The position numbers were made by a program, and so were the translations under genes. Below are positions 1 through 64,000 of a DNA stretch of 64,000 nt, piece after piece. Origin of the DNA: Bacteroidota bacterium (GTDB lineage: Bacteria; Bacteroidota; JABWAT01); assembly GCA_013360915.1 (NCBI GenBank), contig JABWAT010000012.1, positions 1 through 64,000 of the forward strand, in the 5' to 3' direction. Positions within the stretch are counted from its first letter, which is position 1. Each line of letters starts with the position of its first letter. The notes beneath the pieces are model-generated. The model saw only the letters and a list, made by a program, of their open reading frames with translations, was not told the DNA's origin and did not search any database.

Positions 1-886
1 ATATTTCAAGAGCCATTCGGTTGAGCGGGATCGTCACAACCCTTTCGGTCTTGACCATGTTCATCCTGATTTCCCGTACCGGTTGGCCGTTGATGCTTAT
101 CGATGTGAATATATGTTCGGGTGCCAACTGAGCCAAATCCGAATAACGCAGTCCGGTCACGCATGCAAAAATGAACACATCCCGGACGTGCTCCAGGCGT
201 TGGGAGTCCGGAGTACAACTGGCCAGGTTCTTCAACTCTTCCATTGTCAGGTAAACTTTGGCGGCTTCGCGTTTAGTAACCTTCACCTCGCTGAAGTCCC
301 CCTGAATGCCGGCTCCCCGTTTGTTCGCCCATGACACAAAGGTCCGCAAGGTTCCGATTTGCTTATGGACTGTGTTATCGGTCATTCCCTTCTTGTTATA
401 AAGGAAGCTAACGTATGAATCCAAAAACTCAGGGTTGAGTTCAGCTAAGTCTGGTTTTCGCTTCAGATGGTTGAAAAAGCTCTCCAAGTGGGTGAACATT
501 CCCCTATAAATTTTCATTGAAGCTTCCTTTGAGTAAGGTGCTTTGTGCTCGAGAAAATCTAATTTTATACGATTAAAGTCCTTCTGATCCGTTTCTTGTG
601 GCCGGATGAAGTCTGAGACATTTTGGACAGATGGCATCCGCCCTTCCGCCCGTTCTTGCCTTACATATTTCCGAAGTCTATCTTCAAATGCCTGTAAAAG
701 AAGGTTGAGCTCTATTGAGCCACGCGCATTTCTTTTTACTCTTTGGGTCTTTTCGTCCCAAAATCGGGGATCAATCTTTTCGCCTGTATAGAATCTGAAT
801 TTTTTCCCCCGATCCTGGTAGACAAGAAAAATAGGACGGAGGCCATCAGTACTTTGATGCCAAAGGTAGAAGTTTATTGTTGCCAT
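1..886 (-). CDS. tyrosine-type site-specific integrase, 3' end outside window
   Basis: An open frame runs leftwards from an ATG at 886 to the window edge without a stop (295 codons). The N-terminal ~100 residues read like the arm-binding domain of Bacteroidota-type integrases (start MATINFYLWHQS, then FWDEKTQRVKRNARG). A SAM-like core-binding domain follows (~110-200), then the start of the catalytic domain: TGLRYSDLAQL holds the first catalytic Arg, and the beta-hairpin Lys is in MVKTERVVTIPLN. The HxxR, second His/Trp and nucleophilic Tyr would lie beyond position 1. It would recombine att sites of an integrative element. TGTGTCA repeats and a tmRNA-like att core lie just upstream of its start (889-1041), which suggests that the element extends leftwards. 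Whether the gene is intact cannot be seen. Confidence 0.9.
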   Translation of the reverse strand, partial: MATINFYLWHQSTDGLRPIFLVYQDRGKKFRFYTGEKIDPRFWDEKTQRVKRNARGSIELNLLLQAFEDRLRKYVRQERAEGRMPSVQNVSDFIRPQETDQKDFNRIKLDFLEHKAPYSKEASMKIYRGMFTHLESFFNHLKRKPDLAELNPEFLDSYVSFLYNKKGMTDNTVHKQIGTLRTFVSWANKRGAGIQGDFSEVKVTKREAAKVYLTMEELKNLASCTPDSQRLEHVRDVFIFACVTGLRYSDLAQLAPEHIFTSISINGQPVREIRMNMVKTERVVTIPLNRMALEI

Positions 887-888
887 GA

Positions 889-918
889 TGTGTCAGCCTG
901 TGTGTCAATTCTGGGTCA
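889..918. repeat. TGTGTCA short repeats upstream of integrase
   Basis: TGTGTCA occurs at 889-895 and 901-907, and a related GGGTCA at 913-918. All lie immediately upstream of the integrase start. The same word returns at 1083-1089 inside an inverted repeat. Clustered short repeats beside an integrase can be arm-type or excisionase binding sites. That role is inferred from position only. Confidence 0.35.
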
Positions 919-1016
919 ATGTGATGCAATCGAATTGAGGAAAACACTGTAATAATATACAGTTTGACAACCAAAAACTATTAATTTTCAATACATTCAA
1001 CAACAATAGGAAGCAA

Positions 1017-1041
1017 GGGGCAATCCCGCCACCTCCACTGA
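1017..1041 (+). other. att-like copy of a tmRNA (ssrA) 3' end
   Basis: The stretch CAATCCCGCCACCTCCACTGA (1021-1041, key part CCCGCCACCTCCAC) matches the T-stem 3' strand plus acceptor strand typical of tmRNA genes (CCCGCC-CTCCACCA). No T-loop, 5' acceptor strand or other tmRNA body lies in the bases before it. A lone 3' end about 130 bp upstream of an integrase is the usual look of the displaced attachment half-site of an element inserted in ssrA. If so, the island lies to the left, the intact ssrA is at its far end on the plus strand, and host DNA begins near 1042. A serine-type tRNA end is a less good match. Confidence 0.45.
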
Positions 1042-1083
1042 TTTATGCCTTTTTGGCTCTTTTTTGACCGTTTTTTGGTTGTT

Positions 1084-1101
1084 GTGTCAATTTTCTGACA
1101 C
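1084..1101. repeat. perfect inverted repeat GTGTCA-N6-TGACAC
   Basis: GTGTCA at 1084-1089 and TGACAC at 1096-1101 form a perfect 6-bp dyad with a 6-nt spacer, between the att-like site and the gene remnant. It shares the TGTGTCA word with the repeats beside the integrase start. It may be a recombinase or regulator site; no function is shown. Confidence 0.35.
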
Positions 1102-1140
1102 TCCGCCCTGAGTATCAATCTGTTTCAACTGGTTTACTTT

Positions 1141-1332
1141 TCTCAGTGTCGTTTAACCGGGTTTTCCCGATCAGGTTGCGACATTGAAGTCGCCATCTGC
1201 GAACCTGCCTGTCCCTTACAACCTGCCCGGAACCTGGCTTCAAAACTGAACGAACATGCACCAATCTCCTGGCATGTGGATGTGGTCGCCCCGGAGCATC
1301 TGAATGTTCAGGCTACAAAAAGGGTGTGGTGA
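1141..1332 (+). pseudogene. decayed MNT-type nucleotidyltransferase fragment
   Basis: Frame from 1141 to the TGA at 1330-1332 reads SRSGCDIEVAI, then SKLNEHAPISWHVDVV and PEHLN before a stop. This resembles the GSRARG..SDIDLAI core and the later 'W.VDVV' strand of MNT-domain minimal nucleotidyltransferases (MntA antitoxin-like). The start codon, the canonical GS motif and the C-terminus are missing, so it is most likely a gene remnant next to the island boundary. The call rests on motif similarity alone and a chance frame cannot be excluded. The rest of 887-1373 holds no gene I can support. Confidence 0.35.
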
Positions 1333-1373
1333 TTTTCATGCGAGGAAATAGGAAAGTCGTTTAAGTTAATATC

Positions 1374-1511
1374 TCACAACCCAAAATACCGGAATTCGGC
1401 TCCCGGTGTTTCCAGGGCGTAGAGGATGAACAGAATCATCAGTAGGTACACAACGGTGATGAGTCCATTGGCGAGAGGTTTGGGAAGGTATTTACATAAA
1501 AAAGAATACAT
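1374..1511 (-). CDS. DltX-like 45-aa membrane microprotein
   Basis: A 45-codon frame starts at the ATG at 1511 and overlaps the MBOAT gene by 20 nt. It has a short basic N-terminus (MYSFLCKYLPKP), one strong membrane helix (~16-33, GLITVVYLLMILFILYAL) and the C-terminal tail ETPGAEFRYFGL. One helix plus a terminal F-x-Y-F-x-(hydrophobic) motif is the architecture of DltX, the ~50-residue partner in D-alanylation. The same motif ends many AlgI/DltB-family MBOAT proteins, where the tyrosine is held to be the acyl relay residue. Inference: this peptide takes the acyl group from the MBOAT protein outside the membrane. The alternative is a detached C-terminus of the MBOAT gene created by a frameshift in the T-run near 1500. 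Last gene of the operon. Confidence 0.65.
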   Translation of the reverse strand: MYSFLCKYLPKPLANGLITVVYLLMILFILYALETPGAEFRYFGL

Positions 1512-2646
1512 AACGCCCGATGGTATGGAATAAGTCGGTGTAAATGGTCAGGGATTTTTCAAGACTGTGTTCCTTGGTGATGGCAAAACTGAGGATGACC
1601 ACCTGAAGGGTAAAGACAATACTGATGGCCCGTTTCCACCAGGGACTGCTTTCAGGTGCAGGCCGAACCGACCGGTACCATTGCCAGATGGCGATAGCTG
1701 CACCATGATACAACGCCCACAACAGATATCGCCAGGAAAGTTCATGCCACAACCCGATCACCAGCATTGTGCAGATCACACCGATATAGGCATTTCTGGT
1801 CTGGGCAAAAATGGGAAAAAACACATATCGTTTGGTCCAGTCGGTAAGCGACATGTGCCAGCGTTTCCAGAACTCATTGATGTTGACGGCCAAAAAAGGA
1901 AAGTTAAAGTTTTCGGGTAACCGGAATCCGGCCAAAAGCCCCGCTCCCAGAATGATATCGGTAAAGCCCGAGAATTGGAAATACAGGTTAGCTCCATACC
2001 GGATGCAATCGAGATAACCAGCCAGCCCGGGATCGGTGACGGCACCGCTATTGAGCCACTGATTAAACTTCATCGAAACCAGAAAATTGGCCAGTACCAC
2101 AATTTTAAAATACCCAAAAAGCAGTCGCTCCAGTCCTTCAGAAACCTGATCCAAAGACCATGAATGTGCTTGACGGTTTGTTTCAAAGTCGGGGTAACCG
2201 TGAATGGGACCAGCCGGCATGGTCAGTGGAAAAAACAACCAGGCCAGAAAGCCGGAAAAGGACAGAGATTCCACCTTTCCCTTATAAACCTCTGTCAGAA
2301 GATGAATGGCCTTGGGTATCAGGTAAGAGACGCCGATGGTTGCCAGCATCCAGGCCGGTGATACGTCGGGTCCCTGCCCGGTCAGCCATTTATTAACCAC
2401 AAATAAAACAGCGAGAATCGAAAGTCCGGCCAGCCAGGCAGCGGAGGATAACGATCCGGTTCTTATCAACCACCAGACACTGACGGCTGAAAACCCAAAA
2501 AACACCAGAGACCATGGCATCATGATGGCCAGAAACACCATTCCGGTCAACGCCATCAGCCAGGGCCAGGCCAGCCGGTTAGCCACGGCAAGCAGCAGAA
2601 TGGATCCGGTCAGAAAAAGGGTGAATTCAACGGACAGAATCTGCAT
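1492..2646 (-). CDS. MBOAT-family membrane O-acyltransferase, DltB/AlgI-like
   Basis: 384-residue polytopic membrane protein, close to DltB length (~400). Family hallmarks are present: NEFWKRWHMSLTDWTKRYVFFPI (the W-H-x-S loop) and MLVIGLWHELSWRYLLWALYHG, which holds the invariant catalytic His in 'LWH'. DltB has 'LWHG' where this has 'LWHE'. In the Dlt system this protein passes an acyl group from a cytosolic carrier protein across the membrane. The start at 2646 overlaps the SGNH gene by 20 nt, and the stop overlaps the microprotein by 20 nt. The C-terminus (..GRYVFFFM) lacks the usual F-x-Y-F tail, which is instead carried by the downstream 45-residue peptide. Substrate and acceptor are unknown. 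Confidence 0.88.
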   Translation of the reverse strand: MQILSVEFTLFLTGSILLLAVANRLAWPWLMALTGMVFLAIMMPWSLVFFGFSAVSVWWLIRTGSLSSAAWLAGLSILAVLFVVNKWLTGQGPDVSPAWMLATIGVSYLIPKAIHLLTEVYKGKVESLSFSGFLAWLFFPLTMPAGPIHGYPDFETNRQAHSWSLDQVSEGLERLLFGYFKIVVLANFLVSMKFNQWLNSGAVTDPGLAGYLDCIRYGANLYFQFSGFTDIILGAGLLAGFRLPENFNFPFLAVNINEFWKRWHMSLTDWTKRYVFFPIFAQTRNAYIGVICTMLVIGLWHELSWRYLLWALYHGAAIAIWQWYRSVRPAPESSPWWKRAISIVFTLQVVILSFAITKEHSLEKSLTIYTDLFHTIGRYVFFFM

Positions 2647-3568
2647 ACACCTCCTGATTGACCAGTTGAATAATGGCAGGAAGTAACTGTCGGCGGCCCT
2701 GAATGTTCAGATGTCCCGGATCACGGAACAGCCTGTTTTCAGGTACCGGAATGGACGGCCAGATAGCAACTGCCTGACTATCTGAAAACGCACGGCTGAA
2801 TTCGGACGTGAATTGGGTTTTCAATCCAACTAAAATTGGGTTTTTTTCAAATTGGGCAATTCGAGGCAATACCAGAATCCGGATTCGGGTGCCCATTGCC
2901 GATAGATCGAGCAAGCGCTGAATCAGGTCGGGAGACAGTAGTGGATGATCGGAAAGAAAACCCTGGCTGAGACCATCTGCTTTCGATTCCAGTTCCTCTG
3001 GTTTTACTTCCCGTTTCAGCTGACGCTTGTTTCTTTTATTGGTCAGAAATTCTGTCTCATCCTCGGGAGAATTGGCACGGAGGGCAAATTTGAGAAAATT
3101 GTCCTCTGCTCCGGCAAGTGATCGAATCTTTCCCCTGAAAATTTCAAGCGGACTTTCGGCCGGTGTCGGTCGGTTCGTCAGCAGTAAGGACTGATCAATC
3201 ACCAGCAAATCGGGCGGATGTTGAATAATCATATCCAATACAGGCAGGTAGTCCAATGCCGATCCCTGATACCGAATGAACCGGACAGATTTTACGACTT
3301 TTCCTGTCCTTTGGGTAAATGCTGTTTCAAAGGAGTTATCGAAAGGAACCGCATGTTTCAGAATCGAGGAGCCCAGAAATACCACAACCGGGGTTTCGGT
3401 TTTGGTTCTGATTTGCAGCAATCGCTCCTGTGCCTGCTGGTTCAATGCCGCCTTAATAGCTCCGGTTTCTGCCGACAGCAACCAGACTGCCAGGCCTCCA
3501 GCAGCCAGAAGGACGGTTAGCCAGACACCCGGGCCGGGAAACCGCTGCTCAGTTTTTACGTCGTTCAT
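2627..3568 (-). CDS. membrane-anchored SGNH hydrolase-like protein, DltD-like
   Basis: 313 residues from the ATG at 3568, preceded by GGATGG; upstream in-frame codons lie inside the previous gene. One N-terminal membrane helix (~13-32, VWLTVLLAAGGLAVWLL), then an extracytoplasmic domain. FLGSSILKHA (~65-74) carries the GSS nucleophile Ser, and DPGHLNIQGRRQL near the C-terminus carries the Asp-x-x-His pair of SGNH enzymes. The topology (N-in, single helix, SGNH domain outside) and the DPGHLN..G block resemble DltD and AlgJ/AlgX-type proteins, which complete acyl transfer onto an envelope polymer. It overlaps both neighbours by 20 nt. Family membership is well supported; acyltransferase rather than hydrolase activity is inferred from context. 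Confidence 0.75.
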   Translation of the reverse strand: MNDVKTEQRFPGPGVWLTVLLAAGGLAVWLLSAETGAIKAALNQQAQERLLQIRTKTETPVVVFLGSSILKHAVPFDNSFETAFTQRTGKVVKSVRFIRYQGSALDYLPVLDMIIQHPPDLLVIDQSLLLTNRPTPAESPLEIFRGKIRSLAGAEDNFLKFALRANSPEDETEFLTNKRNKRQLKREVKPEELESKADGLSQGFLSDHPLLSPDLIQRLLDLSAMGTRIRILVLPRIAQFEKNPILVGLKTQFTSEFSRAFSDSQAVAIWPSIPVPENRLFRDPGHLNIQGRRQLLPAIIQLVNQEVYADSVR

Positions 3569-5372
3569 TGACCATCCGGATAGCGGTTCCGAGTGAATCG
3601 ATGGAAATGACATCCCGGGTCGAAAACCGGATGCCAAATTCCTTTTCAAGTCCTGTGACCAGGTTCATGTGACCGAGAGAATCCCAGCCGCGGGTCGAAG
3701 CCGCATTGGTCTGCTCGGTCAACGATTGAACCGGACTGCTGAATGCCTTTGCGGCAATGCGGAACACCCGGTCGTGGGTATCAGTGGCGTTTGAAGGATG
3801 GGACGCACCTTCGCTGATTTTCTTCTGAATCAATTCCCGGACTTCGTTGATTTTAACTTTCCCTGCCGGACCTTTGGGTAAATCACCCAGAAACACAATC
3901 TGATCGGGGACGTGCTCGGGGGCCAGAAACTCCCGGCTTGCCTGAAGAATATCCTGTTCGGATGGATGCTGACCTTCTTTTAGATGAACGGCTACCAGAA
4001 CCCGCTCACCCCAGGTGTCATCGGGAAATCCGACCGCGAGACATTCCAGCACGGCCTGATTCCGGTTAATAGCAGCCGTCACTTCTTCGGCATACACATT
4101 TACTCCACCACGGATGATCAGGTTTTTCTTCCGGCCGGTTATGTGAACAAATCCATCTTCATCCACCATTGCAAGATCACCGGTTTTAAACCATCCATCT
4201 GCCATCACTTCTGATGTTGCTGCCGGATTCCGGTAATATCCAGTCAACAGGTTGGGGCCCCTCAGAAATAATTCACCCGGTCCGGAATCCTGACCGGGTT
4301 CCCGATCAATCCGGATCTCACAATCCACCGGCTTACCAATGGTTCCGATCTTCATGATATCAGCAGACGGACCGCAAAAAATGCCACCGGTAACCGATTC
4401 GGTAAGACCGTACATATTATACAGGGGTTTTCCGAAGGTGGAAACAAACGATTCCCATAAGGACACTTCCAGTTTACTGGCGCTGGAAAGGGAGTATCTG
4501 AAATCGGGGCTATTCAGCGAATCGGTGAATCCTTCCGACATTTTCTGCATGAACATCAGCATGGTCGGGACAGTCACGAAATGGGTGATCCGATACCGTT
4601 TGAAAGCCTGAAACAGGTCGGGAATGGTTTGAATGGAAAATCCGAATGGTCGAACCCAGGCCGATCCGCACCAGGCGTTCAGAAACAAACCCTGAATCAG
4701 ACCATCAGCATGATGACCGGGTAAAATATTCAGCATCCGGTCGCCGGGTTTGTATCCGTAAACGTTCCGGAAGGTTTCCAGATGGGCAATCAGTGCTCCG
4801 TAAGAGATCATGACCCCTTTGGGTTCTGATGTCGTCCCCGAGGTAAATAACACGTAAGCCAACGTTTCGGATGGGACAGTAACCGGGGCCGGATTAAGTG
4901 CATCACCGGAAGAAAGAATCGAGACCAGTGATGGTTCTGCCGCGGAATCGGGTGCTGTGGTTTTGATAAATTTCGAAAGCAGGGACCCGGTTTTTTTGAC
5001 TGCGGAACCGGGAGTCAGCACACGGACTTCAGCGGACACTCCGGGAACCGTCTGATCCGAAACGACCACTTTCACGCCGGTTTTTTCAATTAGCGATTTC
5101 AATCCGGCAGGCGTGGTTCCGGCATCGGCAATCAGCACGGGTTTGCCCGACAGCAACTGCGTGTAAATCACCACCGCCTGATGCCATGGATCGGAAAGCG
5201 CAATCAGTATCTCGTTATCAGAGGAATGATTGGCAACCAGCCAGGCGTTGAACCGGCGGCAGGCCAACGCCAGATCACCATACGTGTACTGTCCGCTCCC
5301 GGTAATCAGATACAGATCATCGGGTGAATCGGGTTGAAAAGCGCGCTTGAAAAGTAATTGAGGATTCAGCAT
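3549..5372 (-). CDS. AMP-ligase fused to acyl carrier protein (DltA+DltC-like)
   Basis: 607 residues. Residues ~1-510 are an ANL-superfamily adenylating enzyme: YVLFTSGTTSEPKGV (P-loop/A3), MYGLTES (A5), GWFKTGDLAMVDEDG (A7), GRKKNLIIRGG (A8) and GPAGKVKI with the A10 catalytic Lys. Residues ~525-607 are a carrier protein whose phosphopantetheine Ser lies in GWDSLGHMNLV. Activation and carrier loading are therefore on one chain, whereas Gram-positive dlt operons have separate DltA and DltC. The reaction would be acid + ATP to acyl-AMP, then acyl-S-carrier. The acid cannot be read from the sequence: it could be an amino acid, a beta-amino acid or a short acyl group. RBS AAGGAA lies 3 nt before the ATG at 5372. 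Next gene in the operon is the SGNH protein. Confidence 0.85.
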   Translation of the reverse strand: MLNPQLLFKRAFQPDSPDDLYLITGSGQYTYGDLALACRRFNAWLVANHSSDNEILIALSDPWHQAVVIYTQLLSGKPVLIADAGTTPAGLKSLIEKTGVKVVVSDQTVPGVSAEVRVLTPGSAVKKTGSLLSKFIKTTAPDSAAEPSLVSILSSGDALNPAPVTVPSETLAYVLFTSGTTSEPKGVMISYGALIAHLETFRNVYGYKPGDRMLNILPGHHADGLIQGLFLNAWCGSAWVRPFGFSIQTIPDLFQAFKRYRITHFVTVPTMLMFMQKMSEGFTDSLNSPDFRYSLSSASKLEVSLWESFVSTFGKPLYNMYGLTESVTGGIFCGPSADIMKIGTIGKPVDCEIRIDREPGQDSGPGELFLRGPNLLTGYYRNPAATSEVMADGWFKTGDLAMVDEDGFVHITGRKKNLIIRGGVNVYAEEVTAAINRNQAVLECLAVGFPDDTWGERVLVAVHLKEGQHPSEQDILQASREFLAPEHVPDQIVFLGDLPKGPAGKVKINEVRELIQKKISEGASHPSNATDTHDRVFRIAAKAFSSPVQSLTEQTNAASTRGWDSLGHMNLVTGLEKEFGIRFSTRDVISIDSLGTAIRMVNERRKN

Positions 5373-5379
5373 GGTTTCC

Positions 5380-8235
5380 TTAATCGGTGGGTAACAAATT
5401 GGCTAATTGTGTGCGCAGTGTTTTTCCATTTACGCCAGAGGGAATGGATTCCACTTTGAAATACCGGTCGGGTAATTTCCCCGGCCCCAGATGACTGGTG
5501 ATAAACTGGTTCAAACCAGATTGAATGGAGTCGATGGAAACGCCCGTGCGTAGAACCAAAGCTGCAAAAATACGCTCCTCACCGGTTGAACTCGTCTTTG
5601 AAACCACACCTGCATGTTCCACATCGGGATGTGCAACCAGAACCGATTCCAGTTCATCCGGAATCAGAATATTGCCATCCCGGGTTTTGATGATGTCCCG
5701 AATCCGTCCCTTGATCAGAATATCCTCGCCAGGCAGACGAACCACGCGATCGCCTGTGAAGAAATATCCCGTTCCGGGATTGGATCCCGGCTGATTCCAG
5801 TATCCCGACATGAGATTCAGACTGAAGATGGCCAGTTCGCCCGGCTGATCATCCCGTATCAGATTTCCATCCGGATCTAATACATGCGCCAGACAATCGA
5901 CCGGTTTACCAATGGAATCCGGTACCGGTTCTTCACCGGCTCGTTGTGACACGCAGATACCCGAAGTTTCCGTCAGGCCGTAATAGTTCAAAACCGGAAC
6001 GGATGTCAGTTGTTCAAATCCGGTTTTCACAGCATCCGGAAGTGCCGTTCCGGTGCAGAGAACCAGCTTTAGATGATTAAATGCATAAACAGGAAGGTGT
6101 TCCCTGAAAGCCAGCACCTGTCTTAGAAACGCAGGAACGGTGCTCATGTGGGTGACCTGATTGCGGTAGAGGATATCAAGCAGGGCCGGTAAATGGCCAC
6201 GGTCTTCCGCCGGGGCAATGATGACCGGACAAGCGGCTGCAACGGTGGCAAAGACCGGATTCCTGAGTCCGCTCATGGTAAAGGCATCGCCGGGTGAGAG
6301 AAAACGGGTTTCTTCATTCATCCCGAATGCTTTTTCTGCATTCCAGGTACTGCGGAACATAGCCCGGTGAGACAGACAAACTCCCTTGGGCAGATTGGTT
6401 GTTCCAGATGTGAACAAAATAACAGCCAGATCTTCGGGTCCCGGAGACCTGGTCGGATAGGACCCACCATCCGATTCCTCGAGCCAGCCGGAAAGCGTTG
6501 GGAAGTTGCCGCTGTTGTTTACTTCAGGATCATCGGTTTCGATGAGTGGAACAGTCAGTGTCACATTGGTAACCGGCGAACCAGGATGCGCAAATATGAG
6601 TGACGGTTTCACCTGTTCAATAATCCGTTGACAGTTGTCGGCAGGCAGGGCCGGATCGATGGGAACCGCCACCATGCCTTCCAGAACAGCCGCCCAGATA
6701 ATCAGGGCCACCTCTTCCTGAAAGGGGGACTGAATCAGAATACGGTCACCCGGCCGGAATCTTTGCTGCAACAACCGGTTTCTGATAAGACCAACCAGTT
6801 CATCGGCTTGCGAAAAGGTATAACCCGATCCGTCTGCTCCTGAAACCAGCCATTGGGTATCAGGAGCGTGATCCTGCGTTTTTTTCCACAGATGGGCCAG
6901 CGTCATCTGATCCATGGAGGTGTGCAACTGCTGGGTGGAATGAAGAAACTGCAACCGGAAGGTGGAAGAGGGTACCCGGAAAACCGAACACACTTTCAAA
7001 TCAATGAGGTGTGTGAGTCTGGACTCGAATTCGGATTCAGGCAGAGGGAGTTTTTGCCGGATTTCATCGACCGACAATCCTTCCCCGGCCAGGTACAGGA
7101 TTTTGCAGTCGGTTACCGACAGATCAACCGGAAAGTCACTGAATTGTTTTTTGAAAATAGGATGCCGGAACAGAAAGTAGCTGACCGTGTCGTTGCGGTA
7201 AGCCGGATCCAGCGTGGCGATTCCACGGTTCAGATCCAGCCGGATGGCCGGATTGACAATGATGTGCAGATCGGAGCCACTCAGACCAGGAACCGGGCGT
7301 TTTTTAAGCGGAACAACAGGAAACGAATTGGGAAGAATGGCGAGCAGACCGTTGTATTCCGGCTGATCGGGAGAGGATTCTGCCTGAATGGTTTCGGGGC
7401 GATCATACAGCACCGGTTCGGAAAGGACCAGTCCTTTCAGCGGAAGGTCTTTCAGGCGTTTTTTAAAGTAGAAGTCGTACTCTTTTCCATGCCGGATGGA
7501 TCCGCCCCGTTCAAAAAAGGGATCGGGTTCGTGGTTCGACATGTGAACGTGTGGGAAGAAAATGAGTCCGTCTGATGTGCGCAGCCGAAGCAACTCATTC
7601 ACCACGTTGCTCATGGAGTACCGGTGCATGGTATCGAGACCGTACACCAGTTTCACCGACTGGCTGAGAAGGGGAAGCGGTTGATTCATGGAGTGAAACA
7701 GAACCGAAACCCTGTCGGGCAACCGGTTTTCGCCATACCAATACCAGAAACCGGGATAGCCAAGTGTATCATTGTTTCCTTCCCATACCGACACAATCTG
7801 CTGATCGGGAAACAATCCGCTCAGGTAGCCGGGAGTCCAGCCGGTGCGGCACCAGGTGTCGAGAATAACCTCGCCGGGTTTTAACCGCGGAGTGATTTTT
7901 TCAATAAAGGGTTCGAAGGCAACTGAGGATTCATTGAACGGCTGCATACCGGCGTAAATATCATACACTTTGCGGGCTGCCTTCTTCTCCAGAAAATCCT
8001 CATAGACCGCTGGTGGCTGACCGAGCAGGTTAATCAATGTCTGAAACGGTCCCACCAGATCATCGGAAAGCATGTCGCGCGTCTCGGTGAAAAAATACAG
8101 TCTTCCCACAGCCGGGGTGGCGGTGACGCATTTCCCGCACATCATCAGGTCGAAAGCCGATTCCCTGATGAGAATACCCGTTGACCGTCGTTCCAGTGGT
8201 TCCTGGCAGCGTGGACAAATCAGTAATGAATCCAT
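5380..8235 (-). CDS. Zn-ribbon/methyltransferase-like/AMP-ligase fusion protein
   Basis: 951 residues from the ATG at 8235 (MDSLLICPRCQEPL); a longer frame to 8379 would run into the aminotransferase gene. Order: Zn-ribbon CPRC...CGKC (~7-35), methyltransferase-like Rossmann region (~60-330), a linker with a winged-helix look (~390-450), and an ANL adenylation domain (~480-951). The ligase has LAVILFTSGTTNLPKGV, YYGLTETSG, YFFTGDRV, KGRIRDIIK and a C-terminal Lys in GVNGKTLRTQL, and has no carrier domain. The methyltransferase motif I is degenerate (ILDTWCRTGW instead of LDxGCGxG) and the acidic end of strand 2 is weak, so this half may bind rather than methylate. A second ligase in one operon suggests two activated acids, or activation of a precursor. 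Seven nt separate it from the next gene. Confidence 0.75.
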   Translation of the reverse strand: MDSLLICPRCQEPLERRSTGILIRESAFDLMMCGKCVTATPAVGRLYFFTETRDMLSDDLVGPFQTLINLLGQPPAVYEDFLEKKAARKVYDIYAGMQPFNESSVAFEPFIEKITPRLKPGEVILDTWCRTGWTPGYLSGLFPDQQIVSVWEGNNDTLGYPGFWYWYGENRLPDRVSVLFHSMNQPLPLLSQSVKLVYGLDTMHRYSMSNVVNELLRLRTSDGLIFFPHVHMSNHEPDPFFERGGSIRHGKEYDFYFKKRLKDLPLKGLVLSEPVLYDRPETIQAESSPDQPEYNGLLAILPNSFPVVPLKKRPVPGLSGSDLHIIVNPAIRLDLNRGIATLDPAYRNDTVSYFLFRHPIFKKQFSDFPVDLSVTDCKILYLAGEGLSVDEIRQKLPLPESEFESRLTHLIDLKVCSVFRVPSSTFRLQFLHSTQQLHTSMDQMTLAHLWKKTQDHAPDTQWLVSGADGSGYTFSQADELVGLIRNRLLQQRFRPGDRILIQSPFQEEVALIIWAAVLEGMVAVPIDPALPADNCQRIIEQVKPSLIFAHPGSPVTNVTLTVPLIETDDPEVNNSGNFPTLSGWLEESDGGSYPTRSPGPEDLAVILFTSGTTNLPKGVCLSHRAMFRSTWNAEKAFGMNEETRFLSPGDAFTMSGLRNPVFATVAAACPVIIAPAEDRGHLPALLDILYRNQVTHMSTVPAFLRQVLAFREHLPVYAFNHLKLVLCTGTALPDAVKTGFEQLTSVPVLNYYGLTETSGICVSQRAGEEPVPDSIGKPVDCLAHVLDPDGNLIRDDQPGELAIFSLNLMSGYWNQPGSNPGTGYFFTGDRVVRLPGEDILIKGRIRDIIKTRDGNILIPDELESVLVAHPDVEHAGVVSKTSSTGEERIFAALVLRTGVSIDSIQSGLNQFITSHLGPGKLPDRYFKVESIPSGVNGKTLRTQLANLLPTD

Positions 8236-8323
8236 GATTAAACGTGTCCTGTCTGGTTGGTTAGGTTTCTGCTCGGGTCGTTGTCTGGAGAAGTTGAACT
8301 GAATATGGTTACGGATCGGAACA

Positions 8324-9700
8324 TCAGTTTTTTCCAATGGCCTCATCAGCCAGCAACAGTGCTTCATCCAACCTGTCAATTCCCAGTTGAAGTTCCTCCG
8401 GACTGATGGTCAGCGGGGGTGCAATAAATACATAATTCCACCGGATAAAAGTTAACAAACCCAATTCCCGCAACCGGCTGGCAATGGTATTCATCACGCC
8501 CATTTCTGCAGGTTTTGCATTGTAGGGCACCAGCGGTTCTTTTGTTTGCCGGTCTTTCACCAGTTCCAGACAGCCCAACAGTCCGGTATTTCTGAAATCA
8601 CCAATGGATGGATGCCGGGCGATCAATCCAGCAACGTGATGTTCAACAAGTGCTCCCGTTTCGGCAGCACGGTTAATCAACTCATCATCTTCATAAATGG
8701 AAAGCACTTCGAGCGCAGCAGCACAACTGACCGGATGCGCGGCGTAAGTTAATCCCAGCATGAGCGCTTTATCATCGAACAGTGCTGCAAGTTGGTTACT
8801 GATCATCAGTGCACCGAGTGGCAGATACCCCGAGGTGATGCCTTTTGCCATGGTGATCATGTCGGGTACAACGCCGTGGTGCTGGAATCCGAACCACTTA
8901 CCGGTGCGGCCAAAGCCAGACATGACTTCATCGGCAATGAGCAGAATGCCGTACTCATCGCAGAGTTCCCTGAGCTGCCGCCAATAGTCAGGCGGATACT
9001 TAATACATCCGCTCGTCCCGCTTTCCCCTTCCATGAGGATGGCGGCGACGCTTTCCCGGCCCTCAAATTCAATGATCCGTCTGATGTGTGAAACACATTC
9101 ATACCTGCAGGCTCCGACCTGTTGCCCGAACGGACACCGGTAACAATAGGGATCTTCCACATGAATCATGTTTGGAACCTGCTGGGAATCCATGGCCAGA
9201 CGCCGCGGATCGCCGGCAGCAGAAAGCGCACCATACGATGCACCATGAAAAGCCCGGTACCGGCCAATGATTTTATGACGGCCCGTTGCCATCCGTGCCA
9301 GTTTGATGGCGTTTTCCACCGCACTGGCTCCACAAACCGTGAACAAGGTTTTCCCGAAGGACTCACCTGCTAATTCAGCAAGTTTTTTAGCCAATTTGCC
9401 GCGAACGTTTGTCACATGCCCGGGGGTGATATAGCTGACCTTTTGCATCTGTTTCACGACCGCATCCGTCACCCGCTGATTGCCATGTCCGATGTTCACA
9501 TTCATTAATCCGGATGAGAAGTCGAGGTAGCGCTTGCCGGTAGCATCCACCAGATACACGCCTTCCGCCCGGTCAATCACCAGGGGATTCAGACCCTTCT
9601 GTTTGCTCCAGGGAAAAAGAGTGTAAGTCAGGTTGTTTTCCAGAATGGTTTCAGGTGGAGGATCCGGGCGGTTTATCTGGTTTTCTTGTTTAGACTTCAT
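8324..9700 (-). CDS. class III (omega) aminotransferase, taurine/beta-alanine:pyruvate-like
   Basis: 458-residue PLP enzyme of fold type I. The PLP Lys is in ITMAKGITSGYLPLG, the Asp in LLIADEVMSGFGRTGKW, and the substrate-loop Arg in FIRWNYVFIAPPL. Long blocks (GTSGCIKYPPDYW, LTYAAHPVSCAAALEV, NTGLLGCLELVKDRQTKEP) closely resemble taurine-pyruvate and beta-alanine-pyruvate aminotransferases, which act on omega-amino acids. First gene of the six-gene minus operon, 88 nt ahead of the ligase fusion. Inference: it makes or removes the amino group of the acid that the operon activates, for example an omega-amino acid. The upstream region has a weak TATCTTAC box and no clear ribosome site. Exact substrate unknown. 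Confidence 0.85.
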   Translation of the reverse strand: MKSKQENQINRPDPPPETILENNLTYTLFPWSKQKGLNPLVIDRAEGVYLVDATGKRYLDFSSGLMNVNIGHGNQRVTDAVVKQMQKVSYITPGHVTNVRGKLAKKLAELAGESFGKTLFTVCGASAVENAIKLARMATGRHKIIGRYRAFHGASYGALSAAGDPRRLAMDSQQVPNMIHVEDPYCYRCPFGQQVGACRYECVSHIRRIIEFEGRESVAAILMEGESGTSGCIKYPPDYWRQLRELCDEYGILLIADEVMSGFGRTGKWFGFQHHGVVPDMITMAKGITSGYLPLGALMISNQLAALFDDKALMLGLTYAAHPVSCAAALEVLSIYEDDELINRAAETGALVEHHVAGLIARHPSIGDFRNTGLLGCLELVKDRQTKEPLVPYNAKPAEMGVMNTIASRLRELGLLTFIRWNYVFIAPPLTISPEELQLGIDRLDEALLLADEAIGKN

Positions 9701-9838
9701 TTATGTAAGATACAAACACTACATTTCAATGACCATTATCACACTTGGGAAACCGACAGTTTGACGAAGATCCCCTGACAATCCGGAAACGAAACAGGCT
9801 GACCGGATGTTATACTGGTTTTATTTTAAAGGAACTCC

Positions 9839-10762
9839 ATGGAAATCACCATCTGGCACTGGGTCATTTTTAATGCCTTCATCCTGATATTGCTGCTGCT
9901 CGATCTCGGGGTCTTTCACCGCAAGTCGCAAACCGTCACGGTAAAAAGTGCGCTGATCTGGAGCGCCATCTGGATCAGTCTTGCTCTCGTTTTCAATCTG
10001 GGTGTCTGGCAGTACATGGGGTCCACCAAGGCAGTGGAATTCCTCACGGGTTATCTGATCGAAAAGTCCCTCAGCGTCGATAACATTTTCGTTTTCGTCA
10101 TGGTGTTTACCTATTTCGCTGTTCCTTCCGAGTATCAGCACAAAGTCCTGTTCTGGGGGATTCTCGGCGCGCTGGTCATGCGCTTTATCCTGATTCTGGC
10201 GGGCGCTGCGCTCATTCAGGAGTTTCATTGGATCATTTACATTTTTGGCGGATTCCTGATCCTGACCGGTCTGAAGATGGGCTTGGAAGAAGAGAAGAAG
10301 CTGGAGCCAGAGAAAAATCCGCTGGTGAAACTGGCCAAGCGGTTTATCAATGTCACTCCCGACTATCAGGGCAACCGGTTTTTCACACGGATTGATGGCA
10401 AACTATGGGCAACCCCGCTCTTCATCGTGGTACTGGTGATCGAATTCACCGATCTGGTGTTTGCGGTTGACTCCATTCCGGCCATTTTCGCCATCACCAC
10501 CGATCCGTTTATCGTTTACACCTCGAACGTGTTTGCTATTCTTGGTCTGCGATCGCTGTATTTTGCGCTGGCTGGCATCATGAATCTGTTCACCTACCTG
10601 AAATATGCGTTGGCCGTGATTCTGGTTTATGTGGGAATTAAGATGATCATCGTCAGCTGGATCAAAATTCCGGTTCTGCTTTCACTCGGAATCGTGGGTG
10701 GCATTCTTGCCATCGCCATTGTTGCATCTCTGATCTGGAAACCAGCGAAGCCTCAGCATTAA
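9839..10762 (+). CDS. TerC/Alx-family integral membrane protein
   Basis: 307 residues, about nine membrane helices, normal length for the Alx/YkoY branch. Acidic intramembrane motifs are intact: ILLLLDLGVFH, EKSLSVDNIFVFVMVF and EFTDLVFAVDSIPAIFAITTDPFIVYTSNVFAILGLRSLYF. Family members export Mn2+ or are linked to tellurite and pH stress. RBS AAAGGAACTCC lies directly before the ATG. It is a single-gene unit divergent from the aminotransferase operon and followed by a hairpin at 10788-10812. I see no yybP-ykoY Mn riboswitch in the 138-nt leader. The metal specificity is not shown. Confidence 0.9.
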   Translation: MEITIWHWVIFNAFILILLLLDLGVFHRKSQTVTVKSALIWSAIWISLALVFNLGVWQYMGSTKAVEFLTGYLIEKSLSVDNIFVFVMVFTYFAVPSEYQHKVLFWGILGALVMRFILILAGAALIQEFHWIIYIFGGFLILTGLKMGLEEEKKLEPEKNPLVKLAKRFINVTPDYQGNRFFTRIDGKLWATPLFIVVLVIEFTDLVFAVDSIPAIFAITTDPFIVYTSNVFAILGLRSLYFALAGIMNLFTYLKYALAVILVYVGIKMIIVSWIKIPVLLSLGIVGGILAIAIVASLIWKPAKPQH

Positions 10763-10787
10763 AATAAACCGGAAAATAATTGGACCA

Positions 10788-10812
10788 GGAAAGGCGGGTG
10801 TTCCGCCTTTCC
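10788..10812 (+). terminator. hairpin terminator after terC-like gene
   Basis: GGAAAGGCGG / CCGCCTTTCC form a perfect 10-bp stem with a 5-nt loop, 25 nt after the stop codon. The following bases (CTCCCTATT) lack a strong T-run, so termination strength is uncertain. Confidence 0.6.
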
Positions 10813-10872
10813 CTCCCTATTCGGGCTGGTTTGATTACCACACTCATTTCCTTCCGATCCAAAACTTGATCT

Positions 10873-10895
10873 AAAAACGCCCATCTTTCTGGCGT
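10873..10895 (-). terminator. short terminator on minus strand after desaturase-family gene
   Basis: On the minus strand, ACGCC, a 9-nt loop, GGCGT and then a run of Ts: a 5-bp stem plus T-tract, about 95 nt beyond the stop of the 10991-11731 gene. Weak but correctly oriented. Confidence 0.4.
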
Positions 10896-10990
10896 CAGGT
10901 CTGTTACCCCTAAGCAGGCAGGGATCTATATCCCAGGTAAATATCAATATTGTTGGCAGTCCGGTTCCATCATCCTGAAACAGGTACCCT

Positions 10991-11731
10991 CTACCACAAC
11001 CTCATCATTGCACCCACCGACCAGGAATCGGTAGGTGAAGCTCCATAAAGTCCAAGTCGTTCATCCGGTGCCTGCCGTGCTGTCCGGAACAGCCGGTCCC
11101 AGGCAGTCAGAATCACGCCGTAATTCGAATCATGGGTGGCCCGGTCAGGATGGTGATGGGTATGATGCCAGTCGGGGGTGACTACAACAAGCGACAGCAG
11201 GTTATCCAGTTTAGCGGGCAACCGGATCCGGCTATGGTGAAACAAGGCAAAAGAGGAGGCGGTGAGCGTCACCAGCAGCCATTCGGCGGGTGACGGATTC
11301 AGGATCAGCAATATCACCAATCTCCAGGCCCCGGAAAGAACAAATTCCATGGGATGAAAACGCAGTCCGGTGGTGGTATCCAGTTCGGCATCCAGATGAT
11401 GAAACCGGTGATATACCCACAACCAGTCGGCCTCATGCATCAGCTTGTGCCAGCCCCATAAGGCCAGATCATATACCAGAAACAGCAGAATCAGCCGCAT
11501 CCAGTTGAAGGCGTCGGGATTTATCGCATCGAGTCCGTTCAGGGAAAAATCAGGGATCAGTTTCAGCGGAAGGAACCAGATCAGACCGGCAACCAGTGAA
11601 GCCCCTGCCCCACTTCCGATATTTATCATCCATCGTTTCATCCGGGATATCCGAACCGGTAACCGGGGTCTCCACTCACCGATCAGCAGAAAGATCACCA
11701 GAAAAGTGACAAGGAAAATCGGACCAATCAT
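10991..11731 (-). CDS. sterol desaturase/fatty acid hydroxylase family protein
   Basis: 246 residues from the ATG at 11731, chosen because AGAGG lies 6 nt upstream; an upstream in-frame ATG lacks a site. Membrane helices at ~2-18 and 30-55 flank the di-iron histidine clusters: HKLMHEADW (HxxxH), HRFHHLD (HxxHH) and TPDWHHTHHHPD (HHxxHHH). The family hydroxylates or desaturates lipid chains using O2 in the membrane. It follows the arsenosugar-type cluster on the same strand after a 58-nt gap, so it may be the last gene of that operon. Its substrate is unknown; a link to arsenolipids would be speculation. Confidence 0.85.
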   Translation of the reverse strand: MIGPIFLVTFLVIFLLIGEWRPRLPVRISRMKRWMINIGSGAGASLVAGLIWFLPLKLIPDFSLNGLDAINPDAFNWMRLILLFLVYDLALWGWHKLMHEADWLWVYHRFHHLDAELDTTTGLRFHPMEFVLSGAWRLVILLILNPSPAEWLLVTLTASSFALFHHSRIRLPAKLDNLLSLVVVTPDWHHTHHHPDRATHDSNYGVILTAWDRLFRTARQAPDERLGLYGASPTDSWSVGAMMRLW

Positions 11732-11789
11732 AACATCCTCTGAAAGCACTGCAGATCAGATGAGGAATACCGGAAAAAGAGTCACCTGG

Positions 11790-12464
11790 TTAATCACCTA
11801 TCCAGGAAATCAGGTCCTCTTTCCATTCATGTAACAGAGCCGGATTCCAGTGTTTCATTTCTGATGGCAGAATCTGCAGGTCGACGAGGGTATCCACATC
11901 GGTCAGGACCGGGAGCGAATCAGTATCTATTGTGACTGCAGGTTTCCATCCAATAATGGCATCAACCAACGACCGCATGGTTGCAGAATCACTGTAAATA
12001 ACGGATTTCCATACAGAATCCGGAATGGAAATGCGGGAACCCACTATCCAGAATCCGCCATCAGCGGCCCGGCCAAACACAACATCTGAAACCGATAATA
12101 CCTGCACCGTTTGTCGTATCAATTCTGCAGAGACCTGGGGCGCATCACTGCCAATCATCAGAGTAAGGCCTGCCAGTTTTCGTTGCTGCTGGTGAACCCA
12201 CGCCAACCGGTCTCCCAATCCACCCACTCCCTGTGACAGAACCGGATACCCCACCCACAGCGGATGAGCAAGTCCGTCGGATTCTGCAACGGCCCAGGTA
12301 CACGTCGTTTCCTGATTCAGGCTGTCAAATAACTGACGAACTGCATCCACAGACCGGTGGTAAAATCGGGTCGCCTCTTCAGTCCCAATGTCTGCTGCCA
12401 GTCGTGTCTTAACCGGGGACAGGTCAGGGGTTTTAACAAAACAGGCCAGATGGCTTTTACTCAC
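11790..12464 (-). CDS. TIGR04282/DUF2064 arsenosugar-associated glycosyltransferase
   Basis: 224 residues from a GTG at 12464, preceded by GGAGGG at 8 nt; the GTGA overlaps the arsS stop. ACFVKTPDLSPVKTRLAADIG is the nucleotide-binding N-terminus of the DUF2064 group (KxPxxGxxKTRL), followed by MIGSDAPQVS and FGRAADGGFWIVG (the D-GG-W block). It belongs to the GT-A-like proteins found next to ArsS, thought to build or extend arsenosugars. The neighbour order ArsS-DUF2064 is typical. Actual sugar donor and acceptor not known. Confidence 0.85.
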   Translation of the reverse strand: MSKSHLACFVKTPDLSPVKTRLAADIGTEEATRFYHRSVDAVRQLFDSLNQETTCTWAVAESDGLAHPLWVGYPVLSQGVGGLGDRLAWVHQQQRKLAGLTLMIGSDAPQVSAELIRQTVQVLSVSDVVFGRAADGGFWIVGSRISIPDSVWKSVIYSDSATMRSLVDAIIGWKPAVTIDTDSLPVLTDVDTLVDLQILPSEMKHWNPALLHEWKEDLISWIGD

Positions 12465-13462
12465 TGAATGGACCCTCCGCAGGAAGAGCCTGCACCAGCC
12501 GTGCAGCCATAACAATGATCGTACGTCATGATGGTCCGCTGCGTAAACAGATCGGGATCAAAGTCAAAAACAGTGGGTGTTATTGCCACTTTCAGTTCCA
12601 GCATCTGATTAAAATCGCAATCGTACACCGATCCGTCATATCCCACGCTGATCTGATGCCGGCACATGAGGCCGTCAATGGTTCCGGGATTAAAGTTGGT
12701 GGTAAGCACTTCCATGTAATCTTCCAGCTTACCTGCACGAACCAGCGAATCGAGAAACCGGCTGACCGGCAGATTATTCAATGCGTAAAGGCCAGTAAAT
12801 TCAATATCAAACCGACGTTTAAGCTCCGTCTTGTATTCCCGTTCCAATTCACCCTGATTGCCAGCAAGAAACAATCCGGTCGGATTGTAAACCAGATACA
12901 GCGGATGTTTCGGTGACCGTCCGTATCCCAATTCATTCAGGCGCTTTAAACCGGTTACAGACCGGTCAAACACCCCCAGTCCGCGTTGCTGATCGGTACG
13001 CGACTGTGAAAAATGCGGTAGCGACGCCACTATCTCCACCTCATGGTCGGCCAGAAATGGCGACACCCATTCAAAACCTGGCTCGGAAAGGATGGTCAGG
13101 TTGCACCGGTCAATCACCTTCTTACCCAGCCGTTTCGATTCAGTCACCAAATACTGAAAAACGGCATGTCCTTCGGGTGCACCACCAGTCAGATCCACCG
13201 TATCGATGGATGGAATGGAAGCAGCCAGTTCCATGCACTGCCGGGCAACGGATTCCGGCATCGTTTCTGTGCGTATCGGACTGGCGTCCACATGGCAATG
13301 CCTGCACGCCTGATTGCACCATTTACCCACGTTCAATTGAAGAATACGGATGTCCTTTGCTGGCTTCAGCGGATGATACCCAGCCTGAGCCACCCGATCG
13401 GCGAAGGAGACCGACTGGGTAGTGAGAAACGGAATCTGATCGGCCGGATTGGATCGGATCAT
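12461..13462 (-). CDS. arsS: arsenosugar biosynthesis radical SAM protein ArsS
   Basis: 333 residues. The radical SAM cluster motif is CNQACRHCH (~47-55), followed by DLTGGAPEGH. The C-terminal DUF3641/SPASM-like region has MCRHQISVGYDGSVYDCDFNQ and ends YGCTAGAGSSCGGSIQ, the auxiliary cluster Cys set of ArsS. ArsS joins 5'-deoxyadenosine to methylated arsenic, giving the precursor of dimethylarsinoyl ribosides. ATGA overlap with the upstream peroxidase-like gene and GTGA overlap with the downstream glycosyltransferase show tight coupling. The arsenite methyltransferase ArsM that should supply the substrate is not in this window. Confidence 0.93.
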   Translation of the reverse strand: MIRSNPADQIPFLTTQSVSFADRVAQAGYHPLKPAKDIRILQLNVGKWCNQACRHCHVDASPIRTETMPESVARQCMELAASIPSIDTVDLTGGAPEGHAVFQYLVTESKRLGKKVIDRCNLTILSEPGFEWVSPFLADHEVEIVASLPHFSQSRTDQQRGLGVFDRSVTGLKRLNELGYGRSPKHPLYLVYNPTGLFLAGNQGELEREYKTELKRRFDIEFTGLYALNNLPVSRFLDSLVRAGKLEDYMEVLTTNFNPGTIDGLMCRHQISVGYDGSVYDCDFNQMLELKVAITPTVFDFDPDLFTQRTIMTYDHCYGCTAGAGSSCGGSIQ

Positions 13463-13791
13463 ATACTCAGTTTATCGATGTGGTTCATCATCTGAACCGA
13501 GTGAACGAGTGAAATTCCGGCAGCCATAGCAGCTGCCACGTGGACCGCTTCACTCATTTGCTGCTCATCGGCCCCTTTTTCGAGACAGGAAGACGTGTAG
13601 GCATCGATGCAATACGGACATTTCAGTGCATGAGCGACTGCCAGCGCAATGAGGGATTTCTCGCGGGCTGTCAATGCACCTTCAGCCATTGAGGCATTGT
13701 AATAGTCAAAGAATTTATTCCCGAGTTCAGGATTGACCCGGGTGATATTCCCAAATTTCTTCAGGTCTTTGGAATCATAATAATCGGCCAT
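13459..13791 (-). CDS. arsenosugar-associated AhpD-like carboxymuconolactone decarboxylase
   Basis: 110-residue all-helical protein with the peroxidase motif LKCPYCIDAYTSSCLEKGA (CxxC with downstream Cys), matching the arsenosugar-linked AhpD-like family (TIGR04169). Its stop overlaps the arsS start (ATGA). The role may be thiol redox or peroxide handling during arsenic chemistry; no reaction is proven for this subgroup. Confidence 0.88.
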   Translation of the reverse strand: MADYYDSKDLKKFGNITRVNPELGNKFFDYYNASMAEGALTAREKSLIALAVAHALKCPYCIDAYTSSCLEKGADEQQMSEAVHVAAAMAAGISLVHSVQMMNHIDKLSI

Positions 13792-13800
13792 GAACGTCTC

Positions 13801-14490
13801 CTAAGTGTAGAGTTTTTTTAAAGTTTCAGGTTTTATTCCAAGTAAATACAAAGTCAGAATAGATATATTCCGGATGGCGCTTTTCCCCCATCCCCGGCGT
13901 TCAAACCGACGGGATGACGTTCCAAGCGGAATGGACAATTTTTTAAGCCGTATTTTCCTGCCAGCCCGGCGCCACCATTCCAGATCTTCCATCAGCGGCC
14001 AGTCGCGAAACGGGCCGGCTTGATTCCAGGCCAGTCGTCGGATAAAAAAACCCTGATCACCGTAGGGCAGGTTCAATCCATTGACCCGGATCCACACCAT
14101 GATTTCGTATAGGCGTGGCCAGAATCCAGTCGCATGTGGCAAACTGAACCGGAAACAACCACCCATCACATCATGAGCATGTACCAACCAGTCATGAAAA
14201 GATTCCCAGAAATCATGCATCAGAATGGAATCGGCGTGAAGGAATAAAAAAACATCTCCGGAAGCAGCCCGGGCACCTGCATTCATTTGCGACCCACGTC
14301 CTTTTGGAGCACAGAGTACCATCAGATTTTTTTCCCAGACCGGATCTGCTGAAAACGGAACTTCTTCTTCAGTCTGAACCACAATCACTTCCGGTTGTGG
14401 ATTCAGGATAACCAACTCAGCGAGCAACCGTTTTAACGGATCTGCATCCTTCCAGACCGGAATGATGATGGTAACGGTCTTACTTTCCAT
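13801..14490 (-). CDS. TIGR04283 family GT2 glycosyltransferase
   Basis: 229 residues. GT-A fold start TVTIIIPVWKDADPLKRLL; the region after it has APKGRGSQMNAGARAASGD (donor binding) and LFLHADS (the DxD-equivalent HAD). Later YGDQGFFIRR and LMEDLEWWRR (the ED acid/base block) complete a GT2 enzyme. This pattern is that of the rSAM/selenodomain- and arsenosugar-associated transferases. It overlaps the DUF547 gene by 11 nt and sits 9 nt before the AhpD-like gene. Likely transfers a sugar to the arsenic-adenosyl intermediate or its ribose product; substrate not determined. Confidence 0.88.
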   Translation of the reverse strand: MESKTVTIIIPVWKDADPLKRLLAELVILNPQPEVIVVQTEEEVPFSADPVWEKNLMVLCAPKGRGSQMNAGARAASGDVFLFLHADSILMHDFWESFHDWLVHAHDVMGGCFRFSLPHATGFWPRLYEIMVWIRVNGLNLPYGDQGFFIRRLAWNQAGPFRDWPLMEDLEWWRRAGRKIRLKKLSIPLGTSSRRFERRGWGKSAIRNISILTLYLLGIKPETLKKLYT

Positions 14491-15214
14491 TCAGAGACCA
14501 GTCATAATCGGTGTAGGTCACTTTCCATTTAAAGGAACTTTTCGCCATTTCAGGCAGGTACTGACTCACCCATTTCCCGACAGATTGATTGTTCTGCGTA
14601 AAATCATCTTCAAACCAATCAAAGATTTTCGACAGGCGAAGTGTTTTCAATTTCACATTCACTTCGTTTTCGGCAGTATTCGATAAAAACAACCTTGTTT
14701 GTTCTTCTAGTTGTCTGTCAAGGTCGCTGGCCCGATAGGCTTCCCCACGCAACGGAGGACATCCTTTGCTGGCACAATTCACCGCAAAATGAATGCGCGG
14801 ATCATTGTACACCGGACGCAATTGCTCATGTTCAATCCAATCGAGGTGCCGTTCCTCGTCAAGCAGGGTGAAAAAAGCAGTTTTCCATGGCCCACGCCAT
14901 CCACCAGCATCTTTGATTGAATTTACAGGCCAATCAAGCAAAATCCGTTTCCAGGTGAAGGCATTATAGGCATTTATCAGAAAGGCTTGCTGCTGATTAC
15001 GGGTCCATTTGTTAAATTCCTGTTGTGAAACCCTGCTGAGAGTCACAAGCACCCGATCCAATTCGGCTTCTTTTTTTTTCAGGGCGGTGTAATCGACCCG
15101 GGTCACTTTTCCGTTTTCAGTCACCGTTACATATCGTTTCAACAGTGCATCCCAGTCTGCAAAATTGTGATCAAAGGAAAGGGTAAACAGCAGCAGAAAA
15201 CCAGCAAGTGTCAT
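14480..15214 (-). CDS. DUF547 protein, exported
   Basis: 244 residues. The N-terminus MTLAGFLLLFTLSFDHNFA looks like a short signal sequence. DUF547 core: DYTALKKKEAELDRVL, QQAFLINAYNAFTWK, IHFAVNCASKGCPPLRGEAY (with the conserved Asn-Cys-x-S-x-x-CPP) and LRLSKIFDWFEDDF. Proteins of this family are commonly found inside arsenosugar clusters but have no settled function; the Cys/His pattern resembles a papain-like fold. Starts in an ATGA overlap with the glutaredoxin-like gene. Confidence 0.85.
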   Translation of the reverse strand: MTLAGFLLLFTLSFDHNFADWDALLKRYVTVTENGKVTRVDYTALKKKEAELDRVLVTLSRVSQQEFNKWTRNQQQAFLINAYNAFTWKRILLDWPVNSIKDAGGWRGPWKTAFFTLLDEERHLDWIEHEQLRPVYNDPRIHFAVNCASKGCPPLRGEAYRASDLDRQLEEQTRLFLSNTAENEVNVKLKTLRLSKIFDWFEDDFTQNNQSVGKWVSQYLPEMAKSSFKWKVTYTDYDWSLNGK

Positions 15215-15498
15215 ATACTGACCTTCCGACTGTTGAATGGAATTTCCAACCGGGTAAAGAGATCACGGCACCACTCCGGATCGAAGGCTTTTCCCACCTG
15301 ATAGCCACGAATCCATTGCCCGTTCATGAGTAAATGCGGCACGGCTTCTTTCCCGATTCCGTTTCGTAAGTTATCGCGATGAACCGGATCCGATTGAATA
15401 TCCCGTATTTCATAATTCACGTGATGGTCATCCATCCAGGAACGCAAAGCCTGACAGTCATTGCACCACGAGGCTGAATACACAATTAATGGTTGCAT
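15211..15498 (-). CDS. glutaredoxin-like protein
   Basis: 95 residues of thioredoxin fold: IVYSASWCNDCQALRSWM carries the redox CxxC (C-N-D-C), then the cis-Pro segment EAVPHLLMNGQWIRGY. Closest in look to NrdH/mycoredoxin-type small glutaredoxins. First gene of the arsenosugar operon, so a likely job is reduction of oxidised arsenicals or of the AhpD-like partner; this is inferred. RBS AAAGGAATT lies 3 nt upstream of the ATG. Confidence 0.8.
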   Translation of the reverse strand: MQPLIVYSASWCNDCQALRSWMDDHHVNYEIRDIQSDPVHRDNLRNGIGKEAVPHLLMNGQWIRGYQVGKAFDPEWCRDLFTRLEIPFNSRKVSI

Positions 15499-15579
15499 GT
15501 TAATTCCTTTAAAAATTTTTCCGGATCAAAGAAATTATTCAATTTCCGGTTTTTTTTGTTTCCGGTCCCCGCACTTACC

Positions 15580-15855
15580 AGATTTCATCGGGATAAACTT
15601 TCACCTCAGAGTCCGGGTTTTTCCATCACCATTCACCAATCACCAGTCAAATGTATTTTCTCGTCACTTGTCACTTGTCACTTTAAAACCCTTGTCCCCT
15701 CGATATCCGTCAGTGCCGGACTTTCAGCAATCCTCATCCTTGTGGCTTCCCCGACTTCATCGGGGTAAACTTTGGTCATTGAGCGAAGTCGAAATGCAAC
15801 CACCGGATTCGGCATTCGGGGTCCGGGTTTTTACTGATCACTGATTTCTGTTCTC
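15580..15855. repeat. intergenic repeat mosaic, copy 1
   Basis: The 376-nt gap 15499-15874 has no gene. It holds TCACCATTCACCAATCACC (about 15625), CACTTGTCACTTGTCACT (15664-15682), and a block from 15687 to about 15840 containing CCTTGTCCCCTCGATATCCG and TGCCGGACTTTCAGC that recurs at 54846-54955. A hairpin CCCCGA-5-TCGGGG lies at 15749-15765. Two related 'TTCATCGGG.TAAACTTT ... GTCCGGGTTTTT' segments occur inside this gap. It separates the ars operon start from the end of the reductase fusion gene. Confidence 0.75.
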
Positions 15856-15874
15856 TGCTCCCTTGAATTTTCTT

Positions 15875-18016
15875 CTAACTTTTCACACTTAACTCAAAAA
15901 ACCACTTTGTCCATTTCAGAAGTTTCTCAGGCTTATGAGCCCGTTTCCAGGCACCGGCGACATACTTGGCCGATTCGGCTTTGGTCGGGTAGGCATGAAT
16001 GGTTCCCAGAATTTGATTCAATCCGATGCCATGTTTCATGGCCAACACCCATTCGGCCAGCAATTCACCTGCCTGGTCGCCCACGATGGTCACCCCGAGA
16101 ATGGAGTCCTTTCCTGGTGGTGTTAACACCCTGATAAATCCGGCCGTTTCTCCATCAGCAATCGCCCGGTCCAGATCATCGAAATGATACGTTGTTTCCT
16201 CAACAGAAATTCCCGATTCGGCTGCTGAGGTCAGAGACAAACCAACCCGTGCCACCTGCGGATCGGTAAACGTCACCCACGGAATCACCCGGTAATCGGC
16301 TTTGAAACTCCAGAACGGAGAAAACAATCCGTTTACCGCCGCATACCACGCCTGATGGGCAGCTACATGTGTGAATTGGTACGGACCTGTTGCATCACCT
16401 GCAACATAAATGTTGGGAAAATTAGTCTGCATCAGGTCATTGGCCTCAATCGTACCGTTTTTCCGCAAAGCAATTCCCAGTTCTGCCATACCAAATCCCT
16501 GACGGGATTTTCTGCCCAGAGCCAGCATGACTGTATCGAAGGCAAGCGACTGTTCATCCGGCTCGCCTGAAGCTGCCGCATGAATCAGAACAGACTGGTC
16601 TCCTGCTGTTTTCTCAAACCTGAGGGCCTTTCGACCGGTAAGAATCTGAATGCCCTCCGATTGTAATTTATTTCGGATCAGATCGGCCACATCCCGGTCT
16701 TCCCTGCCCATGATCTGCGATGCCATTTCCACGATGGTGACCCGGGTCCCCAGCCGGTTTAATGCCTGAGACAACTCCACACCGATGGGACCGCCTCCCA
16801 GCATGACCAGATGAGCAGGCAATTCATCCAGATTCCAGAGCGTATCGGAGGTCACCCAACTGACCCGATCCAGACCGGGAAATGGAGGTACAAGCGGTTC
16901 AGCGCCGGTTGCCAGAACAATGGTCCGCGCGGTTAGTTTAGTCCCATTCACTTCCACCGTCCACGGATCGACCAATCGTGCATCACCGCGAATCACTGTG
17001 ACACCCAATCCCGTATACCGTTCAACCGAATCATGGGGTTCAATGGCTTTGATCACCCGTTTCACACGTTCGATTACTTTTGCTGTATCGACAGACACGG
17101 CGTTGCTTCCGAACTCTGATACTTTACCGGCATCATGCACCAGACGTGCCGCATGTATCAGCGCCTTCGATGGAACACACCCATAATTCAGGCAATCGCC
17201 ACCCATTTTATGCCGTTCGATGAGGGCAACTTTCGCACCGACTGTCGCGCCGATGTAAGCTGTCACCAATCCGCCGGCGCCAGCTCCGATGACAATCTGG
17301 TTATAGTCAAACTGCTTTGGTTTTTTAAACCGGTTGTACACTTTCCGTGATTGAATTCCGGTCAGAATTTTTTTGGATATCAATGGCGTAATGCCAAGAA
17401 TGGTGAATGCCACCAGCATGCCCGGTGACAAAATGCCACTCAGACTGGACAGGTGGGAAATCTGAAGTCCGGCAAAAACATAAGCCGATGTGCCCGGAAT
17501 AATTCCCAGCGCCGTCACCCAGAAAATGGTGCGCAATGGTATGGCGCTGAGTCCTGATACCAGATTCACCAGGAAAAAGGGAAAGACCGGAACCAGACGG
17601 AGGGCAAAAAGGTAAAAGGCCCCATCCTTTTTTACACCTTCATCAAAGGCTGTCAGCCTTGAACCGGCTTTCCTGATTACCCAGTCCCGCAACACTGTTC
17701 GGGCCATCCAGGCAGCGATCAGCCCCCCAACCGAGGCAGACACCACCACCAGTGGCATTCCGATCCAGAATCCAAACAAGGCGCCACTTGATATAGTGAG
17801 AATCGTCGCCACCGGCAGACTGAAGGCCACCGACACCGCGTAAATCAATCCAAATGAAATGATTGCGACAATCAGGTTTTGATCAACCCACCGGGACCAT
17901 GTTTGCAGATTTGCCTGGACACCAGCAAGCGACAATTGATTTCTCATCTCTGCAGGCAGCAGAAACCAGGCGATCAGTATCACGACAAGCAGAAGCAGTA
18001 TCAGGATTTTTTTCAT
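15875..18016 (-). CDS. TVP38/TMEM64 membrane domain fused to FAD-NAD(P) disulfide oxidoreductase
   Basis: 713 residues from the ATG at 18016 (AGGA 7 nt upstream). Residues ~1-225: DedA/TVP38-type membrane domain with several helices and the GALFGFWIGMPLVV...G segment. Residues ~240-713: class I flavin disulfide reductase of the MerA/dihydrolipoamide dehydrogenase type. It has VIGAGAGGLVTAYIGA (FAD), GDCLNYGCVPSKALI (redox CxxxxC), LGGGPIGVELSQAL (NAD(P)), VAGDATG (second FAD motif) and IHAYPTKAES (His-Glu pair). No N-terminal HMA domain and no C-terminal Cys pair of mercuric reductase, so Hg is unlikely as substrate. Similar pairs occur near arsenosugar genes, and it lies on the same strand 376 nt upstream of that operon. 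Substrate unknown. Confidence 0.88.
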   Translation of the reverse strand: MKKILILLLLVVILIAWFLLPAEMRNQLSLAGVQANLQTWSRWVDQNLIVAIISFGLIYAVSVAFSLPVATILTISSGALFGFWIGMPLVVVSASVGGLIAAWMARTVLRDWVIRKAGSRLTAFDEGVKKDGAFYLFALRLVPVFPFFLVNLVSGLSAIPLRTIFWVTALGIIPGTSAYVFAGLQISHLSSLSGILSPGMLVAFTILGITPLISKKILTGIQSRKVYNRFKKPKQFDYNQIVIGAGAGGLVTAYIGATVGAKVALIERHKMGGDCLNYGCVPSKALIHAARLVHDAGKVSEFGSNAVSVDTAKVIERVKRVIKAIEPHDSVERYTGLGVTVIRGDARLVDPWTVEVNGTKLTARTIVLATGAEPLVPPFPGLDRVSWVTSDTLWNLDELPAHLVMLGGGPIGVELSQALNRLGTRVTIVEMASQIMGREDRDVADLIRNKLQSEGIQILTGRKALRFEKTAGDQSVLIHAAASGEPDEQSLAFDTVMLALGRKSRQGFGMAELGIALRKNGTIEANDLMQTNFPNIYVAGDATGPYQFTHVAAHQAWYAAVNGLFSPFWSFKADYRVIPWVTFTDPQVARVGLSLTSAAESGISVEETTYHFDDLDRAIADGETAGFIRVLTPPGKDSILGVTIVGDQAGELLAEWVLAMKHGIGLNQILGTIHAYPTKAESAKYVAGAWKRAHKPEKLLKWTKWFFELSVKS

Positions 18017-18132
18017 CGATAGTCCTGTTTTTGGGATTGGTCGGTTGGTTTTGGAATTCCTTACAACCATGCATCGTTTTCAGGAAACCAACCTGTTTGG
18101 TCACTCACAACTCTTGGTATCCTGCTTTTCCG

Positions 18133-18140
18133 TATTTTTG
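18133..18140 (+). promoter_or_regulatory. TAnnTTTG promoter element (DUF486 gene)
   Basis: TATTTTTG at 18133-18140, with TTG at 18114-18116 sixteen nt before it, resembles the Bacteroidota -33/-7 promoter (TTG / TAnnTTTG). The ATG of the next gene is at 18160. Confidence 0.45.
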
Positions 18141-18159
18141 CAAAATAAACGGAAACCCT

Positions 18160-18510
18160 ATGAATCACGTTCTCATTTCAATATCCCTGCTCATCCTCAG
18201 CAATGTCTTTATGACATTTGCCTGGTATGCCCATCTGAAGGAACTGAATAACCGGCCCTGGATTATCGCCGCCATGGTCAGTTGGGGCATTGCCCTGTTC
18301 GAATACCTGCTTCAGGTGCCGGCCAACCGCATTGGCTACAACACCTTATCGGTCGGTCAGCTGAAAATTATTCAGGAGGTAATCACGCTATCGGTATTCG
18401 TTCCCTTTTCAGTGATGTACCTGAAGGAACCTCTGAAACTTGACTACCTGTGGGCCGGACTCTGCCTGCTGGGTGCGGTTTACTTCATGTTCCGCGATAA
18501 AATTCATTGA
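18160..18510 (+). CDS. DUF486 (DMT-family) small membrane protein
   Basis: 116 residues with four predicted helices, normal for DUF486: MNHVLISISLLILSNVFMTFAWY, the WIIAAMVSWGIALFEYLLQVPANRIGY block, LSVGQLKIIQEVITLSVF and LGAVYFMFRDK. The start was put at 18160; the frame is open further upstream but that part has no family similarity and overlaps the divergent gene's promoter. The family is related to drug/metabolite transporters; transport has not been shown. The following gene starts within 6 nt, so they are probably co-transcribed. Confidence 0.88.
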   Translation: MNHVLISISLLILSNVFMTFAWYAHLKELNNRPWIIAAMVSWGIALFEYLLQVPANRIGYNTLSVGQLKIIQEVITLSVFVPFSVMYLKEPLKLDYLWAGLCLLGAVYFMFRDKIH

Positions 18511-18515
18511 TTATC

Positions 18516-19634
18516 ATGAATCTGATTCCATCTCTTCTGCCCTTCCTTTTTATCGGTTCTGCCTGGCTTTTTCACAACGCCGATCAGACACCACCAACTT
18601 CTTCCCCTGTTCGTGCGGAAGAAATGGTTTCTGGCCTGACCAGTCCTTGGGCCATCGAATTTCTTCCCGGCGGTGATTGGCTTATCACCGATAAACCGGG
18701 AACCCTTTATCGTTCCGCTCCGGGTAAACCCCTTCAGAAAGTCACTGGTGTCCCCGAAGTCTGGCTGAATGGACAAGGGGGACTTCTCGATGTTAAAGCC
18801 CATCCTGATTTTGCCAGAAATCGTTGGATTTATCTGTCTTACTCCACCACGACCAAGGGTTCACGCGAAGGAAACACACGGCTGATGCGGGCCGAACTGA
18901 ACGGAACCACCCTGTCAGAACAAAAAATACTGCTGACAGGAACCCCTCCATCCGGCGGAAATGTCCATTTTGGTTCGAGAATTGCCTTTGATAAAGACGG
19001 ATATCTGTTTCTTTCCATTGGTGAAAGAGGCAGCAAGGAAAATGCTCAGGATCTAACCAACCACTCCGGTAAAATCCACCGTCTCCATGATGATGGCCGG
19101 ATCCCCTCCGATAATCCGTTTTTAAAAACAGCGGGGGCGATTCCAAGTATCTACAGCTATGGTCACCGGAATCCGCAAGGCATGTTGTGGGATTCAACAC
19201 GGCAAATTCTGTGGGCCCATGAACATGGACCCAAGGGCGGAGATGAAATCAATATCATCCGGAAAGGGATCAATTACGGTTGGCCGGTAATCACTTATGG
19301 CGTCAATTACAGCGGGACCAAAATTACCGACAAAACCCACCAGGAAGGGATGGAACAACCCGTGCTGGTCTGGACGCCATCCATTGCTCCCTGCGGGCTC
19401 GAACTGGTTACCTCCGATCGGTATCCCGGGTGGAAAGGCAGCCTGCTGGCAGGATCGCTCAGTTACACTCACATCCGTCGGGTGATTCTGAATGGGAATT
19501 CTGTGATTGGACAGGAGGAATTGCTTCCTGGAATCGGCCGTGTGCGAGACATTGCTCAGGGTCCGGATGGATGGATCTATTTTTCCATAGAAAACCCTGG
19601 AAAGATTTACCGTCTGATGCCAGTCGGTAAGTGA
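18516..19634 (+). CDS. PQQ-dependent aldose sugar dehydrogenase-like protein (YliI/GDH-B type)
   Basis: 372 residues from the ATG at 18516 (a TTG at 18507 is possible). Hydrophobic N-terminus LIPSLLPFLFIGSAWLF suggests export. Six-bladed propeller motifs: GLTSPWAIEFLPGGDWLITD, GQGGLLDVKAHPDFARNRW, GSRIAFDKDGYLFLSIGERG, YSYGHRNPQGMLWD, WAHEHGPKGGDEIN and GPDGWIYFS. The HRNPQG and EHGP.GGDE blocks are those that bind PQQ and Ca2+ in soluble aldose dehydrogenases. Oxidises sugars in the periplasm if PQQ is available; no PQQ synthesis genes are in the window. Confidence 0.88.
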   Translation: MNLIPSLLPFLFIGSAWLFHNADQTPPTSSPVRAEEMVSGLTSPWAIEFLPGGDWLITDKPGTLYRSAPGKPLQKVTGVPEVWLNGQGGLLDVKAHPDFARNRWIYLSYSTTTKGSREGNTRLMRAELNGTTLSEQKILLTGTPPSGGNVHFGSRIAFDKDGYLFLSIGERGSKENAQDLTNHSGKIHRLHDDGRIPSDNPFLKTAGAIPSIYSYGHRNPQGMLWDSTRQILWAHEHGPKGGDEINIIRKGINYGWPVITYGVNYSGTKITDKTHQEGMEQPVLVWTPSIAPCGLELVTSDRYPGWKGSLLAGSLSYTHIRRVILNGNSVIGQEELLPGIGRVRDIAQGPDGWIYFSIENPGKIYRLMPVGK

Positions 19635-19698
19635 GGTGCCTTCAGACTGCCCTAACCATAATATCCCCGGTTCCTTTTAATTACGCTTCACACCGGTG

Positions 19699-19706
19699 TA
19701 TTTTTA
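19699..19706 (+). promoter_or_regulatory. TATTTTTA element three nt before a start codon
   Basis: TATTTTTA (one mismatch to TAnnTTTG) at 19699-19706, only 3 nt upstream of the ATG at 19710. If used as a -7 box the transcript would be leaderless or nearly so. Confidence 0.3.
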
Positions 19707-19709
19707 ATC

Positions 19710-21194
19710 ATGGCCAAAAAGTTGTCCCTTAAAAATACTCCGATCCTCATTCAGGCTGAACAGAAATCGCTGGCTGGTTTTCTGTCACATCGGGAAACAA
19801 AGCTGCATCTGTTGGCTGGTTTGGTCATCTGGCTGGTTTGCTTTCTCCTGTTAATTGCCACTTACCCCGATCCGGTTATTACCGGCGATTCCGGAAGCTA
19901 CGTGGTTTCATCCGAATTTTTTCATTTAAACGGATTCCGTCCCATTGGCTATTCCTGGTTGCTGGGTGGAATTAATGGTCTATGGCCCTCGTTGCACTTT
20001 ACCGTTTTTGTTCACGCATTCCTTTATTTGCTGACTGGTCTGTTTTTACTGCTGACACTCCGGTATTTCTATTCCCTTCCCGGCGGCTGGATGGGTTGGT
20101 TGCCCGATGCCTTTCTCTGGCTGGCTCCTTCGGTCTGGTTCACCCATACCATGATCATGAGCGATTCCTTTTTCCTGAGCCTTACCCTTGCTTATACCGG
20201 GTTCCTGATTGTTCTGATTAACCGCTTTTCAATCCTTTCGGCGGTTGGATTCACACTCGCGTTCTTTCTGATAATCAATACTCGTTATATCGGGTTGGTG
20301 TACCTGATCCCTGCCATTATTGCACTGGTTTTCGCTCACCGATGGAAATCCATTCTGATTCTGGTGCCTTTGGTAACCGTGCTGGTTGTTTCTATACAAA
20401 TGACTGAAACCGCCATGGAAGAACGATTCCGTATCAGAACGTATTCCGAGTTTGGTAACTGGGCAAAGGCCAATAATGCGGTGTCTGTCATTCCATATAT
20501 CCGGCAGGATAGTCTTCCGGGAATTCTGCCCGCTCTCATTCCCCTTCACCAGTTTATTCTGGCAAAACCCGATTCATTCTACAACAAAACATCGGTAATG
20601 ACCACACAGTTTATCTGGAATCCAGCTCATGCGGGAAAAACAGTGATGGATTTTATTCAGAAAAACCATCCGATTAAAAATTATACCTATACCTGGCTTT
20701 TCACTGGTAAAATTCTGGGGCTCTATGCCGATTACCTCATCTGGAATCATCCGGGATTGTTTTTCAGGCACTATCTGTGGCCCAATATTCTGAATGTATT
20801 CTGGCCGGGAGTTGTTGAAGGTGGCTTCTCAAATCCATCTGCCCAGGTAAAAAAAATCCGTGAAGTTTATGGCGTTGATACCCGAACTTTTTCTGTGAAT
20901 ATGGACTGGTATGGTCAGCTCATCCGGCCGATTGTTCCTGTCGTGTCACTGATCACCTGGAGCCTGCTCATTTTTTCGCTGATTTATCTGGTGAAAATCA
21001 GATTTCAGGTTCCAGCCCATCAATTTCCCTGGCTGCTGATGCTAACCCTGGCTGGTTTCACCATCATCTATCTTGGAGGCAGTATCTGGGGTCATCCGTT
21101 TCATTACCGGTATCAGTTACCCCTCCATGCTGTTCAGCTTGCGTGGCTGGTACTGATTCTGCATGTGACTGAAATGCAGAAAAGCATCCAATGA
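19710..21194 (+). CDS. polytopic membrane glycosyltransferase-like protein (GT-C fold)
   Basis: 494 residues with a cytoplasmic N-terminus of ~35 residues and about ten membrane helices. The first lumenal loop has PDPVITGDSGSYVVSSEFFH, whose acidic motif and 'GDSGSY' fit the catalytic loop of PMT/ArnT-like GT-C enzymes using polyprenyl-phosphate sugars. No exact family is recognised. Its stop overlaps the start of a DPM1-like GT2 gene (ATGA), a common pairing in which the GT2 enzyme makes the lipid-linked sugar and the GT-C enzyme transfers it. Confidence 0.6.
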   Translation: MAKKLSLKNTPILIQAEQKSLAGFLSHRETKLHLLAGLVIWLVCFLLLIATYPDPVITGDSGSYVVSSEFFHLNGFRPIGYSWLLGGINGLWPSLHFTVFVHAFLYLLTGLFLLLTLRYFYSLPGGWMGWLPDAFLWLAPSVWFTHTMIMSDSFFLSLTLAYTGFLIVLINRFSILSAVGFTLAFFLIINTRYIGLVYLIPAIIALVFAHRWKSILILVPLVTVLVVSIQMTETAMEERFRIRTYSEFGNWAKANNAVSVIPYIRQDSLPGILPALIPLHQFILAKPDSFYNKTSVMTTQFIWNPAHAGKTVMDFIQKNHPIKNYTYTWLFTGKILGLYADYLIWNHPGLFFRHYLWPNILNVFWPGVVEGGFSNPSAQVKKIREVYGVDTRTFSVNMDWYGQLIRPIVPVVSLITWSLLIFSLIYLVKIRFQVPAHQFPWLLMLTLAGFTIIYLGGSIWGHPFHYRYQLPLHAVQLAWLVLILHVTEMQKSIQ

Positions 21195-21892
21195 CATCCA
21201 TCAGCATCATCGTACCGGTTTTCAACGAGGCCCGAACCATTCGTCAGGTTATTGAAAGAATTCGTGCAGCCGACACCTGTGGACTGGAAAAGGACATTAT
21301 TCTGGTGGATGATGCATCAACCGATGAAACGCCCGTTATTCTGGCGTCGCTGAATGATCGGTCCATCCGGATTTTCACTCATCAGAAAAACCGTGGAAAA
21401 GGGGCCGCTATCCGAACCGGAATCAGCCAGGCCACCGGTGACCTGATTCTCATTCAGGATGCCGATCTGGAATACCATCCCCGGGAATATCCTTCCCTGC
21501 TTGCACCTATTTTATCAGACGATGCCGATGTCGTGTATGGGTCAAGATTCATGGGTGGTTCAGCCCACCGGGTGCTGTATTTCTGGCATTATGTTGGAAA
21601 CCAGTTTCTGACCTTTGTTTCCAACATGTTCACCAATCTGAATCTGTCCGACATGGAAACCTGTTATAAAGTATTCCGAAGGGAGAAAATTCAATCTATC
21701 CGCCTGCGGGAAAACCGCTTTGGTTTTGAACCGGAGGTCACTGCCAAAATCAGTAAGATCCGTGGAATCCGCATTTATGAAGTGGGCATTTCCTACTTTG
21801 GCCGCAGCTATGAGGAAGGGAAAAAAATCGGATGGAAGGATGGAATCCGGGCGTTTTACTGCATCATCCGGTACAATGTTTTTCCCGGATGA
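21191..21892 (+). CDS. GT2 family glycosyltransferase, DPM1-like
   Basis: 233 residues. SISIIVPVFNEARTIRQVIERI, ILVDDASTDETP, KNRGKGAAIRTGISQATGD, LIQDADLEYHP (DxD) and VVYGSRF follow the polyprenyl-phosphate mannose/glucose synthase pattern; the later FGFEPEVTAKISK matches the catalytic E-region. No C-terminal membrane helices, so soluble or peripheral. Coupled by a 4-nt overlap to the GT-C gene. Convergent with the next gene, 18 nt between stops. Confidence 0.85.
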   Translation: MTSISIIVPVFNEARTIRQVIERIRAADTCGLEKDIILVDDASTDETPVILASLNDRSIRIFTHQKNRGKGAAIRTGISQATGDLILIQDADLEYHPREYPSLLAPILSDDADVVYGSRFMGGSAHRVLYFWHYVGNQFLTFVSNMFTNLNLSDMETCYKVFRREKIQSIRLRENRFGFEPEVTAKISKIRGIRIYEVGISYFGRSYEEGKKIGWKDGIRAFYCIIRYNVFPG

Positions 21893-21910
21893 TTGGGTTT
21901 CCGATTCGAA

Positions 21911-22561
21911 CTAAAAGGTAATTCCAAACAGATAATTCACGGCTACCGGTCCGGTTGGCATTTCTGTGGAGTTACCTGATAACTCCTGAAACGATTGCAA
22001 CAAGGTGAAACGTACACCAGCCTGAATCCCAAGCCAATCGGTAACCGGATACTGATACCCCACACCGGCAGCCAGTGCAAGTCCATACACGTCTGTTGAC
22101 CGACGGGTCCCAACCCTGACAAAAAGGGTCGGATCATAGGGTGTCCTGGAAACGTCAACAGCCATCATCCTGATTTCACCTGTCCGTTGATATTGAACTC
22201 CGGCAGAAAGCGGCAACAGAAAATGCCCAATCCCGACAGCGTGTCTGAATGTTGACTGTACATAAAGCATCAGGCCATGACCGGGATCCGATTCAGTCTG
22301 TGCAAGACCATAAATGGCAGGTATAGAGAAGGAAACCGGGCCTTCCATCACCAGTCGTTGGTATTCCAGCCCTGTCTGAACCGACCATTTTTCAGTTGTG
22401 TATAGAGGCACCAGAAAACCTGCCGACCAATTGGTGTTCCAGGTAGACTCGTTCAAACCAGACTGCTTCAAGGTCAGGTACGTGGTAAAGGATTCTGTTG
22501 TTTGCGCAGAACAAATGGTAGCCAGTGCCACCAGGATGATGGCAGAAAAAAAACGTTTCAT
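21911..22561 (-). CDS. predicted outer-membrane beta-barrel protein
   Basis: 216 residues from the ATG at 22561, preceded by GGAGGCACCC. Signal peptide MKRFFSAIILVALATICSA-QTT. The mature part alternates polar and hydrophobic residues in short strands ending YLFGITF, a C-terminal aromatic as in barrels. No named family recognised. It follows the hox operon on the same strand after a 48-nt gap but nothing suggests a hydrogenase role. Confidence 0.6.
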   Translation of the reverse strand: MKRFFSAIILVALATICSAQTTESFTTYLTLKQSGLNESTWNTNWSAGFLVPLYTTEKWSVQTGLEYQRLVMEGPVSFSIPAIYGLAQTESDPGHGLMLYVQSTFRHAVGIGHFLLPLSAGVQYQRTGEIRMMAVDVSRTPYDPTLFVRVGTRRSTDVYGLALAAGVGYQYPVTDWLGIQAGVRFTLLQSFQELSGNSTEMPTGPVAVNYLFGITF

Positions 22562-22609
22562 GGGTGCCTCCACTAAAGTCTGCATCAGGCAGTCTGCCGG
22601 GAGGTGGCC

Positions 22610-22873
22610 TCAGTCGCAGTCCACTCCGACCAGCAGGATATTATTCTCAAACGGATCGTCTTCGGTTTCGACAAACTGAAGAGACAGGCGGCAACCTTCG
22701 GCCACCGATCCGGTTGAAATCTCTCCAAAATACGTTCTGAATTTGTCAGGATCAATGAAACTGTTGGCTCCAAACCGGACGGCTATCCGTTTTACCCGTT
22801 TGGCACCTTCAACTTCTGCAACTTCTTCGATCTTATCGAGAAGATCGGTCATTGAATTAACAGGTACATGCAT
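22610..22873 (-). CDS. HypA-like protein without the zinc finger
   Basis: 87 residues. MHVPVNSMTDLLDKIEEVAEVEGAKRVKRI.V.FG followed by IDPDKF...F..IS.GSVAEGCRLSLQF aligns by eye with the nickel-binding half of HypA (MHE..., GA.RV..I...G, D.E.L.F.F......T..EGA.L). The C-terminal zinc domain with two CxxC pairs is absent; the only Cys are in GCRL and VDCD. Residue 2 is still His, the nickel ligand position, but the following Glu is Val. It overlaps hoxW by 17 nt and closes the hox operon. Possibly a reduced nickel chaperone or a non-catalytic adaptor. Confidence 0.6.
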   Translation of the reverse strand: MHVPVNSMTDLLDKIEEVAEVEGAKRVKRIAVRFGANSFIDPDKFRTYFGEISTGSVAEGCRLSLQFVETEDDPFENNILLVGVDCD

Positions 22874-23333
22874 GAGTGTTTGTCCATTCTTCAGTTTCTT
22901 CTGTTATCAGTTTCTGAATCTGACCCACCACATCTTTTAACCGTTGGGTCACTGCTTCTGAAAGTCCCTGACCCAGATTGAAATGAACCGCCCCCACCGA
23001 TACCTGCCAGAGTACCGGAGGTTGTTTGGAGTACAGACGGATCATGGCCAGAAAGTCATCCGGATTAAATTCATGTCCCATTGCTTTGTGCGAGGATGTG
23101 CCCGGTTCAAGTCGTGAAACGGACAACTCTCCTGGTGCCACAGCCACCGAGGCATCGACCAGAATAACCTGTTTAACGGTCGAAGCAAGCAACGAATGCT
23201 CAGGTAATATCTGGTGCGCCCTGATTACCGAAACATCGGACAGGTGATCCAGATGTGAGGAAACCACCCACCCCAGGGCATCATCGCCCCGGAGTGGGTT
23301 TCCGATACAGAGAATCAGAGTGGAAGCCTTCAT
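22857..23333 (-). CDS. hoxW: hydrogenase maturation protease HoxW (M52 family)
   Basis: 158 residues. ILCIGNPLRGDDALGW is the nickel-sensing GNxxxxDDxxG motif, VILVDASVAV the second Asp, and VGAVHFNLGQGLS the His region of M52 proteases. It cuts the C-terminal tail of the large subunit HoxH after nickel insertion. ATGA overlap with hoxH fits this role. The C-terminal ~15 residues (EETEEWTNTHACTC) are unusual and lie in the overlap with the HypA-like gene. Confidence 0.9.
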   Translation of the reverse strand: MKASTLILCIGNPLRGDDALGWVVSSHLDHLSDVSVIRAHQILPEHSLLASTVKQVILVDASVAVAPGELSVSRLEPGTSSHKAMGHEFNPDDFLAMIRLYSKQPPVLWQVSVGAVHFNLGQGLSEAVTQRLKDVVGQIQKLITEETEEWTNTHACTC

Positions 23334-24751
23334 CCGCGCTTCAGGGTTTTGATGATGGTTCCATCGGTTTGCTTCACATCGATCTGCATGGGCATCTGAC
23401 CAATGGCATGGGTGGAACAGCTCAGGCAGGGATCAAATGTTCTGATAACTGCTTCAACCCGGTTCAGCAAGCCCTCAGTTGGCTCCTTTCCGTCAATAAA
23501 ATGACGTGATACCTGCAGGATTCCCCGATTCATCGCCATGTTGTTGTTACCTGTGGCAATGATCAGATTGGCCCAGGTCATGAGTCCGTTCTCATTGATC
23601 CGGTAGTGATGGAAAAGCGTGCCACGTGGTGCTTCACTCACACCCACTCCTTCGAAGGAGTTCGGATTGGCAATGGCTCTGACGTGAGGAGACAGGATAT
23701 CCGGTTCACTGAGAATTTCCTTAATCCGCTCGGCACAATTCAGGATTTCGATCAGACGTGCATAGTGGTAATGGAATGAACTGGAAACCGGTCCTTTCTG
23801 CAGAGAGCGGAAGGCTTTCAGTTCCTCATCAGCCATTGGTGTTCCGGTTGAATCTGAAATATTCAGCCGGGCCAGCGGACCCACGCGGTAGATGCCACCC
23901 GGGTAACCCATGGGTTTGTAATAGGCCGATTTCAGATAACTGTAGGATTCTGATTTTTCAGCGATATAATCCATGTACCGGGCAGGATCAACCATGTCGG
24001 CCACGATATTACCCGCCGCATCCATGAACCGAAGTTTACCATCGTAATACTCCAGTTCTCCATTCTCGGTAACCAGTCCCACAAACAGGGTGGGGAAATT
24101 GGCAAAGGTTTCAATTTCTTCTCCAAACTGACCGATCATCGGACGGAACCAATCAATCGTCCGGCGGGTAATGTCAACTATTTCAGGTACCCAGGCCAGC
24201 ATGATATCGCGGTGTTCTTTGGTCAGAGGTGCATTCACCCCGCCCGGTACCACCCATGACGGGTGAATTCGTTTTCCACCCAGCAGTTCAATCATTTCCT
24301 GACCGATCTGACGAAGCCGGATCCCATCCTTGGCCAGGTCTGGCCGGTGTGCTGCCACACCGAGGATATTCCGCAATGAAGGGTCTGCATCCATTCCAAA
24401 GAGCAGGTCTGGCGATGACAGGTGGAAAAAGCTGAGTGCATGCGACTGAATAATCTGGCCCATATTCATCACACGGCGCAGCTGGTGCCCGGTTCTCGGG
24501 ACCTTCACTGCCAGCAGATTGTCACAGGCTTTTGCCGAGGCCATCAGGTGACTTACCGGGCAAATACCGCAGATACGTGCCATGAGGGATGGCATTTCGG
24601 TAAATGGACGTCCTTCTGACAGTTTTTCAAAACCTCTCAGTTGTGTCACATGAAATTGCGCATCCTTGATGTGGCCATTGTCATCAACATATAGCGAAAT
24701 CCGGGCATGGCCTTCAATCCGGGTTACGGGGTCGATACTGATCGTTTTCAT
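23330..24751 (-). CDS. hoxH: NAD-linked [NiFe] hydrogenase large subunit HoxH
   Basis: 473 residues. The four nickel ligands are present: [10 protein letters not shown] (L1) and [15 protein letters not shown] (L2). [12 protein letters not shown] opens the protein as in group 3 enzymes. About 22 residues follow the conserved His (..[16 protein letters not shown]..), the tail removed by HoxW. Forms the bidirectional hydrogenase (H2 + NAD+ to NADH + H+) with HoxY and the diaphorase HoxEFU. RBS GAGGAGACACC before the ATG. Confidence 0.96.
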
Positions 24752-24760
24752 GGTGTCTCC

Positions 24761-25294
24761 TCAGGCTCCGAACCGGGTCATGGTCGTTAAATCTGGAACA
24801 CGGCCTTCAAGCAGTTCGGCAATGGCAAAGAAGATCGTGTCATTTTTGGGCGGGCAACCCTGAATAAACAGGTCCACCTTCACCACTTCATGTACAGGCA
24901 TCACCCGTTTCAGCAGCGGCGGTAAAGCGGGATGAACCGGCATGTCCTTGTTGATCAGGGCATTTTCGACATAAGCCCGGTTAATGATCTCATCCACCGG
25001 AATCGGATTTCTCATGCTGGGAACATTGGCATTGACAGCACAATCACCAAGAGCAATGAGAATCTTAGAATGGGCCCTGATTTTTTTAATCTTAGCCAGA
25101 TCGTCGGTGCTTGCCACAGCCCCTTCCACGATGGTGACATCCACCATGTCCGGAAAGGTTTTATGATCGACCAGCGGACTGTAAACCAACTCAATTTTGT
25201 CGGCAATGGACAGAATCCGCTCATCCATATCGAGGAATGACATGTGGCAGCCCGAGCATCCATCCAGCCACACGGTTGCAATTTTCACTTTCAT
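24761..25294 (-). CDS. hoxY: [NiFe] hydrogenase small subunit HoxY
   Basis: 177 residues, the short group 3d form. [19 protein letters not shown] holds the first CxxC ligands of the proximal 4Fe-4S cluster, [18 protein letters not shown] the third Cys and [13 protein letters not shown] the fourth. Passes electrons between HoxH and HoxU. Overlaps hoxU by 4 nt (ATGA) and hoxH follows after 9 nt. Confidence 0.95.
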
Positions 25295-26016
25295 ACTTTT
25301 TCCTTTCTCCGGTTAGCCAGAAGGGCCACAAATTCACGGCGTTTGGTCATTTCAGCCACCGAGCGGCCTTTGTCACTCAGTGCACCGGTCGGGCAGACAT
25401 TCACACATTTTCCGCAGGTGGTGCAGGTTTCAGAAGTACCCCATGGCTGATTCAGATCGGTGATGACTTTGGCATTGATTCCACGTCCAGAGACATCCCA
25501 GACGTGAGCTCCTTCAATTTCCTCGCAAACCCGCACACAACGGGTACAAAGAATGCACCGGTTATGATCAAGCTGAAAGTAAGGATGAGAGGCATCGACC
25601 GATTGTTTCGGGAACCGGTAAGGAACCCGCACATGATCGATTCCCATCTTCTGGCCCAGATACTGAAGATCGCAATGACTGTTCGAGACACACACCGAGC
25701 AGGTATGATTCCGCTCTGCAAAAATCAGTTCCAGTATCATTTTCCGGTAGTGTTTCAGCCGGTCGGTCTGGGTAATCACCGACATGCCTTCCGTTATGGC
25801 TGTGGTACAGGAAGGAAACAACTTCTTACTTCCTTCCACCTCGACCATACACAACCGGCATGCACCGATGTTCGATAACCCTTCCAAATGACACAGAGTT
25901 GGAATAAAGACACCGTTTTCCTTGCAGACATCCAGAATGGTCTGGTCTTCGCGGGCACTGACGTCTTTTCCATCAATTTTAAGTGTTTTTACTTTGATGT
26001 TGGATCCGTTTGGCAT
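25291..26016 (-). CDS. hoxU: hydrogenase diaphorase subunit HoxU
   Basis: 241 residues from the ATG at 26016, set by GGAGGTAACT just upstream; earlier in-frame codons lie inside hoxF. N-terminal 2Fe-2S ferredoxin domain ([22 protein letters not shown]), a His-Cys cluster region ([20 protein letters not shown]) and two 4Fe-4S motifs ([29 protein letters not shown]), like the N-terminus of NuoG. It wires HoxY to the flavin subunit HoxF. Confidence 0.95.
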
Positions 26017-26027
26017 AGTTACCTCCG

Positions 26028-27638
26028 TCAGTGAGCCGCTTCTGGCTGCTGGATTTTTGTCAGATATTCCTTCCTGAAATACTTCAGGGTACTCAGAACC
26101 GGATTCGGAGCCGATTGCCCCAATCCGCACAGACTGGTGTTTTTCACCACATCGCACAGGTCTTCCAGCAGTGATAAATCCTGATCAACAGCTTCACCAC
26201 CCGAAATTTTCGACAGGAGATCATAGATCTGAGCAGTACCCACACGGCACGGAACGCATTTTCCGCAGGACTCTGACATGCAGAATTCCATGAAGTATCT
26301 GGCAACTTCAACCATGTCGCTGGTTTCATCAATCAGAATCATTCCTCCCGATCCCATGATCGACCCCAGTCGGGTCAGAGATTCATAATCTACTGCAGTA
26401 TCTAGATGGTCTGCCGGAATGCAACCACCCGAAGGTCCACCGGTTTGAACAGCCTTGAAGGCTTTTCCATTGGGGATACCACCACCGATTTCGAAAATGA
26501 TGTCTCGCAGTGTAATTCCCATCGGAACTTCGATAAGACCGGTGTTTTCAATCTGACCAGCGAGCGCAAAAACCTTGGTTCCCTTGCTGGTTTCTGTCCC
26601 GATGGAAGAATACCAATCGGCCCCTTTCCGGATGATCGGCGCAATATTGGCCAGAGTTTCCACGTTGTTAATCAGGGTTGGCTTTCCCCACAGACCCGAT
26701 TCGGCCGGGTACGGCGGACGCGGACGCGGAGTCCCTCTTCCACCTTCAATGGAAGCAATCAATGCGGTTTCTTCACCACAGACAAAGGCACCTGCTCCCA
26801 GCCGGATGCTGATGCTGAAGGAAAACGGGGTACCGAAAATGTTGGTACCAAGCAGTCCCTTCCTTTCAGCCTGTTTGATGGCATTTTTCAGACGTTTAAT
26901 GGCAAGCGGGTATTCAGCACGGACGTAAATAAACCCCTCGTCGGCACCAATGGCGTAGGCAGCGATGGCCATGCCTTCCAGAATGCGGTGAGGATCGCTT
27001 TCCAATACAGCCCGGTCCATAAAGGCTCCGGGATCTCCTTCATCTGCATTGCAGATGACATACTTTTTCACACTTTGTGTTTTGGCAACGGTACTCCACT
27101 TCAATCCGGTCGGGTACCCTCCACCGCCACGTCCTCTCAGCCCGCTGGCAATGAGTTCCTGAACCACTTCATTCGGATTCATGTCATGAAGGACTTTATA
27201 CAGACCTTCATATCCATCCACCGCGATGTATTCTTCAATCCGTTCCGGGTCGATTTTTCCGCAATTTTCCAACACAATTTTTTGCTGACGCTGGAAGAAA
27301 GGCATGCTGGTCGGGCATTCCTTTTTACTGGTCCCCGGTTTTTTCAGCTGATCCACCACGTGAACGGCATCTTCCGGATTGATCTCTTTGAGCATCCGTT
27401 TGTCTTCATCGATGGCAACCAGCGGACCAGCTGCACAAAGGCCCAGACAACCCACTCCTTTTACATGGTATTCATCTTCCAACCGGCGGGATTTCAATTC
27501 CTTTTCAAGAGACTCTTTTACCTGTTCAGAGTTTTGTGACACACATCCGGCTGCCACACAGACCTTCAGGCATTTTTTATGGTGAGCCTGCTCTTCAAGC
27601 TCCAGTTTCTTGATCAGAAGTAATTCTTCATGCGTCAT
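26028..27638 (-). CDS. hoxF: NADH-binding flavoprotein diaphorase subunit HoxF
   Basis: 536 residues from the ATG at 27638, which overlaps the hoxE stop (ATGA) and follows GGAGGAAGCC. N-terminal thioredoxin-like 2Fe-2S region with CVAAGCVSQ and [12 protein letters not shown]; then [17 protein letters not shown] (FMN/NADH glycine loop), [27 protein letters not shown]-like [13 protein letters not shown], and the 4Fe-4S ligands [12 protein letters not shown] and [13 protein letters not shown]. Equivalent to NuoF with a fused NuoE-like ferredoxin module. Site of NAD+/NADH exchange. Confidence 0.95.
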
Positions 27639-28135
27639 GGCTTCCTCCATTTGGCAACTTTGGCCAGGGTATCTTCAGGTGTCAGTTTGCCCAGCACTTC
27701 TCCATCGAACACGACGGCTGGTGCCAGTCCGCATGCCCCGAGACAACGGGCGGTTACCAGTGACAATTCACCATCCCTGGTGGTTTCTCCCGGATGAACC
27801 TGATGTGTTTCACCAACTGCCTTGATAATCTCACCGGCACCCTTGATGTAGCAGGCCGTTCCCATACAAACGGTACAGGTGTGTTTGCCCTGTGGTTTCA
27901 GTGTGAAAAAGTGATAGAAAGTAGCCACTCCATAGACTTTGCTGAGCGGGATCCGGAGCGATTTGGCTACAAAACGAAGCGCATCATCATCAAGGTATCC
28001 AAAGGACTCCTGAACGGTATGCAGCGTCTCAATCATGGCGTTGGTGGCATAACCATGCCGTTTCATGGTCGAAACCACCAGAGCCCACCGTTTGTCATCG
28101 GATGGAGGCGGGATTTTTCCCGGGAGGGTTGGCAT
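27635..28135 (-). CDS. hoxE: hydrogenase diaphorase subunit HoxE (NuoE-like)
   Basis: 166 residues from the ATG at 28135 (AAGGAG 5 nt upstream). Helical N-terminus, then the thioredoxin-like 2Fe-2S fold with ligands in [14 protein letters not shown] and [11 protein letters not shown] (C-x4-C ... C-x3-C). [10 protein letters not shown] is the NuoE/HoxE signature. First gene of hoxEFUYH-hoxW-hypA-like; all junctions are 4-nt overlaps or gaps of about 10 nt, one transcription unit. Confidence 0.94.
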
Positions 28136-28172
28136 GAGGTCTCCTTTTCTGTATTGATTTCCGGACTGCTCA

Positions 28173-28196
28173 GGACAATTCCTGATCATTTTGTCC
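28173..28196. promoter_or_regulatory. inverted repeat in hox / DUF5916 divergent promoter
   Basis: GGACAA (28173-28178) and TTGTCC (28191-28196) form a perfect dyad with a 12-nt spacer, about 40 nt upstream of hoxE and 120 nt upstream of the plus-strand gene. It could be an operator for a dimeric regulator. No known regulator site is recognised. Confidence 0.3.
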
Positions 28197-28316
28197 GAAA
28201 ACCAAATTAGGAAAAAGGAATGATTGGTACCGTTAATTTCGGATTAGAGTCATGAAACTCTTCCGCGAAATCTCCGTAAAACCGGACAGTAACCTGACCT
28301 AGACGGAGCCAACTTT

Positions 28317-30551
28317 ATGCTGACCATCCTGATTCTGACCACTTTTCTGACGACTCTGATGCCGGATCAGGGAGGCGAAAACCCATCAGGAGAAGGCACC
28401 CCGTTTGTGCCTGTATTCAATCCAGAGATGACCTTGTCACCAAGAACCGGTTCGATCATCATTGATGGAGACCTGACTGATGAAGGCTGGAAATCAGCAG
28501 CACGTTCCGATCAGTTCACCCAGCACTGGCCCCAAAGCCTGGTTAAGCCGCCGGTAACCACCGAGGCTATGATGACCTTCGATGAGTCCTACCTCTATAT
28601 TGCCATCCGGGCAGAAGGAGATCCTCAGGAACTCAGAGCCAGCCTGAGAGACCGCGATGAAATCTGGAATGACGATTATGTGGGCATCCTGCTGGATACT
28701 TACGGAACGGCCAATTGGTATTATGAGATCTTCGTCAATCCGCTGGGAGTACAAGGCGATCTGGTTGCTTCCAATCAGGGAGAAGACATTGGTGCCGATT
28801 TTATTTTCCAATCGGAAGGACAGGTCACACCAACCGGTTATCAGGTTGAAATAGCCATACCATTTTCGAATCTCCGGTTCCCCGATGCTGACGAACAAAT
28901 CTGGAAAATGACCTTCTGGCGTGATCATAAATCCAGTGATCGTAAACGATACTCCTGGGCAGCCATCAACCGGGATAATTCCTGCTTCCCATGCCAATTT
29001 GGTACCGTTCGCGGAATTACGGGTATCTCCCGTCCCTCTACGATCGACGTACTTCCCTACCTGGTTGTAAATCAAAGTTCAGAACGTGAGTCGGCCGGTA
29101 ATATGGAACCAGGTCCGGTCCTTGGAGAGGTAGGATTAAGTGCCAAATATCAGGTAAGTCCGGAACTGGTTACCGAGCTGACCCTGAACCCCGATTTCAG
29201 CCAGATTGAATCGGATGCTGCACAGATTGATGTCAACTCCAATTTTGCGTTGTTTTATGAAGAACGCCGTCCCTTTTTTCAGGAGGGAAGCGATCTGTTT
29301 CAGTCACCCAGTAATGTGGTGTACACCCGCCGGATCAATGCGCCTGATGTGGCAGCCAAACTGACCGGACGCACCGAAAACCTCAGCTATGTCTACTTAA
29401 TCGCCCGCGACGAGTTCACACCGATTCTGATCTCAGGTGAGGAACGCTCCGATATCGTTCAGGATGGGGAAAGCTGGTCAAATATCGGCCGGATCCGGTA
29501 TTCCATGGGAAATAATTCATCGGTAGGTGCCATCATTACCGATCGCCGGTATTCAAATGAAGGAACCAACACAGTAGGAGGAGTAGATGGCAATTATCGT
29601 TTCGGGGATAGTTTTAATGTGACGGGACAGTTTCTGGTCAGTCACACTTCTGAACCCAACGATTCTGTGCTGTCGGATCAGATATCGCACCGCACCTTCG
29701 ATGGTTATACCGCCGGCTTTGATGGGGAGTCTTACAACGGATGGGGAGCTCTCATCCGGTTGGACCGTTACACCGATACCTATAATTTCGAAACGCAGGC
29801 CAGTGCCGTCACCGGCACATTCAGGGCAGATAACGGATTCATCAATCAGAACAATATTCAGGAATACTGGTTCTGGAATGGATACAATTTTTATCCGGAA
29901 ATCAAGGGAATCAATCAGATCCGCCCAGGTTTTGTGATTGGTCAGAACCTGAATATGGATGGAGTCAGCAAGGATGAATTCCTGCGGTTTCAGGTCAATG
30001 TGGATCTTACCAATCAGAACTGGTTCAATGTGCAGTACCTGATAAACAATGAACGTTTCCGGGACCGTTACTATTCGCAAATTAACCGTGTATTTATCAA
30101 TGCTGGTTCCAGTGCCCTTTCCTGGATGACCATTAATTTCTATGGTAATTATGGTACGCAGATTGCCAGACGGCAGCAAACCTATGGTCTGGGTGGCAGT
30201 GCCGGATACTGGTTGTCATTCCGGCCCACCGACCAGTTGGTTATCGAACCGGGAGTTGATTACTTCCAGTTGGAGGACAAAGAAACCGGAGAAGAATTTT
30301 ATGAAGGATATATTTTCAGAATGCGGATGAAATACCAATTCACCCGTGAGCTGTCCGCAAGACTGATTGCACAGTATGATGAATTCAGCGATGCTTATTC
30401 GCTTGAGCCACTGGTAAGCTACAAAATGAATCCATTTTCAGTCTTTTATGCCGGGATGACAAGTAACTGGTCACCTGATCCATTTTCGACCGATCCGCGG
30501 ATTCAGAACCGTCAATTTTTTATTAAGCTGCAATACCTGATCGGAACCTGA
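28317..30551 (+). CDS. CBM9-like/DUF5916 outer-membrane protein
   Basis: 744 residues. Hydrophobic start MLTILILTTFLTTLMP is a possible signal peptide. Residues ~45-235: CBM9-like domain (IIIDGDLTDEGWKSA, DESYLYIAIRAE, YYEIFVNPLGVQGD, YQVEIAIPFSNLRFP). Residues ~245-744: DUF5916 barrel region (LTLNPDFSQIESDAAQIDVNSNFALFYEERRPFFQEGSDLF), ending in strands with C-terminal ..FFIKLQYLIGT. Typical of large surface proteins in Bacteroidota and relatives; ligand unknown. GGAG 8 nt before the ATG. Divergent from the hox operon. Confidence 0.85.
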   Translation: MLTILILTTFLTTLMPDQGGENPSGEGTPFVPVFNPEMTLSPRTGSIIIDGDLTDEGWKSAARSDQFTQHWPQSLVKPPVTTEAMMTFDESYLYIAIRAEGDPQELRASLRDRDEIWNDDYVGILLDTYGTANWYYEIFVNPLGVQGDLVASNQGEDIGADFIFQSEGQVTPTGYQVEIAIPFSNLRFPDADEQIWKMTFWRDHKSSDRKRYSWAAINRDNSCFPCQFGTVRGITGISRPSTIDVLPYLVVNQSSERESAGNMEPGPVLGEVGLSAKYQVSPELVTELTLNPDFSQIESDAAQIDVNSNFALFYEERRPFFQEGSDLFQSPSNVVYTRRINAPDVAAKLTGRTENLSYVYLIARDEFTPILISGEERSDIVQDGESWSNIGRIRYSMGNNSSVGAIITDRRYSNEGTNTVGGVDGNYRFGDSFNVTGQFLVSHTSEPNDSVLSDQISHRTFDGYTAGFDGESYNGWGALIRLDRYTDTYNFETQASAVTGTFRADNGFINQNNIQEYWFWNGYNFYPEIKGINQIRPGFVIGQNLNMDGVSKDEFLRFQVNVDLTNQNWFNVQYLINNERFRDRYYSQINRVFINAGSSALSWMTINFYGNYGTQIARRQQTYGLGGSAGYWLSFRPTDQLVIEPGVDYFQLEDKETGEEFYEGYIFRMRMKYQFTRELSARLIAQYDEFSDAYSLEPLVSYKMNPFSVFYAGMTSNWSPDPFSTDPRIQNRQFFIKLQYLIGT

Positions 30552-30566
30552 TCAAAACCGATCCGC

Positions 30567-33149
30567 TCACACAGGCACCGGTTCAGGTCCTTCGATGGTC
30601 ATTCGTTCCTTCACGACCTTCCAGAGTCGGGTATCTGCCGTTGCCCGACCGGTAAGTCCGGCCAGAATGGCATAGGGGCTGATGGTGGCCCCCGACCCAT
30701 TGGTCCGCAGGGTCAGCCACAGGTCTTTGTCATCGGTCTGCAAGGTTATTATTTCCTGCCGGATATCAATTGTTTTCTCGCGGTTCACGACGGTTGGATT
30801 CCAGTCTGACCGATTCCACGATGCCAGAATGTCTGAGGGTGAAATGGTTTCATGGTCGGGCAGAATCAGCCGGTACATACACGAGGAAATAGTTGGTACC
30901 CGCGAGTTGGGAACCTGCTCAATGGAAAGAACATCCATCCCGGCAGGCAGTTTCTCCGACATGTCCTTTGCCACCTGGAACAGGTCACCGGGCAACGGAT
31001 CCCTGAGCTGAATGATGAAAAGCTCGCAGTTGGATTCCATCCCGAGCGGAAGCGCACCCATGTTCTTAATCACCGGCCGCTGATTAAATCCCTGAGTAAA
31101 CTGAAACCGGATTTTCATCCGGCGAAGTGCCTTTTCAAAAATTTCGATGGTCACATGATGAGCCAGGAATTTCGAGAGTCCGGTTTTTCTGAAAACGATG
31201 CGGTAATGATAAATGGTGTGCTGCTGTTTTTTCCGCGTTTCAACCAGTTCACGAACCTGCTCAACCGTCAGATCTGGCGCCGAATGAACCACCGGTTTTT
31301 CTGATAATTTTATATCCTCATAATTTCCCGGTATACCGCAATGCTGGCAGTCTCCCCATTTACAGTCGGGAACTGGGTCTGAATCTTCCTTAAATGCTTT
31401 TTTAAACTCTGCTTTCAGGTAACTTTTAGACGTACCGGCATGAATGAAATCCCATGGAAATACTTCATCCAATTCGCGCCAGCGGAAAGTCGACCCGATA
31501 TCATATCCGTTCTTGTGCCAGATTTCCTGCCATCCTGAATAATTAAAGTATTCAGAAAATGACTCGAAGATCATCCCGCGCTGACAGGCTTCATAAATCA
31601 TTCCCGATAAGCGGCGGTCACCGCGGGAGTAAAACGCTTCAACCTGTGCCAGTTCCCAATCGGACCAGGTTACACGGACATTCCGGTTTCCACGGAAATG
31701 ATCACGCACATAATTGATGTGTGCCATGACTTTTTCCTTTTCCATGAAACCGGTCCATTGAAAAGGTGTAAATGATTTCGGAACAAAAATTCCGATGTTG
31801 GGATGGATGGTGTTACCATGACCATATTTTTTACCCACCGCAACGAGTGAATCAATCAGGCCGCAAAACGCCTTCATGTCATCGAGATTTTCGGTGGGAA
31901 GCCCGACCATTGTGTACAATTTGATGTTGTGATAGCCGTTGCGGAACACACTGTCTGCCGCTTCGATCATGTCCTGATCGGAAATGGTTTTGTTGATGAT
32001 CTTTCTGATGCGTTCGCTTCCGGTTTCGGGCGCAAAGGTTGCCGAATGGGCATTGGTCATGGCCCCGACTTTCTGAGCCAGTTTCTGACCAAAACTGTTT
32101 GCCCTCAGCGAAGGAAGTGACAAGTCCACACCTTCGAAACCAGGATCCTGCAGCAGAAAATTGGTCACCGCTTCGGCCTGTCCGTAATCAGCTGTTGAAA
32201 GCGACAACAATCCAAGAGTCCGCTCGCCGGTTTGTTCGATCCCGGTTCGGGCCAGATCGATCACATCATCGGCGGCCAGTTCACGGTTCGGGCGGTACCA
32301 GTATCCAGCCTGGCAGAAGCGGCAACCCTGTGTACAGCCGCGCATGACTTCTACCGAAAACCGGTCATGAACCAGATTCATATTGGGAACCACGTTCTTA
32401 ACCGGGTAATCTTCCTTGTTCAACACATCGACCCAGTGGCGTTTTATTCCCTTTGACCCATGATAAGCCCCCCTGGCCGAATCGGTATCGGGAACCAGTT
32501 CACCAAAGGAATTGGGACGCATTGGCAGCAAAACAGGGACATAGACTCCTTTTAAACCAGCCAGATTTTCAAGTATTTGCAGTTTAGATAAACCAGCCCG
32601 CCTTCCTTCACCGATCATCCGCAAAATCTGTACTGCAAGAATTTCTCCGTCACCAATAACAAACAGATCGTAAAAATCGGCCACTGGTTCCGGGTTGGCC
32701 ATGCAGGGACCTCCACCGATGATAAACGGATCTGCCCCTGATCGATCTCGTGAAAATGCCTTCAGACCAGCCAACTCAAGTAAAAAAGGTATGTTGGTAT
32801 AGTTCAGTTCGGTCTGAAGCGAAAGTCCGATGGCCGAAAAATCCCGTATCGGACGGTAACTTTCCAGGGAATACAGAGGTATGTCGTTGGCTTTCATTTC
32901 GGCCACCATATCGGGCCAGGGGGCAAAGGCCCGTTCTGCAGCCAGATCTGATTCCCGGTTGATCAGGTGATAGAGGACTTTGGTCCCGTTGTGTGACATG
33001 CCGATTTCATAGACGTCGGGAAATACCAAAGCCATGGAGGCCAGAATTTTTTCAGGATCCTTTTTAATCAGGTTGGCTTCCCCGCCGATATACCGGCCGG
33101 GGTTGGTTACACGGGGTAATATCGTTTCCAGTTTGTCTTCAAACCGCAT
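30567..33149 (-). CDS. TIGR03960-type radical SAM protein fused to DUF2344
   Basis: 860 residues from the ATG at 33149 (AGAGG 6 nt upstream; the ATG at 33155 is too close). N-terminal B12-binding-like region (LVFPDVYEIGMSHNGTKVLYHLIN), radical SAM core with EVMRGCTQGCRFCQAGYWYRP (CxxxCxxC), and a C-terminal DUF2344 domain from about residue 630 (YHYRIVFRKTGLSKFLAHH, RMKIRFQFTQGFNQRP). Cys residues in DCKWGDCQHCGIPG between the domains may bind metal. The two parts are separate proteins in some bacteria. Function unknown; the family is often near rRNA/tRNA processing genes elsewhere. Confidence 0.9.
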   Translation of the reverse strand: MRFEDKLETILPRVTNPGRYIGGEANLIKKDPEKILASMALVFPDVYEIGMSHNGTKVLYHLINRESDLAAERAFAPWPDMVAEMKANDIPLYSLESYRPIRDFSAIGLSLQTELNYTNIPFLLELAGLKAFSRDRSGADPFIIGGGPCMANPEPVADFYDLFVIGDGEILAVQILRMIGEGRRAGLSKLQILENLAGLKGVYVPVLLPMRPNSFGELVPDTDSARGAYHGSKGIKRHWVDVLNKEDYPVKNVVPNMNLVHDRFSVEVMRGCTQGCRFCQAGYWYRPNRELAADDVIDLARTGIEQTGERTLGLLSLSTADYGQAEAVTNFLLQDPGFEGVDLSLPSLRANSFGQKLAQKVGAMTNAHSATFAPETGSERIRKIINKTISDQDMIEAADSVFRNGYHNIKLYTMVGLPTENLDDMKAFCGLIDSLVAVGKKYGHGNTIHPNIGIFVPKSFTPFQWTGFMEKEKVMAHINYVRDHFRGNRNVRVTWSDWELAQVEAFYSRGDRRLSGMIYEACQRGMIFESFSEYFNYSGWQEIWHKNGYDIGSTFRWRELDEVFPWDFIHAGTSKSYLKAEFKKAFKEDSDPVPDCKWGDCQHCGIPGNYEDIKLSEKPVVHSAPDLTVEQVRELVETRKKQQHTIYHYRIVFRKTGLSKFLAHHVTIEIFEKALRRMKIRFQFTQGFNQRPVIKNMGALPLGMESNCELFIIQLRDPLPGDLFQVAKDMSEKLPAGMDVLSIEQVPNSRVPTISSCMYRLILPDHETISPSDILASWNRSDWNPTVVNREKTIDIRQEIITLQTDDKDLWLTLRTNGSGATISPYAILAGLTGRATADTRLWKVVKERMTIEGPEPVPV

Positions 33150-33184
33150 CAACATCCTCTTTCTCGTTTACTGGAATTATAAAT

Positions 33185-33754
33185 TCAATTTTTTAATAAC
33201 TCGTCAATAACGTATCTGGAATTAAGTTTTTCAAGGGTGCTTTCATTTACAGAATAAAATCTCGATAGATTCGGCAGGTATATTATTCCGGGGTTTAATT
33301 CTTTTGATAAAAAGGATCCAACTTTACCAATAAATCTGAATGCATCTGCTTTTGAGCCAATTTCACCAATCAGGTCAAAAAGTATATATTGATTGTGTTC
33401 AATGTCTCCTTTATTGCCAATCAGAGTATTATCAAGAACAATTTTACTCGGTGGTGTTTGGGAGTACTTTCCATTTCCAATGGTTATTAAAAATAATCCG
33501 GAGTTTTCCGGAATCACAGATTTAATCAGTATTTTATCAATTTCGTCTGTTCGTTCAGTTTCTTTACTTCCGTCAACAACAAAATTGGTTTCATTTTTTG
33601 GTAGGAATTTATTTCTGAATGCAGAGTCACATGCATTTTCAATAATTGATAAATCAATCGTCCTTCTTTCCTTCAGGAAAAATACAATAGAGACCATATC
33701 CATTTGTTTCCCGAAGGAAATTCCAGAAAAAAGGTTCTTAAAAAATCCAGACAT
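33185..33754 (-). CDS. AT-rich orphan protein, function unknown
   Basis: 189 residues, no signal peptide or membrane helix. No family recognised; mixed alpha/beta with the segment LNPGIIYLPNLSRFYSVNE. Its DNA is about one third GC against about half for its neighbours, and it uses many AAT/ATT/TTT codons, which suggests recent acquisition. It sits between a radical SAM gene and a histidine kinase on the same strand with gaps of 35 and 31 nt. An immunity-type or phage-related protein is possible but not shown. Confidence 0.6.
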   Translation of the reverse strand: MSGFFKNLFSGISFGKQMDMVSIVFFLKERRTIDLSIIENACDSAFRNKFLPKNETNFVVDGSKETERTDEIDKILIKSVIPENSGLFLITIGNGKYSQTPPSKIVLDNTLIGNKGDIEHNQYILFDLIGEIGSKADAFRFIGKVGSFLSKELNPGIIYLPNLSRFYSVNESTLEKLNSRYVIDELLKN

Positions 33755-33785
33755 ATGATTTTTTGAAATTATAATGGTAGTTTTC

Positions 33786-36287
33786 TCAGGCAGGATCGGA
33801 AGGGAACAACCGTTCCAGTTTTGACCGGAGGTCTTCCGATTTAAACGGTTTTATAATCAGACCATTAAGACCTTCATTAAAAACCTGCTCACGGTTTTCT
33901 TCCATGGCATCAGCTGTGAGTGCAAAGATGGGCTGGTCGGGCCGTTCCATTCTGATTTTCCGGGAGGCTGTCAATCCATCCATCACCGGCATCTGAATAT
34001 CCATCAGAATGACATCATACCGGGTTTTGGTGGCTTTCTCCACAGCAACTTCCCCATTATCGGCCGTATCGACTTCCATTCCCCACCTGGTCAGGAACCG
34101 GCTGGCCATTTTAATATTCAGGTGATTGTCATCTACCAGCAGCACCCGTTTACCAACCAGGCAGTCGATCTGGGTAGGTACCTCGGAATCGGATGCATCT
34201 TTCATTTCAGAGGCAGGCCGGAAGGTCAGCGTGAAATAAAAAGTACTTCCGATGCCGGGTTCACTTTTAACACGGATCTGACCACCCATCAGGTTGATCA
34301 GTTTCTGCACAATTGACAGTCCAAGACCGGTTCCTCCAAATTCACGTGTTGTGGCAGAACTGGCTTGAGTAAAACTTTCGAAAATCCGGATCTGTTGTTC
34401 GGGAGGTATTCCAATTCCGGAATCAATGACCTCGAACAATACCTGAACGGATCCGTTGGAAGCCGGTTTTGCAGGTGTCAAACGTAATTGAACCGCACCG
34501 GACCGGGTGAATTTGATGGCGTTGCTGATGAGATTGGTAAGCACCTGTCCCATTCGGACCGGATCACCCAACAAACGGTCTGGTAACGGACCAACTGCCT
34601 CGTAAGTAAACAACAACCCTTTCCGGGAGGCTTCAGTACGGTAGGTATTTACCAGGTTCTGACAGAGATGAGATAAACTGAAGGGAACCGATTCAATATC
34701 GAGTTTACCTGCTTCAATCTTACTGAAATCAAGAATATCACTCAGAATGGCCATCAGGTTATTGGCGGCAAATTTGAGTGATTGAAGGTATTCGGTCTGT
34801 TCTGGTTTGGGCTGATCCTGCAGTAACCAATCGGTAATCCCGATAACCGCATTCATGGGAGTTCTGATCTCATGACTCATGGTGGAAATGAAACGGCTTT
34901 TGGCCCGTGTGGCTGCCTCGGCCACTTGTTTAGCCTCAAGCAGGGCCATTTCAATTTGTTTCCGTTCATTTATTTCTGTAATCAATGCCTGATTGATGTG
35001 GGACAACTGCTGATTCGATTCCTGAATGAGCTGATTGGCTGCGGTCAGGCTTTCTGCCTGAAAGGTAATTTCATCCCGTTGTTTTCTGATTTCCTCATTT
35101 TTGGCTTCCATCAGGTCAAAGGCGGTCCGTTTATCACGGTAAGCCTTGAACAGAAAAATGGCCATCAGAGTGGAAACCGAAAAGGCTGCAATGGCGATGA
35201 TAAGTACCAGGTTTTTACGTTTGGACTCCTCTTCCTGAAGCAGGGTCTCCCGTTCGAGTGCTTCGATTCGTGCCTGCTGTTCCCTTTCGGTGGTGTTTTC
35301 GATAATGGTGCGGATTTGCCTGCTTTTTTCAAGAGAGAAGACCGAATCCTTGTATTGGATAAACACCTTCTGCATTTCCCATGCCTGGCGGTAATTACCC
35401 GATAAAGCATAGGCACGGGTTAAAATTTCACTTGCTGTGTAAATGCGCAGGTAGGAGTTTACCTGACGGGCAACAGCCAATCCGTCAGAGGCATATTCAA
35501 TGGCTTTCGGGTAGTTTCCCTGTTTCAGATAGACCGATCCGATGGTGGTCAGTGTTTCGGCTCTTCCGCGGTGATCCTGTAACCGTGCTCTGATTTCGAG
35601 TGCTGCACGGAGAGACTCCATGGCCTGATCATATTTTCCCATGAGCAGGTTCAGTTCGCCTTCCCGATTCAATACAACCGAGTAATTACGCTCATCTCCC
35701 ATTTGTTTTCTGATCTGGGCGGAATGTTCATAATAGGCCATTGCCTGTTCATACAATCCTGCATCGACCGAAACTTCGCCAAGACGAATGGTGGCATATC
35801 CCATGCCGGTCAGATTATTCAGACGGGAGAAAATGGCCAGGGCCCTGTCGATGTGACGGATGGATTCGTTGTAGTTTTTCTCGTAGCGGTAAATTTCACC
35901 AATGTTGTTATAGGCGTAACCCAATTCGGTGAGGATGGAATCTTCCTGAGCAATGGTTTTTGCCTCGAGAAGCAACTCGAGCGCCTTCGGATAGTTTTCC
36001 CGATTCCTGTAAACAACACCGGTCAGATTCAGGGCCTGGGCAAGACCTGCACGGAATCCGATACGACGGGCAATGTCTATGGCCAGCTTCCCATAGACGG
36101 TAGCCGTGTTCACATCGGTATTTCTGAGTTCCCAGCATTTTTGCGACAAGGTTCTGACCGCTGTGGTATCGAGAACGGTGATACCAGCAGCAAGTAACAG
36201 AGAGTCGTTCTGGGATTGTATGCCTGGCTGTGACCTGCCGGTCAGTGCCGGAAACAGGAAGAACAGGGCAATCAGGAGATGTCTCAA
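33786..36287 (-). CDS. TPR hybrid sensor histidine kinase with receiver domain
   Basis: 833 residues from a TTG at 36287, supported by GGAAGG 5 nt upstream. Signal peptide (LLIALFFLFPALTGRSQ), TPR-type helical repeats (~50-320, e.g. AQALNLTGVVYRNRENYPKAL and the following GYAYNNIGEIYRYEKNYNES), membrane helix (~355-375, NLVLIIAIAAFSVSTLMAIFLF) and a coiled coil. Then HisKA (FISTMSHEIRTPMNAVIG), HATPase (NLISNAIKFT, DSGIGIPP, FGGTGLGLSIV) and a receiver (VLLVDDNHLN, VILMDIQMPVMDG with the phospho-Asp, ALTADAM, IIKPF). Senses a periplasmic signal; no output regulator lies beside it. Confidence 0.93.
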   Translation of the reverse strand: MRHLLIALFFLFPALTGRSQPGIQSQNDSLLLAAGITVLDTTAVRTLSQKCWELRNTDVNTATVYGKLAIDIARRIGFRAGLAQALNLTGVVYRNRENYPKALELLLEAKTIAQEDSILTELGYAYNNIGEIYRYEKNYNESIRHIDRALAIFSRLNNLTGMGYATIRLGEVSVDAGLYEQAMAYYEHSAQIRKQMGDERNYSVVLNREGELNLLMGKYDQAMESLRAALEIRARLQDHRGRAETLTTIGSVYLKQGNYPKAIEYASDGLAVARQVNSYLRIYTASEILTRAYALSGNYRQAWEMQKVFIQYKDSVFSLEKSRQIRTIIENTTEREQQARIEALERETLLQEEESKRKNLVLIIAIAAFSVSTLMAIFLFKAYRDKRTAFDLMEAKNEEIRKQRDEITFQAESLTAANQLIQESNQQLSHINQALITEINERKQIEMALLEAKQVAEAATRAKSRFISTMSHEIRTPMNAVIGITDWLLQDQPKPEQTEYLQSLKFAANNLMAILSDILDFSKIEAGKLDIESVPFSLSHLCQNLVNTYRTEASRKGLLFTYEAVGPLPDRLLGDPVRMGQVLTNLISNAIKFTRSGAVQLRLTPAKPASNGSVQVLFEVIDSGIGIPPEQQIRIFESFTQASSATTREFGGTGLGLSIVQKLINLMGGQIRVKSEPGIGSTFYFTLTFRPASEMKDASDSEVPTQIDCLVGKRVLLVDDNHLNIKMASRFLTRWGMEVDTADNGEVAVEKATKTRYDVILMDIQMPVMDGLTASRKIRMERPDQPIFALTADAMEENREQVFNEGLNGLIIKPFKSEDLRSKLERLFPSDPA

Positions 36288-36340
36288 TCTTTACCTTCCA
36301 TTCAGTCCAGTAAATATCGGAAAAAAACCGGTCGGATCAG

Positions 36341-37651
36341 TTATGGTTGTCTGTTCAGATCCGATAAATGATCCAGCATGACCGTATGCAAGCGGTCAAG
36401 ACTGGCTGGTGAAATGCAAAAAGGCGGCAACAGGTACACAACCGACCCCAATGGTCGGATCAGTGCTCCCGCTTCCAGAAAATGCTGGTATAGTTTCGGT
36501 CCTGACCCTGAAAAATACCCCGCATCGCTGGTATCCAGTTCCACGGCAAGGATGGTGCCCCTTTGTCGGACATCCGTGACATTTTTCAGCATTCTGAAAT
36601 CGGCAAACCGGTTCTGATGAGCCTTTCCGATGGCTGAAACCCGATCCATCACCGGTTCAGTTTCAAAGACATCCAGTGAGGCATTTGCAATGGCACAGGC
36701 CATCGGATTGGCCGTGTACGAATGTCCGTGAAAAAAGGTTTTGTACCGGTCCTCGCTCAGAAAAGCGTCATAAATGTCCTGAGAGGCCATGGTGACCGAT
36801 AAAGGCATCATTCCGCCGGTAATCCCCTTTGACAGGCACAGCAGATCAGGAACCACCGACTCTGCCTGGCAGGCGAAGAGGGAACCGGTCCGGCCAAAAC
36901 CGGTCATCACTTCATCGGCGATAAGATGAACCCCGTGTCTGGCGGTTATTTCTCTGAAGGTTTTCAGAATTCCCGCAGGCCACATGCGCATTCCTCCGGC
37001 TCCCTGAACGGCTGGTTCAACGATTACCGCACTGATGGTCTTACCATGCCGGTCCAGAAGGACACTGAGAGCATCCAGACTTGCTTTTCCCGTTTCATCC
37101 GAGACAGGACCAGTCAAACCGGCCGGTGAAGGAATCCGGTACACATCAAACAACATAGACCCGTATGCCACCGTGAAGGGGCCGCGGTCTCCGGCCGACA
37201 TGGCACCGAGGGTATCACCATGATAGGCATTTTCGAGAGCCACGATGCCTGTCCGATCTGATTCTCCCCGGTTGATACGGCTCTGGACCGACAATTTAAG
37301 GGCCACTTCAACCGCGGTGCTGCCATTATCAGAATAGAAAACCCGAGGGAGCTGATGGTTCCAAAGTGCCGACAGCCGGGCAGCCAGACGGGCGGCAGGT
37401 TCATGGGTAAATCCGGCAAAAATGACCTGATCCAGCAGGGTGGCCTGGTTTTGAAGGGCCCTGACCAGGGGTTCATAACTGTGACCATGCAAAGTCACCC
37501 ACCAGGAAGAAATCCCATCAATCAGGGTGCGGCCATCTTCCAGGTAAAGAAATTCGTCCTTTGCGGATTTAACCGGTAACGGATCGGGCGCCGTTTTCAT
37601 CTGGGTGAAAGGATGCCAGACGTGTGCCTTGCTTTGTGCCAGCCAGTTCAT
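36341..37651 (-). CDS. bioA: adenosylmethionine-8-amino-7-oxononanoate aminotransferase BioA
   Basis: 436 residues. HVWHPFTQMKTAPDP and GISSWWVTLHGH are the BioA N-terminal signatures, LIADEVMTGFGRTG the PLP Asp and LLCLSKGITGGMMPL the PLP Lys. Converts KAPA to DAPA with SAM as amino donor in biotin synthesis. Starts in an ATGA overlap with bioD. bioB and bioF are not in the window. Confidence 0.94.
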   Translation of the reverse strand: MNWLAQSKAHVWHPFTQMKTAPDPLPVKSAKDEFLYLEDGRTLIDGISSWWVTLHGHSYEPLVRALQNQATLLDQVIFAGFTHEPAARLAARLSALWNHQLPRVFYSDNGSTAVEVALKLSVQSRINRGESDRTGIVALENAYHGDTLGAMSAGDRGPFTVAYGSMLFDVYRIPSPAGLTGPVSDETGKASLDALSVLLDRHGKTISAVIVEPAVQGAGGMRMWPAGILKTFREITARHGVHLIADEVMTGFGRTGSLFACQAESVVPDLLCLSKGITGGMMPLSVTMASQDIYDAFLSEDRYKTFFHGHSYTANPMACAIANASLDVFETEPVMDRVSAIGKAHQNRFADFRMLKNVTDVRQRGTILAVELDTSDAGYFSGSGPKLYQHFLEAGALIRPLGSVVYLLPPFCISPASLDRLHTVMLDHLSDLNRQP

Positions 37652-38286
37652 TCAGCACCAAACCAGTTCAGATCGAAATGTTGCCTGAAAACCGAAGTCA
37701 GGAGTGTTGGCGTGAAGGGTCCGGCAAGCGGGGGAATCCAACCAAGAACGGGTACCTCTCCGAAATGACGAAGGGACCGGTCATTGCCATCGTTCCACTC
37801 ACCATTCAGAATGAGGCCCGCAACAGGAATATGACGGTGTCTGAGGGCCTCAAGTGACAGAAGGGTGTGATTGATGGTCCCCAATTGTGTGCTGGTGACC
37901 AGTATGACCGGGAATCCCAGTTCGGCAAAATAGTCGATCTGGAGCCAGGACCAGGTAAGCGGAACCATCAGCCCGCCGGCCCCTTCAATAAGAAGCGGTT
38001 CTGAAGAATGAGGGACCTGAAGAAGCAAATCCTGATCGAGAGAAACCCCATCCAGATCGGCGGCCAGATGCGGAGACAATGGCTGAGTCAGCCGGACGGC
38101 CTCCGGAAAAAACCGGTCATCGGGAAGACCCGTCACCTGTTTAACAAAATCGGTGTCTGAGCCCTCGGTGATGCCACTCTGAACCGGTTTCCAGTACCTT
38201 GCGCTGGTTCCTGCCATCAGGATAGCAGAAGCGAGTGTTTTGCCAATCCCGGTTGATGTTCCCGTTAAAATATGCGATGTTTTCAT
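37648..38286 (-). CDS. bioD: dethiobiotin synthetase BioD
   Basis: 212 residues from the ATG at 38286; the frame is open upstream but without similarity. HILTGTSTGIGKTLAS is the P-loop, RYWKPVQSG the substrate Lys, LLIEGAGGLMVPL the Mg-binding acidic block and VILVTSTQLGTINHTLL the next. Makes dethiobiotin from DAPA, CO2 and ATP. A TATTTTTG box ends only 6 nt before the start, so the mRNA may be nearly leaderless. Confidence 0.92.
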   Translation of the reverse strand: MKTSHILTGTSTGIGKTLASAILMAGTSARYWKPVQSGITEGSDTDFVKQVTGLPDDRFFPEAVRLTQPLSPHLAADLDGVSLDQDLLLQVPHSSEPLLIEGAGGLMVPLTWSWLQIDYFAELGFPVILVTSTQLGTINHTLLSLEALRHRHIPVAGLILNGEWNDGNDRSLRHFGEVPVLGWIPPLAGPFTPTLLTSVFRQHFDLNWFGAE

Positions 38287-38292
38287 ACCCGA

Positions 38293-38300
38293 CAAAAATA
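38293..38300 (-). promoter_or_regulatory. TAnnTTTG element before bioD
   Basis: Minus-strand TATTTTTG at 38300-38293, six nt before the bioD ATG. Matches the Bacteroidota -7 consensus; no clear TTG box at the expected distance. Confidence 0.4.
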
Positions 38301-38367
38301 GGACATCCGGTAACTTTTTCACGCCGGCGGTCGTAAACCGGATCAGAAACTGCTCATGGAGTGACGT

Positions 38368-38979
38368 ATGAACCCCCTTACCACTTTTCCTCTTGCACTG
38401 ATGACCATGGTCCTCGTGGGATGCTCATCCACCGAACCTGCCCAACGAACGGTCTCACGTGTGGAGGTTGAAAAAACCATCGACCTTTCTGGCCGGTGGA
38501 ATGATTCCGACTCCCGGTTGGTTGCCGATGCTCTGATTAATGATGTATTTGCCTCTGCCTGGCTGGAGCAGGCCGATTTTTCGGGAAAAATCCCTGTTGT
38601 GACGGTTGGAAACATCCGGAACAAAACCTCTGAACACATCGATGTGTCTGTGTTTATCAAAGATCTTCAGAAGGCCATCGTCGAATCGGGCAAAGCAAAA
38701 TTCATTGCATCCAAACCTCAACGGAAAGAACTGCGCGATGAGAAACGCGATCAGCAGGAATTTGCCCGGGAGGAAACGGTGAAGGAAATGGCCGCCGAAA
38801 CCGGAGCTGATGTGATGTTACAAGGTCAATTGTCCTCCGTTCCGGACCGTTTTGAAGGAAAAACGGTGATTTTCTACCAGATGGATCTTGAAGCCGTTGA
38901 CATCGAAACCGGGGAAATCGTCTGGACCGGACAGAAAAAAATTAAAAAGTTCATTGAACAGGATAAATGGCAATGGTAA
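38368..38979 (+). CDS. LpoB-family lipoprotein
   Basis: 203 residues with a lipobox LVGC (Cys ~18). LSGRWNDSDSRLVADALINDVF and IPVVTVGNIRNKTSEHIDVSVFIKDLQ are LpoB signatures, with GADVMLQGQLSS later. LpoB activates penicillin-binding protein 1B in enterobacteria; in this group the same fold occurs as a general periplasmic lipoprotein. Overlaps the LPP20-type gene by 13 nt, so they form one operon. Confidence 0.88.
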   Translation: MNPLTTFPLALMTMVLVGCSSTEPAQRTVSRVEVEKTIDLSGRWNDSDSRLVADALINDVFASAWLEQADFSGKIPVVTVGNIRNKTSEHIDVSVFIKDLQKAIVESGKAKFIASKPQRKELRDEKRDQQEFAREETVKEMAAETGADVMLQGQLSSVPDRFEGKTVIFYQMDLEAVDIETGEIVWTGQKKIKKFIEQDKWQW

Positions 38980-39980
38980 AAACGGGAATCATCAGCGTTT
39001 CGCTGCTTCTGCTCATTGGCTGCGGGAGTACCGACAACACTAAAACCGCCAAAACCGATGTCATCACTGCAGGTGTTCAGCGATCCGGTCAGATTCTGAC
39101 CGGAACCGGCACCGGATCAACCCCCGAGATGGCCAAACGGCAGGCGCTGCGTGAACTCTCCTCCTGGTTCGAAGTAAAAATTTCCTCACGCAGCATGCTC
39201 AAGACCGATTTCACGGAAACCACCACTGGCAATGAGACCACTGTGGAACGAACCGATGCATGGTCAGAAACCATCTTTCAATCGACCCAGAACCGGCTGA
39301 CTGGAGTCCGTTACTCAGAGCCCGGTACTTCAAACGGACAAACGGTGATCAGGGCCACCCTTGATCTCACCGAATTTGCAGAAGATTTAACCGGGCGGAT
39401 TGAGACCATCGCTGCCAATACCGACCGCGATTTTTCTGCAGCTGGCGATGATCCGTGGAAACGCCTGATGGCGGGTTACCGATCTGAACGTAAACGGGAA
39501 GATGCACGGTTGTTTGCCCGGTACTTAGATGTAATCGGGGTTCCTGCTCCGGAAACCAATCTGGAAGCAGTAAGCGATCGTTATGAAGCAGACCGGAGGT
39601 ACTATTCCATCCGGACGTCCTTTCAAACTTCTACCGATTCCACCGCCGGCATACCGGATGGTGTGGATCAGCTGATTTTTTCCGGATTTGAACCAGCCAT
39701 ACGCCAACGGGTTTCTGGTTGGTTGTGGAATACTGCCTCATCAGACACTCTCTTTCTGAATATCCGTTTGCAGGGACTCACTTTTCAGCAGGATGGACCG
39801 GATCTGAAATTACGGGGACGGGTGGAAGGAACCGGTTTGAATGAAAATGGTGAGGTTGTATTCACCTTTTCTGCAGCAGGAAAATCGGCAGGGACGTCAA
39901 GGGAGGAAGCCGTGCGGCAATTCGGACAGTCCATTGCCAGACAGGTGGCAGGATATCTGGCCGATCCGGTTAGTCGGTAA
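38967..39980 (+). CDS. LPP20-family lipoprotein
   Basis: 337 residues; lipobox LLIGC (Cys ~19). GTGTGSTPEMAKRQALRELSSWFEVKISS is the LPP20 repeat that recurs as AGKSAGTSREEAVRQFGQSIARQVAGYL at the C-terminus, giving two copies. Envelope lipoprotein of unknown action. Its stop overlaps the convergent RelA-like gene by 11 nt. Confidence 0.8.
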   Translation: MAMVKTGIISVSLLLLIGCGSTDNTKTAKTDVITAGVQRSGQILTGTGTGSTPEMAKRQALRELSSWFEVKISSRSMLKTDFTETTTGNETTVERTDAWSETIFQSTQNRLTGVRYSEPGTSNGQTVIRATLDLTEFAEDLTGRIETIAANTDRDFSAAGDDPWKRLMAGYRSERKREDARLFARYLDVIGVPAPETNLEAVSDRYEADRRYYSIRTSFQTSTDSTAGIPDGVDQLIFSGFEPAIRQRVSGWLWNTASSDTLFLNIRLQGLTFQQDGPDLKLRGRVEGTGLNENGEVVFTFSAAGKSAGTSREEAVRQFGQSIARQVAGYLADPVSR

Positions 39981-41043
39981 GAATCACCCGCGCCACCGGA
40001 TGATCAAATTCCATCACCTTCTCCATGAACACCATTCTGAGCAGATCCCTGAAAAATCCGTAAAAGGGTAAGTGACGGGACAGCTCTTCCCGCATCTGAT
40101 CGCGGTTCAGTTTAAATGATCGGTGACTGGGTTCAGCCATGTGATCCAGTTCCAGGTAGTAATTACTCAACGGCTGAAACTGAATCTCGAACAGGTGGTC
40201 ATTCCATTTCACCACCGACTTAATGGCTTTCCAACCGGTCTTTTTCATGGCTTCCGGCGGACAGAACAGGTAATCCTTCGTTTCGATAAATTTGACCGGA
40301 CTAACCTTCCGGCCCTGATGTCTGACTCTGCTCAGCCAGGAAATCTGGGTAAGACCATCCTGTTCAAGTACTTCCTGAACCACCTTGCAATCCCGATCAG
40401 ATTCACACACCACTTTCACACCAAACACGTCCTTCACGTACTTGCTGTATTGTCTGAGCTGCTTATCCCGGCGGATCAACTGGTCAATGTGAAAGAGTTC
40501 ATCAGTCACCTTGTTCCAGATTTCCTCTTCTGCTTTCACCCGGCTGGTAATCCGGTTGATATTGAACAGGGTTTTACCTGAGGGGATGTACTCAACAAAA
40601 TTGGCTGACAGGACCAGGCTTTTCCATTCTCCCTGGTGCTGATACCTGAAATTTCCAATCATCTGGTTGCCTAGATCGAGATCGGTCAAGGAGAGCAAAT
40701 CCTGACGTAAAATCCGTTCCCTGATCATAAACGGGCGTTCACCACCCGGCAGAACGCCAATTACATTGCTGTGAAGTTCAAACTCATTGTAGAAGAAACA
40801 CGAGGACAGCAGGTGAGCCAACTGATGCAGATTGTTTTCACCCTTCAGAATCTGGGTTCTGAACGCCTGACGAACCTGCTCAAGATAACTCCTTGAAAAA
40901 GTCAGCGTCTGCTGCTTGCCGGGTCTGCTTTCCAATTCCTCTTTTCGGCGGGCCAGATCATCAATAAACTGATGCAACCTGGGCTCAGAAAGAACCATTA
41001 CCAATGGCGATTCAAATGAAGAAAAAGATCTTGCAGCAGTCAT
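39970..41043 (-). CDS. divergent RelA/SpoT-like nucleotidyltransferase-domain protein
   Basis: 357 residues. Residues ~1-160 match nothing I know. The C-terminal half follows the alarmone synthetase fold in order: NRITSRVKAEEEIWNKV (R-x-K region), YVKDVFGVKVVCESD (D-x-x-G-x-R strand; Asp kept, Arg replaced by Lys), KFIETKDYLFCPPEAMKKTGW (KDY...NGY, the guanine-stacking Tyr replaced by Trp), and FEIQFQPLSNYYLELDHMAEPSHRSFK (EIQIRT..M...EH...HR.YK; Glu kept, RT replaced by QP). No HD hydrolase, TGS or ACT domains. It may be a changed-specificity pyrophosphokinase, an inactive regulator or a toxin. It stands alone behind a palindromic operator. Confidence 0.6.
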   Translation of the reverse strand: MTAARSFSSFESPLVMVLSEPRLHQFIDDLARRKEELESRPGKQQTLTFSRSYLEQVRQAFRTQILKGENNLHQLAHLLSSCFFYNEFELHSNVIGVLPGGERPFMIRERILRQDLLSLTDLDLGNQMIGNFRYQHQGEWKSLVLSANFVEYIPSGKTLFNINRITSRVKAEEEIWNKVTDELFHIDQLIRRDKQLRQYSKYVKDVFGVKVVCESDRDCKVVQEVLEQDGLTQISWLSRVRHQGRKVSPVKFIETKDYLFCPPEAMKKTGWKAIKSVVKWNDHLFEIQFQPLSNYYLELDHMAEPSHRSFKLNRDQMREELSRHLPFYGFFRDLLRMVFMEKVMEFDHPVARVILTD

Positions 41044-41050
41044 GACAGGT

Positions 41051-41092
41051 TAAAGATATTCAATGGTAAACCGATTTACAATACTATTGTAA
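41051..41092 (-). promoter_or_regulatory. palindromic operator over promoter of RelA-like gene
   Basis: ttacaatactattgtaa at 41076-41092 is a perfect 8-1-8 palindrome. On the minus strand its TTG would be the -33 box, followed about 20 nt later by TATCTTTA (a TAnnTTTG variant), 11 nt before the ATG at 41043. A regulator bound here would block transcription. The 17-nt dyad is reminiscent of Fur/PerR-type boxes but fits no exact consensus. Confidence 0.45.
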
Positions 41093-41147
41093 TGTGTATT
41101 TATGTTTATGCCTTAATTATTTAGCAGTTACTCTAAATTTGCATCAT

Positions 41148-41759
41148 TTATTTAGTCACATTCAGATTGTCCTTCGGTTCATTCTCACGGAGAATCTGCC
41201 ATCCACCTCTGATCACCAGAGCCGAAATACACACGCCGGCCATCAGATCGGGCAGGAATGAGTCGGTTAAAAGGACGAGAAGGCCGGCAAGCAGCACCCC
41301 TGCGTTGGCAATGACATCATTTTTGGTAAAAATCCAGGAAGCACGCATGTGTGCCTCCCCTTTCTGATGCGGATTCAACAACATCAGACAGGCCGAGTTG
41401 GCGACCAGAGCGAGAAATGCGGTCCCCATAATGAGCCAATCCACCGGATCGGACCCGGTGATCAGTTTTCTTACCACATCGGCAAGAACCAGGACTCCCA
41501 AACCGACCTGAAGATACCCGCTCACACTGGCTGCACGCTTCTTTCTCTGAAGATTTTTCCCGACGGCCGACAGTGCAATGGCATAGACGGCAGCATCAGC
41601 AAGCATATCGAGGGAATCAGCCAACAGACCACTTGAATCGGCCAGCCAACCCAGGATACCCTCGGTTAGAAACATGATCGAATTGATCCAGAAAACCGAT
41701 AAAAGCACCCGTCTGCTGATCAGTTCCTTTTCATCCGGGCCGCAACCGCATCCAGACAT
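41148..41759 (-). CDS. CDF-family cation transporter lacking the C-terminal domain
   Basis: 203 residues and six membrane helices. LLADSLDMLADAAVY in helix 2 supplies the metal-site Asp pair; helix 5 has FTKNDVIANAGVLLAG, where the usual HDxxxD/DxxxD has Asn in the second position. The cytoplasmic dimer domain (~80 residues) of CzcD/YiiP is missing. An N-terminal MSGCGCG motif could bind metal. Probably exports a divalent cation. Its promoter region shares the 104-nt gap with the operator described at 41076-41092, which lies upstream of the other gene. Confidence 0.8.
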   Translation of the reverse strand: MSGCGCGPDEKELISRRVLLSVFWINSIMFLTEGILGWLADSSGLLADSLDMLADAAVYAIALSAVGKNLQRKKRAASVSGYLQVGLGVLVLADVVRKLITGSDPVDWLIMGTAFLALVANSACLMLLNPHQKGEAHMRASWIFTKNDVIANAGVLLAGLLVLLTDSFLPDLMAGVCISALVIRGGWQILRENEPKDNLNVTK

Positions 41760-41969
41760 GCAGGTTCCTTCCTTTTTTAAAACAAAGGGGGGTGCCCCAA
41801 AAGAAGAAAAGCGGCGTGTTTCTGGTCAGCTCCCTTTCTTACGGTTTGCTGACTGCCCCTTTTCGCAGGTCTCCATTCCGTCATTCAACCGGAACCGGCA
41901 ACCATTTCCTTTAAGACAACCCCCGGGATGGCCCGGCCATTTACAGACCGGGATTCATCCTTTGCTGAA

Positions 41970-44801
41970 TTACTTTACTTCATTTCCATCGGCATCCAGG
42001 TATTTCACCTCGCCGTAGCCCAATGCTTTGATCTTCTCTTCGATCTTAGCACGGTCACCAACGATTACCCAGATCACCTGATCAGGACGCAACAGTTTTT
42101 TACCTGCCTCGGCCAGTTTCTCAAGATTCAGATCGCGGATTTTCCCCGGATAGGTAGTATAGTAATCTTCCGGATAGCCGAATTTGAGCAGATCAGTAAG
42201 ATATCCCTGAACCGATGCATTGGTTTCCCAGGCACCTGGCAATTCGAGGATCATGCTTTTCTGTATTTTTTCCAGCTCTCCGGCATTGACCGGCCGGGTT
42301 GAAAGAATGTCGTTGAATTCCTTCCGGATTTCAGCCATCGATTCGGCAGTTTTATCGGTCTGCACATTGGCATAAGCGATAAACGGCCGCTGTCCTTTTG
42401 CATCGCGCATAAAACTGGAGGCACCATATGACCAGTGTTTATCCTCGCGCAGGTTCATGTTGATGCGGGAGGTGAACGATCCACCCAGCACATTGTTAAA
42501 GGACTCAATGGCAATTTCATCCGGATTGTTTTTCGGCATAACCAGATGCCCCGCCATGATCACCGATTGGGGTGAACCCGGTTTATCGATGATGTAGAGC
42601 GATTGTTTGGCCGGCAATTTCACCTCGGACAGGTTCTTTTTCGGAGTATCACCCGAGCGCCATCCGCCGAACAATTTTTCCAGTTTCGGCTTTAACTCAG
42701 ACATGGTGATATCACCCACCACAATCATAGTAGCCGCATTGGCTTTGAACCAGGCTGCATGGTAGGCTTTCAGATCGTCACGGGTAAGCGAACCAACCGA
42801 TGCTTCGGTGCCCGATCCGGTCAGCGGATTCGAGTAGGCGTGACCTTTACCATAAAGCAACGCCGGGAACGTACGCAGGGCCATTTGTACAGGACGGGTT
42901 TTTTCCTGTTGGATGCCAACCAGAGTCTGCTTTTTAATCCGATCGAAATCGGCAGCAGGGAAAGCCGGATTCAGAATGACATCCGCAAAAATTTCCAGTG
43001 CCGGATCCAGATTTGCTTTCAATGCATCCAGAGAAACATAGCTGGCATCCAGGTCGGAACCTGTTCCTACCGTTGCTCCGATTTTCTGAAGCTGTTCGCT
43101 GATCTGCAGGGAGGTCCGGGTGGCGGTTCCCTCATCGAGCATATCCATGGCCAGACGATTCGTACCTGCTTTAATGCCCTGATCCGACGCATAGCCGGCA
43201 TCGAGCAGCAGATCAATCTGAACTGTTGGAATGGATTTCCGTTCAATCAGATACACTTTCAGTCCCATGGGTAGCGTGGTTGACTGGAAAGCAGGGAATT
43301 TGGGTTCGACAGTTGCACCGGTCACCGGTAATGATTTGCGGGAAACCGCGCTGCTGTCGGCGTTGGTAAACTCGGGGAACGGGTTGATGGTTTGAACATA
43401 AGCCCCATCGCTCAGCCAATCCACCGATACTTTTTTCATTTGTTCAGGCGTGATTTCCCTGATCCATTGATAGCGGGTTTTGTAAAAATCCGGGCGGCCG
43501 GCATAGATGGCATTCTGAGCCAGAATGTCTGACTTTCCTCCGAATCCGCCAATCCGCTCAATTCCGCGAATGAAAGCGGCGATGGATTCGGTTTTTGCGC
43601 GATCCAGTTCTTCTACTGTCGGACCGTCGGTCAGGAAGCGGGTCAGCTCCTCACGAAGTGCTTTCTCAACTCTGGCCACATCGATACCGGGTTTCACCAT
43701 GGCTCCGATGGTTACCTGTGAGGCAATTTCACGCTGATCGATATAGGCAAAAGCCTGTGTGGCAATCTGATCATCATAAACCAATCGCTTATACAGGCGG
43801 GAGTTTTTGCCCGCGGAAAGCACATCGGTGGCGATATCCAGAACGGTAGCCTCCTGAGTTCTCCAGGCCGGGACATTCCATGTCATGGTAATCCGGGTCT
43901 GCTTTACCCGATCCTGAGCAACCTGACGTTGCTCGCCGCTTCGTTTGGCCACCCAGGAATCGAAGGCTGCAACCGGGGGTCCAGATGGAATATGACCAAA
44001 GTATTTTTCCATCTTGGTCCGTGCTGTTTTCACATCGATATCACCAGCCAGTACAATCACCGCATTGGCAGCACCGTAATAGGTTTTAAACCACTCATGT
44101 ACATCTTCCAGTTTGGCATTGTTCAGATCTTCCAATGATCCGATCACCGTCCAGGAATAGGGGTGACCGGCCGGCCAGGTGGCCTTGGTGGTCAGTTCCC
44201 ATCCGATGGAATAAGGATTGTTATCTCCCTGGCGTTTTTCGTTCTGTACCACACCGCGCTGCTCATCCAGTTTGGCCTGGGTGACAGCACCAAGCAGGTG
44301 ACCCATCCGGTCCGATTCCATCCAGAGAGCCACATCGAGGGCATGGGTGGGTACATTCTGGAAATAGTTGGTGCGGTCATTGTTGGTGGTGCCGTTCAGG
44401 TCGGTGGCACCGATCCGTTCCATCACCTGGAAATAATCATCATCCATGTTTTCCGAGCCGTTGAACATGAGATGCTCAAAGAGGTGGGCGAAACCCGTCT
44501 TTCCGGGTTTTTCATTTTTAGAGCCCACGTGGTACCAGACATTCACAGCCACGATGGGTGCTTTCCGGTCTTCGTGAACAATCACACGCAAACCATTGGA
44601 AAGCGTGAATTCCTCATAGGGAATTTCTGCGGTCATGCCTTCCCAGGCAGCAGGAACTTTGTCGGCTTTCACTGCTTTGGCAGGTGCCTTTGCGGTTTTT
44701 GCCGGTTTTGCAGCCGGCTTCTTGGCAGATTTCTGCTGTGCAACAGCCACACCGGCCACGAGAAGGGCCGAGAGCACCAGCAGGAGTGATTTTCTGATCA
44801 T
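41970..44801 (-). CDS. two-module M16 zinc peptidase, exported
   Basis: 943 residues. Signal peptide (LLLVLSALLVAGVAVAQQ), a Lys/Ala/Pro linker (~22-48) and two M16 halves. The first has the inverted zinc motif AHLFEHLMFNGSENM (HxxEH) and the third ligand Glu in LDEQRGVVQNEKRQ, so it is active. The second half (from ~515, TTLPMGLKVYLIERK) lacks HxxEH and is the usual structural partner. Cuts peptides in the periplasm. GGAG 5 nt before the ATG. It stands as a single gene. Confidence 0.93.
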   Translation of the reverse strand: MIRKSLLLVLSALLVAGVAVAQQKSAKKPAAKPAKTAKAPAKAVKADKVPAAWEGMTAEIPYEEFTLSNGLRVIVHEDRKAPIVAVNVWYHVGSKNEKPGKTGFAHLFEHLMFNGSENMDDDYFQVMERIGATDLNGTTNNDRTNYFQNVPTHALDVALWMESDRMGHLLGAVTQAKLDEQRGVVQNEKRQGDNNPYSIGWELTTKATWPAGHPYSWTVIGSLEDLNNAKLEDVHEWFKTYYGAANAVIVLAGDIDVKTARTKMEKYFGHIPSGPPVAAFDSWVAKRSGEQRQVAQDRVKQTRITMTWNVPAWRTQEATVLDIATDVLSAGKNSRLYKRLVYDDQIATQAFAYIDQREIASQVTIGAMVKPGIDVARVEKALREELTRFLTDGPTVEELDRAKTESIAAFIRGIERIGGFGGKSDILAQNAIYAGRPDFYKTRYQWIREITPEQMKKVSVDWLSDGAYVQTINPFPEFTNADSSAVSRKSLPVTGATVEPKFPAFQSTTLPMGLKVYLIERKSIPTVQIDLLLDAGYASDQGIKAGTNRLAMDMLDEGTATRTSLQISEQLQKIGATVGTGSDLDASYVSLDALKANLDPALEIFADVILNPAFPAADFDRIKKQTLVGIQQEKTRPVQMALRTFPALLYGKGHAYSNPLTGSGTEASVGSLTRDDLKAYHAAWFKANAATMIVVGDITMSELKPKLEKLFGGWRSGDTPKKNLSEVKLPAKQSLYIIDKPGSPQSVIMAGHLVMPKNNPDEIAIESFNNVLGGSFTSRINMNLREDKHWSYGASSFMRDAKGQRPFIAYANVQTDKTAESMAEIRKEFNDILSTRPVNAGELEKIQKSMILELPGAWETNASVQGYLTDLLKFGYPEDYYTTYPGKIRDLNLEKLAEAGKKLLRPDQVIWVIVGDRAKIEEKIKALGYGEVKYLDADGNEVK

Positions 44802-44886
44802 GGTTTCTCCGTTTCAGTTAAAAAAAGGCCTTGCTAAATAGCAAACCGCCATCAAATGATCAAACTGACCGGAGAATAAAACGGCT

Positions 44887-45222
44887 TCAGGTGCTGGTTC
44901 GGGCGTGGGACCATTCATCCCAGTAGTGCCTGACCGTCAGGATGGGATGATAAATCAGCATTCTGGGACCGGAATACCGCATGACTTTTCTGATCTGTTC
45001 GCGCGGATCGGACCGGTAGCAATGAACGGTGCATTGAGCACAAGTGGGTTTGTTCCCGGCAAACGGACAGCGGGAAATCCGGTTCAGGGCATAAGTAAAA
45101 AGGGCGGTGCAATCGGGACACTCTGTGAGGTCCCTGTTATGGTTCCCCCGGCACCAGAGAGCAATCATAACCCGGATGGTTTTCCGTTCCCGGTCCAACC
45201 GTGAAATATCGGGTGTCTTCAT
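44887..45222 (-). CDS. YgbA-type nitrous oxide-stimulated promoter family protein
   Basis: 111 residues rich in Cys: ECPDCTALFTYALNRISRCPF, KPTCAQCTVHCY and YRSDPREQIRKVMRYSGPRML, the pattern of PF11756. In enterobacteria ygbA is induced by nitric oxide and helps recovery; the mechanism is unclear. Upstream, GTCC-N7-GGAC is a small inverted repeat about 20 nt from the start. Single gene. Confidence 0.85.
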   Translation of the reverse strand: MKTPDISRLDRERKTIRVMIALWCRGNHNRDLTECPDCTALFTYALNRISRCPFAGNKPTCAQCTVHCYRSDPREQIRKVMRYSGPRMLIYHPILTVRHYWDEWSHARTST

Positions 45223-45379
45223 ACCTGCAAAATCGTCCTTTTTATGGACTTTTTTGTCACTGTAATTTCAGTTTTTCAGACTGATTGGGTTCAGAAGAAA
45301 AGAAAACACCAAGAAAATACGCAGCAGGAGTGAGGAATTTCATGGCAGAAACGCTTATTTCTATAACCGTGGACCAGTT

Positions 45380-45554
45380 TTTGTGCCACCGGACCCCGAG
45401 TGATCCCGCTTGCCCCGATTAAATCGGGGAGGGGGCCGGCTTCCTAACCTTCCGGTCATCTCGATACGACTCACTGCGTTCGTCACTCGATGACCGATTT
45501 TCCCCGGTCCCCGAGTGATTCGACCGAAGGGAGAATTGTATCGAGGGGCCCGGT
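45380..45554. repeat. intergenic repeat mosaic, copy 2, with two hairpins
   Basis: The gap 45223-45554 has no gene. It contains CCCCGAT-3-ATCGGGG (45413-45429) and an imperfect inverted repeat CGGTCATCTCGA...TCGATGACCG (45453-45496). The same ends recur at 45926-45989. A promoter-like T-rich stretch precedes ygbA at its left side. Confidence 0.7.
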
Positions 45555-45845
45555 TCACTTGCTGACGGTAAACACCTTTCTCGCAAGCCCTGACAATAGA
45601 CCGGATTCACCTTCGGTTAATACCAATTTCTTCTGATGTGACCAGTTCTGTACCTGCTTTTCCCGGTTAAATGCATCTGTGATTCTGTCGTACTCTTCCC
45701 AATAGACGAGGGTAACCGGTAACCGTCGCTTCGTATAATTTGCACCAAATCCAGATTGATATTGTATGAAGCGAAGTGTTAAATCGATAGTGCTTCCAGT
45801 ATAAAAAGTACCATCGTTGCAATGCAGAATGTACATATAGGCCAT
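45555..45845 (-). CDS. GIY-YIG nuclease superfamily protein (UPF0213-like)
   Basis: 96 residues: MYILHCNDGTFYTGSTIDLTLR is the GIY-YIG strand pair (Y..L..(D)G.FY.G.T..L..R), followed by LVYWEEYDRITDAFNREKQVQNW with the catalytic Glu region (A..RE..I..W). Small stand-alone UPF0213/YhbQ type, role in DNA repair presumed. Flanked on both sides by repeat mosaics, and its 3' end directly adjoins one, which may favour mobility. Confidence 0.85.
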   Translation of the reverse strand: MAYMYILHCNDGTFYTGSTIDLTLRFIQYQSGFGANYTKRRLPVTLVYWEEYDRITDAFNREKQVQNWSHQKKLVLTEGESGLLSGLARKVFTVSK

Positions 45846-45925
45846 TATAACTTTCCCGGGATTCTTGAGTAGTATATTAAGGATACTTGAATCGTTAAAA
45901 AAGAAAAACGACTCACGGCCCTGCT

Positions 45926-45989
45926 GGTCATCTCGATATCCGTCTGCGCCGGACTTTCAGCATCCCGCTTCGCGGGATACTCGATGACC
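45926..45989. repeat. inverted repeat of the dispersed family
   Basis: GGTCATCTCGATATCCG opens and TCGATGACC closes a 64-nt dyad with an inner hairpin ATCCCGC-3-GCGGGAT. The core CGATATCCGTC.G.GCCGGACTTTCAGC is shared with 15700-15728 and 54860-54888. It lies in the 187-nt gap between the GIY-YIG gene and aat. Confidence 0.7.
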
Positions 45990-46032
45990 GATAATACCCG
46001 ACACATTTTGCCTGTTCATCCTTCCCGTTTTC

Positions 46033-47723
<1,691 letters not shown>

Positions 47724-47729
47724 TCCGCC

Positions 47730-48833
47730 ATGATATCCGACGACAAACTGCATTTACTGCTTCACCTGACCCGTGTGCCCGGTCTTGGCCCCACACGGAT
47801 CCGGTCTCTTTTTTCCTCCATGCAATCCATCAGCCAGCTGAAACGGTGCAGAACCGATCATCTGGCTGCCAATCCGGTTATTGGTCCGAAATATGCCGCT
47901 GACCTGACTGTCTTTCCTGTGGATGAAGAAATCCACAACCAATTGATCCGGCAGGTGGATGACACGGGTGGATGGATTCTTCCCTTTTGGGATGAGCGTT
48001 TCCCGGCTTCCCTGAACCGGCTATCCGGCATGCCTACTCATTTATTCGGTTTGGGGGATCCGTCTGCATTATCGGCCGTTTCAATGGCTGTTGTGGGTAC
48101 CCGGATTCCCACGCCATACGGAAAACTGGCCGCAGAAAAACTCACGACAGGTCTGGTTCAGGCAGGTCTTACCATTGTTTCCGGATTTGCACGTGGCATC
48201 GATACAGTGGCTCATCAGAGCTGCCTGGCGGCTGGGGGAACCACCGTTGCAGTACTTGGCAGCGGGTTGGGGCAGATTTATCCTCCCGAAAACCAGCCTT
48301 TGGTCGATGATGTGTGCCGGACTGGCTGTGTCATAACCGAATACCCACCCGATTCACCACCCGACGCCAGGCATTTTCCTGATCGCAACCGGATCATCGC
48401 AGGCTTATCATTGGGAACACTGGTGGTCGAAGCCGCCGACCGGGGAGGTGCACTGATCACCGCTGCCATGGCTTTGGATATGAACCGTGAGGTGTTTGCG
48501 GTTCCCGGCGACATTTTTCAGCCCAGGGCGGTTGGCACCAACCGGCTGATCCAGAACGGTCAGGCCAAGCTGGTCATCACCGCACAGGATATTCTTCAGG
48601 AACTTCCCGGCTTTTCGGGATCCGGACCCAGACAGCCACTGCCTCCTCCTCCCGACCTTACGCTGTTTGAAGCAGCAATTTATGATCAGTTATCATCTAC
48701 CCCGGTCCATGTGGATGTTCTTGCCGATCTGGTAGACCGAACAACCGGCGATTTGCTGATTCAGTTACTGACGATGGAGTTTAAGGGACTCGTCCGGCAG
48801 TTACCGGGCAAGTATTTTATCAGGATGGGTTAG
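47730..48833 (+). CDS. dprA: DNA-processing protein DprA
   Basis: 367 residues. N-terminal SAM/HhH-like part (LLHLTRVPGLGPTRIRSLF), Rossmann fold with VVGTRIPTPYGKLAAEKLT, IVSGFARGIDTVAHQSCLAAGGTTVAVLGSGL, FPDRNRIIAGLSLGTLVVEAADRGGALITA and FAVPGDIFQPRAVGTNRLIQNGQAKL, and a C-terminal winged helix (~300-367). Loads RecA on incoming single-stranded DNA during transformation. Its stop overlaps the convergent gene by 4 nt. Confidence 0.95.
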   Translation: MISDDKLHLLLHLTRVPGLGPTRIRSLFSSMQSISQLKRCRTDHLAANPVIGPKYAADLTVFPVDEEIHNQLIRQVDDTGGWILPFWDERFPASLNRLSGMPTHLFGLGDPSALSAVSMAVVGTRIPTPYGKLAAEKLTTGLVQAGLTIVSGFARGIDTVAHQSCLAAGGTTVAVLGSGLGQIYPPENQPLVDDVCRTGCVITEYPPDSPPDARHFPDRNRIIAGLSLGTLVVEAADRGGALITAAMALDMNREVFAVPGDIFQPRAVGTNRLIQNGQAKLVITAQDILQELPGFSGSGPRQPLPPPPDLTLFEAAIYDQLSSTPVHVDVLADLVDRTTGDLLIQLLTMEFKGLVRQLPGKYFIRMG

Positions 48834-49051
48834 TTGGCGTAGGGGGTGTAGTAGATTTCGTAGAGAACGAGCTTGCCAAAAAAGGCCGGTTTGTTGATCC
48901 GGTCGCTGACCCGGAGGATGATTTCTATTCCGTCCGATTTCAGCCGGTGCATCCCGAGCGGATGCAGATTGTATTGATTCATCAGTTCCATGAGCAGATC
49001 GAGCTCTAACTGACTCCGGCACTCCAGCCGGATGCAACTTTCAGATTCCAT
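48830..49051 (-). CDS. small DUF4911-like protein
   Basis: 73 residues from the ATG at 49051 with AAAGGGACC upstream. IRLECRSQLELDLLMELMNQYNLHPLGM and DGIEIILRVSDRINKPAFF suggest a compact alpha/beta (ACT-like) fold. It resembles DUF4911 members but the match is loose, and no function is known. Its 5' side faces the 599-nt repeat-bearing gap before mqnD. Confidence 0.6.
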   Translation of the reverse strand: MESESCIRLECRSQLELDLLMELMNQYNLHPLGMHRLKSDGIEIILRVSDRINKPAFFGKLVLYEIYYTPYAN

Positions 49052-49207
49052 GGTCCCTTTTAGTGCAAAAATTGTGCCCTGTATCAAAAACGGGATAAAC
49101 GGTCGTTCTGGTTCCTGAGTTGTCTATTTTTCTGATCAAAGAGATGAATGGTGAAATGGACAGGGGTGGGGATTTGCGGTTAAGAGTGACGGGGTTAAAA
49201 ATATCAG

Positions 49208-49240
<33 letters not shown>

Positions 49241-49260
49241 TGAAAAATCCATGATCAACT

Positions 49261-49386
49261 GTCATCCCCGCGCTGTGAGTGCGGCCAAGACGGACAGGCC
49301 GGGATCTCTGAATGATGTAGGTAAGTACTTTATCCAAATTATTTAAAATAGAGATTCCGGCTTGCGCCAGAATGACATCACAGGTG
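49261..49386. mobile_element. MITE-like repeat element, 126 bp
   Basis: Starts GTCATCCC and ends AGAATGAC, imperfect terminal inverted repeats. Its first ~85 bp match, in inverted orientation, the element at 54681-54779, including 'TGGATAAAGT.CTTA' and 'CTCACAGCGC'. The element at 61887-61998 has the same ends. A second partial copy of its right half lies at 49396-49435. No transposase is encoded, so it would be a non-autonomous element or a dispersed structural repeat. Confidence 0.6.
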
Positions 49387-49529
49387 AATACTCCGGCTTC
49401 TCCGTCAGTACCGGACTCACAGCGCCAGAAAGACATCGTGGGTTTTTCAGGAAAAAACAGCCAACAGACCCTCACACCTTCCCTCTCCGGCGGAGAGGGA
49501 GAAATTCTGTATTCCGTACTCCGTATTGC

Positions 49530-49630
49530 GTATTCTGAATTCTGAATTCTGAATTCTGTATTCTGTCCTCCGGTGGCTTCGAGACCCTCAGCCACCGGGT
49601 AATGGCTCCTGACTCCTGACTCCTGACTTC
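49530..49630. repeat. ATTCTGA heptamer array and inverted CCTGACT array
   Basis: ATTCTGA-type 7-mers repeat at about 49530-49566; CTCCTGACTCCTGACT follows at 49606-49630. Same words recur at 62158-62222 and, inverted, at 54575-54602. The rest of 49052-49650 holds the MITE-like element and no gene. Confidence 0.7.
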
Positions 49631-49650
49631 TCTCTCCTGCATTTCTGCCT

Positions 49651-50502
49651 TCACGCCCAGTCAATTTTCACCTTTTTGGGAATGATTCCGGCTTTGAAAC
49701 CCTCATCAAGAACCATCTGACAGGCTTTTTTCAGTTCGGAAGTCATGGAGGCGGTATCTGCATTTGCGTAAAGGGCCAGATAATCATCAACCCGGTTATA
49801 ATCGGCCAGTTCCTGAATACCGCGGGGATCTTCTTTCACCCATTTTCTGATCATGGCATCGCGGTGGTCCAGTGAAAAGCGGATGGAATCCTTCAGAATG
49901 GCGGAAACCTCCCGTATCACTTTTTTTCCCAACCCGCGGCGGATCACATTCACCCCCAGAGGAAGCGGGAGACCGTAAGTCTGATGCCACCACTGACCCG
50001 TATCGGCTACCAGGTGGAAACCTCGCTCCTGATAAATCAGCCGGCCTTCATGAATCACCAGGCCAGCATCCACTTCACCCGAGGAAATGGCATCGAAAAT
50101 CCGGTAAAACGGTTCGATCGGCACCACAACCGGCTGCACATCAGGAACCATGAGTTTCAGGATCAGCCAGGCGGTTGTTTTTAATCCGGGAATGGCAATT
50201 CGTTTGCCGGCCAGATCAGCGACAGTCATGGGTTTACCAGCAATCAGAACAGGACCGTAATTTCGTCCCACACTGGCACCATGCGGGAGAATAAGAAACC
50301 GGTCGGCCAGTCCGGCGTATGCATGCAGTGAAATAGCAGACACATCGGTCTGATTGCTTTCAGATGCCAGATCGTTTAACTTCTGAGTGTCCAGGGTCAT
50401 TGCGGAAAACCGGTAATCCCCGGTGGGAATCAATCCTGCCAGCGCCGGATAGAACATAAAAAAATCATCGGAATCGGGGCTGTAATTGATATGAATCGTC
50501 AT
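49651..50502 (-). CDS. mqnD: 1,4-dihydroxy-6-naphthoate synthase MqnD
   Basis: 283 residues from the ATG at 50502 (AGGGAAGAAGA upstream). IHINYSPDSDDFFMFYPAL corresponds to the SPCPNDTF.F motif, followed by VSAISLHAYAGLADRFLILPHGASVGRNYGP (the 'G...G.GYGP' loop), GLVIHEGRLIYQERG with the catalytic His, and WWHQTYGLPLPLG. Periplasmic-binding-protein fold; converts cyclic dehypoxanthinyl futalosine to the naphthoate in menaquinone synthesis. Its start codon lies inside mqnB, see 50491. Confidence 0.9.
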   Translation of the reverse strand: MTIHINYSPDSDDFFMFYPALAGLIPTGDYRFSAMTLDTQKLNDLASESNQTDVSAISLHAYAGLADRFLILPHGASVGRNYGPVLIAGKPMTVADLAGKRIAIPGLKTTAWLILKLMVPDVQPVVVPIEPFYRIFDAISSGEVDAGLVIHEGRLIYQERGFHLVADTGQWWHQTYGLPLPLGVNVIRRGLGKKVIREVSAILKDSIRFSLDHRDAMIRKWVKEDPRGIQELADYNRVDDYLALYANADTASMTSELKKACQMVLDEGFKAGIIPKKVKIDWA

Positions 50503-51162
50503 TCTTCTTCCCTCAGACTGATCCTGAGCGCTTATGAACCGGAGCAGCGTTTTCTCAATGTCGATAAAATCCAACCGAATGTGAAATCGGCGTTCACCGG
50601 TGTTGGTCCGGTGGAAGCGGCCATTCATACCACCCGGTACATCACCAGTCTTCATCCGGCCGAAATTTTCTTTATCGGAACCGCCGGTTCTTATCCAAAC
50701 CGGTTTCTCTCACCTGGCGATGTGGTTATTCCATTTTCATACCGGTTCGGAGACGTGGCCACAGCCATGGGCAACTCCTACATGCCCGATCCGCAGCCAT
50801 CCGAGCTATCCTTCGAACGCCATTGCCAGTTACCTCACTACCCGTTCAAGGTTAAAAACGGCGTGGTTCTGACCACACCATCCATCACCCGCGAAACAAG
50901 CGCTTCGGTGGCCTTGCGTGATTTTTACCGGGCCGATGCCGAACAGCTCGAGGTTTTTTCTGTGGCACGGGTAGCCGCTTATTTCCACATTTCCTTTACC
51001 GCCATTCTGGGTATCAGCAATCTGGTCGGTCCCGATTCTCATTCACAATGGAAAGCCAACGAAGAAATGGCCATCCGCCATGCAAGTCTGGTTCTGACAG
51101 ACTGGATCAGGGAGGCTCAGCCGGTTCCCGATCTGATAAAACGCCGGACCAATTCGGATTGA
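50491..51162 (+). CDS. mqnB: futalosine hydrolase MqnB
   Basis: 223 residues. Nucleoside phosphorylase fold: AFTGVGPVEAAIHTTRYI, EIFFIGTAGSYPN, SPGDVVIPF, LEVFSVARVAAYFHISF (E..S.A.AA) and LGISNLVGPDSH. Removes hypoxanthine from futalosine, the step before MqnC/MqnD. Divergent from mqnD with start codons overlapping: the ATG at 50491 lies within mqnD codons 1-4. If that start is wrong, the next candidates are weak non-ATG codons, so I keep 50491. Confidence 0.85.
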   Translation: MNRHSSSLRLILSAYEPEQRFLNVDKIQPNVKSAFTGVGPVEAAIHTTRYITSLHPAEIFFIGTAGSYPNRFLSPGDVVIPFSYRFGDVATAMGNSYMPDPQPSELSFERHCQLPHYPFKVKNGVVLTTPSITRETSASVALRDFYRADAEQLEVFSVARVAAYFHISFTAILGISNLVGPDSHSQWKANEEMAIRHASLVLTDWIREAQPVPDLIKRRTNSD

Positions 51163-51195
51163 ATCTTCCACCAGCCGGGAAACGTAAGACGGAGC

Positions 51196-52500
51196 ATGAG
51201 GTTACTCTATCCCATTTTAGTCCTTTCACTTCTGATCCTTTCCGGCTGCGGGCAGAGCTCTTTCCTGCAGAAACGGGAATCCATCCAGGAAGCCATTCAG
51301 AACCGTGAGAGCAGTCCGGCTGAACGTCAGATCATCCGGAATATGCAACCCGGAAACCAATCGGCACTTTTTCAGACACTGAACAGCGGGATGCTGGCCT
51401 TTTCGGCCGGACAGCCTGATACAGCCCTTCAGTACTGGAACCGGGCTGAGCGGATTATTGACGATCAGTACACCCGGCGGATTTCGCAAAAGCTAACCAG
51501 CATGGTTTCAAATGAGTATTCCGAAAATTATGAAGGATACCCGATTGAACATCTGCTCCTGCATTTTTTCAAATCGCTTTCCCTGATGCAGAAAAATGAC
51601 CCGGATGCTGCGGTGGTTGAAATGCGGAAAATGAATGAGCGTTTTACTTATCTGGAAGATCATCCGGAGCCATACAAGCGAAAGCGGTCTCATTTCCGGT
51701 TACTGAACCTTTACGCGGGTCACCTGTTTGCCATGGCAGGTGAAGAGAATGATGCCCGGGTGTCTTTTCTTCATGCCGGTCTGGATTATGATTCCCTGGT
51801 CACAGCCGGATCTGCTCCGGGAAAACAACCGCTTACCATCCGGCTGGATGGATTTATTCAGGAACTGTTTGAAGGGTCGATCCATCTGCTGATCACAACC
51901 GAGTCTGATTTTCACAGCATCAAGGTCGCTTATCCGGTATTGTTTGACCGGTTTGCCCCGAAACCCGGTCATCCCGTTTATCCGGGGGAGAAGAAGTCTG
52001 ACGACGTTTCCCTGCCGGTTAATGCTAGATTTGAGGAAGATTTTAATGCCCGTGAATCGATCATGGCCAAGGAGCGGATTAGCCGGGCGGCAACCAAATT
52101 TCTGCTTTCATCCGGTGTTACCACAGTGACGGGAGCCATTCTTGATGATCGGGAAGCAGAGCGGGAAAAACAGCGACAGGAAAACAAGGAAGTGGATGAA
52201 CCGGATGGATTTGACACGTTCCTTCAGGTCCTGTGGATCGGGGGCCAGGTGATGAAGGTAGTGGGAACCGCGACTGAGATGGCTGACCTGCGTCAGTGGT
52301 TTACCCTTCCTGCCTCCATCAGTCTCAGTCAATCATCATTTCCCGAGTCGGTTTACCCGGATGAACTTTTCCGTACCGACCGGATTCTGGTCAGATGGAC
52401 GCCGGCCAGGGTCATTCGTTCATTCCCCTCTAATCAGTACCAGAAATCGGAATCCATTGATTTTACCGGAAAAGCGCTGCAGGTTGATGAGGATGATTGA
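51196..52500 (+). CDS. COG3014-type lipoprotein with TPR-like repeats
   Basis: 434 residues, lipobox LSGC (Cys ~18). The region LNSGMLAFSAGQPDTALQYWNRAERI is a TPR-like unit; YEGYPIEHLLLHFFKSLSLMQKNDPDAAVVEMRKM and RLLNLYAGHLFAMAGEENDARVSF are typical of the COG3014 family. That family usually neighbours LpoB and LPP20 lipoproteins; here the pair lies 12 kb away (38368-39980). Envelope protein of unknown action. Convergent with the next gene, 5 nt between. Confidence 0.8.
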   Translation: MRLLYPILVLSLLILSGCGQSSFLQKRESIQEAIQNRESSPAERQIIRNMQPGNQSALFQTLNSGMLAFSAGQPDTALQYWNRAERIIDDQYTRRISQKLTSMVSNEYSENYEGYPIEHLLLHFFKSLSLMQKNDPDAAVVEMRKMNERFTYLEDHPEPYKRKRSHFRLLNLYAGHLFAMAGEENDARVSFLHAGLDYDSLVTAGSAPGKQPLTIRLDGFIQELFEGSIHLLITTESDFHSIKVAYPVLFDRFAPKPGHPVYPGEKKSDDVSLPVNARFEEDFNARESIMAKERISRAATKFLLSSGVTTVTGAILDDREAEREKQRQENKEVDEPDGFDTFLQVLWIGGQVMKVVGTATEMADLRQWFTLPASISLSQSSFPESVYPDELFRTDRILVRWTPARVIRSFPSNQYQKSESIDFTGKALQVDEDD

Positions 52501-52505
52501 ATTTT

Positions 52506-53066
52506 TTACTGCATGAATCGCAGCTTCAGCTGGGACCAGCAGAAATTGTTCAGCACCGAAAAATCACGCCACCGGTAAATGTACCACAATCCTTCGGGCG
52601 ATTTCCGCAAATTCAGCACCATTTTACCATCGATGTTACTCGGATAATCGGTACTGGATCTCGGGATGAACAACCGGTAATCGGCCACCCATTCCACCGA
52701 ATCAATCTGTGTTGGCTGAAAAGCCGCGTTGATAAACGTTACCGTCATGGTTTCCTGCGGAAGCAGATCACGCATCTGATTGGTAAAAACCACAATTTCA
52801 TCTTCACGTGTCAGGGGAGGAATACTCGACTGAAACTCGGGTGACGGGATAAACTGGTAATCACCATCGGATCCCAGACATTTCCTGAAATTTTCGGGAT
52901 TGGCTTCACTGAACGCAAATCGAAGATTATCGAGCACGAATTCCGGCTGGAAGGGTTCCTGAAAGGATGACCGGCGCTGAGAAGGTTCTTCCGGATCGCG
53001 AAGATCGAACCAGTCACAACCAGTCAGCAGGAGTAAAACAACCAGTGAGCCTGTCAGGTATTTCAT
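52506..53066 (-). CDS. lipoprotein of unknown function
   Basis: 186 residues, lipobox LLTGC (Cys ~17). After a proline/serine-rich spacer the fold looks like a mixed alpha/beta cone (FVLDNLRFAFSEANPENFRKCL ... GLWYIYRWRDF), similar to NTF2-like lipoproteins. Begins in an ATGA overlap with the methyltransferase gene; third gene of the ubiE operon. Confidence 0.65.
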   Translation of the reverse strand: MKYLTGSLVVLLLLTGCDWFDLRDPEEPSQRRSSFQEPFQPEFVLDNLRFAFSEANPENFRKCLGSDGDYQFIPSPEFQSSIPPLTREDEIVVFTNQMRDLLPQETMTVTFINAAFQPTQIDSVEWVADYRLFIPRSSTDYPSNIDGKMVLNLRKSPEGLWYIYRWRDFSVLNNFCWSQLKLRFMQ

Positions 53067-53809
53067 GATTTTTTACAGATCAGAATCAACCGGGGTGATT
53101 CAGGCGTCCAGGGATCACCATCCAGCGTCCCGAGCCGGTGCATCTCGGTCAGTCCCATGGCCCACAGGACCGGAACCAATTCATCTGCTGTGTATAAATG
53201 CACCTTTTCATTAAAGTGAAGCGGCTCCTGACCGGGTTTTTCGATTGTTACCTGTTTGATCAGCACCCTGCCCTCAATCCGGCGATTCTGAATCAGGCGG
53301 GCTCCTTCCAGGCGGCGTTCATCCGATGGAACCAGATGCTGTCGGATAAAGGGATCATTCAGGTAATCAAAGACAAACCATCCACCGGGTTCCAGGTGGT
53401 CAGAAATCACCCGGAAGACACTGAAGTTTTCCCGGTCATCATCGAAATAGCCGAAACTGGTAAATAAACTGAAGACCGCCGAGAAGGATTTTTTCAGGTT
53501 CAGATACCGCATATCCGAGCGGATCAGTTCGATGGAATGACCCAGTCTGGCTGTTTCCTTCCCTGCGATAGCCAGCAGATTTTCGGAGAGGTCCACACCG
53601 GTTACCTGAAGTCCGCTTTCAGCCAGAACCACCGCATGGCGACCGGTTCCGCAAGCGAGGTCCAGAACGGGAGACCCGGCCGGAATATTCAGGAATGGCA
53701 GAACGGCGGCAATGAGACGGCGCGCATCGGCATCATCGCGGTGTGAATACACATCGAGGTAGAGCGGATGGTTAAACCACTCTTCGAACCATGGCTTAAC
53801 GGATGGCAT
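53063..53809 (-). CDS. class I SAM-dependent methyltransferase
   Basis: 248 residues. VLDLACGTGRHAVVLAESG (motif I), VTGVDLSENLL (strand-2 acid), IRSDMRYLNL, VFSLFTSFGYFDDDRENFSVF and FVFDYLN. Resembles small-molecule methyltransferases of the COG2226/COG4976 type; substrate unknown. Overlaps ubiE by 14 nt. Confidence 0.85.
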   Translation of the reverse strand: MPSVKPWFEEWFNHPLYLDVYSHRDDADARRLIAAVLPFLNIPAGSPVLDLACGTGRHAVVLAESGLQVTGVDLSENLLAIAGKETARLGHSIELIRSDMRYLNLKKSFSAVFSLFTSFGYFDDDRENFSVFRVISDHLEPGGWFVFDYLNDPFIRQHLVPSDERRLEGARLIQNRRIEGRVLIKQVTIEKPGQEPLHFNEKVHLYTADELVPVLWAMGLTEMHRLGTLDGDPWTPESPRLILICKKS

Positions 53810-54491
53810 GATGAATGGTCACTATGCCGGCCGTCATGGATTCAATCCGGACCGATTGAAACCCGGCGGTTTTCAGCATGCGGGCCAGCAGATCGGGATC
53901 TGGAAATTGAAGAACCGACTCGGGCAGGTAAGTATATGCTGTTTGATTTTTGGAGACCAGCCGGCCAATGAGTGGCAAGACCCGCTTAAAGTAAAAGAAA
54001 TACAGTTGTTTCATCGGGAAGGAAACTGGCCTGGAAAATTCCAGAATAATCAGCTGCCCACCTGGTTTCAGCACACGACCCATTTCGCGCAGGCCGGTGG
54101 AAAGGGTTTCAAAATTCCTGACACCAAAAGCGACCGTCACCGCATCAAAAATCGCATCGGGTATCGGCAGATTTTCTGCATCCGCACAGGCAAAATGGAT
54201 CCGGTCTGTGACCTGGCGTTTTCTCAGTTTTGTCTGACCCACTGCCAGCATGGTTTCAGAAAGGTCCATGCCAACAATCCGTGAGGAGGGAAGTTGCCTG
54301 AGAGTTTCGAGAGCGAAATCTCCGGTACCCGTGGCCATATCCAGAATCAGGCCAGGTTGGGAAGGTCGCAACAGGCGGATGGCCCGGTAACGCCAGTAAT
54401 AGTCGATCCCGAAGGACAGGACATGATTCAGCAAATCATAAGTTCTGGCGATGTTGTTAAACATCGACCGGACGTAGGTTTTTTTCGACAA
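53796..54491 (-). CDS. ubiE: demethylmenaquinone methyltransferase (UbiE/MenG)
   Basis: 231 residues. MFNNIARTYDLLNHVLSFGID and WRYRAI open as in UbiE/MenG; LDMATGTGDFALE (motif I), VGMDLSETML, VTVAFGVRNFE (the V-T-V-A-F-G-V-R-N signature) and LEFSRP follow. Methylates demethylmenaquinone, the last step of the menaquinone pathway also served by mqnB and mqnD. First gene of a three-gene minus operon. Confidence 0.95.
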   Translation of the reverse strand: MSKKTYVRSMFNNIARTYDLLNHVLSFGIDYYWRYRAIRLLRPSQPGLILDMATGTGDFALETLRQLPSSRIVGMDLSETMLAVGQTKLRKRQVTDRIHFACADAENLPIPDAIFDAVTVAFGVRNFETLSTGLREMGRVLKPGGQLIILEFSRPVSFPMKQLYFFYFKRVLPLIGRLVSKNQTAYTYLPESVLQFPDPDLLARMLKTAGFQSVRIESMTAGIVTIHHAIR

Positions 54492-54574
54492 GAAGGCTCC
54501 GGAACTTTCAATTGGGGCAAAGATAGAGAATCTGAAGACAGGAGTCAGACCCTTCGAGAACCTCAGGGTCCGGA

Positions 54575-54602
54575 AGTCAGAATTCAGAATACAGAATTCA
54601 GA
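54575..54602. repeat. inverted TCAGAAT heptamer array
   Basis: AGTCAGAATTCAGAATACAG and following bases carry the reverse complement of the ATTCTGA array at 49530-49566. It opens the gene-free stretch 54492-55019. Confidence 0.65.
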
Positions 54603-54680
54603 GGGACAATACTCCTAATAAACCATTATTTAAAGACGGTTCCCGTTCCGGCGCTGAAAAACCGGCCCTAACGAAGATGC

Positions 54681-54779
54681 AGGAATCTCATATTAAAATA
54701 ATTTGGATAAAGTGCTTATTTACATCATTCAGAGTCCCCGGCTTTTCCGTCTGGGCCGGACTCACAGCGCCGGGATGAC
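54681..54779. mobile_element. MITE-like repeat element, inverted copy
   Basis: Inverted homologue of 49261-49365: shared blocks ATTTGGATAAAGT.CTTA, CATCATTCAGAG, TCCGTCT.GGCCG.ACTCAC, ending GGGATGAC. Identity by eye is roughly 85%. Its other end is less clear. Confidence 0.6.
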
Positions 54780-54845
54780 AGCTGATCATGGAGTTTTCTG
54801 GCTTCTGGCTTCTGGCTTCTGGCTCTCTGATCACACAACCGTTGA

Positions 54846-54968
54846 AAAACCCTTGTCCCCCCGATATCCGTCAGTGCCGGACTTTCAGCTATCCTATCCT
54901 TGTGGCTTCGAGCGCCTCAGCCACCGGATTCGGCACCCGGGGTCCGGGTTTTACTGATTTCTGATTTC
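54846..54968. repeat. dispersed repeat, second copy of 15687 block
   Basis: ACCCTTGTCCCCCCGATATC and TGCCGGACTTTCAGC, CCTTGTGGCTTC, CACCGGATTCGGCA and GGTCCGGGTTTT repeat, in the same order, the block at 15687-15840. It lies upstream of the stop of the anti-sigma-type gene. Together with the neighbouring elements it fills 54492-55019; no gene is seen there. Confidence 0.7.
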
Positions 54969-55019
54969 CAACCTGGATCCTGGTTTTTCCTTCACCAATC
55001 ACCATTCACCAGATCTGAA

Positions 55020-55448
55020 TCAGCTGATAAATCCGACCTGAAAAGTCATTATGACGGTGGTACCACGGGGTTCAAATTTAAAATCGACCGACTTCATGAT
55101 GTTTTTCATCAGAAAGACACCACGGCCCGAGGTTTTAAGCAGGTTTTCTTCGGAAAGAGGATCAGGAATGGCAGCCGGATCGAATCCAGCCCCTTCATCA
55201 CGGACAGAAACGGTCAGACGATCGGCTTTCAGATCCATTTCGACCCAGACCTGTTTGGCCGGATTGTCCTTATTCCCGTGATGGATGGCATTGTTGGTGG
55301 CTTCGGTCACTGCAATCATCAGTGAGTTGGTGGTGTCATCATCCAGCCCGCAGGACTCGGCCATGTCAATGATACAATCTTCGACCAGGCGGGCGTTGTT
55401 TGGATCGGAGGCAAACTGGAGTTGCCTGTTAAATAGGGATGTAGACAT
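55020..55448 (-). CDS. anti-sigma factor-type ATPase (RsbW/SpoIIAB-like)
   Basis: 142 residues from the ATG at 55448. LMIAVTEATNNAIHHGNKDN is the N-box, VRDEGAGFDP the G1 box and SGRGVFLMKNIM the G2 box of the small HATPase_c kinases that bind sigma factors or anti-sigma antagonists. No sigma factor, STAS partner or PP2C phosphatase is adjacent. No ribosome site is seen before the start. It follows the barrel gene by 59 nt on the same strand. Confidence 0.85.
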   Translation of the reverse strand: MSTSLFNRQLQFASDPNNARLVEDCIIDMAESCGLDDDTTNSLMIAVTEATNNAIHHGNKDNPAKQVWVEMDLKADRLTVSVRDEGAGFDPAAIPDPLSEENLLKTSGRGVFLMKNIMKSVDFKFEPRGTTVIMTFQVGFIS

Positions 55449-55507
55449 AGATTGTTGTGGTGATTGAAAATACGATTGAAGATTATGCAGATGCAACCAA
55501 TCCGGTT

Positions 55508-57283
55508 TTAAAAACGATAACCAGCCCGGAAGGTCAGGGTCGGATACCACCGCGCACGGGTTTCTCCATCGGATTGCTGCATCAGCCAGCCATCAGCCGA
55601 CAGATCCAGCCGTGCTCCGGCCGAGAACAGGCGAAACAGCACTCCCTGCTGGCGGATGGATTGTACCAACTGCCAGGTTTCTGATTGCCACCTGTCCTGA
55701 TCCTGGATATACAGACGGTAGCCCACATAAACCGCAGGCACCATCAGCCAGCCCGCTTCTGCCATTCGTCCCCATAACCGCCGGGTTGGCCACTGACGGA
55801 ATGTTTCCGTGTTCAGTGTTCCCTGCTGAGTCTCGGTCCAGAGGGCGCGAAGAATAAAAACTTCATTGAGTATGGAAATCCGGAGTGAATCTTCAACCGT
55901 CAGCGTCCGGAGAACAAAGCTTTTCGGAACCAGAAAATTGGCATCATAGTCAAAGAATCTCAGTTGTGAACTGAGCAGACTTTTAACTGAATTGGCCACA
56001 TCTTCAGACAGTTGGTTATCGGCTTCCCACATCAACCGCACATAGTGGTTTCGGTAGTTATCGCCCGAGCGGTCGCGGTGAATAAACACCTGATGGGTCT
56101 GCTGATAGTCTATTCCGCCCGACAACCGGTGCTGAGTTCCCTTCCAGACAGCCCCCTGACTGATTCCGATGGTTCCTGCATCACGGTCATCGAGGGAATT
56201 GTTGTTCGGATTAAACAGCTGATCACGGGAAATTAACAGGCCCGACTTCCATGACCAATCGCCCGACGACCAGGTGGTTGATTGAACCAGCCGGATGAAC
56301 CGGTTGCTGATGTTACGTTTTTTTAGTTTTTCCGACTGGATGGATTCATTCAATCCTGCCAGGCCTTGCGTTTCGAGAAGGCCGTAGGAATCACTTCCCT
56401 CGCCCAATTGAGCCATCAGTCCGACCTGCCACGGCCCCGGTTGCCATGAAAGATTCCAGTCGGTAAACGTTTCACCTGCCAGAACCTGGTAATTTGGGTT
56501 TTGCGGTCCGGCCAGATCGGTCTTCCGGTCAATCTGCCGGTTTTTCCAGGATCCCGAAAAAGCCAACGTCAGATCTGAAAAGAAAAGAGGCAGGGTGAAT
56601 CCGGCGGTCAGCTGATCGGTGGTTTCTTCACGATGATCGAGCTGATACCCCGATGTGACGAGAGTGGTCACAAAATCCCGTTCATTCACGGACCGGGTGT
56701 ATCTGATATCGAAGGCCTGCATAACCGGATCACTTAAGGCAAGGCTCACCTGCTGTTTCTTCAATCCGCGACGGTCGGCGGTGCTGCTGTAATGGGATCC
56801 ACTCAGGTCGATGGCCAACCGGTCGGCAGCCACCAGGCGCGATTCATGATTCAGCCAGAGAGAAGGACCCGACAGGGATTGATTGGATTGAGAAACCATC
56901 CAGATACCGGCCCCGCCGGCGGTGGAATGTCCTTCCCCGATCCATTGCAGACCGGCAGCCGGTTTCCAGTCATGACTGGTACTGACCGGCCCATCCTGAC
57001 GTTGCCACAGACTCAGCCCCTCCATCCGAACGATGGCGGAAACGGAATCAATCAGCGGGTAGGATCCCAGAAAAGATGCAGAGACTTCATCGCGAAGCTG
57101 ACGGGTGGTGGTCTCATTGACAACGGACTGCCAGTTCACCGACCAGTCAAGAAGGGGATGGATTCCCGAGGCCATCCAGTCGGTCTTCCAGGTTTTCAGA
57201 AACTGCCGGTAATCATAACGGAGGGTGGTCTGACCAGTGGTCATCAGAGGGACAAGCAACAGACCGATCAGAACGATCCGCAT
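55508..57283 (-). CDS. large putative outer-membrane beta-barrel protein
   Basis: 591 residues from the ATG at 57283 (preceded by GGAG; GTG at 57286 is possible). Signal peptide MRIVLIGLLLVPLMTTGQ-TT. Mature part is rich in Trp, Gln and alternating strands, ends FRAGYRF with a terminal Phe typical for barrels, and has no recognisable domain. Its start overlaps the DUF2520 stop by one base, so it belongs to the Memo-like/DUF2520 operon. Function unknown. Confidence 0.6.
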   Translation of the reverse strand: MRIVLIGLLLVPLMTTGQTTLRYDYRQFLKTWKTDWMASGIHPLLDWSVNWQSVVNETTTRQLRDEVSASFLGSYPLIDSVSAIVRMEGLSLWQRQDGPVSTSHDWKPAAGLQWIGEGHSTAGGAGIWMVSQSNQSLSGPSLWLNHESRLVAADRLAIDLSGSHYSSTADRRGLKKQQVSLALSDPVMQAFDIRYTRSVNERDFVTTLVTSGYQLDHREETTDQLTAGFTLPLFFSDLTLAFSGSWKNRQIDRKTDLAGPQNPNYQVLAGETFTDWNLSWQPGPWQVGLMAQLGEGSDSYGLLETQGLAGLNESIQSEKLKKRNISNRFIRLVQSTTWSSGDWSWKSGLLISRDQLFNPNNNSLDDRDAGTIGISQGAVWKGTQHRLSGGIDYQQTHQVFIHRDRSGDNYRNHYVRLMWEADNQLSEDVANSVKSLLSSQLRFFDYDANFLVPKSFVLRTLTVEDSLRISILNEVFILRALWTETQQGTLNTETFRQWPTRRLWGRMAEAGWLMVPAVYVGYRLYIQDQDRWQSETWQLVQSIRQQGVLFRLFSAGARLDLSADGWLMQQSDGETRARWYPTLTFRAGYRF

Positions 57284-58206
57284 CACTCCCGATCCGGACG
57301 GTGACGGTTGAGTGCATCGGTCAGCAGGTGGTTCAGTTCCTGAACCTGGGCTGGAGAGAGCGTTTCTTTCCTGACGGCCAGACGAAGGGTTTCGAGAGCC
57401 AGTTCGGCGTAAACCGGCACCAGATGGGGCAACTGATTACCCAATTCGTCAATATGTTGTCGGATGGTGAATTCATCACCCCGGGCAATCGGGCCGGTAA
57501 GGGATTGCACCGGAGACCTGCCTTCGAGTCCCCTGAGAGTTCCTTCAATGAGCGGAAGCATCATTTTACGGCCATCTTCACGATTAACCCCGCAAGCAGC
57601 CAGCACATCGCCCGACAGGGCCGACAGCGTGACCAGGTAATTGCTGACCATGACACAAGCCAGATGGTACATGGGACGGGCACTGGCGGGAATCACCACC
57701 GGCGATCCGCCCAGGCCATGCACAAAATCCTTCAATCGTCTCAGGTGGGCTGCGGGGGCATCGATCCCCCAATAAATGTGATCGAACCGGTCACCGGGTT
57801 CATCTCTGGTTGGGAACGTCTGTATCGGATGGCAGGCCCCGGTCACTGCTCCCAGTTTTTTCAGAGGGGCCAGCACACTGGCATCCAGCGCTCCCGACAC
57901 ATGAACCACCATTGTATTCTGCCAGTCAAAAAATAAAATCTGCGACAAGGCAGAGACTGTTTCCTTCAGGTGATCATCGGGCACAGCCAGAACCAGAAAA
58001 GTTGTTTCTCTGTGCAGGTTATCGATCCTTGTTGAAAAACTGACCGGGTGAGAGGTGATAGCCAGTGTTTCAAGCCAGGCAGCATCGCGGGAAATAACCG
58101 AAAAGGCCGGATTTCCGAGGTCATACAACCGCCGGGCGAGCGTACTTCCCAGACGCCCGGCACCGACGATGGTTACCTTAAAATCACGGAAATCCTTTCC
58201 TGACAT
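57283..58206 (-). CDS. Rossmann-like and DUF2520 domain protein
   Basis: 307 residues. VTIVGAGRLGSTLARRLYDLG is a dinucleotide-binding motif; FLVLAVPDDHL, VVHVSGALDASVLAPLKKLGA and GACHPIQTFP follow, then the DUF2520 helical half with MYHLACVMVSNYLVTLSAL. Resembles reductases of the ProC/6-phosphogluconate group; substrate unknown. TGATG overlap with the Memo-like gene. Confidence 0.88.
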   Translation of the reverse strand: MSGKDFRDFKVTIVGAGRLGSTLARRLYDLGNPAFSVISRDAAWLETLAITSHPVSFSTRIDNLHRETTFLVLAVPDDHLKETVSALSQILFFDWQNTMVVHVSGALDASVLAPLKKLGAVTGACHPIQTFPTRDEPGDRFDHIYWGIDAPAAHLRRLKDFVHGLGGSPVVIPASARPMYHLACVMVSNYLVTLSALSGDVLAACGVNREDGRKMMLPLIEGTLRGLEGRSPVQSLTGPIARGDEFTIRQHIDELGNQLPHLVPVYAELALETLRLAVRKETLSPAQVQELNHLLTDALNRHRPDRE

Positions 58207-59075
58207 CAGGCTGTCTGCTCCTGATGGACAGACTTAGGCACACGGGAGTACGCCATGGAAAAATAAGTTACCTGACGGTCCCCCACTTCCCACTTTTCGA
58301 CTTGCGAGAAATACCGGTAAATGTTCAATGTCTTGTAATTAAGCGTTTTGGAAACTTTTGCTGCAATGTGAAATGGTCCGTGTGCACCGCCAAGAAAGTG
58401 TCCCTTCCACTGACGGGTAAAAAAGAAATCGGTGCTTCCATCGAGCATGGTGGCTCTGATTTTTGCAATCCGTTCTTCCAGTTCATAGTCGGGTACATCG
58501 GGTTCGCTGATCATATCGCCGCAAACCACCACCAGACAATTCCGCTGATGCAGGATTTCTCCCATGGCGTGGGCCAGTTCATCACACAATTCTTTAGACT
58601 GATTGCCAATAATAATTGGCAGAATTTTAAATCCGGGCTGCAAAGCCACCTGAAGGAATGGCAATTGCATTTCAATGAAACTATCCTGATTGAAATGCCC
58701 CTTGTCGCTGACGAAAATGTCATCGTCTTCATCGGCGAATTCATCCCGCATCTGATAGTCAATTTTCAGGCTTCCCAGCGGAGAGTGGTATTCATCCCCG
58801 TTAAAAACGGAAATGAAATTAAAAAACTCCGATTCGGAATAAGCCAGCAACACCACCGTATCGAACTTGTCTCCACGGACCACGGCATAGGATCGTGCAT
58901 ATAAATCGGCACAGTCTTCGAGCGGGCCTTGCGGGACGACGATCAGACGGGTGGTTTCCTTTCCCGGCAGGTCAGTCCGGTTCAGGATGGATTCAATACC
59001 AGACCGCAGGGTTTCCGGGTCGGCGGGATAGAGTTTTCCGGAGGCGATGGGTTTTCGGACAGATTGTACTTTCAT
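58206..59075 (-). CDS. Memo-like (AmmeMemoRadiSam protein B) with altered active site
   Basis: 289 residues. PIASGKLYPADPETLRSGIESIL is the Memo N-terminus (..AG.FYP.....L...I...L). The family's metal-site motifs are changed: PHAG becomes VPQGPL, and EHSlE.QLPFLQ becomes QDSFIEMQLPFLQ, so two of the three His ligands are gone. CGDMISEPDVPDYELEE replaces the third (SSDFSHY). GHFLGGAHGPFHIAAKVSKTL near the C-terminus is not usual. Probably not the normal enzyme. GGAG 10 nt upstream; first gene of a three-gene operon. Confidence 0.7.
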   Translation of the reverse strand: MKVQSVRKPIASGKLYPADPETLRSGIESILNRTDLPGKETTRLIVVPQGPLEDCADLYARSYAVVRGDKFDTVVLLAYSESEFFNFISVFNGDEYHSPLGSLKIDYQMRDEFADEDDDIFVSDKGHFNQDSFIEMQLPFLQVALQPGFKILPIIIGNQSKELCDELAHAMGEILHQRNCLVVVCGDMISEPDVPDYELEERIAKIRATMLDGSTDFFFTRQWKGHFLGGAHGPFHIAAKVSKTLNYKTLNIYRYFSQVEKWEVGDRQVTYFSMAYSRVPKSVHQEQTA

Positions 59076-59190
59076 GGTTTTATAGGTCTCCTGTTGGCAG
59101 TCTTCATGGTCAGCGTCAAATCTAACACAATTTGGGGGATTTTTAAAAGATCGAACGATCCGGCGGTTTCAGTTGTTAGGGTGGAAAGTT

Positions 59191-59198
59191 TACTTTTG
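59191..59198 (+). promoter_or_regulatory. TAnnTTTG promoter element (nfuA-like gene)
   Basis: TACTTTTG at 59191-59198 with TTG at 59173-59175, 15 nt apart; ATG at 59227 gives a leader of about 20 nt carrying CGGAG. Best-formed promoter of this type in the window. Confidence 0.5.
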
Positions 59199-59226
59199 TA
59201 CCCTTTTCTGACTGACCGGAGCCATC

Positions 59227-59772
59227 ATGACTGTTTCTGTTACCAATATTGAAGCCACCCCCAATCCAGATGCCCTGAAATTTATTGTGAATCAGGTGCT
59301 GATTCCCAAGGGAACCCGTTCATATGCCACCCGTGAGTCAGCGGCCAATGATCCGCTGGCCTTTGCCCTGTTTGGGCACCGGCATGTGGTATCGGTTTTC
59401 TACATGGATCAGTTCGTCACGGTTACCAAAAATCCAGATGCTTCCTGGTCCATGATCATGGGAGATATCAAGGCCCTCATTGAGAAGACTGATGTATCAG
59501 GCCTGGAATCGGTTGTTGCCGATACAGCCGGCCCTTCTTCCGGAGATGTTCTTCTCGATAAGGTAAAGGACATTCTGAAGGTTCGTGTTCTGCCTTATCT
59601 GGCCAATGACGGTGGCTCGCTCGAAGTGCTTGGCATGGAGGGATATCAGTTGAAAATCCGGTACCAGGGTGCCTGCGGATCCTGCCCGAGTTCCTCTTCA
59701 GGAACGCTCAACGCCATTCAGGCCATGTTGCGCCACACGGTCGATCCCAAAATTGAAGTGATCACCGGCTGA
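59227..59772 (+). CDS. Nfu-type Fe-S scaffold protein
   Basis: 181 residues. N-terminal Nfu_N domain (IEATPNPDALKFIVNQVLIPKG ... FGHRHVVSVFYMDQFVTVTK) and C-terminal NifU-like domain (VLPYLANDGGSLEVLGME) with the cluster ligands GACGSCPSSSSGTL (CxxC). Carries 4Fe-4S clusters to target proteins, which here could include the hydrogenase and the radical SAM enzymes. Followed by a strong hairpin at 59788-59818. Confidence 0.92.
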   Translation: MTVSVTNIEATPNPDALKFIVNQVLIPKGTRSYATRESAANDPLAFALFGHRHVVSVFYMDQFVTVTKNPDASWSMIMGDIKALIEKTDVSGLESVVADTAGPSSGDVLLDKVKDILKVRVLPYLANDGGSLEVLGMEGYQLKIRYQGACGSCPSSSSGTLNAIQAMLRHTVDPKIEVITG

Positions 59773-59787
59773 TTTCCTGTCTTTTTC

Positions 59788-59818
59788 AAACCCGGCTTTA
59801 CCAACAGAAGCCGGGTTT
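59788..59818 (+). terminator. hairpin terminator after nfu-type gene
   Basis: AAACCCGGCTT / AAGCCGGGTTT form a perfect 11-bp stem with a 9-nt loop, 15 nt after the stop. The downstream T-run is limited to the stem's own TTT. Confidence 0.7.
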
Positions 59819-59842
59819 CCATCCACCCTTTCCGATCCGACT

Positions 59843-61828
59843 ATGAATCCCTTTTTACGTCAGGTTAATCAATCCATTCCCTTTCAATCGCTGTCGTCTG
59901 ATCATGTCGGCGAGGCGGTTCAGGTGACCCTTGCAGAAGCCGATGGTGTGCTTAAATCCATCCTGAAAGCAGACCCGCTGACCGTTGACACGGTTCTGGT
60001 TCCGCTCGACCGGTTGTATCACACGGTGTACCGGGTATTTAACCCCATCTATCTCATGGCAGAAACCCATCCGCAGGAGGCAATCCGGTCTGCCTGCCGC
60101 GAGGCCATCGAAGCCTTTTCTTCCTGGCTGAATACACTGGCGATTAACGAAGACCTGTACAAGGTCGTGAAAGCTTACGAATCCACCAGCGAGGCTAGGT
60201 TACTTACCGGGGTGATGAAACGCTATCTGGATGACACGATCATGGGATTCCGGCGGTCAGGATTCGATCTGACAGCCGACGACCGGGACCGGCTTAAATC
60301 CATCCGGATCGATATTGATAAATTGTCACTCGATTTCCAGAAAAACATTGCCGACAGCACCTCCGCCTCGCTTGCCATTCCCATCGGTGAGGCAGAGGGT
60401 TTGCCAGCCGATTATGTGGAAGCCCGTAAACAGGCCGATGGCACGCTTCGTGTTGATCTGAGCTACCCCTCCTACGTTCCGTTCATGAAATATTGCCGGT
60501 CGGAGCCCTGGCGCGAACAACTCTGGCGATTGTATAACCAAAGAGCCTGGCCAGCCAACCTGGACCTGCTCGACCAGTTACTGATTAAACGGCATGAACT
60601 GGCCACTGTACTTGGTTACCGGTCCTATGCCGCTTATGCAACCGAAGACCGGATGGCCAAAACACCCGAAACCGTTTGGAAATTTGAACAGGATCTGACT
60701 GAAAAGGTCAGGCAAAAGGCCTCGGCTGATTATCAATTACTGCTTGAAGAAAAACGATCCTTTACCGGCCAGACCGATGCGGTGGTTCATGAATGGGATT
60801 CTGCTTTTTATTCAAACCGGATTAAAGAGACCCGGTATTCGGTGAACGATCAGGAAGTGAAGCACTATTTTGAACTGAATTCAGTTCTGGATGGCCTGTT
60901 CCGGATCAACGGAACGATTCTTGGGCTGACTTTCCGTGAAGTGACCACACCGGCCGTCTGGCATGAAACAGTCCGGCAGTTTGAAGTGGTGGATCAGAAG
61001 ACCAACCGGCCCATCGGGACTTTTTATCTCGACCTGTTTCCGCGGGAAAACAAATATTCCCACGCCGCCATGTTTCCGCTGGTGAGCGGAATCAGTCTGG
61101 GAGCGGATTATGAAAGACCGGTGGCTGCACTGGTTTGCAACTTTCCGGCTACCACACCTTCCCAACCCTCTCTGTTGCTTTTTTCGGATGTGAACACGCT
61201 GTTTCATGAATTCGGACATTTGCTGCATGGCATGGTAACGACCTCCCCCTTGCAAGCGTATGCCGGCACCAATGTGCTGCTCGACTTTGTGGAAACCCCC
61301 TCGCAATTTTTCGAGAACTTTCTGTACGATTATCCAACGGTATCGTCCTTCGCCCGCCACTACCAGACCGGCGATCCGTTTCCTTCTGATCTGTTCAACC
61401 GGATTCTCTCGGCCCGGAATCTGGGTTCCGGGTTATTTGCTCAATCTCAGTTGTTGTACGGAACGCTCGATTTTACCCTGCATGATGGGTTTATCCCTGG
61501 TCCGGAAAAAACAACCACCGATGTACTGAAGCAGCTTAAATCGGAACAGACTCATTTTCCCTGGAAGGACGGGAATTACTTTCATGCAGCCTTTGGTCAT
61601 TTATCGGGCTATGCGGCCGGGTATTATTCCTACCTCTGGGCCAAGGTGTATGCACAGGATATCTGGTCCGTTTTCGAATCGGCCGGCGCATCAGATCCCG
61701 CCACCGGGTTGAAATTCCGCGAGACCATTCTGGAGCCGGGTGGCACCCGCGATCCGATGGAATTGGTGGAAACCTTTCTTGGCCGAAAACCCGATACCGC
61801 TGCGTTTCTTCGTGACCTGGGAGTGTGA
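59843..61828 (+). CDS. M3-family metallopeptidase (oligopeptidase)
   Basis: 661 residues without signal peptide. LFHEFGHLLHGM is the HExxH zinc motif with FVETPSQFFENF as the third-ligand Glu segment, and HAAFGHLSGYAAGYYSYLWAKVYAQDIW holds the substrate-binding Tyr/His region of thimet/PrlC-type peptidases. Degrades short peptides in the cytoplasm. Single gene between a terminator and a repeat-bearing gap. Confidence 0.94.
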   Translation: MNPFLRQVNQSIPFQSLSSDHVGEAVQVTLAEADGVLKSILKADPLTVDTVLVPLDRLYHTVYRVFNPIYLMAETHPQEAIRSACREAIEAFSSWLNTLAINEDLYKVVKAYESTSEARLLTGVMKRYLDDTIMGFRRSGFDLTADDRDRLKSIRIDIDKLSLDFQKNIADSTSASLAIPIGEAEGLPADYVEARKQADGTLRVDLSYPSYVPFMKYCRSEPWREQLWRLYNQRAWPANLDLLDQLLIKRHELATVLGYRSYAAYATEDRMAKTPETVWKFEQDLTEKVRQKASADYQLLLEEKRSFTGQTDAVVHEWDSAFYSNRIKETRYSVNDQEVKHYFELNSVLDGLFRINGTILGLTFREVTTPAVWHETVRQFEVVDQKTNRPIGTFYLDLFPRENKYSHAAMFPLVSGISLGADYERPVAALVCNFPATTPSQPSLLLFSDVNTLFHEFGHLLHGMVTTSPLQAYAGTNVLLDFVETPSQFFENFLYDYPTVSSFARHYQTGDPFPSDLFNRILSARNLGSGLFAQSQLLYGTLDFTLHDGFIPGPEKTTTDVLKQLKSEQTHFPWKDGNYFHAAFGHLSGYAAGYYSYLWAKVYAQDIWSVFESAGASDPATGLKFRETILEPGGTRDPMELVETFLGRKPDTAAFLRDLGV

Positions 61829-61886
61829 GAAGGGTGACTGGTGATTGGGGATTGGTGACTGGTGATTGGAAAAACCTTTGAACGGA

Positions 61887-61998
61887 GTCATCCCGACCGA
61901 AGCCGGGATCTATGAATGATAAGGAAACGCAAGGCCAACTTACAGGGAAGAAGATTCCGGCTTCTCCGTCTGGGCCGGATTCACAGCGCCGGAATGAC
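61887..61998. mobile_element. MITE-like repeat element, 112 bp
   Basis: Begins GTCATCCC and ends GGAATGAC with sub-terminal GAAGCCGGGATC / GATTCCGGCTTC also in inverted order, so the ends pair over more than 20 bp. The right part TCTCCGTCTGGGCCGGATTC matches 54741-54765. It lies between the convergent stops of the M3 and homogentisate dioxygenase genes. Confidence 0.65.
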
Positions 61999-62137
61999 AG
62001 TTGGTTTTTTTCAGTGATCAAAGGTCAGAGAATAGAAATACCCGGGCCCTGAGGCTCTCGAAGGGTGCGGGTATTTCAAAACAAAAATTCAATAGACCCT
62101 CTCCCCTTCCCTCTCCGGCGAAGAGGGTGAAATTCTG

Positions 62138-62222
62138 GATTCCTTATTCCTTATTCCTTATTCCGTATTCCGTATTCTGAATTCTGAATTCTGAATTCTG
62201 AATTCTGAATTCTGAATTCTTT
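62138..62222. repeat. TTCCTTA / ATTCTGA heptamer tandem array
   Basis: TTCCTTA-type units pass into ATTCCGT and then six or so ATTCTGA units, followed by TCTCCTGACTCCTGTCTCCTG. Pure 7-bp periodicity; the array grades from one variant to the next, a sign of slippage expansion. The rest of 61829-62246 carries the MITE-like element and no gene. Confidence 0.75.
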
Positions 62223-62246
62223 CTCCTGACTCCTGTCTCCTGTATT

Positions 62247-63323
62247 TCACATCTGCCACAGCTTCCAGTAGTCTTCGAAAAGAGATTCACGGGCTTCAGG
62301 AGTGAGTTTCAGCGGGTGACGGGTATCGATCATGACGGCATATTCATCAGTCCGGTCCTTTTTCCGCTGATTGGCATAGGCTTTCGGATGCGGACCGTGA
62401 TGGATACCAAACGGGTGGAAAGTGACCATTCCGGCTTCAATTCCATCGCGGGAGAAGAAATTGCCATCGTGGTAAAAAATCACTTCATCGTAATCAATAT
62501 TCCGGTGCCAGAAGGGAACCCGTTCCGCATCGTAGTCTTCCTCGAGGGGCCGGGGCACAAAGGAACAAATCACAAAGTGATCGCCCAGCATGGTGGTATG
62601 AACCGACGGAGCAAGATGCCCACGGTGACTCATGACCGGTCTGAACTCTTTTATATTCAGTTTCCAGGGATATAAGGTTCCTTTCCATCCCACCACATCG
62701 AGCGGATGGTACGGATAAAACACCGAGGTCAGTTCACCATTCCGCTTAATGCGAACCTCGTATTTATCCGTGGTTGTTTCATAAGCAATGGGTTCGGGGA
62801 CTTCAATCGCCGCCGGATCATACAACGCATGCTGTCCCAGCAGTCCGCGATCGGGTTGACGAATGGAGGAACGGCTTTCAATCATCAGCAGGTAACAGGG
62901 TTCTTCAGGAACCAGCCGGTAAGTCGTTCCCCGTGGAATAACCAGATAATCGCCGCGGTGAAAAGTCAGCGGGCCGTAATCGGTTTCCAGAAATCCATGA
63001 CCTTCATGGATGAACAGAACCCAATCCCCATCGGCATTCCGGGACCAGAACAGGTCGGCGGTCACCTGCTGATGTTTATACAGTGCCACGTCTTCGTTGT
63101 ACAAAAACGGAACCGGCATGGCGGCTGAAGGCATTTTCCGGGTATCGATGCAGTATGGCCTGCAATCCCCTTTGATTTTCAGCCAGTTGGTGGGTGAATT
63201 CTGGTGATACAAATGGGAAACCGGACCGAAAAATCCTTCGCGTCCGTGCTCTTCTTCAAATGTTCCGTCGGGCACGCCCACGTGAGCCTGCCGGGTGGTC
63301 AGTCCTTTTCTGAGATGTTGCAT
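62247..63323 (-). CDS. hmgA: homogentisate 1,2-dioxygenase-family protein
   Basis: 358 residues, shorter than the ~430 of typical HmgA but like the compact bacterial form. Cupin core; iron ligands visible as His and Glu in PFWHRNIDYDEVIFY and His in GIHHGPHPKAYANQ. HRGDYLVIPRGTTYRL and VVGWKGTLYPWKLNIKEFRP are family blocks. Opens the homogentisate ring in tyrosine/phenylalanine breakdown; no hpd or fumarylacetoacetase gene is adjacent, so a related ring-cleaving role is possible. Confidence 0.85.
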   Translation of the reverse strand: MQHLRKGLTTRQAHVGVPDGTFEEEHGREGFFGPVSHLYHQNSPTNWLKIKGDCRPYCIDTRKMPSAAMPVPFLYNEDVALYKHQQVTADLFWSRNADGDWVLFIHEGHGFLETDYGPLTFHRGDYLVIPRGTTYRLVPEEPCYLLMIESRSSIRQPDRGLLGQHALYDPAAIEVPEPIAYETTTDKYEVRIKRNGELTSVFYPYHPLDVVGWKGTLYPWKLNIKEFRPVMSHRGHLAPSVHTTMLGDHFVICSFVPRPLEEDYDAERVPFWHRNIDYDEVIFYHDGNFFSRDGIEAGMVTFHPFGIHHGPHPKAYANQRKKDRTDEYAVMIDTRHPLKLTPEARESLFEDYWKLWQM

Positions 63324-63506
63324 GGGTGGTCAATCCCCTCTTCTTGTTTTTCTGAATATACAATTCAACCAGGGCGATGTCACGACAGGATGGTGAAGGT
63401 GAGGCATCTGTGATTTGAATAAAAGCCTGCTTTATCCGACACTGTGATTAATCCATTCCCCTGTTGCCAAACGGTTCGTGATGGGGGCGGAAAATGAGGA
63501 GTCCTG

Positions 63507-64000
63507 CTATCCCTTCTTCCTGACCACCAACACATCCTGGCTGCCTGCAATCTGCAAATCAGCACCGGGATGGTGGACCTGAAGGGTTAATGAATCGGGA
63601 AGCTGGGAAATAATCCAGATGGTGGGTGTGTAAGAGGTGAATAACCGGCTTCCATCCTTATAAGGACGTAAAACGGGCTGACCGGCATAAAAGGCTTCCC
63701 GTTCCTTTCCATACAGATTCCGGCTGGCATAAAAATCATCGATAGTCGTGAACAAATAAAAACCACCCGGTTTCAGAATGCGGCTGACTTCCCCGAAGAG
63801 AATCCGGATGCTGTCTGCATCCAGATGAGTCACCACGGACAATGAAAATACCAGATCAAAGGATTGGTCCGAATAGGGTAACGGATGGTCCAGCAGATTG
63901 ACTGTATAGTGGTTTTCCGGAAAATGACGGGCATTCCACTGAATCATGTCTCCATCCAGATCGCATCCGTGAAACGTTCCCTCCGGGTACCATTTTTTCA
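63507..64000 (-). CDS. class I SAM methyltransferase, 5' end outside window
   Basis: The frame stays open to the right edge; translation from there reads KKWYPEGTFHGCDLDGDMIQW, the strand-2 region (..V.G.D.d..m..) of a methyltransferase, so the internal ATG at 63947 is not the start. LLDHPLPYSDQSFDLVFSLSVVTHLD and EVSRILKPGGFYLFTTID are motifs II-III. Motif I lies beyond 64000. About 164 residues are visible; substrate unknown. Confidence 0.8.
   Translation of the reverse strand, partial: KKWYPEGTFHGCDLDGDMIQWNARHFPENHYTVNLLDHPLPYSDQSFDLVFSLSVVTHLDADSIRILFGEVSRILKPGGFYLFTTIDDFYASRNLYGKEREAFYAGQPVLRPYKDGSRLFTSYTPTIWIISQLPDSLTLQVHHPGADLQIAGSQDVLVVRKKG

Follow-up and report, generated by a model that had tools for sequence, protein, structure and literature searches.

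The question raised by this locus is whether a set of genes resembling the Dlt machinery encodes a D-alanylation system or a system dedicated to another acyl group. The locus lies on the minus strand between positions 1374 and 9700 of a 64,000-nucleotide window, the window being the whole stretch of DNA that was analysed. Six adjacent ORFs are present there in the ORF list, in the order and at the position given for a six-gene operon in the preliminary description of this DNA. Searches with the Pfam and NCBIfam models left the 340-aa and 45-aa ORFs without any match. In the core five genes, neighbours overlap or are separated by at most 8 bp, while 88 bp lie between the aminotransferase gene and the ATG of the fusion gene. 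The fusion ORF comprises 999 aa when read from the TTG at 8379 and 951 aa from the ATG at 8235; the latter is the most likely start because homology to the Janthinobacterium ortholog begins there. For the SGNH gene, 3613 or 3568 is a more probable start than the TTG 3649, and a good ribosome-binding site was found at the start of the MBOAT gene. The features are the following:

8324 to 9700, minus strand: class III (omega) aminotransferase, 458 aa (PF00202, 294 bits; nearest solved structure 6jix)
5380 to 8235, minus strand: fusion of a Trm112-like zinc ribbon, a methyltransferase-fold domain and an AMP-forming ligase, 951 aa (PF00501, PF13193; ortholog in Janthinobacterium)
8128 to 8217, minus strand: zinc ribbon cysteines C7, C10, C33 and C36, invariant in three orthologs
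7837 to 7863, minus strand: degenerate SAM-binding motif LDTWCRTGW (alignment of three orthologs)
3549 to 5372, minus strand: AMP-forming ligase with a C-terminal carrier (PP-binding) domain, 607 aa (PF00501, 187 bits; PF13193; PF00550, weak)
4704 to 4706, minus strand: D223, predicted acidic pocket residue of the ligase-carrier fusion (alignment with the EntF Asp)
3678 to 3680, minus strand: S565 of the GWDSL motif, predicted phosphopantetheine attachment site (motif kept in Janthinobacterium)
2627 to 3649, minus strand: putative membrane-anchored SGNH acyltransferase (Ser at 3365-3367; D-x-x-H at 2711-2722)
1492 to 2646, minus strand: short DltB-type MBOAT, 384 aa, devoid of the C-terminal FxYFxF tail (H264 and H301 invariant)
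1374 to 1511, minus strand: DltX-like single-helix peptide, 45 aa, kept in the family relative G002 and in Janthinobacterium
1386 to 1394, minus strand: F40-R41-Y42 of the C-terminal FRYFGL, whose Tyr is the predicted acyl carrier (invariant in three orthologs)

The export half of the operon was analysed in the light of the known Tyr shuttles. In Dlt, the MBOAT transfers the acyl group of the carrier to the DltX Tyr and then on to the SGNH protein, whereas in PatA the acyl-carrying Tyr motif sits on the MBOAT itself (PMC12148441). The window MBOAT matches the Pfam MBOAT family with 64 bits and the DltB model TIGR04091 with 164 bits, below the cutoff of 375. Since no other NCBIfam model matched and this one spans most of the protein, the MBOAT can be classed from its sequence as homologous to DltB, not as a DltB equivalog. 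Its H264 and H301 are invariant across 15 MBOATs. With 384 aa and a C-terminus reading ...YVFFFM, it has no FxYFxF tail of its own and does not conform to the PatA/AlgI type, a MBOAT of about 460-570 aa carrying such a tail. The same distinction was found in a survey of 107 MBOATs (16 short and 91 long, a few near-duplicates included): the long proteins end in their own F-x-Y-F-x-F tail and the short ones stop before it. An adjacent small single-helix ORF ending in F-x-Y accompanies 10 of the 16 short MBOATs versus 4 of the 91 long proteins (Fisher p = 1.8e-7), a count that leaves out the Janthinobacterium peptide, which was seen by eye. A further MBOAT of the host genome is long and carries its own tail (L016).

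The 45-aa peptide is consistent with such a microprotein. It consists of a single helix ending in FRYFGL, with the Tyr kept in three orthologs, and agrees with DltX in position, single helix and FxY tail; the DltX model PF12459 gave no match, models of this kind being low-powered at 45 aa. The SGNH call is unsupported by any Pfam model, and no match to the DltD family PF04914 was detected at an E-value of 0.05. The identity of the protein is nevertheless confirmed by its G-x-S and D-x-x-H motifs, in which G93, S95, D310 and H313 are invariant in 10 MBOAT-linked homologs, together with the top fold match of its structural model (pLDDT 67.6), which is PatB (7tjb, E-value 1.3e-4). The predicted proteins thus include the MBOAT His residues, the FxY microprotein and the SGNH partner of an MBOAT-SGNH acyl-Tyr shuttle, and the separate peptide corresponds to the Dlt form of that shuttle.

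Two other arrangements were observed among the surveyed loci. Three Patescibacteria/Peregrinibacteria loci (L024 3052-5417, L031 8481-10843 and L037 8514-10831) share a conserved cassette made of an SGNH gene, a FIYNNF peptide and a short MBOAT, near which no ligase or carrier was seen. In two genomes of the host phylum (L152 7126-10698 and L153 8724-12278), a ligase of 577-581 aa and a separate small GWDSL carrier adjoin a long MBOAT with a FIYFQF tail; a carrier beside a tailed MBOAT is unexpected under the published scheme.

The loading half comprises two ligases, in both of which Pfam assigned AMP-binding domains; the sequence of each retains the catalytic Lys as well as the core motifs. 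The carrier domain of the 607-aa ligase scored 17.9 bits with PP-binding, under the Pfam cutoff of 20.8; this weak match is backed by the GWDSL carrier motif, kept in the Janthinobacterium ortholog. Against the DltA model TIGR01734 (cutoff 559.85), the operon ligases obtained 72 and 62 bits, and no protein of the whole host genome passed the cutoff. An unrelated ligase of that genome reached 94 bits, above both operon ligases, and by these profile scores neither of the two is DltA. Their nearest relatives differ: oxalyl-CoA and fatty acyl-CoA ligases for the carrier-fused ligase, NRPS adenylation domains in the PDB for the ligase of the zinc-ribbon fusion.

D223 of the carrier-fused ligase aligns with the substrate Asp of EntF, and the same residue is found in the Janthinobacterium ortholog. 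The equivalent amino-binding Asp residues are D235 in PheA, D197 in DltA and D230 in VinN (PMC11253843). In PheA numbering D223 falls at 235, or at 236 if the motif is read as the P-x-x-H-x-x-G of acyl-CoA ligases, so that an acidic pocket residue is predicted under either numbering. This suggests an amine-bearing acid as substrate; at the equivalent position the ligase of the zinc-ribbon fusion has an uncharged residue. We dropped any reading of the substrate from the ligase pocket code because of the one-residue alignment ambiguity between 235 and 236.

These data bear on the simplest alternative, namely that the locus is a true dlt operon, with a diverged DltA, that D-alanylates a polymer in the way of Bordetella dra. 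The architecture is the same, the acidic pocket residue of the carrier-fused ligase would fit, and D-alanylation beyond Gram-positives has already been reported, an outer-membrane component being D-alanylated by dra (PMC4448142). Compared by description, dra is Dlt-like as the operon is, but it adds D-Ala, whereas the window ligases fall outside the DltA family, their scores lying below that of the unrelated genome ligase and far from the cutoff of 560. Moreover, the carrier-fused ligase is closer to acyl-CoA ligases, a second ligase is unneeded for D-Ala, and a ligase adjoining a short MBOAT in Halioglobus gets 269 bits with DltA. Taken together, we hold a true dlt operon to be decidedly improbable. 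The Halioglobus locus itself (L026 8327-12505), which comprises an SGNH gene, a peptide, a short MBOAT and the ligase with its sub-cutoff score, is possibly a true Gram-negative dlt-like locus.

The second ligase is preceded by two N-terminal domains. The zinc ribbon was recognised by a profile match to the 60-aa chain 6zxw_H (E-value 1e-4) and a weak Pfam Trm112p match. The following domain was assigned a methyltransferase fold by Foldseek from a low-confidence AlphaFold model (pLDDT 49), used for the fold class only. The glycine-rich SAM motif of class I methyltransferases, canonically LDxGCGTG, is absent from it. Because this motif reads LDTWxRTGW in all three orthologs, ordinary SAM binding by the domain seems doubtful. 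At 7837-7863, an invariant Trp and Arg stand in place of the SAM-motif glycines in the three sequences.

Whether these genes form a unit was addressed by scanning 84,980 species genomes once with the window MBOAT as query. The best match, Janthinobacterium sp. S3T4, belongs to another phylum and encodes the fusion ligase, the ligase-carrier fusion, the SGNH protein, the MBOAT and the peptide, that is five of the six genes, in the same order and with 24-44% identity. The fusion ortholog, with its zinc ribbon, methyltransferase-like and ligase regions, has 969 aa and is 31% identical over 964 aligned residues; the ligase-carrier ortholog has 595 aa (33%), the SGNH ortholog 295 aa (24%) and the MBOAT ortholog 372 aa (40%), while the peptide ends in FRYGQI instead of FRYFGL. 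Since the whole order, including the tiny peptide, recurs in another phylum, the five-gene grouping is more than chance. Thus the gene order for which conservation in relatives had been proposed as a check is conserved, and both ligases of the two-ligase set singled out in the preliminary description are conserved parts of the unit.

A second relative, G002, belongs to the family of the host and contains a broken remnant. Its fusion gene is cut past the N-terminal part at a contig end, and its MBOAT gene is cut on the 5' side at the start of another contig, where the peptide gene is intact. As no ligase-carrier ortholog was seen in G002, the system there looks degraded. Related insertion-sequence ends lie at both cuts (L112 end; L113 1-1450). 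We also ran a profile of the N-terminal domain on genomes from the host phylum (395), the Janthinobacterium order (399) and the Janthinobacterium phylum (399). Full-length matches were obtained only in the host, G002 and Janthinobacterium, and no further full copy of the unit was found in these genomes. Three genomes (G211, G585 and G930) with weak partial matches (E-value about 1e-4) were not counted as members. A tblastn search of plasmids for relatives of the fusion protein returned generic NRPS/ligase matches only, none covering 80% of the query, and viral contigs held no relative of its N-terminal domain. The MBOATs of the window, G002 and Janthinobacterium group together on a long stem in the MBOAT tree (support 100/99). 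Conservation is therefore read from few sequences, with one complete relative beyond the window, and the rare, patchy distribution suggests horizontal transfer.

The recurrence across phyla also bears on the idea that the ligases and the carrier make a natural product, a siderophore or a lipopeptide, next to which the MBOAT genes are chance neighbours. The adenylation domain of the fusion protein, being nearest to NRPS domains, is what one would expect in that case. Yet the MBOAT, SGNH and peptide genes stay with the ligases from one phylum to the other, and the donor known for DltB is a carrier (PMC12148441). The siderophore or polyketide pathway that the preliminary description had set against its own reading finds no counterpart either, the operon having no condensation, ketosynthase or thioesterase domain. 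We regard this explanation as highly improbable.

The sixth gene behaves differently. The aminotransferase, whose best solved relative is the taurine:2-oxoglutarate aminotransferase 6jix, is likely co-transcribed with the core, because it precedes the core on the same strand and the 88-bp interval between them contains no terminator-like site. It is absent from the Janthinobacterium operon, none is found upstream of the G002 remnant, and family relatives have no close ortholog (32% identity at best). These absences rule it out as a core gene and do not bear out its earlier inclusion in the machine; it is probably an accessory gene outside the conserved core, whose role, limited to this genome, may be to provide or recycle the acid.

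A further alternative follows the earlier proposal that the acid is an omega-amino acid provided by the aminotransferase; all six genes would then serve to make and attach it, and it would be of the beta-alanine or GABA type. The position of the gene, the likeness to the taurine enzyme and D223 of the carrier-fused ligase all agree with this proposal, as does a Phycisphaerales locus in which the SGNH-peptide-MBOAT set is joined with a PLP enzyme. Against it stand the absences described above and the fact that the substrate of the aminotransferase is only a guess, so that we consider it unlikely. The Phycisphaerales locus (L022 8426-15078) contains an SGNH gene, a FRYQGF peptide, a short MBOAT, a PLP decarboxylase resembling the exosortase-A-associated enzyme, a gene that is possibly sulfotransferase-like and an AMP ligase. 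It represents a second case in which a Dlt-like layout includes an amino-acid enzyme.

The reading that we favour, with good though not full confidence, is that the operon encodes a carrier-dependent, Dlt-like transmembrane acylation machine, for which we infer each chemical step, the acyl group and the polymer. The acyl group transferred would probably be other than D-Ala, perhaps amine-bearing in view of D223, and its acceptor a surface or envelope polymer. In this scheme the ligase-carrier fusion would adenylate a carboxylic acid and attach it to the phosphopantetheine of the carrier domain in the same protein. The short MBOAT would take the acyl group from the carrier via H264/H301 and carry it across the membrane to Tyr42 of the peptide, from which it would reach the catalytic Ser of the SGNH protein, the latter esterifying a polymer or lipid of the periplasm or the surface. 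The second ligase, in the methyltransferase-fold fusion, would be a dedicated partner probably activating a second acid that either extends the carrier-bound group or supplies it. The host genome encodes an LpxC-FabZ fusion, read as such from its sequence, so that the host makes LPS. No 16S gene was found in the assembly, and the fusion suggests a host on the Bacteroidota/Chlorobi side. The preliminary description of a Dlt-like machine holds for the carrier, the DltB-type MBOAT, the FxY peptide, the SGNH partner, the LPS-bearing host and the two conserved ligases, and DltA is missing.

As a more tentative extension, on balance doubtful, the two ligases might jointly build an acyl group of composite nature on a single carrier, for instance an N-acylated or dipeptidyl amino acid, which would be exported to an outer-membrane polymer, the degenerate methyltransferase domain acting as a binding or modifying module. 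We know of no earlier account of transmembrane acylation fed by an assembly-line donor. The composite reading is motivated by macrolactam pathways, where a pair of adenylating enzymes serves a single carrier and the second of them attaches an amino acid to the one that the carrier already bears (PMC11284099). The operon would resemble such VinN/VinM pairs in having two adenylating enzymes for one carrier, but those pairs feed a polyketide synthase, whereas the operon has no synthase; beyond the ligase superfamily the comparison is by description.

Other known systems can be compared in the same way. Dlt (DltA, DltB, DltC, DltD and DltX), with which Gram-positive bacteria fix D-alanine to the cell wall, shares with the operon a ligase and carrier, a short tail-less MBOAT, a separate microprotein with a C-terminal FxY and an SGNH partner. 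The operon differs by having no DltA ortholog, by fusing ligase and carrier, by residing in an LPS-bearing host and by adding a second ligase whose fusion partners are a zinc ribbon and a methyltransferase-fold domain; by the models tested, the unit lacks the Dlt features for DltA, DltB and DltD. PatA/PatB and AlgI/AlgJ are alike in their MBOAT and SGNH proteins and acyl-Tyr intermediate, PatB being the best match of the window SGNH model, and differ in using acetyl-CoA as donor, in bearing FxYFxF on the MBOAT itself and in having no carrier or ligase. The transferase AlmG is not known to be an MBOAT/SGNH/microprotein set; AlmE/AlmF/AlmG, compared by description, thus resembles the operon in its adenylation enzyme and differs in its transferase. 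In this system, responsible for Vibrio lipid A glycylation, a DltA-resembling adenylation enzyme activates glycine for LPS (PMC11253843).

A text search, covering few subscription journals, retrieved no literature joining MBOAT, SGNH, carrier protein and adenylation. To our knowledge, a fused ligase-carrier together with a second ligase bearing a methyltransferase-like domain has not been known before. According to a 2025 account, MBOAT-SGNH pathways other than Dlt have neither a carrier protein nor a DltX-like microprotein (PMC12148441). The window operon departs from this account, as it has both, in an LPS-bearing host and with non-DltA ligases. This indicates that the carrier and microprotein design is a general export module able to accept other acyl groups. 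Janthinobacterium being a genus with cultivated strains, the compact gene set makes the acyl group and its target findable there.
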